Below are positions 1 through 38,258 of a DNA stretch of 38,258 nucleotides, piece after piece (the first letter of the stretch is position 1; each line of letters opens with the position of its first letter). A model generated the notes under the pieces. The model saw only the letters and a list, made by a program, of their open reading frames with translations. It did not search any database and was not told where the DNA came from. The position numbers were made by a program, and so were the translations under genes. The DNA comes from Aneurinibacillus terranovensis DSM 18919 (GTDB lineage: Bacteria; Bacillota; Bacilli; Aneurinibacillales; Aneurinibacillaceae): the NCBI RefSeq assembly GCF_000430625.1, contig NZ_AUMJ01000057.1, positions 1-38,258 of the forward strand, read 5' to 3'.

Positions 1-95
1 GGTAAGTACTCCAAAACCAAGCGCAGACGTTCCAAATCTCCCAACACTGCAATCTCATTCCACTGAAACAGCTTGAGTTGTGGTATAATAGCCAT
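1..95 (-). CDS. Transposase, N-terminal end only (runs off left edge)
   Basis: The minus strand has an ATG at 95-93 preceded by a GGAGGG ribosome site, and stays open to the window edge (about 31 codons). The peptide begins MAIIPQLKLFQWNEI and continues with a GDLERLRLVLEYL-type segment. From memory this is the opening of a transposase family widespread in Paenibacillaceae, in which a short IPQ-x-x-LF-x-W start is followed by a D-L-x-R-L-x-L-V-L helix. No catalytic residues lie inside the window, so the IS family cannot be assigned. It transcribes away from typA. An alternative is an unrelated short ORF, but the ribosome site and motif argue for a real gene. Confidence 0.5.
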   Translation of the reverse strand, partial: MAIIPQLKLFQWNEIAVLGDLERLRLVLEYL

Positions 96-181
96 AACAG
101 GCGACCCTCCGATACTTAAAATTGTTTTCGACAATTCAATTTTACCATGGATGGAGTCGCCTGTTTACTATTTACTACCAT

Positions 182-221
182 AAAGAGGCTGGGGTGGATT
201 TTCGCTCTGCCTCTTTCTTTT
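182..221 (+). terminator. Hairpin resembling an intrinsic terminator
   Basis: AAAGAGGC (182-189) pairs with GCCTCTTT (209-216), followed by CTTTTAT. It lies in the 96-410 stretch between the divergent transposase start and typA, which holds no gene that I can support. No intact upstream plus-strand gene is visible, so it may have served a gene lost when the insertion sequence arrived. Confidence 0.35.
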
Positions 222-364
222 ATACATGAAAATGAAGTTTTTCCGCTTTTTTTGGGGGTAAAAATTTTTCTCCTGTATCTTTCAGCCCTTGTCCTGTCCG
301 GCTTGCAGGACATCGCAATTAGCTCTTATAACAAATTAAAATAGGTATATTGAAACTTTTGGTG

Positions 365-402
365 TATAATCGTTACGTTGAAGTTTTTCTATATAAAGGA
401 GC
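365..402 (+). promoter_or_regulatory. typA -10 element and ribosome binding site
   Basis: A perfect TATAAT lies at 365-370. The -35 region at 17-bp spacing (TAGGTA, 342-347) is poor. AAAGGAG at 395-401 sits about 9 bases before the typA ATG and fixes that start. Confidence 0.4.
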
Positions 403-410
403 TATATTGA

Positions 411-2246
411 ATGAAATTAAGAAATGATCTTCGTAATATTGCGATTATCGCGCACGTTGACCACGGGAAAACCACCCTTGTAGATAAAATGCTGATCCAG
501 TCTGGTACGTTCCGCTCCAATGAAAAGATTGAAGAGCGAATGATGGACAGCAACGATTTGGAAAGAGAACGCGGAATCACCATTCTCGCTAAGAATACGG
601 CCGTCACGTATAACGATATTACCATCAATATTATGGACACGCCAGGACACGCCGACTTTGGCGGAGAAGTCGAACGGATTATGAAAATGGTTGATGGCGT
701 GCTGCTTGTTGTTGATGCGTTTGAAGGCTGCATGCCGCAGACACGCTTTGTATTAAAAAAAGCTCTGGAGCAAAACGTTACACCGATCCTTGTAATCAAC
801 AAAATTGACCGCGAAAATGCCCGTCCGGCTGAAGTGGTCGATGAAGTATACGACCTTTTCATTGATCTCGATGCGACGGAAGAGCAGCTGGACTTCCCGG
901 TTATTTACGCTTCAGGTATTAATGGCACAGCAAGTACCGATCCTGAAAAGCAGGATGAAGATTTAAAAGCTCTTTTTGAATGCATCATCGAACACATTCC
1001 GGGACCTGCCGGTGACTTTGACGCTCCCCTGCAATTTCAGGTAACGATGCTGGATTATAACGACTATCTCGGACGGATTGGAATCGGCCGTGTCCACCGC
1101 GGTACCATTCGCAAAGGGGACACCGTAGCACAAATTAAGCGCGACGGCAGCGTTAAACAAGTTCGCATTAATAAGCTGTTTGGTTTTATCGGCTTGAAGC
1201 GGGTGGAAATCGAGGAAGCGAAAGCCGGCGACATTATCGCCGTGCCTGGTTTGGATGAAATTAATGTAGGAGAAACCGTCTCCGACCTTGAAGTACAGGA
1301 AGCACTTCCTTTGCTTACGATTGATGAACCTACACTCCAGATGTCGTTCCTTGTAAATAACAGTCCGTTTGCCGGCCGCGAAGGAAAGCATGTAACCTCC
1401 CGCAAACTGCGTGACCGTTTATATGCGGAGCTGGAAACAGATGTGAGCTTACGGGTCGAAGAGGTAACCCCTGAGCTTTATATCGTATCCGGTCGCGGTG
1501 AACTCCACCTGTCTATTTTGATTGAAAATATGCGCCGGGAAGGGTACGAGCTTCAGGTTTCTAAGCCGGAAGTTATCGTGCGTGAAATTGACGGGGTCCG
1601 CATGGAGCCTGCCGAGCGCCTGACCATCGACGTGCCTGAAGAATATACAGGACCCGTCATGGAATCCCTCGGAGCCCGTAAAGCGGAAATGCTCAACATG
1701 ATTAATAATGGCTTCGGCAGCGTTCGCCTTGAATATATGATTCCATCCCGTGGACTCATCGGATACCGCACGGAGTTTATTACGCAAACTCGCGGCTACG
1801 GAATTCTGAATCATTCCTTTGACAGCTACCGCCCTGTTGTACCGGGCAATGTTGGAGGACGCCATGCAGGTGTGCTCGTATCGATGGCGAACGGAACGTC
1901 CACCATGTACGGTATGCTCGGCATTGAAGATCGCGGCACGCTGTTCGTGAACCCGGGAACGGAAGTGTATGAAGGCATGATCGTGGGCGAGCACAATCGT
2001 GATAACGACCTTGTCGTCAACATCTGTAAAGAGAAGCATGCCACCAACGTCCGCTCGGCTACAAAGGACGAAACGGTTAAGCTAAAAACTCCGCGCATCC
2101 TTTCACTCGAAGAAGCACTGGAATATCTGAACGACGATGAATATTGCGAGGTAACTCCTAAGTCCATTCGTCTGCGTAAGAAGCACTTAAACAAATCGGA
2201 GCGGGAACGCGCGGCAAAACAGACCAAATTTAGCACAAATGTGTAA
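411..2246 (+). CDS. typA: Ribosome-associated translational GTPase TypA/BipA
   Basis: 611 residues, the normal length for TypA/BipA, an EF-G-like GTPase that binds the 70S ribosome and supports growth under stress and cold and large-subunit assembly. The G domain comes first: G1 AHVDHGKTTL (about 15-24), the switch I segment RERGITILAKN (about 52-62), G3 DTPGHADFGGEVER (about 75-88) and G4 NKID (about 129-132). Beta-barrel and EF-G-like domains follow, then the TypA-specific C-terminal domain with GRGELHLSILIENMRREG and GNVGGRHAGVLVSMANG. The start is supported by AAAGGAG upstream. It is monocistronic in appearance, with a cold-shock gene 100 bp downstream under its own promoter. Nothing is broken or unusual. 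Confidence 0.97.
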   Translation: MKLRNDLRNIAIIAHVDHGKTTLVDKMLIQSGTFRSNEKIEERMMDSNDLERERGITILAKNTAVTYNDITINIMDTPGHADFGGEVERIMKMVDGVLLVVDAFEGCMPQTRFVLKKALEQNVTPILVINKIDRENARPAEVVDEVYDLFIDLDATEEQLDFPVIYASGINGTASTDPEKQDEDLKALFECIIEHIPGPAGDFDAPLQFQVTMLDYNDYLGRIGIGRVHRGTIRKGDTVAQIKRDGSVKQVRINKLFGFIGLKRVEIEEAKAGDIIAVPGLDEINVGETVSDLEVQEALPLLTIDEPTLQMSFLVNNSPFAGREGKHVTSRKLRDRLYAELETDVSLRVEEVTPELYIVSGRGELHLSILIENMRREGYELQVSKPEVIVREIDGVRMEPAERLTIDVPEEYTGPVMESLGARKAEMLNMINNGFGSVRLEYMIPSRGLIGYRTEFITQTRGYGILNHSFDSYRPVVPGNVGGRHAGVLVSMANGTSTMYGMLGIEDRGTLFVNPGTEVYEGMIVGEHNRDNDLVVNICKEKHATNVRSATKDETVKLKTPRILSLEEALEYLNDDEYCEVTPKSIRLRKKHLNKSERERAAKQTKFSTNV

Positions 2247-2274
2247 TTTAGTCGGTCTTAATCTGATTTCATAA

Positions 2275-2303
2275 TTGTCCAATGTGTGATAATATGTTAT
2301 ACT
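2275..2303 (+). promoter_or_regulatory. Sigma-A promoter of the cold-shock gene
   Basis: TTGTCC (2275-2280), a 17-bp spacer and TATACT (2298-2303). This predicts a start near 2310 and a leader of under 40 bases, too short for the long cold-inducible leader seen in some csp genes. Confidence 0.55.
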
Positions 2304-2346
2304 ATAAACTGTATACTATATTTAATGGTTTCGCAGGAGGTCAACA

Positions 2347-2544
2347 ATGACAGGTAAAGTAAAATGGTTTAATGCAGAAAAAGGTTTTGGTTTTATCGAA
2401 GTAGAAGGCGGAAATGACGTATTCGTTCACTTCTCAGCTATTCAATCAGAAGGTTTTAAAAGCCTTGATGAAGGCCAGGAAGTTGAATTCGATATCGTGG
2501 AAGGTGCTCGTGGACCTCAAGCTGCGAACGTTGTTAAACTATAA
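2347..2544 (+). CDS. Cold-shock protein, CspA/CspB family
   Basis: 65 residues forming one cold-shock domain, a five-stranded OB fold that binds single-stranded RNA and acts as an RNA chaperone. The RNP1 motif KGFGFIEV (about 13-20) and the RNP2 motif VFVHFSAI (about 26-33) are intact, as is the opening [26 protein letters not shown] immediately precedes the ATG. It has its own promoter and an 11-bp-stem terminator directly downstream. Bacillales usually carry several csp paralogues, so the number of this copy cannot be assigned. Confidence 0.95.
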
Positions 2545-2560
2545 CATAGCTTTGGTAAAG

Positions 2561-2597
2561 AAGCACCGGCAATTTAGTGTTGCCGGTGCTTTATTTG
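2561..2597. terminator. Bidirectional intrinsic terminator between csp and the hydrolase gene
   Basis: AAGCACCGGCA (2561-2571) pairs perfectly with TGCCGGTGCTT (2581-2591), an 11-bp GC-rich stem with a 9-base loop, followed by TATTTG on the plus strand and CTTT on the minus strand. The stop codon of the convergent hydrolase gene (2574-2576) lies inside the loop. Confidence 0.85.
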
Positions 2598-3374
2598 ATC
2601 CATCCAATCCAGCATGAAGCGGGCGATTTCTTCCTTCTCCGGTTCGTTAAAAATCTCATGGTAAAGTCCCTCCCACTCCCAATACTGTTTATCGGAAATC
2701 GGTAACGCTTGCGACCATTTTCTCGTCGCTGCGGCATTCACGATGCGGTCTGCGCCAGCCTGCATAATCAGCGTGCGTACACCGGGATACTCATTCTGCT
2801 GTAGCCTTGCGAACCTCATAGCCCTCACCAGCTGTTTATACCAGCGAACACTCACACGTTTCGTGATATACGAGTCATTCCCGTAGCGTTCAGCTATCGT
2901 CCTATCCCTGCTTACATCGCCTGCGGCAATACCGGCCGAAAGCGTAAGTGATGGCAAGCAAACATCGAACAAAGACGCCACAGCGGCAAGCACAGGATGA
3001 ATATTCCTGGCCAATTCCAGGCAGGGAGAGGAAAGGATGACGCCTTCAACGTCCGGCTTTTTTTCTTGCATATAGCGAATAACAATCAGTCCACCCATAC
3101 TGTGCCCGAGAAGAAACAACGGGCGTTTGCCCTGAAATGCTGTTTGAAGCCACTGGTCAAGCGCTTTATAATAATCTTCAAACCGTTGAATATGGCCTCT
3201 TTTCCCCCCTGATCGCCCGAGACCCGGGAGATCCCCGCCTATTACCGAGTAACCGGCTTGATTCAGCTCGCGAGCCAGCCAATGATAGCGAGCAAAATAC
3301 TCCCCTGCTCCATGCACAATGACAACGGTCCCCCTTGCCTCTGCTGTGGGCCATACCTCTTGAAATATTTTCAC
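2574..3374 (-). CDS. Alpha/beta hydrolase, lysophospholipase/monoacylglycerol-lipase type
   Basis: About 266 residues from GTG at 3374. I prefer this over an in-frame TTG at 3392, because the TTG codon lies upstream of the AGGAGGAG that serves the GTG at normal spacing. The fold is a serine hydrolase of the 'serine aminopeptidase S33 / Hydrolase_4' kind: oxyanion motif HGAGE near residue 21, nucleophile elbow GHSMGG with Ser92, acid Asp209 in QAGADRIV and base His239 in GLYHE. No signal peptide is visible, so it should be cytosolic. It converges on the csp gene and shares its terminator. The substrate (a monoacylglycerol or lysophospholipid) is inferred from the family only. Confidence 0.85.
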   Translation of the reverse strand: MKIFQEVWPTAEARGTVVIVHGAGEYFARYHWLARELNQAGYSVIGGDLPGLGRSGGKRGHIQRFEDYYKALDQWLQTAFQGKRPLFLLGHSMGGLIVIRYMQEKKPDVEGVILSSPCLELARNIHPVLAAVASLFDVCLPSLTLSAGIAAGDVSRDRTIAERYGNDSYITKRVSVRWYKQLVRAMRFARLQQNEYPGVRTLIMQAGADRIVNAAATRKWSQALPISDKQYWEWEGLYHEIFNEPEKEEIARFMLDWMDQIKHRQH

Positions 3375-3390
3375 GGAACTCCTCCTAATC

Positions 3391-3417
3391 AAAAACCCTC
3401 CGCAAAGGACGGAGGGC
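3391..3417 (-). terminator. Intrinsic terminator of the YugN-like gene
   Basis: CCCTCCG (3396-3402) pairs with CGGAGGG (3410-3416), and the minus-strand transcript runs into TTTTT (3395-3391). It separates the 114-residue gene from the hydrolase gene downstream. Confidence 0.8.
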
Positions 3418-3436
3418 TTTACACATTTACTCTATA

Positions 3437-3781
3437 TCATTTATGATCATACATCGTTAAGTAATCCACCACTTCGGCAATCTTACTCTCAGCTGCCCAG
3501 TATACCGATTGAGGAATGTGATCATCAAAACCCGTTCGTAAAGCGGAGGCTGTTGGAGATACGTAAGGAGTCCCCAGTCGCACATTCGGCTCTGCGCACC
3601 TCTCATCTTCCTTAAAAGGAATATCCAACGCGTAAGACTTTGTCGTTGCCGCATCCTGCATGTTCATCCGGAAAACAGGCTGTTCTTTGCTGCCTTTACG
3701 TTTGAAGCCCTGCTTGCATAGAACTTCTTCCACCAGACTCAAGGGTTTAGAAACACCAGCTAAATCTTTATTTCTTAGCAC
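3437..3781 (-). CDS. Small conserved protein, possibly YugN-like
   Basis: 114 residues from a GTG at 3781, preceded by AAGGAGG about 11 bases away. I see no signal peptide or membrane segment. The pattern PLSLVEEVLCKQGFKR, a central LDIPF strand, LGTPYVSP and GFDDH resembles the YugN-like family of Bacillales (function unknown), but the match is from memory and partial; the C-terminal part (PQSVYWAAESKIAEVVDYL) is less familiar. It has its own promoter (TTGTCC/TATAAC) and terminator, so it is a single-gene unit divergent from pckA. No function should be assumed. Confidence 0.7.
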   Translation of the reverse strand: MLRNKDLAGVSKPLSLVEEVLCKQGFKRKGSKEQPVFRMNMQDAATTKSYALDIPFKEDERCAEPNVRLGTPYVSPTASALRTGFDDHIPQSVYWAAESKIAEVVDYLTMYDHK

Positions 3782-3801
3782 TGTTTGTTTTCCTCCTTCT
3801 T

Positions 3802-3829
3802 GTTATACTGGGACAAGAACCAGGGACAA
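3802..3829 (-). promoter_or_regulatory. Putative sigma-A promoter of the YugN-like gene
   Basis: On the minus strand, TTGTCC (3829-3824), a 16-bp spacer and TATAAC (3807-3802), a short distance upstream of the AAGGAGG and GTG start. Confidence 0.4.
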
Positions 3830-4074
3830 CATTCCATCATGCATGATTCAATTGTGTTTCTATCGTACCATAATCAATATGTGCTGAAAAACAAAAAATT
3901 TACGCATTTTTTGTAATATCTAAACGTATGCAGCGGTATTTATTTATATTCTTCATCATGCCTATATATTCTCTGTTATACCGTTTTTTTCTCCAATCGC
4001 GGTGATTTTCTTTCTCCTCTCCTTATGACTTGGCCCAAAATTCATGACAATTTCATTAAATTTCTTGGAAACTG

Positions 4075-4103
4075 TTGCACGATAGAGAAAGTCATACTAT
4101 TAT
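4075..4103 (+). promoter_or_regulatory. pckA sigma-A promoter
   Basis: TTGCAC (4075-4080), exactly 17 bases, then TATTAT (4098-4103). It gives a leader of about 80 bases before the pckA ATG at 4191. Apart from this promoter, its operators and the divergent promoter, the 3782-4190 interval shows nothing else I can support. Confidence 0.6.
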
Positions 4104-4137
4104 TAAGACATACTAATAACCTTATTAATGACATACT
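4088..4137 (+). promoter_or_regulatory. Three CcpN-like operator boxes over and below the pckA promoter
   Basis: The boxes AAAGTCATACT (4088-4098), TAAGACATACT (4104-4114) and AATGACATACT (4127-4137) match the CcpN consensus as I recall it (TRTGHYATAYW) at 9, 10 and 10 of 11 positions. The first touches the -10 element and the other two lie just downstream. In Bacillus subtilis, CcpN represses pckA and gapB during glycolytic growth, so the location fits gluconeogenic control. The consensus is established knowledge; its use here is inference. Confidence 0.55.
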
Positions 4138-4190
4138 ATTAATTTAAATCTCACCATTAATTAATGAGCTTTCAGGAAAGGATAGGAAAA

Positions 4191-5771
4191 ATGGAGACGA
4201 AAATGAACAAGGATTTACAAGAGATTTTATCAGCGGGAAATGTACACTTTAATCTGCCTGTCGGAGCGCTTGTAGAATTTGCGATCCAGAGCAACCAGAG
4301 CAAACTCACGTCTACCGGTGCGATTACGGCTAAAACCGGAAAATATACAGGCCGCTCCCCCAAGGATAAGTTTATTGTGGACGTTCCTTCCGTACATCAT
4401 AAAATTGATTGGGGAGCTACAAACCAGCCGATTTCCGAAGAAAAATTTGAAAAACTATATCAGGATGTCTTGAACTTCCTTGAAGATAAAGAACTTTTTG
4501 TATTTGACGGATTCGCGGGGGCACAAAAAGAATATCGTCTGCCCATTCGCGTTGTCAATCAATACGCCTGGCATAATCTCTTTGCCCATCAATTGTTCAT
4601 TCGTCCGACCACAGAAGAATTGACTTCGCACCACGCAGAATTTACCGTGGTTAGCGCACCCGATTTCGAAGCAAATCCTGCTGTGCATGGTACCAATTCC
4701 GAAACGTTCATTATCCTAAACTTTGAAAAAAAAATTGTGCTCATCGGCGGAACGAAATATGCCGGAGAAATCAAAAAATCTATTTTCAGTGTCATGAATT
4801 ATCTTCTGCCGGAAAAAGGTGTCCTGTCGATGCACTGTTCCGCAAACAAAGGGAAAGACGGGGATGTCGCGCTGTTCTTTGGCCTTTCTGGCACAGGGAA
4901 AACTACCTTATCCGCTGATCCGGACCGCATGCTAATCGGGGATGATGAGCATGGATGGTCTGAACACGGTGTATTTAACGTTGAAGGCGGCTGCTACGCA
5001 AAATGCATAAACCTTTCCAAAGAAAAAGAACCGGAAATTTTCAACGCGATTAAATTTGGTTCCGTGCTTGAGAATGTTGTATTTGATGAAACGACTCGGG
5101 CGGCGGATTATGACGATAAAAGTCTGACGGAAAATACGCGTGCCGCTTATCCAATCGAATATATTCCAAACTCGCTGATTCCCGGTGTTGCGGGGCACCC
5201 GAATGTCGTTGTCTTCCTGACTGCGGATGCGTTCGGCGTGCTGCCCCCAATCTCTAAACTGACGAAAGAGCAAGCAATGTTTCATTTCCTGTCCGGCTAC
5301 ACCAGTAAACTAGCCGGCACAGAGCGGGGTGTGACAGAGCCCGAAGCCACGTTCTCTACATGTTTTGGCCAGCCTTTTCTCCCACTTGCCCCGCGTGTAT
5401 ACGCAGAGATGTTAGGAGAAAAAATTGACGCCCATGGTGCAAAAGTTTATCTTGTTAACACTGGCTGGTCGGGTGGACCGTATGGAGTTGGAAAACGCAT
5501 GAACCTTCCTTACACCCGCGCCATGATTACAGCCGCACTCAACGGTGATCTGGACAAAGAAGAGTTTGTCGAACATCCTGTTTTCGGAGTGTTTATGCCG
5601 CAGAATTGCCCGGGAGTTCCTTCCGAAATTCTTAACCCGCGAAATACATGGAAAGATAAAGAGGCTTATGATGCCCATACCGCGAAACTCGCCGCTCTGT
5701 TCATCGAGAATTTCAATCGGTTCTCTGACATGCCGGAAAATATTAAAAATGCAGCTCCTAAAATAAAATAA
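4191..5771 (+). CDS. pckA: Phosphoenolpyruvate carboxykinase (ATP)
   Basis: Converts oxaloacetate plus ATP to phosphoenolpyruvate, CO2 and ADP, the first committed step of gluconeogenesis; cytosolic. The chosen ATG at 4191 gives 526 residues, the usual size, with AGGAAAGG 9 bases upstream; an ATG at 4164 lacks a ribosome site and one at 4203 is the alternative. Diagnostic segments are [10 protein letters not shown] (about 52-61), the kinase P-loop [11 protein letters not shown] (about 231-241), the metal-binding GDDEHGW (about 250-256) and [13 protein letters not shown] further on. It is a single-gene unit with its own promoter, CcpN-like boxes and a strong terminator. Nothing is broken. Confidence 0.97.
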
Positions 5772-5804
5772 CAGGTATGGTTGTTCACCTCCATTAATAT
5801 CGTG

Positions 5805-5837
5805 AAAAGCCGGGCTTTTTAATGGCCCGGCTTTTTC
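5805..5837 (+). terminator. Intrinsic terminator of pckA
   Basis: AAAAGCCGGGC (5805-5815) pairs with GCCCGGCTTTT (5825-5835), an 11-bp stem followed by T residues, 30 bases after the pckA stop. Confidence 0.88.
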
Positions 5838-6013
5838 TTTGAAATTAAACAAGGATTCCATATGCTAATGTAGTGAATGTGTGGTATACTACTAGTAAGT
5901 TAGTTTTCAAATACCTGAAACACGGGCACATAGCGTACCCGGCAACATCAAATCCCTTTGCATGATTTGTTCTTTATGTATCACCATACTTATAGAACGA
6001 GGTGATGATGTCC

Positions 6014-6202
6014 GTGGAAACTGTGAAATTAGCAACCATTATCAGCACCGTAATGCCCGAAGTACACCGTGTATTAACAAAGGAAGAATTAAATGCTTTT
6101 ATTGTATTAAGGGATGGCCTTCATAATCTCGACAGGCATGATGTCCTTGAAATTGTAGAGGCCACCATCAATAATGCCAAAAGAAGCGTCTTGTATCATT
6201 AA
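6014..6202 (+). CDS. Small conserved hypothetical protein
   Basis: About 62 residues, mildly acidic, predicted all-helical, no signal peptide, no cysteines. I do not recognise the family. Start choice matters: the frame opens at GTG 6002 followed by ATG 6005 and 6008, but the best ribosome site, GAGGTGAT (5999-6006), overlaps those codons. It is correctly spaced (7 bases) for GTG 6014, giving a VETVKLATII... start. Expression as a single unit is supported by the terminator that begins inside its last codons. A start at 6005 or 6008 would add two or three residues. Confidence 0.6.
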   Translation: METVKLATIISTVMPEVHRVLTKEELNAFIVLRDGLHNLDRHDVLEIVEATINNAKRSVLYH

Positions 6203-6217
6203 GGCGCTTCTTTTTTT
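6179..6217 (+). terminator. Intrinsic terminator overlapping the end of the small gene
   Basis: AAAAGAAGCG (6179-6188) pairs with CGCTTCTTTT (6205-6214) and continues into T residues. The upstream arm lies within the last codons of the small gene and the loop contains its stop codon. Confidence 0.82.
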
Positions 6218-6329
6218 CAGGCGACCAAATAAATACGGGGATTTTTAGCTTATCATACAGTATTGTTACATCCCCTCTCGTCAACACTAGTAAACAGTTC
6301 ATTGTTAAATAAGAAAGGATAGATGATTA

Positions 6330-6581
6330 ATGAAGTGTGTAACTGTATATACCAACAACCTTACAGAGTTGTCCGATATTCTTCCGACCCTTCTCACTAC
6401 ACAACTGGAAGAAAATGAGGAAAAACAAATCGAAGGCGTTACCGTCTCCGATGCGGGAGATGTTCCAGAAGATTACATAGAAAAAATGAAATCCAAGCCG
6501 GAAGTGGCTGTTCTCTTTACGAAAAATCCACCCGTTACGATTCTTCAGCATAATAACGTGTTCGAACTTCTCTTTCCTTAG
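6330..6581 (+). CDS. Small conserved hypothetical protein (83 residues)
   Basis: Begins MKCVTVYTNN with AAGAAAGGAT upstream. The protein is acidic in its middle (LEENEEKQIEGVTVSDAGDVPEDYIEKM) and ends ITILQHNNVFELLFP-like. I have seen close relatives in Bacillaceae and Paenibacillaceae, sometimes labelled 'NAD/NADP transhydrogenase alpha subunit', a label with no support in this sequence: it is far too short and has no nucleotide-binding motif. No signal peptide or membrane segment. It has its own strong terminator. Function unknown. Confidence 0.75.
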   Translation: MKCVTVYTNNLTELSDILPTLLTTQLEENEEKQIEGVTVSDAGDVPEDYIEKMKSKPEVAVLFTKNPPVTILQHNNVFELLFP

Positions 6582-6593
6582 AAGAAAAAATAA

Positions 6594-6635
6594 AGAGCGT
6601 ACACTCGCTTCATCATGCGAGGTACGCTTTTTTTA
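6594..6635 (+). terminator. Intrinsic terminator after the 83-residue gene
   Basis: GCGTAC-A-CTCGC (6597-6608) pairs with GCGAG-GTACGC (6617-6627), an 11-bp stem with one bulged A, followed by seven T residues. The 6636-6828 stretch beyond it shows no gene I can support. Confidence 0.85.
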
Positions 6636-6828
6636 TTTACTAACGAATAAAATCCGGTACGCTCCGTAAAAAAACTCACAGGCTTCCTGTATCCCGCCGG
6701 CACAACTATTTGCAGCCCGATAAAGCCACGAATTCTTTTTGTATTTCCATAACTAATAAACCGGAGAGCCAGTAGTGCGTATGCACAAAGGAATACCTGT
6801 AGATAGGCAGGAGTTTCTACATTTCTTT

Positions 6829-6862
6829 ATAAAAAGCAGGCAGCAATTCATATGCTTTTTAT
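6829..6862 (-). terminator. Intrinsic terminator of the propeller-like protein gene
   Basis: ATAAAAAGCA (6829-6838) pairs with TGCTTTTTAT (6853-6862). The minus-strand transcript leaves the hairpin with TTTTTATAAAG. The gene's stop codon (6861-6859) lies in the ascending arm. Confidence 0.6.
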
Positions 6863-7854
6863 GATTGATTTAGATCAAAATTTACTATCTCTTCTCCTGG
6901 TTTCATATTCATTATTTTCACTTCTTTTATGTTTTTATTTACAGTATTGATTTCATAAATTTTTCCTTTTGAACGGAACCATACTGTATTGTATGCAGGA
7001 GATATAATATTCCAGTGTTCTGGATACTTTTCACTGCTGGCCAGCAGCAGTGTGGTTTTTTTGCTTTCAAAATTGTAAGTATAAAGGTCCGATTTATCTA
7101 CACTTTTTTGGACGTAATAGGCCTCAATGATCAAATTTTTATTGTCATATGTCGGTACAACACGCCCTATTGTTCTATTTTTTATTTCCGTTAATTTTTG
7201 TATCATAGTTCCATCTTTATTACACCAATATAATTGATTGGATGCTGCTTTCCCGAGTGGTATTGATAGGAAATAGTCGTCTGCTTTTCCTTGTGCATAG
7301 ATTACTTTATTAAGTTTAGGAATATATCGTACAGTATCATACCGGTAATTAGATGACTGGTTTTTAAAAAACGGAGTGTTCGTTTTATTTTTAATATTAT
7401 ATGTATACAAATACATGCCTAACCCATATTTTTTCGAATTATGACTAGTGAAACAGTATAATATCGTATTATCATCAATCCAAGATATTCTGCTTATTTC
7501 TCCATTTATATTGCCAGTTAACTGCGTTAGCTTGTTATTTTGTAAATCCAGCAGAAAAAGGTTCAAATCCATTCTATTAACCCACTTATTTTCTGCCATT
7601 TTTTGATTATCTGGAGAAATGGTTGCTTCTAGACCATGTCCTATATTGTCAATTGGAAGTTCTTTTACTATTCTTTTTTCAGTAAGGTCAATCCATGCCA
7701 TTTTTTGATTCTGATTTACTTTTGTTGATGAATCTGACACTATACCTACTACCCGCTTAGTCGAATTAGTTTTCATCTCTTGATCATCATATTTATATAT
7801 GATAGTCAAAGTTAAGCATAAAAGAATAACAAATATTCCTATTACTTTTTTCAC
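6859..7854 (-). CDS. Membrane-anchored or exported TolB/beta-propeller-like protein
   Basis: 331 residues from GTG at 7854, preceded by AAGGAGG five bases away. Residues 4-20 form a single hydrophobic segment after two lysines, so the protein is either exported or anchored with the rest outside the membrane. The remainder has repeated blades of the TolB/WD40-like sort: SPDNQKMAENKW, LFLLDLQNNKLTQLTG, ISWIDDNTILYCF, LYTYNIKNKT and LYTYNFESKKTTLLL. Such propellers usually bind partners rather than catalyse. Base composition is clearly lower in G+C than the core genes to its left. It sits downstream of the secreted-protein gene on the same strand with a hairpin between them. Exact function unknown. 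Confidence 0.7.
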   Translation of the reverse strand: MKKVIGIFVILLCLTLTIIYKYDDQEMKTNSTKRVVGIVSDSSTKVNQNQKMAWIDLTEKRIVKELPIDNIGHGLEATISPDNQKMAENKWVNRMDLNLFLLDLQNNKLTQLTGNINGEISRISWIDDNTILYCFTSHNSKKYGLGMYLYTYNIKNKTNTPFFKNQSSNYRYDTVRYIPKLNKVIYAQGKADDYFLSIPLGKAASNQLYWCNKDGTMIQKLTEIKNRTIGRVVPTYDNKNLIIEAYYVQKSVDKSDLYTYNFESKKTTLLLASSEKYPEHWNIISPAYNTVWFRSKGKIYEINTVNKNIKEVKIMNMKPGEEIVNFDLNQS

Positions 7855-7882
7855 TTTACCCTCCTTAAGTTATCTAAATTAC

Positions 7883-7916
7883 CCAGGAAAAGGAGGGGAA
7901 CTGTTCCTTTTCCTGG
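7883..7916. repeat. 12-bp inverted repeat between two exported-protein genes
   Basis: CCAGGAAAAGGA (7883-7894) and TCCTTTTCCTGG (7905-7916), perfect, with a 10-base loop. T-richness beyond the stem is weak on both strands, so it may be an attenuator, an mRNA stabiliser or a poor terminator for the 8039-8722 gene. Confidence 0.6.
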
Positions 7917-8038
7917 TTTGAAGAAATTAACAGTATATTAACAACTCTATTCCTTTTTTTCTGAAAATCCTGGTTTAAGCGTTAATATTTACTCTTCCTT
8001 GGCGGGTGCACGCGAAGTTTATGGATGTTTATTTTATT

Positions 8039-8722
8039 TTAATAATGATTCCCACCCAAAATTTGTATGTAAGTTCTAACGTAATTCATACCATTTCCGT
8101 GAAGTTGAGTATTCCAATAACTACCTAAATCGACAATACGATCTCCATAGTATTTTTGATTTGGTCCGAAGTCAGTACGGCCCGCACTAATAGCATAAGT
8201 TTGATTCTCTAAATTTCTAATACGAACAGGGTCTCCCTTTTTTACATCTGACCAGTAATAAGGTACGGCGCATCCGGTTGACCCGTTATCCGTAAATGTA
8301 GATACATAACCATATGTTGTTAAATACAATGTTCCACCACTAGTATCTTTATCTCCAAGTAAATGTCTACCCCATGAATTAGGATCACTAGCATACATTA
8401 AGATAGGATTATACTCCGTATCTACCCGAACGCCAGAAATTTTCGCGATACTATCTGGTGCTGTTCTTAAATCCAGCTTATTTTCCGATAAACTTTTCAA
8501 AACATTAGCTGGTCGTTTAACGTTTTCATGGTCTTTCAGGTAATATTGTTGATCCAATTTTGTTAGTTGATCATTTATCTTTTGAAATTCTGCTGGTGTT
8601 GCTTCCCCAGCAACCATTTTTGCTTCCTCTGAGGTAGTAGGTTCAGCTGCATAAACGGATAAAGAATTTGCAATCAATCCTGCTAAAGTTAAACTTAAGG
8701 CTAAATACTTTCTAAAATTCAT
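8039..8722 (-). CDS. Secreted protein with a putative double-psi beta-barrel (RlpA/3D-like) C-terminus
   Basis: About 227 residues from ATG 8722, with GGAGAG nine bases upstream; a TTG two codons earlier is less likely. A clear signal peptide (RK, then a hydrophobic stretch, then VYA|AEP at about residue 25) sends it outside. The N-terminal half is charged and helical. The C-terminal half has GDPVRIRNLENQTYAI, a TDFGP motif, GDRIVDLGSYWNTQL and a closing strand YVRTYIQILGG. This order mirrors RlpA/3D barrels (V-R-V-x-N, D-x-GP, R-I-I-D-L-S, V-x-V-x-V-L), where the Asp is catalytic in lytic transglycosylases. That would make it a cell-wall enzyme, but this is inference from pattern only. Confidence 0.65.
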   Translation of the reverse strand: MNFRKYLALSLTLAGLIANSLSVYAAEPTTSEEAKMVAGEATPAEFQKINDQLTKLDQQYYLKDHENVKRPANVLKSLSENKLDLRTAPDSIAKISGVRVDTEYNPILMYASDPNSWGRHLLGDKDTSGGTLYLTTYGYVSTFTDNGSTGCAVPYYWSDVKKGDPVRIRNLENQTYAISAGRTDFGPNQKYYGDRIVDLGSYWNTQLHGNGMNYVRTYIQILGGNHY

Positions 8723-9049
8723 CTGCAAACACTCTCCATTTGGAAAATTTATTTTATGATAGAATTTTATGGATTAAATTTACCATAAAAAGTAATAAAA
8801 TGAACCGGGTAATTGGAATCAATTTCTAAAAAAATAGTATAATCTAAATACCTATTTAAATCTGCTCGAAATTAACCTGGTTAAATTTTAGATATTATTA
8901 ATTCAGTAGAATATTTCCTGTTTTTATTGAACAATCTTTAATTTTTTGTCTCTTCACCTTTTTTGTGCCGCGAGGCCTAGGTTTCATATATTAGCACTAA
9001 AAAAGATGTGGCTATCCCAAAAGTGGAGTCCGATATTATCAAACCTCAA
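8723..9049. other. AT-rich gene-free stretch
   Basis: About 330 bases, very AT-rich. It must contain the promoter of the secreted-protein gene; on the minus strand a TATACT-like -10 occurs around 8840, but I cannot pair it with a convincing -35. GGCTATCCCAAAAGT at 9011-9025 resembles the terminal repeats of some insertion sequences, but no partner end or transposase fragment is visible. Confidence 0.3.
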
Positions 9050-9085
9050 AAAAGGACTCCTATCATTATAAAAAGTGATAGGAGC
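9048..9085 (-). terminator. Intrinsic terminator of the MBL-fold hydrolase gene
   Basis: CTCCTATCA (9058-9066) pairs with TGATAGGAG (9077-9085); the minus-strand transcript then runs into TCCTTTTTTGAGG. It lies about 65 bases beyond the hydrolase stop codon. Confidence 0.75.
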
Positions 9086-9150
9086 CCTTTAATTTTTGGG
9101 GCTATTTTAATGTAAAAGTGGGGCTGAAAATTTTAGAAAAGTTCTTATTA

Positions 9151-10122
9151 CTATAGCACTCGGTACAACACAGGATCTTCTCCGTCCACATTAGATCTTG
9201 CAATTTTGCCTTCAGCGACCAAATAATTCAGGTGGGACAGGGTTTCCCCTATGGCAAAACGCTGTTCATGCACGCTTAGCACCCTTGTGAATAGAGCATT
9301 GGACACTTCCCAAGCTGTCATTTCCCCTTTGATGGATTCCAGGACAAACGCAAGCCGCTCCTCGTGATGCTGCAGCAATTCATTTATCCGCTCCGCAGCA
9401 TCGGTAAAGATCGGACCGTGCCCGGGAAGAACAAGCTTTATTTGCAATCCCTGAATTTTTTTCAAAGATTGCAAATACGCGGCAAGCGGGTTCTCATCCC
9501 CATATCCATGGCATGAAACATTGGGGGTGATTTTTTTTAAAAGATGGTCGCCGGCGATCAGGACTTTTTCTTCATGATTATAGAAACACATATGCCCGTC
9601 AGCATGGCCGGGTGTATGAATCGCCTGAAAGTCTAGTTCACCTATCCGGTACCATTGTCCCTCGGCAATTTCACCGTTTATGGAAGGAAAAGGGCGGACT
9701 CTGTTGTAAAACGAATGATCATCCGCTGAGAGGGCGTCAATCATTGATTCCGGGAAACCTGCCTTCCGATACAAGCGCCGGTTTTTTGCGAGATTGTCCT
9801 CCGTCCAGACAGAGAAAGCATGGACTTGTCCCGACTGGCTCATTTGCACCGTGGCACCTGTCCACTCCTGCAGGCTTCCCGCAAAGCCAAAATGGTCCGG
9901 GTGATAATGGGTAAGCACGATGTTTTTAACATTTGCCGACTTTATTTGATAATCAATAAAAGCCTTCGCCCATGCTTCCTTCGTCTTCGATTCGTTCAAT
10001 CCCGCATCGATAATCTGCCACCCTTCTCCCTCTCTTGCCAGATAACAATGCACATGGTTTAAACGAAAGGGCAGCGGTACCGTTACCTGGTACAGCCCGT
10101 ACTTTTTTAACACACTCTCCAT
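9151..10122 (-). CDS. MBL-fold metallo-hydrolase, glyoxalase II-like
   Basis: 323 residues from ATG 10122 with AGAGGAGAG upstream. The zinc motif THYHPDH (His72, His74, Asp76, His77) is complete, followed by further ligands in HTPGHADGHMCFY, GDHLL and LPGHGPIF. The C-terminal 80 residues form a helical wHTH-like tail (LFTRVLSVHEQRFAIGETLSHLNYLVAEGKI), as in LACTB2/YflN-type hydrolases, which act on thioesters, nucleic acids or lactones. No signal peptide, so cytosolic. It is a single-gene unit with a strong terminator, oriented away from the decayed glycerophosphodiesterase gene. Substrate not predictable. Confidence 0.85.
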   Translation of the reverse strand: MESVLKKYGLYQVTVPLPFRLNHVHCYLAREGEGWQIIDAGLNESKTKEAWAKAFIDYQIKSANVKNIVLTHYHPDHFGFAGSLQEWTGATVQMSQSGQVHAFSVWTEDNLAKNRRLYRKAGFPESMIDALSADDHSFYNRVRPFPSINGEIAEGQWYRIGELDFQAIHTPGHADGHMCFYNHEEKVLIAGDHLLKKITPNVSCHGYGDENPLAAYLQSLKKIQGLQIKLVLPGHGPIFTDAAERINELLQHHEERLAFVLESIKGEMTAWEVSNALFTRVLSVHEQRFAIGETLSHLNYLVAEGKIARSNVDGEDPVLYRVL

Positions 10123-10335
10123 GTATATGTCTCTCCTCTATGCGATTTCAAATTTTTATCCTTTATCCTATTTTACCATTACTTTACGTAAATACCGTAT
10201 GAAATGCATAGCACATAAATTGAACTTTAAGTTGTAAAAGTAATACAAGCAGCGTAAGTAATAATAAAAGACTGCGGATACGCACGCAATCTTTTTTCCC
10301 GAACTTTTCGCCTTATGTAAAGGAGGATTCCCCCT

Positions 10336-10915
10336 GTGAAAAACGCATGTATTGCCCACCGTGGATGGTCCGGCAGGGCTCCGGAAAATACGCTCGCAGC
10401 AATCAAGAAAGCCATTTATCACCCGGCGATTGATGGGATTGAAATCGATGTACAGATGTCTCTTGACGGTGTACCCGTCGTCATCCACGATTACACACTG
10501 GAACGCACGACAACAGGAACCGGCTATGTCGGATCGTATACATTGACTGAGCTGAAAAAATTAGACGCCGGTACATGGTTTAGCTCTTCTTTTGCCGGCG
10601 AGACCATCCCAACCTTGGAGGAAGTCCTGAGCTAGTTAAAGACCGAAAAATATTAAACATTGAAGTTAAACGAGCGTAGGCGGTACCCCAGTCCTTATCC
10701 TCGAACAATTGGAAGCAACAGGGGCGGCCGTTTTATCCATGAACTATTTTGATTTAAATGAACCGTTTATTCGTCCTCTAATCAACAGCGGCATTGAATT
10801 CGTTGCCTGGACAGTAGACCGGCCGGAGCATATCAGACAGGTGGCAGCACTCGACAGCCGAATCACAATATGTACCAACCATCCGGATCGGATGTTTTCC
10901 TGTTTCGAATCGTAA
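10336..10915 (+). pseudogene. Glycerophosphodiester phosphodiesterase, broken by frameshift and deletion
   Basis: Starts at GTG 10336 behind AAAGGAGG. The first 99 codons give a canonical GDPD opening: CIAHRGWSGRAPENT, GIEIDVQMSLDGVPVVIHD (catalytic E and D present) and LDAGTWFSSSFAGETIPTLEEVL. A base is missing near 10630, so the frame stops at TAG. In the next frame ELVKDRKILNIEVKRA follows for 16 codons and stops again. After that about 60-70 residues are absent, and a third stretch from about 10682 encodes the C-terminus (VLSMNYFDLNEPFI, GIEFVAWTVDRPEHI, ICTNHPDRM). An intact enzyme would be about 240 residues, releasing glycerol-3-phosphate from glycerophosphodiesters. Non-functional as read. 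Confidence 0.85.
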
Positions 10916-11303
10916 AGCAGTGTCTTCTTGGCTTGCTTCGCAACGGAAATCGCTTCGGCGGAATAGTCTTTCGCTTCCACCGCTTTATCTGCAATCTGCT
11001 GGATTGATTTAGACGCTTCCTGAGCGATAGATGATATTACCTGCGATTTTTCCTGGATTTTGTCCACAAATCCCTGCGAATCCTTTTTTAACTCTTTCGC
11101 CATATCGAGGGTAAAGTCTTTGACTGTCACAGCCGAGCTCGCCACATTCGAACGCGCGTTTCGATCCATTAGGAGAACGGTGGCAGCTCCGGCAAGCGAC
11201 CTGCAAAAACACCAAAGAGAAGTTTTCCATAACCCGAACTTGTATCACTAATGGAACTTGCTGAATTCATCGTATTCACTGTATTCATTTCATTGTGCAT
11301 CAT
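10916..11303 (-). pseudogene. YtxH-like general-stress protein, frameshifted
   Basis: A GAAGGAGG site precedes ATG 11303/11300. The first frame gives MMHNEMNTVNTMNS and GYGKLLFGVFAGR, the glycine-rich membrane start of YtxH proteins, then goes out of frame near 11200. One base over, the frame reads AGAATVLLMDRNARSN and continues through a long helical region (MAKELKKDSQGFVDKIQEKS, AEAISVAKQAKKTLL). The helical frame then runs without a stop into the antisense of the GDPD pseudogene, so the original 3' end also appears lost. YtxH proteins are small membrane-anchored stress proteins of unknown biochemistry. Confidence 0.7.
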
Positions 11304-11399
11304 GAATCCTCCTTCTTTCAGGTATTGGGATTTATTTATTCATTACATACCCTGATAAAGAAAGAGTAAAACTTCACGATGCCGTAAAGCAATCCGTTT

Positions 11400-12996
11400 T
11401 TAATGATGGGTTTTAAACTGGTTGGTTATTTCCTCAAGCGTGTTTGCCAGTTCATTTAGGGCTTCCGCATCTTTGGCAATCTGGTGGGAGGCAGCCGCCT
11501 GCTCCAGGCTAACTGCACTGACCTGCTGCGCCCCGGCGGAAGCTTCCTCCGTTACACCGGCGATGGCTTCTACATTGGCCCCAACCTTTGCGCTTTTATC
11601 TTCAAGCAGATTCATTGAACTTACAAGCTCATGCGCCTGTTTCACCGCTTTATCGATGGACGTGTTAATTAACGTGAAAGATTGAGCGGTTGTTTCCACC
11701 ATTTTTACACCATCGCTGACATTACCCTGTCCGTCTTCAATGGAGCGGATAGCCAGATGCGTTTGCTTCTGCGTATCCACAACGATTTGTTCGATGTTGC
11801 GGGCCGCATGTGAGGTCTCTTCAGCCAGCTTTCGGACTTCCTCGGCAACGACCGCGAATCCTTTCCCGTGTTCTCCGGCCCTCGCCGCTTCGATACTGGC
11901 ATTCAAGGCAAGCAGGTTTGTCTGTGTGGCAATATTGGTGATTAATTGGACTATCTCGTTAATTTCTTTTGTTTTCTCCCCGAGTTCACGCATCAGCGAA
12001 ACGTTATGTTCTACCGTATCATTTATTTCTGTCATTTTATCCATCGTATTTTTCGCTTCCAGCTGACCCAGCTCGGAAGTATGGCGCGCTTCATTAAATA
12101 TGCTGAGCATTTCATTCGTAATCATATTCACTTGTTTGATGGTGTCAACCATATCACTGATTTCACCCGATATTTCCTGAACGGATACAGAAATATCGGT
12201 TGTCCCATTGGCAAGGTCAGAAATCGTGATGGCGACCTGTTCCGCCGCGTCCTTTGTTTCTTTGCTGCTGATTTCCATGGTTTCAGAAGATACCTTTAAG
12301 CTTTGGGAGGCTTCTTTTACTTTTAGAAGCAGCCCCTGCATGCTGTCGACCATATCATTAAAATACTGACTGAGCTGGCCTACCTCATCTTTGGAATGCA
12401 CCAATGTTTTTGTCGTAAGGTCACCTTCCGCAAGCCGCTGGGTTAGCTGACTCAATCGTTGAATCGGTCGGACGAGCCGGGTAGAGAAAACGACAAGAAC
12501 AAAAATGGTAAAAATAAGAACAAGCGCCGCTGTTACAAATGAGAGCTTGGCCAGGTAAGATATCTGCGAAGTTGCCTCACTCACCGGTGCTGTAATGACG
12601 ATTCCCCAATCAGCCAGGCTGCATTTTTTGTAAAACGCGTACTTATCGATCCCATCAAACGTATATTCAATAAACCCGCTCTTTCCCTGCATCGTAAGAT
12701 CAATGGCATCGGACAACTCTTTGCTGCCAATGCTATGTAAGTTAAACTTCAAAATATATTCTGCTTTAGGGTGGGCAATGGCAGTTCCCTGGTTGTTAAA
12801 CATATAGGCGTATCCTGTTTGACCCAATTTTTGTGATTTCACGACTTCGCTAAGCTTGTCCGCAAGAATCGTTCCACCAAGCACTCCTACAACTTTATTC
12901 CCCTGATAAAGCGGACTTGACACGACAACAACCATCTTATTGGTAGCCCTTGATATTAACGGGTCGGTTACCACGGTCTTTCCCTGCATGCTTTCT
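11400..12996 (-). pseudogene. Methyl-accepting chemotaxis protein, C-terminal part (split by IS element)
   Basis: 532 codons downstream of the insertion (529 from the first ATG at 12989). Contents in order: the end of a Cache-type sensor domain ([50 protein letters not shown]), transmembrane helix 2 ([19 protein letters not shown]), a HAMP domain ([18 protein letters not shown]) and the full signalling domain with the CheA/CheW-contacting tip [47 protein letters not shown]. Joined to the N-terminal part it makes a 658-residue receptor of normal length. As separated, this half lacks TM1 and most of the ligand-binding domain. Confidence 0.9.
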
Positions 12997-13108
12997 GTGA
13001 ACTACCCGCCACCTACGCTTCGCTTAGAGGTGGGGGCTTCTAAGGTAGTCGTACCTAACGGTACGAAATTTACTTAGCTATCGAGCCTATTCCATGCTCT
13101 ATCTATGA
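12980..13108 (-). ncRNA. Putative reRNA (omega RNA) of the TnpB element, with guide in flanking mcp DNA
   Basis: TnpB proteins use an RNA made from the 3' end of tnpB and the element's right end, with the guide supplied by the DNA just beyond the element. Here the right end carries two strong hairpins: TCGTACC/GGTACGA (13049-13066) and a CCACCT/AGGTGG-based stem (13005-13037). The element then ends GTAGTTCAC at 12997. The guide would begin AGAAAGCATGCAGGG, which is mcp sequence. Structure is visible; expression and the exact 5' end are inferred. Confidence 0.55.
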
Positions 13109-14215
13109 TTAGGCTAACAGTCGCAGCCCTTCGTTTTTGATATTGATCGAAGCATTCCAATCCCTGTCTATCACAAGCCCGCATTCGCATTGAAATACAC
13201 GTTCGGAAAGAGACAACTTCTCTTTCACTTGACCACAACTTGAACAAGTCTTAGAAGATGGAAACCACTTATTTATTTTGATAAGTTTCTTCCCTTGCCC
13301 TTCCAACTTGTATTGGAGAAATGTCGTAAACATGCCCCATGCATTATCGGCAACACTTTTGCCGAAGTTGAGTGCTTGTGACATTCCCTTCATGTTGAGG
13401 TCTTCAATAACCACGCAGTCATACCGTTTCGGTAATTTGTGCGATTCTTTATGCAGAAAGTCTTTCCGCTGGTTTGCAATCTTTTCGTGTAGCTTTGCTA
13501 CTTTCAATCGCTGTTTGTGCCAACGATTAGACCCTTTATTTCTGCGTGACAAAATACGCTGTTCTTTCGCTAATTTTTCTAAGGCTTGACGATAGAAACG
13601 AGGGTAATTGGTTTTCTTACCTTCTTCGCTATCAACAAATAACCCATTCATGGAAAAATCTAAACCAACAACGGCTTGTACTTCTTTTTGTATTGGTTGA
13701 TGTTCATATTCTGTGAGAACTGAAATATAGTATTGTCCTGTTTTTGTTCGAGAAACCGTACAAGACTTGATGATATGATGAGGCGGAATTTCTCGATGTT
13801 GTTTGATTTTGACAAGTTTGAGTTTCGGTAATTTGATGTAGCCATCCAACAGCATAATGTTTCCGTTGACCACATTGGTTGTATACGACTGTCTTGCCTT
13901 ACGGCTTTTGAACTTTGGAAATTCAGCACGACCAGAAAAGAAGCTCTTGTATGCCTTTTGCAAATGGAGTTGAGCATTTGCCAACGCAAGACTGTCTACT
14001 TCTTTGAGCCACGCGAACTCCTTTTTGTATTTAGCAGGAGTCGGAAATTTTTGTTTTTTCAACATTTCCTTGTCGTCCTTGAATTGCTCATACATTTCCT
14101 TTCGTTCAGCCAGCATTTTGTTGTAGACAAAACGAACACAACCGAAGGTTTTTGCAAGAAGTTGTTCTTGTTTTTTTGTTGGGTACAGACGGAACTTATA
14201 GGCTTTGTTTGCCAT
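13109..14215 (-). CDS. tnpB: RNA-guided nuclease TnpB (IS605 OrfB family)
   Basis: 368 residues, full length, beginning MANKAYKFRLYPTKKQE. The RuvC-like active site is complete: Asp186 in AVVGLDFSMNG, Glu271 in VVIEDLNMKGM and the acidic pair Asp350/Asp352 in IDRDWNASINI. A zinc ribbon lies between them (C324-x2-C327, C343-x-C345). The N-terminal HTH/WED-type part is normal. TnpB is the ancestor of Cas12: it cuts double-stranded DNA matching its reRNA next to a short 5' motif and helps the element persist. GGGG precedes the ATG. Its partner transposase gene tnpA is decayed, so this copy could act but should not move by itself. Confidence 0.93.
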   Translation of the reverse strand: MANKAYKFRLYPTKKQEQLLAKTFGCVRFVYNKMLAERKEMYEQFKDDKEMLKKQKFPTPAKYKKEFAWLKEVDSLALANAQLHLQKAYKSFFSGRAEFPKFKSRKARQSYTTNVVNGNIMLLDGYIKLPKLKLVKIKQHREIPPHHIIKSCTVSRTKTGQYYISVLTEYEHQPIQKEVQAVVGLDFSMNGLFVDSEEGKKTNYPRFYRQALEKLAKEQRILSRRNKGSNRWHKQRLKVAKLHEKIANQRKDFLHKESHKLPKRYDCVVIEDLNMKGMSQALNFGKSVADNAWGMFTTFLQYKLEGQGKKLIKINKWFPSSKTCSSCGQVKEKLSLSERVFQCECGLVIDRDWNASINIKNEGLRLLA

Positions 14216-14226
14216 ATCAAATCCCC

Positions 14227-14487
14227 TTACTTCATTCCTTGTTGATATTCTATATATTTCTTTATCACTTCAATAGGCGAACCGCCTTTTGTAAGTAAGC
14301 AAAAACTTCTTGACCAAAAATATTCTTTCCAAAGTTTTCTTTATCGAACAAACATATCTTTTGCCTAGTCAGATAGAGTGTCATCCATTGCTTTTCTACG
14401 AATTTAACGACCAAAACAAGATGATAATACAATGAGAATATCGAATGATTATTATTGTCTAAATCCGTTGATATAACAGCCTTTCAT
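14227..14487 (-). pseudogene. tnpA: Remnant of Y1 transposase gene tnpA
   Basis: ATG at 14487, then one extra base at codon 3; in the corrected frame it reads AVISTDLDNNNHSIFSLYYH and LVLVVKF, the TnpA opening. At the other end, another frame gives EYFWSRSFCLLTKGGSPIEV and IKKYIEYQQGMK with a stop at 14229-14227, the TnpA end including the tyrosine-bearing helix. Only 261 bp separate them, against about 400 bp in intact genes, and the metal-binding HUH motif is gone. The stop lies 11 bases before the tnpB ATG, the normal tnpA-tnpB arrangement. Confidence 0.8.
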
Positions 14488-14546
14488 TTATCTAAGACTG
14501 ATTATATCATTACACAAAAAGGGAAACAACTTTAGGCTACTCCTAA

Positions 14547-14616
14547 CCGAAATTCATCTCCCACTTTCACTGGCGCTGTCGCACCTTCACGTTTAGAAGT
14601 GGGAGACTTCTTTCGG
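14547..14616. repeat. Left-end hairpin of the IS200/IS605 element
   Basis: CCGAAA (14547-14552) pairs with TTTCGG (14611-14616), and ATCTCCCACTT (14556-14566) with AAGTGGGAGA (14597-14606). This subterminal imperfect palindrome is what the family's transposase recognises; it stops seven bases short of the border at 14623. Confidence 0.75.
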
Positions 14617-14623
14617 AATAATG

Positions 14624-15003
14624 TTAAAATAGGGACGGTCTGAAATATCAACGGCTTTTCCCATAGAGGTTACGACGTTTTTTCCCGTTCCGTTATTTGA
14701 AACAAAAAACATCTCGAAGTCATGGTGTGCCTGCAATTGCTTCATAAAAAAATCGATTTGTTTCTGTGGGATATGGCCATTAACTTCGTCGGAATTGGCC
14801 ATGGTCGTGATAATATTCATTTTGTCCTGTACCCAATCATCGACTCTGCCCTGAATAAATGTCAGTTTGTTTGCCGCTTCTTCCTGAAAATTCGTTGTTA
14901 AAAATTCTTGTGCCTTATAGTGGTTGATATAGGCGATTACGCTCAACGATACAATGAAAATAGGAATAATAAGAAGTAAGAGCTTTGATCGAAGCGTTTT
15001 CAT
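14624..15003 (-). pseudogene. Methyl-accepting chemotaxis protein, N-terminal part (split by IS element)
   Basis: 126 codons upstream of the insertion. They contain TM1 (LLLLIIPIFIVSLSVIAYI, residues about 8-26) and the first part of a Cache sensor domain (LTTNFQEEAANKLTFIQGRV, FFVSNNGTGKNVVTSMGKAV, DISDRPYF). The split codon AA|A (14625-14624 plus 12996) encodes the lysine after PYF in the reconstructed protein. As it stands, translation runs ten codons into the element and stops at 14593. The mcp promoter must lie in 15004-15178, an AT-rich interval where I can assign nothing firmly. Confidence 0.88.
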
Positions 15004-15178
15004 ATTTCCTCCTTACATAAAAGTTGTTTAATTATCATCATTCGCTTGTTAGATGTCGAATAAGATAGAATGTTGTTATTCTTAATACTATTCAATTATA
15101 GTAAATACGACTTATCAAATCAAGCATACTAACCCGGATATTTAGTTAATTGTAACTACTTATTGAAGAATCATACAT

Positions 15179-15217
15179 AAAGAAGGCCGCTCTATTGAAA
15201 TGAGCAGCCTTCTTTAC
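15179..15217. terminator. Bidirectional terminator between mcp and the RND operon
   Basis: AAAGAAGGCcGCTC (15179-15192) pairs with GAGCaGCCTTCTTT (15202-15215), a 13-14-bp stem six bases beyond the stop codon of the RND gene. Confidence 0.8.
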
Positions 15218-15220
15218 AAC

Positions 15221-17141
15221 CTACATATTTACCTGCTTATCCATGGTGTTTGGTTCCCGATAGAGGGCGGCGTTCTTCCTTTGTCTTTTCTCTTTATAAA
15301 TAGCAAGCACCGTATAAAGCGAAGGAACGACAATAAGCGTAAGCATGGTGGAGAATAGGAGCCCCGCAATAATTGTGACCGCCAGCGGTTTAAATAAAAC
15401 CTCTCCCGAGAACGCCAGCGGAAGCAGACCCGCAACGGCGGTCATCGTAGTTAGCAGAATCGGGCACAGCCTGGCCTCTCTGGCAGAAATCACCGCTTGC
15501 CTCAACTCTATACCCTCGCGGCGGGCCTCCTCAATAAATTCAATAAGAACAATCCCATTTCGCACAACGATACCGGACAGTGAAATCGCACCCATCATCG
15601 TCATAAATCCGAGCGGAGTCTGCGTAACAAACAGCCCGATTAAGCTTCCCGCCAGTGCGAGAAAGATGGTACTCATCACGAGCAGCGGAAGGCTAAGCGA
15701 ATAAAACTGAATGGCCATCAGGGTAATAATGAGGAAAACGACAACGATGGAAAGCTTGCCCATATCAATAAAGATACCGGTCTGCTCTGATGTTTCCCCG
15801 CCCACTTCCCACCGGTATCCTTCCGGGAAGGAGACTTTGTTTAGCAGCGGTTTAATTTGATTCATGACTTCGGTGGCTGTACGCCCCTTTACATTACAAA
15901 ACACTTCCACTTCCCTTGAGAGATTGCGATGCGGAATCTTTGCTATTGTGAACGCCGGTTTGATGCTGACCAGTTCAGAAAGAGGAATTTGCACACCGCG
16001 TGCGTTGGTGACACTTAGCCTCTGAAACACGGTAAAAGGATTTTCCTTGGCCTTCTCGGAATACATTTTTATATCAAATAAATCCTTTCCGCTATCGAAC
16101 TGACTGACGGTTATCCCTTCCCCGACAAGGCGGAGGGTGCGGGACAAATCCGTATAGTTCACAAGCTTCTGCGACCCTTTCATTCTGGGAATACACAGAT
16201 TCCTTTTTTGCCCAGGCAGGCAGCGACTTATCTAAAGAATGCATCATCGCATCCACACTGCGCTGAAGCGAGGGGACGTCATTCCCGATTTCCGCAGTGA
16301 TGCTGAGCGATACGCTTGGTTTTCCATTGTGATAGGCATAAAGTGTAGGCTTGACGGTTGTAAGCGTAACATGGCCCACATCTTTTAAATAGACCGGAAA
16401 GCCGTCAGCTGTACGCGCTACAATGACTTGATTTAATTCATCCGGGTTGTGGGATTCAGCAAGTTTAAGCTGGTATGTACGGTCATTGACGTCGAAATCA
16501 CCAATCGGCATCTTTTCATTCTCCGTTTTAACGGCATTCATCACCTGACCCCAGGTAATGCCGTACTGCTGGAGGCGCGGGGTATCAATATCTACCCTCA
16601 CTTCCTGGTCTGGCAGCCCATCAATAACTACATCCGCCACACCGGGAATCGTGCGGAGCTGATCCTTCCATGTCTTCAGCATATCCCGCAGACTGTAGAG
16701 CTGTTCCCGGCTATCGGCGGCAATGTTAAACGTTTGTATAAAGGTACGGTTTAAATCATCCTGGATGACAGGCTGTTTCGCATCCGCGGGCAAATCTGCT
16801 TCAGCATCTTTGACTTTCTTGCGTAGTTCGTCCCATTTCTGTTTGGGATCCACCCCATCTTTCACTTCTACGACAATATTGGAAACGCCTAAGCTGGATG
16901 TCGAGGAAATGGATTTTAGATCCTGAAGTTCGTTGATTCGCTCTTCGATTTTTTTTGTCACAGTTTGCTCTACCTTTTCAGGGGTCGCGCCGGGATACAC
17001 GGTTGTTACCGTCGCTATGTTCACGACAATATCCGGTTCTTCCTGCTTTGGCAGTTGAAAAAAGCTTAGAAATCCTACCATAACAATCATGACGAAAAAG
17101 AGAATCGTTATTTTTTGTTTTTTGATGATATATTCGATCAC
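15221..17141 (-). pseudogene. RND-family efflux permease with large internal deletion
   Basis: The first 335 or so codons from ATG 17141 are a normal RND start: TM1 (KITILFFVMIVMVGFLSFF), QEEPDIVVNIATVTTVYPGA and the porter subdomains. The frame then runs out near 16180. A second frame (16183-15221) matches only the last third of such proteins: part of the second porter region, TM8-TM12 and motifs PLGFMTMMGAISLSGIVVRN and ARLCPILLTTMTAVAGLLPL. About 380 residues are missing, including TM2-TM7 and the TM4 acidic residues essential for proton flow. An intact pump would be about 1000 residues. The gene overlaps the adaptor gene by 4 bp, so it was the second gene of the pump operon. Confidence 0.88.
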
Positions 17142-18382
17142 GGCCGGGTTCCTCCCGCCTCTTCAATCGGATCCCCGTCAAACAAACGGTCAACGCCTTT
17201 GGTTACAATCCGGTCGCCTTCTTTAAGGCCCGACACAATCTCCAGTTGATTGTTCATCATGTCTTTTATCGTTACGGGAGTTTTTCTCGCCTTTCCTTCT
17301 TTATCGAGAAAAACATACGGTTTCGCTTCCCCGCTGCTCATCACCGCCTCGACCGGGACAAAAATACCTTCTTTTCCGTTTATTTCACGGGTTGATTTCA
17401 CCACCTGGCCCGGAACCCAGTCATGTTTCGGATTGGGTACGCTAACCTCGACACTAATTGTACCTGTCCCCTGGTTAGTTGTAGGGTCAATCCGGGTGAC
17501 TTTTCCGGAGCGCGTTTGCCCGTAAAGAGAAAGCGTTACACTATCCCCTGTCTTCCAGAGGGAAATTTCACTATCAGGAACGGGCAGCATCACTTTCAGC
17601 GGATCAAGCGCAGCGATGTGATAGACGGGCGTACCTGGGTTGACAAGCTGGCCGACGGATATGAGCTTCTCTACGATCGTTCCGTTAATCGGAGATAGGA
17701 GTTGCGTTTTTGATAAAGTCAGTGCTGCCTCTTTCTTCCCGATAACTGCCTGATTATAAGCGGATTGCATTTGTTCCCGCTGCTCGGGACGGGCACCCGC
17801 TACGGTTAAAGAATAAGCCTGCTGTGTATTTTGCAGATCCTGCTGCGCCGTATCCATCCGGTATTTCGCATCGTCATAATCTTTCTGCGAAACCGCCCCT
17901 TCCTGGTAAAGAACCTTGATTCGTTTAAAATCATCGCTCGCTTTTTCATAACCGGCCTTTGCTTTATCGAGACCAATCTTCGCTTGAGCCAATTCCTGCT
18001 GCCTGGCCCCATTGTCTACTTCATCCATCCCGGCCTTATTTTGCTGGACAAGGGCCTCCGCTTTCTGCACCTGCAATGCATAGTCACTGCTGTCAAGCCC
18101 GGCAAGCGTCTCACCTGCCCGCACATTATCCCCCGCTTTGTAAGTGAGCTGCACCACACGGCCAGCAACTTCAAAAGAAATGGTTGCCTCTTCACTCGCC
18201 TGGAGCGAGCCAGTTAACTCTGAAAGCCGTGCAGCTTTCTCTCTTTTAACGACCGAAAGTCCTACTTTTTTTGTCTCCACATGCTGAGAGACGGCCTGCT
18301 GGGTTGGGTTTGGTCCACTGCATGCGGTAAGTATAGAAACTCCGGTAACAAGCAGAAGAACGACCATTCTATTCTTCTTCAT
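17138..18382 (-). CDS. RND efflux periplasmic-adaptor-type lipoprotein (HlyD/AcrA family)
   Basis: 414 residues. A signal peptide ends in the lipobox LTAC with Cys21, so it should be a membrane-anchored lipoprotein. A biotinyl-lipoyl-like half precedes and follows a long helical hairpin rich in Ala and Gln (EALVQQNKAGMDEVDNGARQ to QREQMQSAYNQAVIGKKEAA). Beta-barrel and membrane-proximal domains follow (PINGTIVEKLISVGQLVNPG, TGTISVEVSVPNP, GLKEGDRIVTKGVDRLFDG). It connects an RND pump to the envelope. The reading frame is intact, but the permease it serves is deleted internally, so it is probably orphaned. It lies downstream of a truncated PadR regulator. Confidence 0.9.
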   Translation of the reverse strand: MKKNRMVVLLLVTGVSILTACSGPNPTQQAVSQHVETKKVGLSVVKREKAARLSELTGSLQASEEATISFEVAGRVVQLTYKAGDNVRAGETLAGLDSSDYALQVQKAEALVQQNKAGMDEVDNGARQQELAQAKIGLDKAKAGYEKASDDFKRIKVLYQEGAVSQKDYDDAKYRMDTAQQDLQNTQQAYSLTVAGARPEQREQMQSAYNQAVIGKKEAALTLSKTQLLSPINGTIVEKLISVGQLVNPGTPVYHIAALDPLKVMLPVPDSEISLWKTGDSVTLSLYGQTRSGKVTRIDPTTNQGTGTISVEVSVPNPKHDWVPGQVVKSTREINGKEGIFVPVEAVMSSGEAKPYVFLDKEGKARKTPVTIKDMMNNQLEIVSGLKEGDRIVTKGVDRLFDGDPIEEAGGTRP

Positions 18383-18468
18383 ATTTCATCCCCCGACACT
18401 AGATATAAAGTCATATTAAATTTCGATTGTTTCTCTGAAAATGACACCGGCAAGGGCAGGAAACCATA

Positions 18469-18910
18469 TTATTTATAATTTTTAACTGCCTCCTCCAATA
18501 CTTTCAGATGGGCACGATAGTGGTTCATTCCGAATTGAAGGCATATCTCCTGAGTTGGTGTCATTTCTACCTTCCACTGTTGATAGTTATCTTCTAATCT
18601 GGCGATCATGTTTTCTGTTTTTTCTATTTCTCCTTCTATCCAACGAACCAGTTGACTTTTATCAACATACTCGCCGAAATACAACCGCATCAAAAAGTCA
18701 CTACGTATAACCTCCGCTTCCACAGGACTATTCAGATATTCCTGGAACGCCTTTTTTCCTTCATCCGTTATAAAGAACAAATTTTTATTAGGTTTTCCTT
18801 CCTGAATAACAACTTCTTTAGTAATAAATCCCTCCTTCTCCATATGATTGAGCGTTGGGTAAATCGCGCCATATGTCGCATCAAAAAAATGACTAAACAC
18901 CGAATCAAAA
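18469..18910 (-). pseudogene. PadR-family regulator lacking its N-terminus
   Basis: From FDSVFSHFFDATYGAIYPTL onward the protein is a PadR winged-helix regulator (HMEKEGFITKEVVIQEGKPN, FITDEGKKAF) with the helical dimerisation tail. The first 20 or so residues, which form helix 1 and the start of the HTH, are absent. Upstream of 18910 the frame shows a foreign MKYIML that is antisense to an ArsR fragment. PadR repressors commonly control neighbouring drug-efflux operons, so this was probably the local repressor of the RND pump. A GTG/ATG in the foreign part could still start translation, but the DNA-binding fold would be incomplete. Confidence 0.75.
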
Positions 18911-19017
18911 CACAGCATGATGTATTTCAAGCTATTGCTGACCCAACTCGTAGAAAGGTTCTTAGATTACTTGCTGAAAAAGAATGACCTATTTCAGAAA
19001 TAACATCTCATTTTCCC
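18907..19017 (+). pseudogene. ArsR-family regulator, N-terminal fragment with in-frame stop
   Basis: The plus strand reads KTQHDVFQAIADPTRRKVLR, then LLAEKE, a TGA stop (18985-18987), then in the same frame PISEITSHFPM. This is the opening of an ArsR winged-helix repressor (SdpR/YuzN-like), through the recognition-helix region, after which homology ends at about 19017. The ATG at 18889 belongs to the junction with the PadR fragment and is probably not original. About two thirds of the gene is missing. Confidence 0.7.
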
Positions 19018-19234
19018 ATGAGGATCGATAGCTCAATAACGCGAGCAGAAGTCTAGTACAGATAGCAACATAAGAAAACTGTAAAGGAACTGCCTCGGCT
19101 GCTTCTTTACTTGTGTATAAAAGCTGTGTTTTGTTCAGATGTATCTTGCAACTAAACACCTGTTGAGATTTAAAACACCACGGAGCAAAAACGAAGAGGT
19201 TGTATCGTAGTCGAATGACTGTGGTACAACCCCT

Positions 19235-19303
19235 ATCATAATACCGAAGCGTTCTGGTGCTGATCCCCGCCATTCTGCCGAGCTTCTGCACTGTATATTC
19301 CAT
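19235..19303 (-). pseudogene. MerR-family regulator, first 23 codons only
   Basis: TTAGGAGGTGAACAC leads into ATG 19303. The peptide MEYTVQKLGRMAGISTRTL plus RYYD is the first helix-turn-helix of a MerR regulator; after Asp23 the sequence has no further MerR similarity and instead enters GGTTGTA...TACAACC (an inverted repeat at about 19198-19232). The open frame continues to 18989 but its end is antisense to the ArsR fragment. The 19018-19234 stretch is otherwise unassigned. Confidence 0.7.
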
Positions 19304-19325
19304 GTGTTCACCTCCTAACAACATA

Positions 19326-19356
19326 ACTGTACACCTTTACGTAACGTCAAAGTCAA
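19326..19356 (-). promoter_or_regulatory. MerR-type promoter with 19-bp spacer
   Basis: On the minus strand TTGACT (19356-19351) and TACAGT (19331-19326) are 19 bp apart, the over-long spacing that MerR regulators correct. ACGTTACGT, a palindrome around its central base, lies in the spacer. It precedes the truncated merR and marks that it once controlled itself. Beyond it, 19357-19576 holds no gene I can support. Confidence 0.55.
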
Positions 19357-19576
19357 TACGGCAGACATATGTACAAAACCAAGGATTTTGTGAACATGTC
19401 TTCGCGCATTTTCTTTAGCTTACAGTGATATTGTGAGGAATCCGGAGATAAAAGATAAGCTTTTTCGAACCCGAAGCAAAATATGCAAATAAGAAGACGC
19501 TGATTTTTACTTTAATCATTTTTACATTACCTTTAAAATAATACCAGGGAGAAAAGATATGAGGAGATGTTATTGT

Positions 19577-20080
19577 ATGGAATCTGAATCTACTGTACTC
19601 ATTCGTCCAGCTACTTCTGGAGATTTGGTATCTATTATGAATATCTTAAACATGGCTATTACTAATACTACAGTTACCTTCGAAACAGAACCCAGAACTT
19701 TAAGGCAGCAAGAAGATTGGTTTTTAAACCGGTCATTCAGACACCCGGTTATTGTCGGGGATGTTGATGATGAAATTGTTGGATGGGCAGCTCTCAACTG
19801 TTTTTCACCACTACTTCCTTATCAATATACTGCTGAAATATCTGTATATGTGGACACCAAATGGCAGGGAAAAGGAATTGGGAAAAAGTTGACTCAATCG
19901 ATCCTATCGTTGGGACAAGAAAATAACCTCCATACCATCATAGCAAGAATTACTGGCGGTAATGAAGCAAGTTTGCATCTTCATAGGTCACTAGGATTTA
20001 AGGAAGTCGGCGTAATGAAGGAAGTTGGTATAAAATTCGGACAACTTTTAGATGTTCATTATCTACAAAAAATATACTAA
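19577..20080 (+). CDS. GNAT-family N-acetyltransferase (phosphinothricin/methionine-sulfone type)
   Basis: About 167 residues from ATG 19577, with AGGAGA nine bases upstream; an ATG at 19559 with AGGGAGA is a workable alternative that adds six residues. The domain opens VLIRPATSGDLVSIMNI and has VTFETEPRTLRQQEDWF, GWAALNCFSP, the acetyl-CoA loop WQGKGIGKKL and SLHLHRSLGFKEVGVMKEVG followed by an aromatic-rich end. This order is typical of the Pat/YwnH subgroup, which acetylates free amino groups of methionine sulfone, phosphinothricin or related amino acids. It is an intact gene in a decayed neighbourhood. Substrate is inferred from family only. Confidence 0.85.
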   Translation: MESESTVLIRPATSGDLVSIMNILNMAITNTTVTFETEPRTLRQQEDWFLNRSFRHPVIVGDVDDEIVGWAALNCFSPLLPYQYTAEISVYVDTKWQGKGIGKKLTQSILSLGQENNLHTIIARITGGNEASLHLHRSLGFKEVGVMKEVGIKFGQLLDVHYLQKIY

Positions 20081-20104
20081 AAACTCCTTAATTATTTACG
20101 TTGT

Positions 20105-20248
20105 CTACCTACCAGCAATAATTGTGTTAACTAATTTTCCAATGCCTTCGATTTCCGTAACCACTTCGTCGCCTACTACCGTATCAACCAGCCCTTCAGG
20201 GGTTCCCGTTAGAATAATGTCGCCGGCATATCCAATCTGAATCAGCTG
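20105..20248 (-). pseudogene. C-terminal fragment of a fumarylacetoacetate-hydrolase-family protein
   Basis: The minus strand reads QLIQIGYAGDIILTGTPEGL, then VDTVVGDEVVTEIEGIGKLV and NTIIAGR before TAG at 20107-20105. PGD-x-I-L-T-G-T-P-x-G and the final I-x-G-(I/L)-G-x-L-x-N are hallmarks of the FAH family, which includes hydratases and hydrolases of catechol meta-cleavage and related pathways. The other 200 or so residues are absent. It probably formed one catabolic group with the GntR regulator and DRE-TIM aldolase nearby. Confidence 0.75.
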
Positions 20249-20368
20249 TTATATGGTTAAAGGCCGCCATCTATCCAATAAGGCCCATCGTTTCATTGAA
20301 TTGTTTAAAAATAACCATGAACATATAGCAGACAATTAACGGTATTCACTATTAACTTTCTCATAATG

Positions 20369-20423
20369 AAAGCACCACAATACACAGTCCAATGTTGCAC
20401 TCGACTCTGGATTGTGGTGCTTT
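20369..20423. repeat. Long hairpin in the 3' part of the gntR pseudogene
   Basis: AAAGCACCACAAT (20369-20381) and ATTGTGGTGCTTT (20411-20423), 13 bp perfect, with further pairing inside the loop. It lies within the run-on reading frame of gntR and is probably its original terminator, implying that the native stop codon was lost. Confidence 0.6.
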
Positions 20424-20439
20424 GTTCGATTATTTTAGC

Positions 20440-21143
20440 AATGCAGTTCCCTTCCGTTATGTTCATTTTTTGTCGTTCGTAAGGTTGGCTTTTTTTCGAT
20501 TTCGATTTCTTTATCGCATCAGCTGTATTAAGCTTATGCTGCCTGGCTGCATCCTCAATTTCCTGAAAAGGGGCTTTTTCTTTCAGCAGTTTGATAATTG
20601 CAGCATGTTCATCTATCGATTTACGCACACGCTGGGGAACAAACACAAAAGCGGAACTGCGTACCGTATCCATTTTATTAGTAACCATGTTAATTTGGTC
20701 TATCAAATAATGATTGTTGCATTTTTCATAAATCAGTTGATGAAACTTTACATTTAGTTGGCCAAATTTCTCAAATTCTAAATTAACCAGCTCGTTTTCG
20801 ATTTCTTTATTTAAGAATTCGAGTTGCAAAATGTCCTCCTGTTGAAGCGACTCAGAACTTAATGCCGTTGCATATCCCTCAAGAACAGCTAAAACAGAAA
20901 GAGTTTCCAAATATTCCGTTTCGTCAATCGTATTAACAATGGCTCCACTGTACGGCTTATACTGGTTAATCCAGCAGACTCTAATTGACGAATCGCCTCC
21001 CTCACCGGAATAATACTTAGACCTAATTCCTTAGCTATCTGATCGATGACAATTCGATGGCCAGGACCAAACAAACCTTGAAGAATACCGGAGCGAATGT
21101 AATTATATGCATGCTGTGTTTTGTTTATATTATTCTTTTTCAT
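20440..21143 (-). pseudogene. GntR-family (FCD/FadR-type) regulator, frameshifted
   Basis: Frame one (from 21143) encodes the winged-helix: AYNYIRSGILQGLFGPGHRI, IDQIAKELGLSIIPVREAIR and QLESAGL. At about 20970 one base is missing; the next frame continues QYKPYSGAIVNTIDETEYLE and the FCD ligand domain (TLSVLAVLEGYATALS, FHQLIYEKCNNHYLIDQIN, MDEH-type IDEHAAIIKLLKEK). That frame runs on past the usual end to 20305. FCD regulators respond to organic acids and control nearby catabolic genes; the aldolase gene upstream is the likely old target. The 5' part alone would give an 84-residue product. Confidence 0.82.
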
Positions 21144-21218
21144 ACATTAATCATATATGAAAAGATATATATCGGCAAAGACGTTTTTATCCAATATACA
21201 AATATGCCACTTATTGGA

Positions 21219-22184
21219 TTATCCCTTCGTTACAGAGGCGTTGACGGCTTCCGGGGATGTTAGCTTGTCGTAAAACTCGGTGAACTGATCGCGGTCGTCA
21301 CTGTCACGTAGCGCCATGGCAACGCGCGGGTGCTCATTCAGAACGCCGGAGATCATATACGGAATAATGTAGCCCCACTCCCATTTCTCGCGCATGGCCA
21401 GCATATGCTTCTCAATTACTTCAAGTACCGGCTTCAGTTCATAACGTGGATTCTTGAGATAGCTGACGAGAAGTTCTGTCGTGCAGTTGCCCGCTGCACG
21501 ACCCATGCCATACACGGATGAATCGAGGAATGTCACACCGTTTTGCACGCCGACCAGGGTGTTGGCGAACGCCAGTTGCATATTGTTGTGCATATGAATA
21601 CCAAGCAGCTTATTCGGGAGAAGCGTGCGGAACTTTTTCACAAGATGCTCTGTATTTTTCGGATCAAGGCTTCCATACGAGTCGACGACATAAACGACAT
21701 CGACCGGGCTTCTGTTTACTTCTTCGAACGCTTCCATCAGTTCCTGCTCATGCACGTGGGACAGCGCCATGATATTCAGGGTAGTCTCGTAGCCCATATC
21801 GTGGAACTTTTGCACGAGGTCCAGCCCTTTGTCAACATCCCGTATGTAGCAGGCGACGCGGATCATATCGAGTGCGCTCTGCTCACGCGGCAAAATATCG
21901 TTCTCATCGACGCGGCCAATATCGCAAAGTGCCGACATTTTTGTAAATTTCTTTTCCGGGAAAATCTCTTTCAGAAAGCGGTCGTCCAAAAACCTCCACG
22001 GATTCGGCTCCGTTGCATTCAACAGCTTGGGGGAGTTCTTATAACCAACTTCCATATATTCAACACCGGCCGCATTTAGCCCTTCATACAAATCGCGAAC
22101 GAAATCGACGCTGAAGTCCCAGTTATTCACCAACCCCCCGTCACGAATCGTGCAGTCTAAAATTTTACATTGTACCGTACTCAT
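21219..22184 (-). CDS. DRE-TIM metallolyase-family aldolase (HMGL-like)
   Basis: About 321 residues from ATG 22184 (GGAGG 12 bases upstream); the open frame extends 39 codons further without conserved sequence, and that region is the leader. Motifs are LDCTIRDGG (Arg14, Asp15), the VDSYGSLDP segment (about 168-176) and the metal ligands HMHNN (His197, His199). These place it with 4-hydroxy-2-oxovalerate aldolase, HMG-CoA lyase and isopropylmalate synthase relatives, which form or break C-C bonds next to a carbonyl using a divalent metal. It lacks the DmpG C-terminal domain, so the substrate is open. A strong promoter precedes it and a broken GntR regulator and FAH fragment follow. Confidence 0.85.
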   Translation of the reverse strand: MSTVQCKILDCTIRDGGLVNNWDFSVDFVRDLYEGLNAAGVEYMEVGYKNSPKLLNATEPNPWRFLDDRFLKEIFPEKKFTKMSALCDIGRVDENDILPREQSALDMIRVACYIRDVDKGLDLVQKFHDMGYETTLNIMALSHVHEQELMEAFEEVNRSPVDVVYVVDSYGSLDPKNTEHLVKKFRTLLPNKLLGIHMHNNMQLAFANTLVGVQNGVTFLDSSVYGMGRAAGNCTTELLVSYLKNPRYELKPVLEVIEKHMLAMREKWEWGYIIPYMISGVLNEHPRVAMALRDSDDRDQFTEFYDKLTSPEAVNASVTKG

Positions 22185-22306
22185 AATGCTTTCCCCGCCT
22201 CCATTTATTTTTTCTTTTTGTTCCCTATGTTGCTTATGTGTTATGTTTCTGTTCTTTCTACTTTTCAAGCGGTCATTCTTTATGACTTTATTATTTTGCA
22301 CTTCGC

Positions 22307-22340
22307 GCTTTCACGCTTTTATGCTTTTATGCTTTTATGC
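22307..22340. repeat. Four tandem 8-bp units in the aldolase leader
   Basis: GCTTTCAC followed by three exact GCTTTTAT units and a further GC (plus strand; read GC-ATAAAAGC on the transcript). It lies between the aldolase promoter and its start codon. Confidence 0.8.
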
Positions 22341-22360
22341 ACTAAAATTCTTTTATGTAT

Positions 22361-22389
22361 TTTATACTACAGCTTTACATACCTGTCAA
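22361..22389 (-). promoter_or_regulatory. Strong sigma-A promoter of the aldolase gene
   Basis: TTGACA (22389-22384), exactly 17 bases, TATAAA (22366-22361) on the minus strand. It predicts a leader of about 170 bases that contains the 8-bp repeats. Confidence 0.75.
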
Positions 22390-22432
22390 CGACATGAAGC
22401 TAAATAATCTGATTCTTTTTTAATCCTGTTTG

Positions 22433-23407
22433 TTACTTTAAAATATCCGTCAACGTGGCAAGCGTTTTTTGTCTGTCTAACCGAGCCTCCATCGCCTGAT
22501 CAAAAGTGACGGCTAAGAAACGCGAGGTGCTCATGGGCCTTGATTGAGCGACAAGATCCAGGTCAGGGCTGATAACCGTTCCGATGGTCACAAATCCACC
22601 TCCGCTCGTTCCATCATTTAATAAAATAATAACCTCTTCTTCGTTAGGAACGATAATCACACCTATCGGATAAGCGATATCGACCACACTTGAATTCGAA
22701 TCCGCTGCTCCGAAAGGAACTTCTACATTGCGAAACCCGATGGAAGCTCCTTGATAACGGTAAGCCACCCGATTCGACTCGGTGGATACATGCCATTCAG
22801 AATTCAAAAAGGATTTTACACCTTCATCACTGATGAGCGCTGCAGAGAGCCCCATCACCACACGAATTTCATGTGAACCAGAATAATCCGGGATAAAAGA
22901 AGGCGGAATCCGCTTTCCTACTTGCTTAAAGACGCCTGGAAGAGGTTCACCCACCGGCAGCAGATCTCCAGCCATCAATTTTCGACCCTGATATCCCCCA
23001 TATCCACTTAATTCATAGGTGGATCGGCTGCCCAGCACTTCTGGAACATTGATTCCGCCAGAAACACATAAATATGTTTTAACCCCTTTTTTAGAAAAGG
23101 TAAAACGTAAAATATCTCCCTCTTGCACCCTTACGTTTTCCCACATGGGGATGGGCTGTTTATTAATCGTAGGCTGTACAGTCGCTCCGGTAATCGCGAT
23201 GACGGTACTTTTTTGAAATTCGATCGTCGGCCCAAGCAAGCTGATTTCCAGTGCTGCATAATCCAAGGGATTGCCTAATAGGATGTTTCCCGCCATGAAT
23301 GAATACTTATCCGCCGCTCCAGAAGGAGGGACACCCAGATGGTAACTCCCATACCTTCCCAGGTCTTGAACGGTGGTTTCTAGCCCAGGTTCAATAATCC
23401 GCAACAC
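22433..23407 (-). CDS. pxpC: 5-oxoprolinase subunit C / KipA-type carboxyltransferase, copy 1
   Basis: 324 residues from GTG 23407, GGAGG eight bases upstream; the codon directly follows the pxpB stop, so the pair is co-translated. Opening IEPGLETTVQDLGRYGSYHL, then GVPPSGAADKYSFMAGNIL, GSRSTYELSGYGGYQGRKL and the closing SDP-type VDIAYPIGVIIVP segment are standard PxpC/KipA. The family is homologous to half of the carboxyltransferase domain of urea carboxylase; with PxpA and PxpB it opens 5-oxoproline to glutamate using ATP in other bacteria. This copy has no accB/accC partners next to it, only a scar of accC and pxpA behind the regulator. Confidence 0.9.
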   Translation of the reverse strand: MLRIIEPGLETTVQDLGRYGSYHLGVPPSGAADKYSFMAGNILLGNPLDYAALEISLLGPTIEFQKSTVIAITGATVQPTINKQPIPMWENVRVQEGDILRFTFSKKGVKTYLCVSGGINVPEVLGSRSTYELSGYGGYQGRKLMAGDLLPVGEPLPGVFKQVGKRIPPSFIPDYSGSHEIRVVMGLSAALISDEGVKSFLNSEWHVSTESNRVAYRYQGASIGFRNVEVPFGAADSNSSVVDIAYPIGVIIVPNEEEVIILLNDGTSGGGFVTIGTVISPDLDLVAQSRPMSTSRFLAVTFDQAMEARLDRQKTLATLTDILK

Positions 23408-24292
23408 TTAAAATTCCTCCATCAGTTGTAAAATATAAGATTTTCCTTTTTTGAAATAGGCTTCTGGTGAAAATTCAACTTCTTTCATTCGAAAACGATA
23501 GACTCCCCGATATACTTCATCAACAATTCGGTTATATTCGGATTCATCAACCGAGCGATGCTTCCAAAGATCGCCAGGTCTTGCAAGAAAGAGAGAGTTT
23601 TTAAAATCCTTTAAGCGTTGTTTTTTATCTACGATAGGAGCGGCGCTCATCCCAATAAGTTGATAACTACCGGGACCAGACGAGGAATAAATAAAACTAA
23701 AAGCCCCTCCTAAACCAACCGCTTGAGGAGGTGTGTCTGTCCGAGGGCTTAAATATTTCGGTGTTTGAATCATTTGTTCACGAGGAATCCCCAATGGAAA
23801 TTCCCAACCCGAACCTGGAATAAAGCCCATCATGGTAATTAAAAAAGGCATGGAGGTATGGGCTTCAATAAACGCTTCTTTATCCCTAAATCCATTCATC
23901 TTCATGACAAACTCAAAGTTTGATAATTCAGGTGTCGGATGACGGTGCTTAAACCGCTCGGAATATTCTCTTGTAATTGGGTCATCATACCAGATTGGAA
24001 TTTCTACGATTCGGATGGATAAGTTCAATTCCGACGGATTGCTTTTGGTCATATCAATTTCTTTTAAGCAGTCTAACAAATCGTAGGCTGAAAGAACTTC
24101 CGGATTAAATCGCACCAGGTAAGAGGCGTTAGACGGACAAATATCCAAAACACCGGGAATTTGACGCCGGCGAAGTTCCTGGGTGATCGCTAACGTTTTA
24201 AAATTACTTTCAGTGCTCATCTCTTTGGAAATTTCCGCAACAATATATTCATCTCCTCCAAAATGAAATCTGGTTTCCGGCACGGTGAACAA
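23408..24292 (-). CDS. pxpB: 5-oxoprolinase subunit B / KipI-type protein, copy 1
   Basis: 294 residues, TTG start at 24292 preceded by GGGGG six bases away; a GTG nine bases downstream is the alternative. The typical PxpB/KipI features are FGGDEYIVAEISKEM, the DICPSNASYLVRFNPEVLS segment, MMGFIPGSGWEF, PRTDTPPQAVGLGGAF and YQLIGMSAAPIVDK. It begins 11 bases after the regulator stop, so it is in that operon. It is only moderately similar to copy 2 (roughly 40-45 percent identity by eye), so the two are old paralogues or separately acquired. It pairs with the adjoining PxpC. Confidence 0.9.
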   Translation of the reverse strand: MFTVPETRFHFGGDEYIVAEISKEMSTESNFKTLAITQELRRRQIPGVLDICPSNASYLVRFNPEVLSAYDLLDCLKEIDMTKSNPSELNLSIRIVEIPIWYDDPITREYSERFKHRHPTPELSNFEFVMKMNGFRDKEAFIEAHTSMPFLITMMGFIPGSGWEFPLGIPREQMIQTPKYLSPRTDTPPQAVGLGGAFSFIYSSSGPGSYQLIGMSAAPIVDKKQRLKDFKNSLFLARPGDLWKHRSVDESEYNRIVDEVYRGVYRFRMKEVEFSPEAYFKKGKSYILQLMEEF

Positions 24293-24303
24293 GCGGATCC
24301 CCC

Positions 24304-26370
24304 CTAATTCAACAATTTTTTCATGCGACGGCTGATGGTTGCAGGACTCACTTCCAGAATTTCAGACACCTTAGCTGCCGTTCCGTATTTTTGTAAACCT
24401 AATGTGATTAACTGTGTTTCTAATTTAGCTATCGCTTTCTTTAGAGGCATCAATTCTAACTTAAACGGCTGATCCATTTTCGTCTCTGTTTCCGCATAAA
24501 GGATATGAAGCACTTCATCACGGTTGATGAAATCTGTCCGTGAAGTAACCAAAAGCCGCTCGATGACATTTTGTAATTCCCTAACGTTTCCATTCCAGTG
24601 ATAATTCTCAAGCACTTCTAGTGCTTCACGAGATAAGTTTTTCTTCTTTAGGTACTTTCGGTTAAATTGCTGCAGGAAATGGAGAGATAGCGAGAAAATG
24701 TCAGCTTTTCGTTTTCGCAAGGGAGGTATATGGATGGGAATCACGTGTAATCGATAATAAAGGTCTTCTCGAAACCGATTTTCCTGAACGAGCTCCCATA
24801 GATTTTTATTCGTTGCCGCAATGACCCGGAAATCCACTTTAATCATTTTTGTTCCGCCCACCCTTGTAAATTCCTGTTCCTGAAGAACTCGCAGCAGCTT
24901 AACTTGCATACTTAAAGGCAATTCTCCAATCTCATCCAAAAAGATAGTTCCCTGATGAGCCAATTCAAAAAAGCCTGCTTTCCCCTTGTCATCTGCCCCG
25001 GTAAAGGCTCCTTTTTCATAACCGAATAGTTCACTTTCCATCAACGGTTCAGGAATGGCCCCACAATTGACTCGGATAAAGGGATGAAGCCGGCGATTTC
25101 CCCAATCATGAATCGCATAAGCAATAACATCCTTTCCGACGCCTGATTCCCCGTGAATAAGAACCGAGGAATCTACAAGAGCAACCCGCCGGATCTCTTC
25201 GACAACGCGTTCCATTTCCTGTGAGCGATAAATCAATTCTTTTTCACGAACTTGATGACTTTTCAGCTCTTCGAGTTTTTGTTTATACTCCTCTGACTTC
25301 ATCTGCTCTTTGACTAATTTCTCCCGCAATTGGTTCACCTCGGTGATATCGCGCGAGACAATAATCACTCTAGTGATTTGTTCATCGTAAAAAACAGGAG
25401 TGGCAACCGACCATACACGCCGACCTTGTTTCGTCTCTTGAATTCCAGTTATCTTCTTTTGTTGTTTCAGGCACAAATCGACGATATTCGGTTGAAATAA
25501 ACCTTGCTCTTCTAACTCTTTTACATTTCGTCCAATCATTTCTTCGTCGTTTTCCAGATCCCAATATTCTTTTAAAAACGTACCGGCTACACGTATCACT
25601 TCGCCTTTTGGATTGACAACCATGATTTGCTCGTGTGAGGAAGAATAAATAGCTTGAAGGTCTTCGTTTAATTGGCGCACAAACTCCAATTCCTGCACGG
25701 CTTCTTCCCACTGCTCCCGAAGGAAGAAAATATGGACCAACCCTTCAATATTTCCATTAACATATAGAGGGGTAAAATTTCCGATCATATGTTTAAAGTT
25801 CAAGTAACTATCTACACTCACAAATGGCTTTCCTGCCAGAACATCATCCAGGTTTTGGCTAATATGTAAAAGCGATTTGTAATTGCGCTGGAGTAACAAT
25901 GTATCAGATAACCCTAAAATCTTCTCTGCTACTCCATTAATAAATGTAATTTCCAATGCAGAATTCGTGGTAATCATTCCGACTCCTGCCCCGTCAAGGA
26001 GTTGATTCATTTGTGTTAATCGAAGTTCATGTATACGATTATGGGCTTGTTCAGTCGTACTGTAACCCACGAGCTTACCGTCAGTGTCGACCCCAATGTA
26101 AATCGAAATATTATGGTAAAATTCAACTGCACCATCCAAATTCACAATTAACAAATCTTGTCGATAATCAATTGTTTGTTGAAGAGTAGAATTCGTATAG
26201 ATCTGTTGTAAAAAAAATGAGGAATGAATATATCCCTTTACCTCCCCCTCATCTGCGACGATTGCAATATCCATAGAGTTTTCCACAAATATTCGTAATA
26301 CGTCCTGAATTGTTGCGTCCGAGGATACGGTTATGGGAGACGGTTGTAAAATCTGCCTCCACGTAAACAT
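24304..26370 (-). CDS. Sigma-54-dependent transcriptional activator with CBS and PAS sensor domains
   Basis: About 688 residues from ATG 26370 (GGAGGAG nine bases upstream; the TTG at 26379 overlaps that site). Order: CBS-like pair (about 10-115), PAS 1 (about 120-220, MNQLLDGAGVGMITTNSALE), PAS 2 (about 235-345), coiled coil (about 345-375), and the AAA+ domain with Walker A GESGVGKD (about 407-414), the sigma-54-contacting GAFTGA loop (about 454-459), Walker B GTIFLDEIGEL and RFREDLYYRL. The tail is a short Fis/TyrR-like HTH (AAKVSEILEVSPATISRRMK). Such activators hydrolyse ATP to open sigma-54 promoters. It precedes pxpB-pxpC in one operon and is the obvious regulator of the sigma-54 promoter at 37727-37743. 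Confidence 0.93.
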   Translation of the reverse strand: MFTWRQILQPSPITVSSDATIQDVLRIFVENSMDIAIVADEGEVKGYIHSSFFLQQIYTNSTLQQTIDYRQDLLIVNLDGAVEFYHNISIYIGVDTDGKLVGYSTTEQAHNRIHELRLTQMNQLLDGAGVGMITTNSALEITFINGVAEKILGLSDTLLLQRNYKSLLHISQNLDDVLAGKPFVSVDSYLNFKHMIGNFTPLYVNGNIEGLVHIFFLREQWEEAVQELEFVRQLNEDLQAIYSSSHEQIMVVNPKGEVIRVAGTFLKEYWDLENDEEMIGRNVKELEEQGLFQPNIVDLCLKQQKKITGIQETKQGRRVWSVATPVFYDEQITRVIIVSRDITEVNQLREKLVKEQMKSEEYKQKLEELKSHQVREKELIYRSQEMERVVEEIRRVALVDSSVLIHGESGVGKDVIAYAIHDWGNRRLHPFIRVNCGAIPEPLMESELFGYEKGAFTGADDKGKAGFFELAHQGTIFLDEIGELPLSMQVKLLRVLQEQEFTRVGGTKMIKVDFRVIAATNKNLWELVQENRFREDLYYRLHVIPIHIPPLRKRKADIFSLSLHFLQQFNRKYLKKKNLSREALEVLENYHWNGNVRELQNVIERLLVTSRTDFINRDEVLHILYAETETKMDQPFKLELMPLKKAIAKLETQLITLGLQKYGTAAKVSEILEVSPATISRRMKKLLN

Positions 26371-26470
26371 GCTGCTCAACTCCTCCCCATTTATATATAC
26401 AATTATAATTTTATCAAACTTTTTTAGCTAGCCAAGCCGCAGGAGCCGCGATAGCCTTAGTTGCACTAAT

Positions 26471-26486
26471 GTAGATAATTATCTAC
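26471..26486. promoter_or_regulatory. 16-bp perfect palindrome upstream of the sigma-54 activator gene
   Basis: GTAGATAATTATCTAC, about 100 bp before the activator's start and just past the T-tract of the scar terminator. Possible operator for autoregulation; no matching copy was found at the Pxp operon promoter. Confidence 0.45.
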
Positions 26487-26488
26487 TA

Positions 26489-26524
26489 AAAAAAGAAGAA
26501 CCAGCCTGTAAAGAGCCTGATTCT
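26489..26524 (-). terminator. Intrinsic terminator ending the amidase side of the cluster
   Basis: On the minus strand AGAATCAG (26524-26517) pairs with CTGGTTCT (26504-26497), with one G-U pair, then TCTTTTTTT. It follows the pxpA remnant and should uncouple the amidase from the sigma-54 activator operon. Confidence 0.65.
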
Positions 26525-26620
26525 CTTTATGCACGTACGCCTAACACCACACCTTTTTTCGCCTAAACTGTTTCCAATATTTTATCAAGGAATCGTGTAG
26601 CGTACTCATCTTTTTGGATT
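26516..26620 (-). pseudogene. Scar carrying the 3' ends of a second accC and pxpA
   Basis: The minus strand reads QKDEYATRFLDKILETV and a stop, which is the C-terminus of AccC (KGEYTTRFLDKILETV in the intact copy). It is followed within 20 bases by VVLGVRA and a stop, the C-terminus of PxpA (REVLGVRA in the intact copy). Nearly all of pxpA and the rest of accC are missing. The two matching stretches are about 90 percent identical in DNA to 34205-34250 and 33398-33437. This is direct evidence of a duplicated accC-pxpA segment later deleted. Confidence 0.85.
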
Positions 26621-26651
26621 GATCCTTACTTCTTATAGTTCAACAAAATAG

Positions 26652-28085
26652 TTAGATTTTCCCAATAAGATCGGGTTGCACTGGAGTAAGCTGAACTTCT
26701 CTCTCAAAGGCATATCCGAAACGATAAAGATTGGCTTCATCATATGGTTTGCCAAACAGCTGAAGTCCAATCGGCAAACCAGAGTCGGAGAATCCACAAG
26801 GAACTGACAAACTTGGTATTCCGATTAGATTGGTTGGTCCCGTGAGACGATTAATAGTCGAACGTACAGGCTCAAGATCTCCATTGATATTTACTTCTCT
26901 CTGTGAAATCCGGGTTGGCAAGATAGGAATAGTGGGGGTGATAATGACCTCTACTTCTTTAAAAATCTTATTAAATTCTTGAATTGAAGAATATCTTATC
27001 TGTTGAGCGTTAACATATTCAGATGCCTTTATCGCTTTTCCTGAAAGAAGTCGCTCTTTCACTTCCTCATCCCATTGGTCGGGGAAGGTGTGCAATCTCT
27101 CTTCATGAATAGAATAAGCTTCGCTTTTCATCGTAATCTGGTGTGCCCAGGACACTTGCTCTATATTTGGAATGTCTACGATACGTATTCTAGCTCCTAA
27201 CCTGCGAAATGTTTCCAATGCTTGACGTACTTTCGTGTTCACTTCTTCATCCAGATTATCAAAATAAAATGATTTAGGGATACCTATGATACTCCCCTTT
27301 ATCCCGTGTTGAAGATAGCGCGAGAAATCTTCACTATCTTTTGATGAGGAATAAGGGTCCCTCTCATCGTGCCCTGATAAAACACTTAACATAATTGCAT
27401 TATCCCTGATCGTCCTCGTCATAGGACCAACATGATCCAATGTCCAACCGAGCGGAAACACTCCATATTTGCTAACCCTTCCAAAGGTTGGTTTCATTCC
27501 TACAATGCCGCAGCAAGAAGAAGGAATTCGAATCGATCCTCCCGTATCTGTCCCCAATGCTGCATAACATAAAGACGCAGCAACTGCCGCTCCTGATCCG
27601 CTGCTGGATCCACCCGTAATCCTTGTGGGATCATGCGGATTTCTTACCGGCCCAAAGAAGGAGCGATCTCCTGTCGGTCCATAGGCAAATTGGTGAGTGT
27701 TCAATTTTCCTACAATGACAGCACCCGCTTCAATTAGCTTTTCAACTACGGCCGCATCATAATCCGGAATATAGTTTTGGAAAATTTCAGAACCCATTGT
27801 CGTTCTAACGCCCTTGGTATAAATCAAATCCTTTAAGCCAATGGGTATCCCGTGAAGCGGCCCTCGTATATTTCCCTTAATGATTTCTTTTTCAGCCTGT
27901 CTTGCTGCCTCTAGTGCTTCATCGTGTAATAAAGTAATATAGGAATTCAATTTCTTATCTACTAATTCAATTCGTTCCAAAAGTTGACGGGTTACTTCTA
28001 CGGGGGAAATCACTTTATCCATTATAGCATCGGATAACGTTGCCAAATCCCAGTTAATCACTTCCATATTGTAGTTGTTTGCCAT
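26652..28085 (-). CDS. Amidase, amidase-signature family
   Basis: 477 residues from ATG 28085 with GAAGGTGAT upstream. The Ser-cisSer-Lys triad is complete: Lys85 in HGIPIGLKDLIYTKG, Ser160 in the ITGGSSSGSGAAVAAS loop and Ser184 in GTDTGGSIRIPSSCCG. It hydrolyses an amide to a carboxylate and ammonia; cytosolic. No gatB or gatC lies nearby and the gene sits between an SDR and the accC/pxpA scar, so it is unlikely to be the tRNA amidotransferase subunit. In urea-amidolyase systems an amidase-signature enzyme (allophanate hydrolase) finishes the carboxylase reaction; a parallel role here is inference. The C-terminal allophanate-hydrolase domain is absent. Confidence 0.9.
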   Translation of the reverse strand: MANNYNMEVINWDLATLSDAIMDKVISPVEVTRQLLERIELVDKKLNSYITLLHDEALEAARQAEKEIIKGNIRGPLHGIPIGLKDLIYTKGVRTTMGSEIFQNYIPDYDAAVVEKLIEAGAVIVGKLNTHQFAYGPTGDRSFFGPVRNPHDPTRITGGSSSGSGAAVAASLCYAALGTDTGGSIRIPSSCCGIVGMKPTFGRVSKYGVFPLGWTLDHVGPMTRTIRDNAIMLSVLSGHDERDPYSSSKDSEDFSRYLQHGIKGSIIGIPKSFYFDNLDEEVNTKVRQALETFRRLGARIRIVDIPNIEQVSWAHQITMKSEAYSIHEERLHTFPDQWDEEVKERLLSGKAIKASEYVNAQQIRYSSIQEFNKIFKEVEVIITPTIPILPTRISQREVNINGDLEPVRSTINRLTGPTNLIGIPSLSVPCGFSDSGLPIGLQLFGKPYDEANLYRFGYAFEREVQLTPVQPDLIGKI

Positions 28086-28139
28086 TCATATATCACCTTC
28101 TTCATCTCCATTTTGAAATTCACTTCGTATGTTCTATAA

Positions 28140-28892
28140 CTACAGCATGACGTCCCCACTATTAGGCCCCAACGTTTGACCGGTATAAATATTGCCATCC
28201 GGTTCAGAAGCCAAAAACACAGCTGTCGGCGCAACTTCTTCCACTCTACCAAAACGTGGTATTGCCAGTTCTTCTTTTTTACGTATTTTAAAACTTTCAC
28301 TCATTCCTTCAATAAGTTCTGTTTCTATCGGTCCAGGGGCAATACAGTTCGCTGTAATGCCATATTGTCCGAGTTCGAGAGCGATCGATTTTGTAAATCC
28401 AATGACCCCTGCCTTTGCGGCTGCATAATGGCTTAATTCAACCCCGCCTTTTTGGCCTAATTGTGAAGCGATGTTAATAATTCTCCCCGATCTTTGTTCG
28501 ATCATGGACGGCACGACATTCCTTGTCGTTAAAAACACGCTTTTCAAATCGATTTCGATCATCCTGTCCCACATTTCAACAGTCATATTCTGGATCAGGC
28601 TTTCGGTCACAATGCCGGCACTATTTACTAAAATGTCAATCGTACCATATCCTTCAATCGTTTTATCAACCAGGTCTTTAACTGTGGACTCCTTCGTAAT
28701 GTCACCTTCTGTCACGATAACATCCACATTATATTTTTTAAGCTCTGTTACGATCGAATCGATTTCTTCTTGTCCTTTTCCATAAATATTAAGTGATAGA
28801 TTAGCACCTTCCTTAGCATAAGCTGTAGCAATTCCTAAACCGATTCCCTGTCCGGCTCCAGTGATAATAGCTACTTTTCCTTTTAGTTTCAT
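28140..28892 (-). CDS. Short-chain dehydrogenase/reductase (SDR)
   Basis: 250 residues, a classical SDR with GGAGGAG before the ATG. The nucleotide-binding TGAGQGIGLGIATAYA motif (about 11-26), NSAGIV (about 88-93), catalytic Ser and the YAAAKAGVIGF motif (Tyr and Lys about 154 and 158) are all present. It oxidises or reduces a hydroxyl/keto group using NAD(P). The residue after beta-strand 2 is NIYG rather than an acidic or clearly basic pattern, so cofactor preference is uncertain. It lies between the alcohol dehydrogenase and amidase genes on the same strand, consistent with one pathway. Confidence 0.9.
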   Translation of the reverse strand: MKLKGKVAIITGAGQGIGLGIATAYAKEGANLSLNIYGKGQEEIDSIVTELKKYNVDVIVTEGDITKESTVKDLVDKTIEGYGTIDILVNSAGIVTESLIQNMTVEMWDRMIEIDLKSVFLTTRNVVPSMIEQRSGRIINIASQLGQKGGVELSHYAAAKAGVIGFTKSIALELGQYGITANCIAPGPIETELIEGMSESFKIRKKEELAIPRFGRVEEVAPTAVFLASEPDGNIYTGQTLGPNSGDVML

Positions 28893-29025
28893 TGTCTTTC
28901 TCCTCCAGTAATTTCAAGCGGGGGTCCTACGAATTCAAATCTCTTCCCATCCATTTGCTTTAAATTGGCTAGATTCTAAATATATGTAATTTTATATTTG
29001 GCATTCACCATTATTTGATAGATTT

Positions 29026-30150
29026 CTAAAAATTAATGACTATCTTGATTACTCCATCACTTTGGTTTTCGAACAAACGATAGGCTTCGAGAGCATCGTC
29101 TATATGGAATCTATGGGTGATCATTGATGTTAGGGATAAACGGTGATGCTTAACGAGATTAATGAGCTGCTGCATTCTTTCTCTACCACCAGGACATAAC
29201 GTTGTTACAATATGATGATCCCCCATACCACCTGCAAATGTTTCGATGGGGATAGTTAAATGACCTGAGTAGATTCCTACGCTTGAGACCGTCCCTCCTC
29301 TTCTAATGACTTTCATGCAATTTTCGAAGGTTTGTTGACTTCCCAGAGCTTCAATTGCAACATCTACACCCTTACCTTCCGTCATCCGGTTGATCTCTTC
29401 TAAAACATTCGTAGTTTGAAAATTCAAGGTGATGTCTGCACCCATTTTTTCGGCGATTTCTAACCGGTCAGAATTACCGTCTACTCCAATGATTAAGCTA
29501 GCCCCTTTTAATCTAGCTCCTGCAATGGCACATAATCCGACAGGACCACAGGCAAATACAACAACAGTATCACCAACTTGAATATTTGCCTTTTCGGCTG
29601 CAGCTATTCCAGTCGATCCGATATCTGTTACTAATAGGACATCATCATCACTTAGCTCATCCGGAATTCTGGTGATATTATAATTTGGAAAAGGCATTTT
29701 AAAGTATTCAGCATGGGTACCATCCACCGTGTTACCTAGTCTCCAACCTCCAGGGTGCTTGTGGTCCCCTTCTGGTCCGATGCATTGTGATGGTAAACCT
29801 TTCTGGCAATAATAACAGGTTCCGCACGGAGTACATGAACCGCAAATAACGCGATCCCCGACAGAAACTCCTAGAACTCCTTCCCCTATTTCATGAACGA
29901 CTCCAACATGCTCATGACCGAGAACCCTTCCATCTTCTACAGGATGTTCACCATGAAGAATGTGAATATCAGTACCACAAATGGTTGTGGATGTTGTCTT
30001 AATCACTACTTCATTAGGACCTGCCTTTGGGATAGGTTTATATTCCAGAACAGGTTTACCAATTCCACGGAAAACAACTGCTTTCATGAATCCATTTGCA
30101 GCCGGTTTCCCTTTTATAAAACTTGGTTGCGTAACTTCAGTTCCTGCCAC
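29026..30150 (-). CDS. Zinc-dependent medium-chain alcohol dehydrogenase
   Basis: 374 residues from GTG 30150 with AGGGGGG at normal spacing; the usual MKAVVFRG start is 21 codons in (30087) but lacks a ribosome site, so an N-terminal extension is likely. Catalytic-zinc ligands lie in TTICGTDIH and GHEHVGVVHEIGE; four cysteines in GSCTPCGTCYYCQKGLPSQC would bind a structural zinc. The Rossmann motif is FACGPVGLCAIAGA. The overall pattern, including GGWRLGNTVDGTHAEYF, resembles secondary-alcohol dehydrogenases of the isopropanol/threonine-dehydrogenase group. A truncated CobW metallochaperone gene ends 15 bases upstream, suggesting zinc delivery was once coupled to this enzyme. Confidence 0.9.
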   Translation of the reverse strand: MAGTEVTQPSFIKGKPAANGFMKAVVFRGIGKPVLEYKPIPKAGPNEVVIKTTSTTICGTDIHILHGEHPVEDGRVLGHEHVGVVHEIGEGVLGVSVGDRVICGSCTPCGTCYYCQKGLPSQCIGPEGDHKHPGGWRLGNTVDGTHAEYFKMPFPNYNITRIPDELSDDDVLLVTDIGSTGIAAAEKANIQVGDTVVVFACGPVGLCAIAGARLKGASLIIGVDGNSDRLEIAEKMGADITLNFQTTNVLEEINRMTEGKGVDVAIEALGSQQTFENCMKVIRRGGTVSSVGIYSGHLTIPIETFAGGMGDHHIVTTLCPGGRERMQQLINLVKHHRLSLTSMITHRFHIDDALEAYRLFENQSDGVIKIVINF

Positions 30151-30165
30151 AAAAGGTCCCCCCTA

Positions 30166-30822
30166 CTATATTAGAAATTGAGCTGACTCTAATACATCAG
30201 CTTTTGCACCCAGCAAAGTTTGAAAAGCATAAAGTGAACCAAGAATCTCATTCGGTTCAATAGTTTTCATGATAAAAACAATTTCGGATCGTTTTTTACT
30301 TGTCTCAGGCCATTCATCTAGATGCTTCGGCGGATGGATGATATGTTGTACTCCATTAAGTAATACCGGGCCCTCTTCCCCTACATCTAACAACCCCTTA
30401 ACCCGAAGTACCTTCTCACCGTTAGCGTGGAGCAGCATGCTTAACCACAATCCGAAGGCATTCCAATCAATGGGTTTATTAAATGTGAAGGAAATCGATT
30501 GAGTACTGGATGGAAGATGTCCAGTTTGATATTGATCCATTATGGAAGTTGGGTTTTTTCTTACATTTAAGAAAAGGGCAGGCACATCTACATCTCCATA
30601 AACCGCAGCATGAACTTGTGCAGTCGGGTTAATAAGAGAAAGTTTATTAATAATGATTTCCTTTTCATCTTCAGTTATCAAATCACTTTTGGTGAGAATA
30701 ATCTTGTCAGCAACAACAATTTGTCTTGATTGTTGTTTAAAATAAAGAGGGATTTTATGCCGGAAGAGAATCGATTCGATTCGTCTTCCAGCTTTGTTTT
30801 TCAGCCATAAAGTGGTTATTTG
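30166..30822 (-). pseudogene. CobW/COG0523 GTPase lacking its N-terminal G domain
   Basis: The open frame runs from 30822, but no convincing start exists; a TTG at 30681 begins the longest conventional ORF (171 codons). The readable part carries KQQSRQIVVADKIILTKSDL (the G4 region, TKSD), NPTAQVHAAVYGDVD and the CobW C-terminal domain (SISFTFNKPIDWNAFGLWLS, VLRVKGLLDVGEEGPVLLNG, RSEIVFI). The GKTTLL P-loop, the CxCC metal-binding motif and switch regions are missing. COG0523 proteins deliver zinc or other metals to client enzymes with GTP. It overlaps the end of the hydrolase gene upstream by a few bases. Truncation makes function doubtful. Confidence 0.75.
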
Positions 30823-31718
30823 TTAGCTACTGTTTCTTTTTCTTGGTGCCTACGTTTAAAATCATCCGCAATTTCATCAAATGTAACCCAACGTACTCCT
30901 TCATGACTGTTGATATATTCAATGATCCGTTCGTGCATCAGGAGGACCTGTGGTCTTCCACTTACGTCCGGATGAATGGTCATGGTAAACACAGCATGAT
31001 CGTGTTCGCGATACACCCAATCAAACTGATCAAGCCACATCTGTTCAATATCCCTTGGATTGACAAACCCATGGCTGTTCGGTGATTTTTTAATAAACAT
31101 CATTGGTGGCAGATCGTCCAAATACCAGTTTGCAGGAATTTCAATAAGATCCGTTTCATGTCCTCTTACTAAAGGCTTCATCCAATTCTCAGCAGGTTGT
31201 TCATAATCAATATTAGTCCAACTATCCCCTACCCGGACATAGTAAGGTGAAAAGTCGTTATGCATAAGGCTATGATCATATTTAATGCCGTGTTTTAATA
31301 GAAGTTCATTTGTTATGGCAGAGAATTCCCACCAAGGTGCAACGTATCCAGTTGGTCGTTTTCCAGATACCTTTTCTATGAGATCAATACAGTGTAATAG
31401 AATCGTTTCTTCTTGCCGGGGTGTCATGGCGATTGGATTTTCATGAGAGTAACCATGAAGACCAATCTCATGACCGGCATCCACAATCATTTTCGTTTGT
31501 TCAGGGAAGGTTTCAATTGAATGTCCAGGAACAAACCATGTTGTTTTTAGATTATATTTATCAAATAATTTTAGAAGGCGTGGTGTACCAATCTCTCCTG
31601 CAAAAAGACCGCGGGAAATATCATCCGGGGAATCTTCTCCACCGTAAGAACCAAGCCATCCAGCCACAGCATCTACATCAACACCATAAGCTACTAAAAT
31701 TTCTTTTTGCTTTGTCAT
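30816..31718 (-). CDS. Polysaccharide-deacetylase-fold hydrolase (HpPgdA / cyclic-imidase / allantoinase-like)
   Basis: 300 residues with AAGGAG before the ATG. The opening [20 protein letters not shown] and [19 protein letters not shown], and [27 protein letters not shown] and [19 protein letters not shown] later, look strikingly like Helicobacter pylori HP0310 (HpPgdA) as I remember it. No signal peptide is present, unlike true secreted peptidoglycan deacetylases. Metal ligands are expected at Asp14 or 16 and the His pair in HGYSHEN. This subgroup also contains cyclic imidases and PuuE-type allantoinases, so a cytosolic cyclic-amide hydrolase is likely in this catabolic setting; the exact substrate is unknown. 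Confidence 0.88.
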
Positions 31719-31789
31719 AATCGATTTCTCCTTATTTTTAAATGTATTTATAGTTACATTTAGTTACATCAATTAAAAAATTCTGTTAA

Positions 31790-33139
31790 TTATTGCGAGA
31801 TTTCCTCCAATTCTTTTGATGGAGCTATTGATTTAGTACCAAACATTAAAATTCCTGAAAGAATGAGAGGAATGACTCCAGCTAAGAAAGTAGCTGTCAC
31901 AGCCCCAAAACCACTTACCGTTACTGTAAATAATAGAGACGCAAGAATGGCTCCCACAGGTCCCATCGCATTAATAAACGCTGCACCGGTACCGCGAATA
32001 CGAGTAGGAAAAGATTCACCCATGTAAGTATAAAGCGCCGCATAAGAGCCAATTAAGAAGAATAAACCGATACTGTAGGAAATTAAGACGGGCCAGTACC
32101 CATGAGCCAAAAATAGCATTACTGTATACGATAACCCTGCCAGAATCCAGGAAACAATAATGGTACCCCTTCTACCAAATTTATCTCCCAAATATCCGTG
32201 GGTTACATATCCTACATAAGCCAGGGCATTCGAGAAAATCAACATAAATAAGGAGTTATGAAAAGAAATTCCTTTCCCTTCTGTCAGTACAGTAGTAGAT
32301 AGAACAGAAAAGATTTGAATCGCAAACCAGTTAAGCGTTATGGCAATTCCTAAAAAGATAGTATGTTTTCGAATATCAGGAGCAAATAATTGAGTTACAG
32401 AGAACTTCGTCATCTTTTCACTATCGATTCCCGTTTTTTGCCCAAGTGCTTTAGCTTGATCGAGTTTTCCTTCTTTTATTAGTTCCCGAACCTCACGCAT
32501 TTGTTCATACTTTGGAGATTCTTTCAGCTTTATTCGAAGAAGCATTATGATTACTGCTGGAATAGTACCGACCCAAAATACTCCACGCCATCCTAACGAA
32601 GGTAGAAGCACTGCCGTTATAAAAGAGGCAAAGAGAACACCAATCGGCCAACCACCCTGGATGAAGCTGTAAACAAAACCTCTCTTTTTGGCACCGGCCA
32701 TTTCCGACAAATACGTTGTGTTGACAGCCTGCTCTGAATAACCAAAACCAGAGAGTGCACGAACGATAATTAAATAAAGAGGACCCATTGTAAAACCTGT
32801 CAATCCTGAACTAAGCGCAGCTCCTGCAGTTGTAATCATCAAAGCATTACGACGACCAAAATAATCAGCAATGGGACCTACTGTTAGAGAGACAATAAAT
32901 GTTGTAACAGATACCCACGTTGCGACCCCTGCACTTTGAGCCGTTGACCAGTGGAACTCGGCTGCCATGATCGGTAACAGAGTACCAAACAGAATAAAAT
33001 CATACGTGGAAAATACCCAGGCGAAAAAAGCGACGATTGATGCATAAATGACTTGTCCTTTCGAAACTGTTTCAGATTTTGAATAATTTATTGGCTTCAT
33101 TGACTCTACAACATCTTTTTCAACGATTGTTGTGTCCAT
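31790..33139 (-). CDS. Major facilitator superfamily transporter (metabolite:H+ symporter type)
   Basis: About 449 residues from ATG 33139, because GGGAGG sits six bases upstream while the GTG at 33145 abuts that site. Twelve predicted membrane helices. The loop 2-3 motif GPIADYFGRRNAL and the loop 8-9 motif GYLGDKFGRRGTI are the sugar/carboxylate-type MFS signatures, and GESFPTRIRGTGAAFINAMG lies in loop 10-11. Such carriers take up aromatic acids, sialic acid, carboxylates or similar compounds with protons. It is the first gene of the MFS-hydrolase-CobW-dehydrogenase-SDR-amidase run and probably imports the pathway substrate. The 33140-33411 gap upstream is very AT-rich with several TATAAT-like boxes but no clear -35. 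Confidence 0.9.
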   Translation of the reverse strand: MDTTIVEKDVVESMKPINYSKSETVSKGQVIYASIVAFFAWVFSTYDFILFGTLLPIMAAEFHWSTAQSAGVATWVSVTTFIVSLTVGPIADYFGRRNALMITTAGAALSSGLTGFTMGPLYLIIVRALSGFGYSEQAVNTTYLSEMAGAKKRGFVYSFIQGGWPIGVLFASFITAVLLPSLGWRGVFWVGTIPAVIIMLLRIKLKESPKYEQMREVRELIKEGKLDQAKALGQKTGIDSEKMTKFSVTQLFAPDIRKHTIFLGIAITLNWFAIQIFSVLSTTVLTEGKGISFHNSLFMLIFSNALAYVGYVTHGYLGDKFGRRGTIIVSWILAGLSYTVMLFLAHGYWPVLISYSIGLFFLIGSYAALYTYMGESFPTRIRGTGAAFINAMGPVGAILASLLFTVTVSGFGAVTATFLAGVIPLILSGILMFGTKSIAPSKELEEISQ

Positions 33140-33411
33140 AAACACCCTCCCTTGATTTTTTTAATTATAATCAAAATCTATGGTTATCGAATAATTCGCC
33201 CCCTTTAATTTTAAAAAAATTGTTAGTTACTATAATTTATTTATTTACTAAATATATATTATATACTATTATAATATTTGTCTTGTTTTGCGTTAGATTA
33301 TCTTACAACTTTTTTTAATTTCTTACTATCTCAAACTCAAAGTCTCGCCGACTGTATAGGCTCCTTTAATGCTGTTACTTGACGTAGTAAGCTCAGTGAG
33401 CCAGATTCTCT

Positions 33412-34188
33412 TTATGCTCGTACACCTAACACTTCACGAACGGGGGCAATTTGAATATCATTTTCTTTTAGAGCATGTACAATGGCTTTCGCCAATTGTG
33501 CTGCTCCCGGCGTATCCCCATGAATACAAACAGTATCCGCTTGGACGGTGGCCTCTTCCCCATCTGCCGTAGTTACACGCCCGTCTTTGATCATTCGAAC
33601 GACACGTTGCGCCATTTGGGAATAATCTTCGATTTGCGAGCCTTTACGCGTTAATACGATGGAACCATTCTTCGTATGTTGACGATCCGAATACACTTCG
33701 AGAGCAACTGGAATCCCCAGCTTTTCGCCGACATAAGCGACAGCAGAGTTATTTAAGGCATACACAACCGTATTAGAGTCGATTTCAGCGATGGACTCCA
33801 AAATCGCTTGAGCCAGGTTTTCATCTTCCATCGCCATCATAAACAAAGCACCATGGGGCTTACAGTGTTGAAGACGGAGACCTGAAGCCGATGCAAATTC
33901 ACGTAATGCTCCCATTTGGTAGGTAATATAATCCTTTATTTCATAAGGAGTACAATTCATATACCGCCTTCCAAAGCCGATCAAATCCGGAAAACCGGGA
34001 TGCGCTCCAATGGCTACGTGATATTGTTTAGCCAATTCAACCGTTTTTCTCATCACATGGGGATCTCCAGCGTGATATCCACATGCAATGTTGGCTGATG
34101 TGATATATTTCATCATTTCTTCATCTTGACCCAATGAATACAGACCAAAACTTTCACCCATATCACAATTTAAATCTACTTTCTTCAT
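33412..34188 (-). CDS. pxpA: 5-oxoprolinase subunit A (LamB/YcsF family)
   Basis: 258 residues from ATG 34188, which has GAGGTG six bases upstream; the six codons before it (from 34206) are the ribosome-site region. MKKVDLNCDMGESFGLYSLG, ANIACGYHAGDPHVMRKTV, GAHPGFPDLIGFGRRYM, HCKPHGALF and the end CIHGDTPGAAQLAKAI are the family hallmarks. In PxpABC, this subunit is required with PxpB and PxpC for ATP-dependent opening of 5-oxoproline. It is the last gene of the operon that also encodes biotin carboxylase and biotin carrier, implying that its substrate may be carboxylated first. A near-identical 3' end occurs as a scar at 26516-26555. Confidence 0.93.
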   Translation of the reverse strand: MKKVDLNCDMGESFGLYSLGQDEEMMKYITSANIACGYHAGDPHVMRKTVELAKQYHVAIGAHPGFPDLIGFGRRYMNCTPYEIKDYITYQMGALREFASASGLRLQHCKPHGALFMMAMEDENLAQAILESIAEIDSNTVVYALNNSAVAYVGEKLGIPVALEVYSDRQHTKNGSIVLTRKGSQIEDYSQMAQRVVRMIKDGRVTTADGEEATVQADTVCIHGDTPGAAQLAKAIVHALKENDIQIAPVREVLGVRA

Positions 34189-34206
34189 GTTCAGCACCTC
34201 TTTCAC

Positions 34207-35553
34207 CTAAACAGTTTCCAATATTTTATCAAGGAATCGTGTGGTGTACTCGCCTTTGCGAAATTCTCCATGTTGGATAATCCACTGGAGCAATGTTTGA
34301 TTTGTGGTAATTCCCTCCACCCGAACATTTTCCAAAGCTAGATTCATCTTTTCGATTGCTTCTTCACGAGTAAATCCATGCACGATCATCTTCCCAATCA
34401 TCGGATCGTAGAAAGGTGTTACTGTATTCCCTTCTTTAATAGCAAAATCCAATCGAATATTCTCTTCAGGAAGAACCAATCGATGGACTGTACCAGGTGA
34501 AGGAAAGAAAGTTTTAGGATCTTCCGCATACAATCGACACTCAATGGAATGACCCGTACAACGAATGTCGTCTTGTTGATAGGGCAAAGGCTGCCCGGCT
34601 GCCAGTTGCATCTGAAGTTCGACTAAATCAATACCGGTAATTTCCTCGGTCACCGGATGTTCTACCTGTAATCGGGTATTCATCTCCAGGAAATAGAAAT
34701 TCTTTTGGTCGTCGAAAATAAACTCCATGGTTCCTACCGTTGTATATCCAATCTGTTTTACACCACGAATTGCCGTTTCCAATAATTTTTGGCGCGTTTC
34801 TTCATCAAGGAATGGAGAAGGGCTCTCCTCTAGTACTTTTTGATTCCGCCGTTGCACGGAACACTCTCGCTCAAATAAATGAATGGCATTTCCCTCATAA
34901 TCTCCAGCAATTTGCACTTCAATATGCCGGGGATTAGAAATCCACTTTTCCAAAAAGAGTGTCCCATCCCCGAAGGACGAAACCGCCCTCTGTTTCGTGG
35001 TGGCATATACTTTTCTAAGTTCTTCCGCATCATGCACCAGTTGCATGCCTATCCCACCGCCACCGGCACTGGCTTTTAGCATCAATGGATAACCAAGATT
35101 TTCAGCAATTTGTAAGGCTTCTTCTACCGACTCAAGTGAACCGTCCCAACCCGGAACGACAGGAACCCCGGCTTGTTGCATCTGACGGCGGGATTCAATT
35201 TTACTCCCCATTAATTCGATGATTCGAGCATCGGGTCCAATGAAAGTAATTCCTTCTTGCTCACAACGCCGGGCAAAAACTGCATTTTCGGATAGAAAGC
35301 CATACCCTGGATGTACCGCCGAAGCTCCCGTTTGTTTTATTGCTTCGATTACTTTTTCTACATCAAGATAACTTTTTTTCGCTTGAGCAGGTCCTATGCA
35401 AAGTGCTTCATCGGCTTCGTCGACAAAAGGAGCTAAGGCATCCGCTTCTGAATAGACCGCTACCGTTTCAATGCCAAGGCGTTTACACGTACGAATAATA
35501 CGGCGAGCGATTTCACCGCGATTGGCAATCAGAATTTTCTTAAAGTAACTCAA
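34207..35553 (-). CDS. accC: Biotin carboxylase subunit
   Basis: 448 residues, TTG start at 35553 with TGGAGG eight bases upstream. ATP-grasp biotin carboxylase: KILIANRGEIARRIIRT, HPGYGFLSEN (81-90), the glycine loop ASAGGGGIGM (161-170), ERECSVQRRNQKV and the active-site EMNTRLQVEHPVTEEITG (290-307). It carboxylates biotin on the carrier protein using ATP and bicarbonate. An acetyl-CoA carboxylase role is less likely because it lies inside a pxpB-pxpC-accB-accC-pxpA operon with no accA/accD; a dedicated subunit for the KipI/KipA-type carboxyltransferase fits better. The stop is 19 bases before the pxpA ATG. Confidence 0.93.
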   Translation of the reverse strand: MSYFKKILIANRGEIARRIIRTCKRLGIETVAVYSEADALAPFVDEADEALCIGPAQAKKSYLDVEKVIEAIKQTGASAVHPGYGFLSENAVFARRCEQEGITFIGPDARIIELMGSKIESRRQMQQAGVPVVPGWDGSLESVEEALQIAENLGYPLMLKASAGGGGIGMQLVHDAEELRKVYATTKQRAVSSFGDGTLFLEKWISNPRHIEVQIAGDYEGNAIHLFERECSVQRRNQKVLEESPSPFLDEETRQKLLETAIRGVKQIGYTTVGTMEFIFDDQKNFYFLEMNTRLQVEHPVTEEITGIDLVELQMQLAAGQPLPYQQDDIRCTGHSIECRLYAEDPKTFFPSPGTVHRLVLPEENIRLDFAIKEGNTVTPFYDPMIGKMIVHGFTREEAIEKMNLALENVRVEGITTNQTLLQWIIQHGEFRKGEYTTRFLDKILETV

Positions 35554-35572
35554 TATGATTCCTCCATTTGAT

Positions 35573-35818
35573 TTATTTCAAAACTACGATTGCGATTTCC
35601 TGACCCGCGTCAACGATATCTTCCGAGTCTACAGAAAAGCGTTCTACAATCCCATCGTGTTCCGCTTTAACCTCATAAAAGTTTTTCATGACCTCAATAA
35701 GACCGATAGTGTCTCCCGCTTTTACTTCTTGTCCTTCAACGACGAACTCCGGCTGATCCGGACTCGGTTTACGATAAAAGACTCCGGGAACCGGGGAAAT
35801 GATAGATTGGTTTGCCAT
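35573..35818 (-). CDS. accB: Biotin carboxyl carrier protein (biotinyl domain only)
   Basis: 81 residues from ATG 35818; AAAGGAGA precedes it, and the ORF's seven earlier codons overlap pxpC. It is a bare biotinyl domain: ISPVPGVFYRKPSPDQPEFV, VKAGDTIGLIEVMKNFYEV with the biotinylated Lys45 in the E-V-M-K-N motif, and a C-terminal half GIVERFSVDSEDIVDAGQEI. Standard AccB proteins have about 150 residues with a proline/alanine-rich N-terminal segment; this one has none, as in dedicated carriers. It overlaps neighbouring genes' control regions, so it is translated with accC and pxpC. Requires BirA for biotin attachment. Confidence 0.93.
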   Translation of the reverse strand: MANQSIISPVPGVFYRKPSPDQPEFVVEGQEVKAGDTIGLIEVMKNFYEVKAEHDGIVERFSVDSEDIVDAGQEIAIVVLK

Positions 35819-35831
35819 GACATTTTCTCCT

Positions 35832-36809
35832 TTACGCATTCATAATAATGCTTTTAATTTTAGAAATCTTTTCTTTCGTATCATGTCGAGCTCTTAGCGC
35901 TTCTTCCAACGTTACCGAAACAAAACGAACTTTATCATTCGTTTTGACTTGTGCCATACGATTTAAATCCGTACTAATGATTGTCGCAATCGTAGCGTAC
36001 CCACCGCCTGTTACTGCATCATTGAGAAGAGCGATTGGTTCCACTCCGTCCGGCACTTGTATAGAACCGATAGGATAACCTAAATCGACCACGTTGGACG
36101 GATTGCTTCCGGCCCCGAAAGGTTGCTCGCGGGGAACAAAATGTAAACGTTCCCCTTTAAAGCGATAACCCACACGGTTCGCTTCCGGGGTAACCGTCCA
36201 CTCAAGGGTGAGAAAGCGATCTTTACTTTCCTCTGTCAAGCGATAGCTACAAAGCCCCAGCACGACACGAATTTCGTGATTTTTTGAGAATTTCGGAATA
36301 AACTCAAAAGGAATAGATGTTCCAACTGCAATAGGTACTGGAGAATCGTTTCCAATTTGGAGGACATCTCCTTCTTTTAAAGCCCGCCCTTCGAATCCGC
36401 CGATCCCGCAAAGTGTATAGGTAGATCGGGAACCCATGATTGGCTCTACACTAATCCCCCCAGCTATTGCCAGGTAGACACGTGCACCGGATTTGACGAA
36501 ATCAAACGAAAGAACATCCCCTGCTTTCATCTCTAGCGTTTGCCACAATGGACAAGCAACACCATTGATTTTCGGGGGAATTTCTCCTCCTGTAATAGCA
36601 ATCACCGCATCTTGTTCGAAAGCTAATTCAGGTCCCATGTAAGTGATTTCTAATGCCGCAGTCCCCTCCGGATTCCCGACCAAAAGATTTGCAATTGTAT
36701 ACGAATACTGATCCATGGCTCCTGACGGAGGCATTCCGATCTCGTAATAGCCGATCCTTCCTCGATCCTGCACCGTCGTTTGAAGTCCGGGTTTCAATAC
36801 TTTAATCAT
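35832..36809 (-). CDS. pxpC: 5-oxoprolinase subunit C / KipA-type carboxyltransferase, copy 2
   Basis: 325 residues, ATG 36809 with GGGAGGTT upstream and overlapping the pxpB end by 8 bp. LKPGLQTTVQDRGRIGYYEI, GMPPSGAMDQYSYTIANLLV, ALEITYMGPEL, GSRSTYTLCGIGGFEGRAL and VDLGYPIGSIQVP match the family. Homologous to the KipA half of the urea-carboxylase carboxyltransferase domain. Unlike copy 1 it is directly joined to genes for a biotin carrier and a biotin carboxylase, so it is the better candidate for a real biotin-dependent carboxyltransferase rather than a plain ATP-dependent 5-oxoprolinase subunit. Confidence 0.93.
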   Translation of the reverse strand: MIKVLKPGLQTTVQDRGRIGYYEIGMPPSGAMDQYSYTIANLLVGNPEGTAALEITYMGPELAFEQDAVIAITGGEIPPKINGVACPLWQTLEMKAGDVLSFDFVKSGARVYLAIAGGISVEPIMGSRSTYTLCGIGGFEGRALKEGDVLQIGNDSPVPIAVGTSIPFEFIPKFSKNHEIRVVLGLCSYRLTEESKDRFLTLEWTVTPEANRVGYRFKGERLHFVPREQPFGAGSNPSNVVDLGYPIGSIQVPDGVEPIALLNDAVTGGGYATIATIISTDLNRMAQVKTNDKVRFVSVTLEEALRARHDTKEKISKIKSIIMNA

Positions 36810-37677
36810 GGTATAACCTCCCTAACACATATCCGGAAAATTTTTTTGGATCGTCCATGACTTCTTGCGGTGTGTAACATATCTCCTTTGTTCGATAACG
36901 GAAGGTTCCGGCAGCTACTTCTTTTTGAATTTGTTCATATTCATCCATATCAATGGCCCGGTAACGGAAAATATCGCCTTGGCGTGGGAATACCATTGTT
37001 TGGACGAAATCCGGCAGTCTTTGATCCCGGTCGAAAACAGGCGCAGCCGCCACACCAAACAATTGATATCCTCCTGCTCCCTGTACCGGATAGATACAAG
37101 CAAAAGCTCCTCCAAATCCAAAAGCACGCTCCGGTGTGAAGGTTCGCGGACGGACATATTTCGGCACCTCGAGTTGTTGTTCACGATTCACCATCTGGAA
37201 ACAAAAAGGAAGCCCTGGAACAAAACCAATCATCGAAACAAGGAACGGATAATCGGTAATCGCTCGAATAAAATCTTCTTTCGATGCATAACCGTTAATC
37301 CGGGCCGCATATTCAATATCAGTAACCGTTGGATCTTGATGACGATCACGAAACTTCATCAACGCCTCATGGGTCCACGGATCTTCAAATAGAATTGGAA
37401 CATCGACGATACGCGAAGAAATTTCAATACCTTCCAAATCCGAAACAGACGCTTCGATTTCTTTTAACACCTGAATCAATTGATCAGGAGATAAAACATC
37501 CGGATCCACCCGAATCATATAAGAAGCGTTGGAAGGACAAATATCTAAAATGCCATCTAAAGCTTTTTCCCTTAATTTTCGCGTAATGGCCATTCCGCGA
37601 AAGTTAGATTCCAAATTCATATCTTCCGCTAATTCGACAAAGACAAATTCGTCGCCACCGTATTCATAACGCGTCAT
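36802..37677 (-). CDS. pxpB: 5-oxoprolinase subunit B / KipI-type protein, copy 2
   Basis: 292 residues from ATG 37677, chosen because GAGGTGAA lies just upstream and MTRYEYGGDEFVFVELAEDM is the normal family start; the frame is open 18 codons further. LDICPSNASYMIRVDPDVLS, MIGFVPGLPFCFQMV, KYVRPRTFTPERAFGFGGAF and YQLFGVAAAPVFDRDQRL are characteristic. It is the first gene of the five-gene operon and lies about 50 bp below a sigma-54 promoter. B. subtilis KipI, a relative, was first found as an inhibitor of the sporulation kinase KinA, but that role is not expected of an operon with accB/accC. Confidence 0.93.
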   Translation of the reverse strand: MTRYEYGGDEFVFVELAEDMNLESNFRGMAITRKLREKALDGILDICPSNASYMIRVDPDVLSPDQLIQVLKEIEASVSDLEGIEISSRIVDVPILFEDPWTHEALMKFRDRHQDPTVTDIEYAARINGYASKEDFIRAITDYPFLVSMIGFVPGLPFCFQMVNREQQLEVPKYVRPRTFTPERAFGFGGAFACIYPVQGAGGYQLFGVAAAPVFDRDQRLPDFVQTMVFPRQGDIFRYRAIDMDEYEQIQKEVAAGTFRYRTKEICYTPQEVMDDPKKFSGYVLGRLYHD

Positions 37678-37726
37678 ATTCTTCACCTCACCTATTTGAT
37701 TGCTATGCTGCTCCTTCTTTATCATT

Positions 37727-37743
37727 TGCAAAAGTCATGCCAA
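37727..37743 (-). promoter_or_regulatory. Sigma-54 (-24/-12) promoter of the pxpB-pxpC-accB-accC-pxpA operon
   Basis: On the minus strand TTGGCATGACTTTTGCA (37743-37727). Compared with the sigma-54 consensus TTGGCACG-N4-TTGCA, one of the 13 specified positions differs. The invariant GG and GC are exactly 10 bases apart. It lies 50 bases upstream of the pxpB start and predicts transcription from about 37715. Confidence 0.78.
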
Positions 37744-37871
37744 CCTTTTTTCTAGTTTTTCTTACTATTCTATATTAGTTATTTTTTTGGAATCTTTCAT
37801 TTTTGAAACTAAATCTTTAATTTTTTTATCTATTTATAAAAAAAAAGCCGGCCAGATAGCTTTCAAATCCT

Positions 37872-37910
37872 ATATTTCATAAATGAAAGAAAATTTCATT
37901 TATGAAATAT
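37872..37910. promoter_or_regulatory. 17-bp perfect inverted repeat, candidate activator-binding site
   Basis: ATATTTCATAAATGAAA (37872-37888) and TTTCATTTATGAAATAT (37894-37910) with a 5-base loop. Each arm itself contains a near-palindrome TTTCAT-N2-ATGAAA, giving two similar sites 19 bp apart (about two helical turns), 130-170 bp upstream of the sigma-54 promoter, where enhancer sites normally lie. The T-run after it on the plus strand makes a terminator possible, but no plus-strand gene ends there. Confidence 0.55.
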
Positions 37911-37938
37911 TTTTTCACCATTTATTCGACACGTAATA

Positions 37939-38258
37939 ATCGAGTAGGAGGGGGCAATGAGCCCCCGACCTCTCACACCACCGTACGTACCGTTCGGTAT
38001 ACGGCGGTTCATTAAGTACTCCGTAAAGAGTGATATCGTTCTGCCAGGCTTTTCAGTTGACACGATTCGAAGAATCGTTTATCCAACGTTCTATGCAATA
38101 CAGGACTTTTGGAGATACGCCAGTATCCCTTACGGGAATTTCCCCATTCATAGGCTTTTCCTTTAGGGACTCCTAAAGCGATGAGCCTTTTTACTTTTGT
38201 GCGGGGAAGCTTCCATTGTTTCCACAAGCACATTCGCAGTCGTCTGCGAATCCACTTA
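37939..38258 (-). mobile_element. Group II intron, 3' part (runs off right edge)
   Basis: On the minus strand, after the maturase stop, comes a domain V hairpin: ACCGCCGTA pairs with TACGGTGGT, with inner ACC-GAAC-GGT and a two-base bulge. Domain VI follows: GGGGGC/GCCCCC, with GAGAGG facing CCT-A-CTC so that A37945 is bulged as the branch-point. The intron should end with GAT at 37939, seven bases after the branch A, a normal spacing. The 5' part is outside the window. The intron is oriented toward the Pxp operon. Confidence 0.85.
38012..38258 (-). CDS. ltrA: Group II intron reverse transcriptase/maturase, C-terminal end
   Basis: 82 codons visible, open to the window edge. The peptide WIRRRLRMCLWKQWKLPRTK, then VKRLIALGVPKGKAYEWGNS, RKGYWRISKSPVLHRTL and LKSLAERYHSLRST is the standard maturase (domain X) end of bacterial group II intron proteins; no HNH endonuclease domain follows it. 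The protein would be about 420-450 residues when complete; the reverse-transcriptase active site lies outside the window. It splices its host intron and copies it into DNA during mobility. The stop codon lies some 35 bases before domain V, the usual arrangement of an ORF in domain IV. Confidence 0.88.
   Translation of the reverse strand, partial: KWIRRRLRMCLWKQWKLPRTKVKRLIALGVPKGKAYEWGNSRKGYWRISKSPVLHRTLDKRFFESCQLKSLAERYHSLRST

Follow-up and report, generated by a model that had tools for sequence, protein, structure and literature searches.

A predicted split urea-carboxylase-like biotin enzyme encoded with a PxpA-type hydrolase in Aneurinibacillus terranovensis

Genes of the operon

The window analysed here is a stretch of 38,258 nucleotides from Aneurinibacillus terranovensis DSM 18919. 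On its minus strand the ORF listing has five genes, pxpB-pxpC-accB-accC-pxpA, running head to tail from 33412 to 37731 (Table 1). pxpB and pxpC overlap by 8 nt, as do pxpC and accB; accB and accC are separated by 19 nt, and between accC and pxpA there is no gap. The start of pxpB is uncertain: translation may begin with TTG at 37731 or, about 18 codons further on, with the ATG that opens MTRYEYGG. The accB product has 88 aa from the first ATG and about 81 aa if a later Met is used. All five proteins match their families at scores far above chance, and many genomes repeat the gene order. The ORFs and these matches confirm an earlier note on this DNA, which had described five packed, separate genes for biotin carboxylase (BC), biotin carboxyl carrier protein (BCCP), both halves of a carboxyltransferase (CT), and PxpA. 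The window gave no match to an RNA family.

Table 1. Features of the operon and of the second carboxyltransferase pair in the window
Feature	Position	Strand	Description
pxpB-like	36802..37731	-	CT subdomains C/D; 309 aa as called; CT_C_D
pxpC-like	35832..36809	-	CT subdomains A/B; 325 aa; CT_A_B
accB	35573..35839	-	small biotin carboxyl carrier protein; biotinyl-Lys motif GLIEVMKNFYEV
accC	34207..35553	-	biotin carboxylase of 448 aa with conserved catalytic residues
pxpA	33412..34206	-	LamB/YcsF family hydrolase; candidate ring-opening subunit
sigma-54-dependent activator	24304..26379	-	CBS-PAS-PAS-AAA-HTH; in relatives, directly between operon and second CT pair
second pxpB-like gene, type 2	23408..24292	-	PKY lysine also present
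second pxpC-like gene, type 2	22433..23407	-	adjoins type-2 pxpB-like gene

AccC has the family domains Biotin_carb_N, CPSase_L_D2, and Biotin_carb_C. It is identical to E. coli AccC at 12 of the 13 positions compared and retains K116, K159, H209, K238, E276, E288, N290, R292, Q294, E296, and R338 (E. coli numbering). The one exception is H236N, and Asn is also found at this position in both urea carboxylases compared. The biotinyl domain of AccB scores 109.7 bits against NF005457 (cut-off 87). All 59 linked or housekeeping BCCPs share the carrier lysine, which is clearly kept in the window motif GLIEVMKNFYEV; the residue that follows it there is, unusually, Asn rather than Met. Judged by their residues, the BC and BCCP of the operon look functional. 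The nearest AccC paralogue in the genome (57%) comes from an acyl-CoA carboxylase cluster. PxpA reaches 341.5 bits against the PxpA family model NF003814, whose cut-off is 226. No Nramp transporter or ycsI gene adjoins the window operon; several of the canonical pxpABC operons that include accB-accC carry an Nramp-type 5-oxoproline transporter.

The carboxyltransferase pairs

The best NCBIfam match of the window PxpB is urea carboxylase (UC; TIGR02712, 133.3 bits). Against the PxpB equivalog TIGR00370 it scores 70.7 bits (cut-off 145.55), and the window PxpC scores 237.2 bits against its equivalog NF045499 (cut-off 500), both falling short. TIGR02712 matches the operon parts with 580.8, 257.6, 133.3, and 24.2 bits, none reaching the whole-protein cut-off of 1303.85; the single BC-CT-BCCP polypeptide of urea carboxylase is represented here by four ORFs. 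In structural comparison the PxpB model matches K. lactis urea carboxylase best (KlUC; Z 23.1 over 279 residues), compared with Z 16-18 over about 200 residues for canonical PxpBs, and PxpC matches the CT of K. lactis urea carboxylase with Z 39. K191 of PxpB aligns with K1605, the general base of K. lactis urea amidolyase (KlUA). This position is Lys in 96 of 97 sequences of the window clan and UC, but Arg in all 66 canonical PxpBs. The domain family search gave no nucleotide-binding family match for PxpB or PxpC.

In an unrooted tree, fused UC, canonical PxpBC, and the window CT type form three clans, and on these sequences the window pair is best placed as a third CT clan, not as PxpB/PxpC orthologues. 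A sister relationship of fused UC to the window clan depends on the root; since the unrooted tree gives only the three clans, the rooted picture is not used or taken as proof. Of the earlier description, the urea-carboxylase type of the CT halves thus holds by family, fold, and lysine, while their orthology to PxpB and PxpC is given up because the equivalog cut-offs were missed and the pair forms its own clan.

With K. lactis urea carboxylase and urea amidolyase (3VA7, 5I8I; TIGR02712) the operon has the BC, CT, and BCCP modules in common and keeps the general-base lysine. It differs in having four separate proteins instead of one chain, PxpA instead of allophanate hydrolase as the partner hydrolase, and a CT in a separate clan.

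PxpABC (YbgJKL in E. coli, KipI/KipA/YcsF in B. subtilis) has been reported in most bacterial genomes and was reportedly defined by Niehaus et al. in 2017. Compared with it, the window operon has a PxpA that fits the family model and PxpB and PxpC proteins that are homologous and of the same folds, but it has Lys rather than Arg at position 191 and its own BC and BCCP. A kinase-inhibitor role of the KipI type was dropped, as no contextual pointer to it was found.

A second CT pair in the window has no acc gene beside it, and the earlier note took it as a partnerless internal contrast. The missing neighbours are as described, but relatives place the pair behind the same operon. Eight other genomes of the order carry the operon, and each has a second CT pair no more than about 6-7 kb away. 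The seven loci read all have the sigma-54 activator gene between this pair and the operon, and a single BC/BCCP set is shared. The pair is therefore no partnerless control; it probably uses the AccB and AccC of the operon on a related substrate. The real partnerless contrast is the canonical pxpBCA, found on another contig of the same genome.

Linkage to biotin carboxylase and carrier across genomes

Clustering of pxp and acc genes is previously known. Below its cut-off NF005457 is too unspecific to be used alone in a phylum-wide survey, and the window BCCP together with adjacency was used. Within the order, 9 of 15 genomes have a matching BCCP, and these same nine have a matching PxpC, always adjacent to it, which bears out the co-occurrence of pxpBC and accBC proposed in the earlier note as a check. 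The module is found in Bacillota, Actinomycetota, Proteobacteria, and one archaeon (e.g., Rhizobium, Shinella, Acidiphilium with bioB alongside, Rubrobacter, and Natrinema). Among 80 named relatives, 54 have BCCP adjoining the CT genes. In the other 26 loci, nearly all from Pseudomonas, the A-B-C genes of this clan have no acc neighbours, and in several Bacillota BCCP stands next to CT with no BC beside it. At loci without linked BC or acc genes, the partners must come from elsewhere.

The linked BCs are polyphyletic, with at least four changes (AU p 7e-55). In several lineages canonical pxpABC has likewise acquired BC/BCCP, implying that biotin use may be general. On this phylogenetic evidence, BC was recruited to pxp loci repeatedly, those of canonical pxpABC included. 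Such canonical operons with accB-accC (S. aureus, plasmids of Klebsiella and rhizobia, Clostridia) resemble the window in having BC and BCCP, but have the canonical CT clan and an ACC-like or fused BCCP. AccC matches near some clostridial pxp loci (L050 and L051) resemble carbamoyl-phosphate synthase, with 22-24% identity to AccC, and were excluded. The idea that component A of P. putida, with subunits of 64 and 51 kDa, pairs a BC-BCCP fusion with a PxpBC fusion is unsupported, since canonical B and C genes are separate in eight Pseudomonas genomes and no acc genes surround the six loci read.

Physical association is seen in PDB 9YX5, a long-chain acyl-CoA carboxylase complex of M. smegmatis in which AccA3 has the PxpBC homologues MSMEG_0435-0436 bound. 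As proposed for the window, PxpB/PxpC homologues are here associated with a BC-BCCP subunit. Unlike the window, the CT is of canonical type with Arg at the K191 position, and AccA3 is a BC-BCCP fusion shared with acyl-CoA carboxylases. The literature searched contained no paper on 9YX5 or on the enzymatic role of MSMEG_0435-0436.

Proposed reaction and alternative readings

BC, BCCP, and CT very probably form one biotin-dependent carboxylase. AccC would carboxylate the biotin of AccB with ATP and bicarbonate, and the PxpB-PxpC heteromer would transfer the carboxyl group to the ring nitrogen of a cyclic amide, for which a lactam is the most likely candidate. PxpA would then open the N-carboxylated, activated ring, and the resulting carbamate would decay to an amino acid and CO2. 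The overall logic would be that of urea carboxylase plus allophanate hydrolase. We regard this whole reading, a split urea-carboxylase-like enzyme carboxylating a cyclic amide before opening by PxpA, as reasonably likely, and the lactam activation step as slightly favoured. A cyclic amide is suggested by the neighbouring genes. In Halobacillus those directly upstream encode GABA transaminase and succinate-semialdehyde dehydrogenase, Aneurinibacillus has GABA transaminase there, and Ammoniphilus, Brevibacillus, Neobacillus, and others have upstream genes for molybdenum hydroxylase. There is also a precedent in the ATP-dependent caprolactamase CapAB, which needs bicarbonate for lactam opening (PMC8453981), although CapAB and the hydantoinase HyuAB belong to unrelated protein families and use no biotin. 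The biotin-dependent step of the earlier note is thus largely supported by the UC-like CT, the BC/BCCP, co-occurrence, and 9YX5; its cyclic amide and the N-carboxylation proposed here are predictions.

The same split carboxylase could instead act on urea, a ureide, or some other acyclic amide and form a carboxylated product that persists, with PxpA working on this product or on something different and the two CT pairs sharing one BC/BCCP. The presence of two CT pairs alongside one BC/BCCP and CT catalytic residues closest to urea carboxylase are consistent with this, and three relatives without PxpA in the cluster keep everything else, so that the module does not always include ring opening by PxpA. 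PxpA is, however, inside the operon in most lineages, the GABA transaminase and succinate-semialdehyde dehydrogenase neighbours point to ring-opened amino acids, and the operon has no allophanate hydrolase gene, a nearby amidase scoring 255.8 bits against a TIGR02713 cut-off of 511. We consider an acyclic substrate unlikely.

Phosphorylation of 5-oxoproline is the current textbook assumption (PMC13274462), and a reported ATPase activity of co-purified PxpB/PxpC is cited in PMC8453981. On these grounds the operon could encode an ordinary ATP-dependent 5-oxoprolinase in which PxpBC phosphorylates the substrate and accB and accC are passengers or serve acetyl-CoA carboxylase; pxpBCA of E. coli is indeed not linked to accBC. 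This is improbable, because the proposed mechanism rests on subunits without a nucleotide-binding family match, which here also fail the equivalog cut-offs, and canonical pxpBCA is present elsewhere in the genome. A housekeeping accB-accC (C12) and accD (C4) also exist elsewhere, no accA/accD-type carboxyltransferase, as acetyl-CoA carboxylase has, is found in the operon, and both the repeated BC recruitment and the physical association in 9YX5 speak against this reading.

Returning to carboxylation, we tentatively extend it, at somewhat less than even confidence, to PxpABC-type enzymes in general, the textbook 5-oxoprolinase included. These would be biotin- and bicarbonate-dependent, with ATP spent by a BC that is dedicated or, where none is encoded alongside, borrowed from acetyl-CoA carboxylase, PxpBC carboxylating the ring nitrogen, and PxpA hydrolysing the ring; the window operon would be a dedicated version for another cyclic amide. 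The literature searched apparently holds no test of biotin-dependence in such enzymes. If true, this would change the view of how the PxpABC-type family works and make carboxylation that renders an amide bond breakable a common metabolic trick, not a peculiarity of urea. Lombard and Moreira (2011) asked why UC-type CT genes are far more widespread than UC biotin carboxylases, and suggested that the CTs pair with other BCs or perform another job (PMC3199775). Repeated independent pairing of CT with BC/BCCP, together with the solved complex, favours the first option.

Least probable of all is that AccB and AccC are half of a second acetyl-CoA or acyl-CoA carboxylase co-regulated with pxp for metabolic balance, as suggested by the closest BC paralogue and by the accBC of the six-gene S. 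aureus pxp operon, usually read as fatty-acid synthesis (PMC11315280): the operon has no CoA-type CT, the same CT linkage recurs in very distant taxa, and the small BCCP, which belongs to a separate family, follows the distribution of PxpC in the order without exception.

The operon and its carboxyltransferase

The earlier note described five tightly packed genes, and open reading frame coordinates and family assignments bear this out; neighboring genes overlap or are separated by at most about 20 nt.

Operon genes, second carboxyltransferase (CT) pair and other features of the window
Feature	Positions	Strand	Family or remark
pxpB	36802-37731	minus	CT_C_D (Pfam/NCBIfam)
pxpC	35832-36809	minus	CT_A_B (Pfam/NCBIfam)
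accB	35573-35839	minus	biotinyl domain (Pfam/NCBIfam)
accC	34207-35553	minus	biotin carboxylase (Pfam/NCBIfam)
pxpA	33412-34206	minus	LamB_YcsF/PxpA (Pfam/NCBIfam)
pxpB2-pxpC2	22433-24292		second CT pair, confirmed real
HMGL-like (DRE-TIM) aldolase-type protein	21219-22301		adjoins second pair; under every equivalog cut-off
CobW C-terminal domain	30166-30681		alone, ORF without GTPase part
RND-type efflux permease gene	15221-16183 and 16092-17141		apparently frameshift-split
Chemotaxis receptor fragments (apparent)	11400-12989 and 14593-15003		
IS605 OrfB/TnpB-type gene	13109-14215		between the receptor fragments

Neither CT protein reaches the NCBIfam equivalog cut-off for PxpB or PxpC. PxpB scores 70.7 bits against the PxpB model (cut-off 145.55) and better, 133.3 bits, against the urea carboxylase model. 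For both AlphaFold models (mean pLDDT 88 for PxpC and 82 for PxpB) the best structural match is the K. lactis urea carboxylase/amidolyase. This is a near tie for PxpC (Z 39.3; E. coli YbgK 38.0), while PxpB gives Z 23.1 over 279 residues, compared with 16-18 over about 200 for canonical (5-oxoprolinase-type) PxpBs. K1605 of K. lactis urea amidolyase is reported to act as general base in the CT of urea carboxylase (PMC5770610). K191 of the window PxpB aligns in the same column. Taking this type and urea carboxylase together, 96 of the 97 sequences have Lys there (the sole exception is a truncated copy), whereas all 66 canonical PxpBs have Arg; residue numbering in this count is offset by two, owing to the start codon chosen. 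The proposed urea-carboxylase-type CT thus holds for profile (PxpB), fold and lysine, but the unrooted concatenated tree sets this type apart as a clan of its own, with canonical PxpBC and fused urea carboxylase as two further clans. The operon therefore cannot be classed simply as PxpBC or as urea carboxylase. A FastTree grouping of urea carboxylase with this type was not relied on, as it hinges on the midpoint root.

AccC is identical to E. coli AccC at 12 of 13 positions compared; at the one that differs, H236N, both urea carboxylases likewise have Asn. The carrier Lys is invariant in the 59 biotin carriers (BCCPs) compared and sits in the clan-typical motif [EG]-[VI]-M-K-[NTSQ]-F. Housekeeping accB-accC (spoIIIA/nusB region) and a third biotin carboxylase (BC) within an acyl-CoA carboxylase-like cluster give the host cell other BC sources than the operon; accD lies elsewhere in the genome.

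Linkage and recruitment of biotin genes

A BCCP gene adjoins the CT genes in 54 of 80 named relatives, often with BC. Writing A, B and C for pxpA, pxpB and pxpC, the order is B-C-BCCP-BC-A in Aneurinibacillus, Ammoniphilus, Halobacillus and Fictibacillus and A-BCCP-BC-B-C in Pseudomonas. Brevibacillus, Neobacillus and Calidifontibacillus have BCCP without BC, Rubrobacter has a linked BCCP, and the linked module occurs on plasmid records of Rhizobium, Shinella, Acidiphilium, Rubrobacter indicoceani and the archaeon Natrinema. On the Acidiphilium plasmid, bioB (biotin synthase) is immediately downstream of the five-gene module (L190:9288-10268). In 25-26 Pseudomonas loci (e.g., L160) this CT clan and pxpA have no BCCP or BC nearby. 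As to whether pxpBC and accBC co-occur, the small BCCP and this PxpC type share the same 9 of 15 genomes in the window's order, adjacent every time (a simple permutation that ignores relatedness gives 1 in 5005).

No single clade holds all the pxp-linked BCs: their tree requires at least four changes, and a single origin is rejected for all of them (AU test, p 7e-55) and for those linked to this CT type alone (p 1e-7); the sample of 27 sequences bounds how finely origins can be counted. Different BCs are paired with the same kind of CT in different lineages, which argues that the pairing reflects function and not a gene order passed down by descent. The module, with the name 'biotin-dependent carboxyltransferase family protein', is already in public annotation, so the association is not new; no test of it was found in searchable papers.

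Canonical pxpABC mostly stands without linked biotin genes: of 60 Bacillota loci sampled, a count that takes in all types, about 57 have no adjoining BCCP. Linkage to BC/BCCP nevertheless occurs at canonical loci as well, in Clostridia-like genomes that also carry Nramp and ycsI (L066, L086), in Lactiplantibacillus, rhizobia and Sinorhizobium, in two genomes from the same order as the window (L253, L254) and, according to the literature, in S. aureus (PMC11315280). Four rhizobial canonical operons (L197, L198, L201, L203) have two BCCP-like genes each beside pxpBC and are under NAC-type regulators. A further linked case is a Klebsiella plasmid that carries Nramp, pxpA, a putative hydro-lyase, fused pxpBC and fused BC~BCCP (L202:484-6654). 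A Sinorhizobium plasmid encodes PxpA with fused PxpBC and fused BC~BCCP proteins (L200:2536-6618); both arrangements are midway between the split form and fused urea carboxylase. In C. glutamicum the Nramp homologue PxpT is needed for growth on or other use of 5-oxoproline (PMC13274462), which ties some of these biotin-linked operons to 5-oxoproline itself.

Physical evidence for such an association comes from a structure solved by others, PDB entry 9YX5, 'Structure of the long chain acyl-CoA carboxylase complex from Mycobacterium smegmatis with MSMEG_0435-MSMEG_0436 bound'. It contains AccA3, the BC-BCCP subunit, and the two chains named as bound are homologous to PxpC and PxpB. A literature search found no paper on this entry.

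The second carboxyltransferase pair

The second pair had been taken as a contrast without biotin partners, a role that its position in relatives speaks against. Seven loci of the window's order and relatives, read directly (L107/L258, L108, L110/L255, L116, L256, L257, L259), have the order pxpB-pxpC-BCCP-BC-(pxpA)-sigma-54 activator-pxpB2-pxpC2, and by coordinates the pair is within about 6-7 kb of the operon in all eight other operon-carrying genomes of the order. It therefore probably forms part of one system with the operon and would serve poorly as a control. Between pxpA and the regulator, the window has about 7 kb of further genes (MFS, deacetylase-like, CobW C-terminal fragment, ADH, SDR and amidase). 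The clusters of three relatives (L256, L257, L259) have no pxpA; in these, the CT-BCCP-BC module, activator and second pair lie downstream of a Mo-hydroxylase with CoxE/AAA, XdhC and MobA-like genes.

The actual unlinked contrast in the host genome is a canonical pxpB-pxpC-pxpA set without acc genes on another contig, C42 (L014:6341-8848). Its neighbors are cytosine-permease-like and cytosine-deaminase-like genes and an IclR-type regulator.

Substrate and mechanism

A GABA transaminase gene (reaching NF005376) is directly upstream of the operon in Halobacillus and Aneurinibacillus, with SSADH (reaching TIGR01780) additionally upstream in Halobacillus. These neighbors suggest ring-opened products such as 4-aminobutyrate, which makes 2-pyrrolidinone a candidate substrate. 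In Ammoniphilus, Brevibacillus, Neobacillus, Calidifontibacillus and genus g216 the upstream genes include a molybdenum hydroxylase with XdhC- and MobA-like genes. Mo-binding subunits are found at the Rubrobacter and Natrinema loci. Both observations suggest that an N-heterocycle is first oxidised to a lactam. hyuAB-type genes occur at two loci (L113, L088). None of these genes adjoins the operon in the window.

Beyond the parts, residues, folds, linkage and repeated recruitment established here, AccB would be biotinylated, a cyclic amide would be N-carboxylated, and PxpA would then hydrolyse it. Phosphorylation by PxpBC is the literature's assumption (PMC13274462), and co-purified PxpBC has ATPase activity, as cited in PMC8453981. 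It is also reported for an unrelated caprolactamase that ATP-dependent lactam opening can need bicarbonate (PMC8453981).
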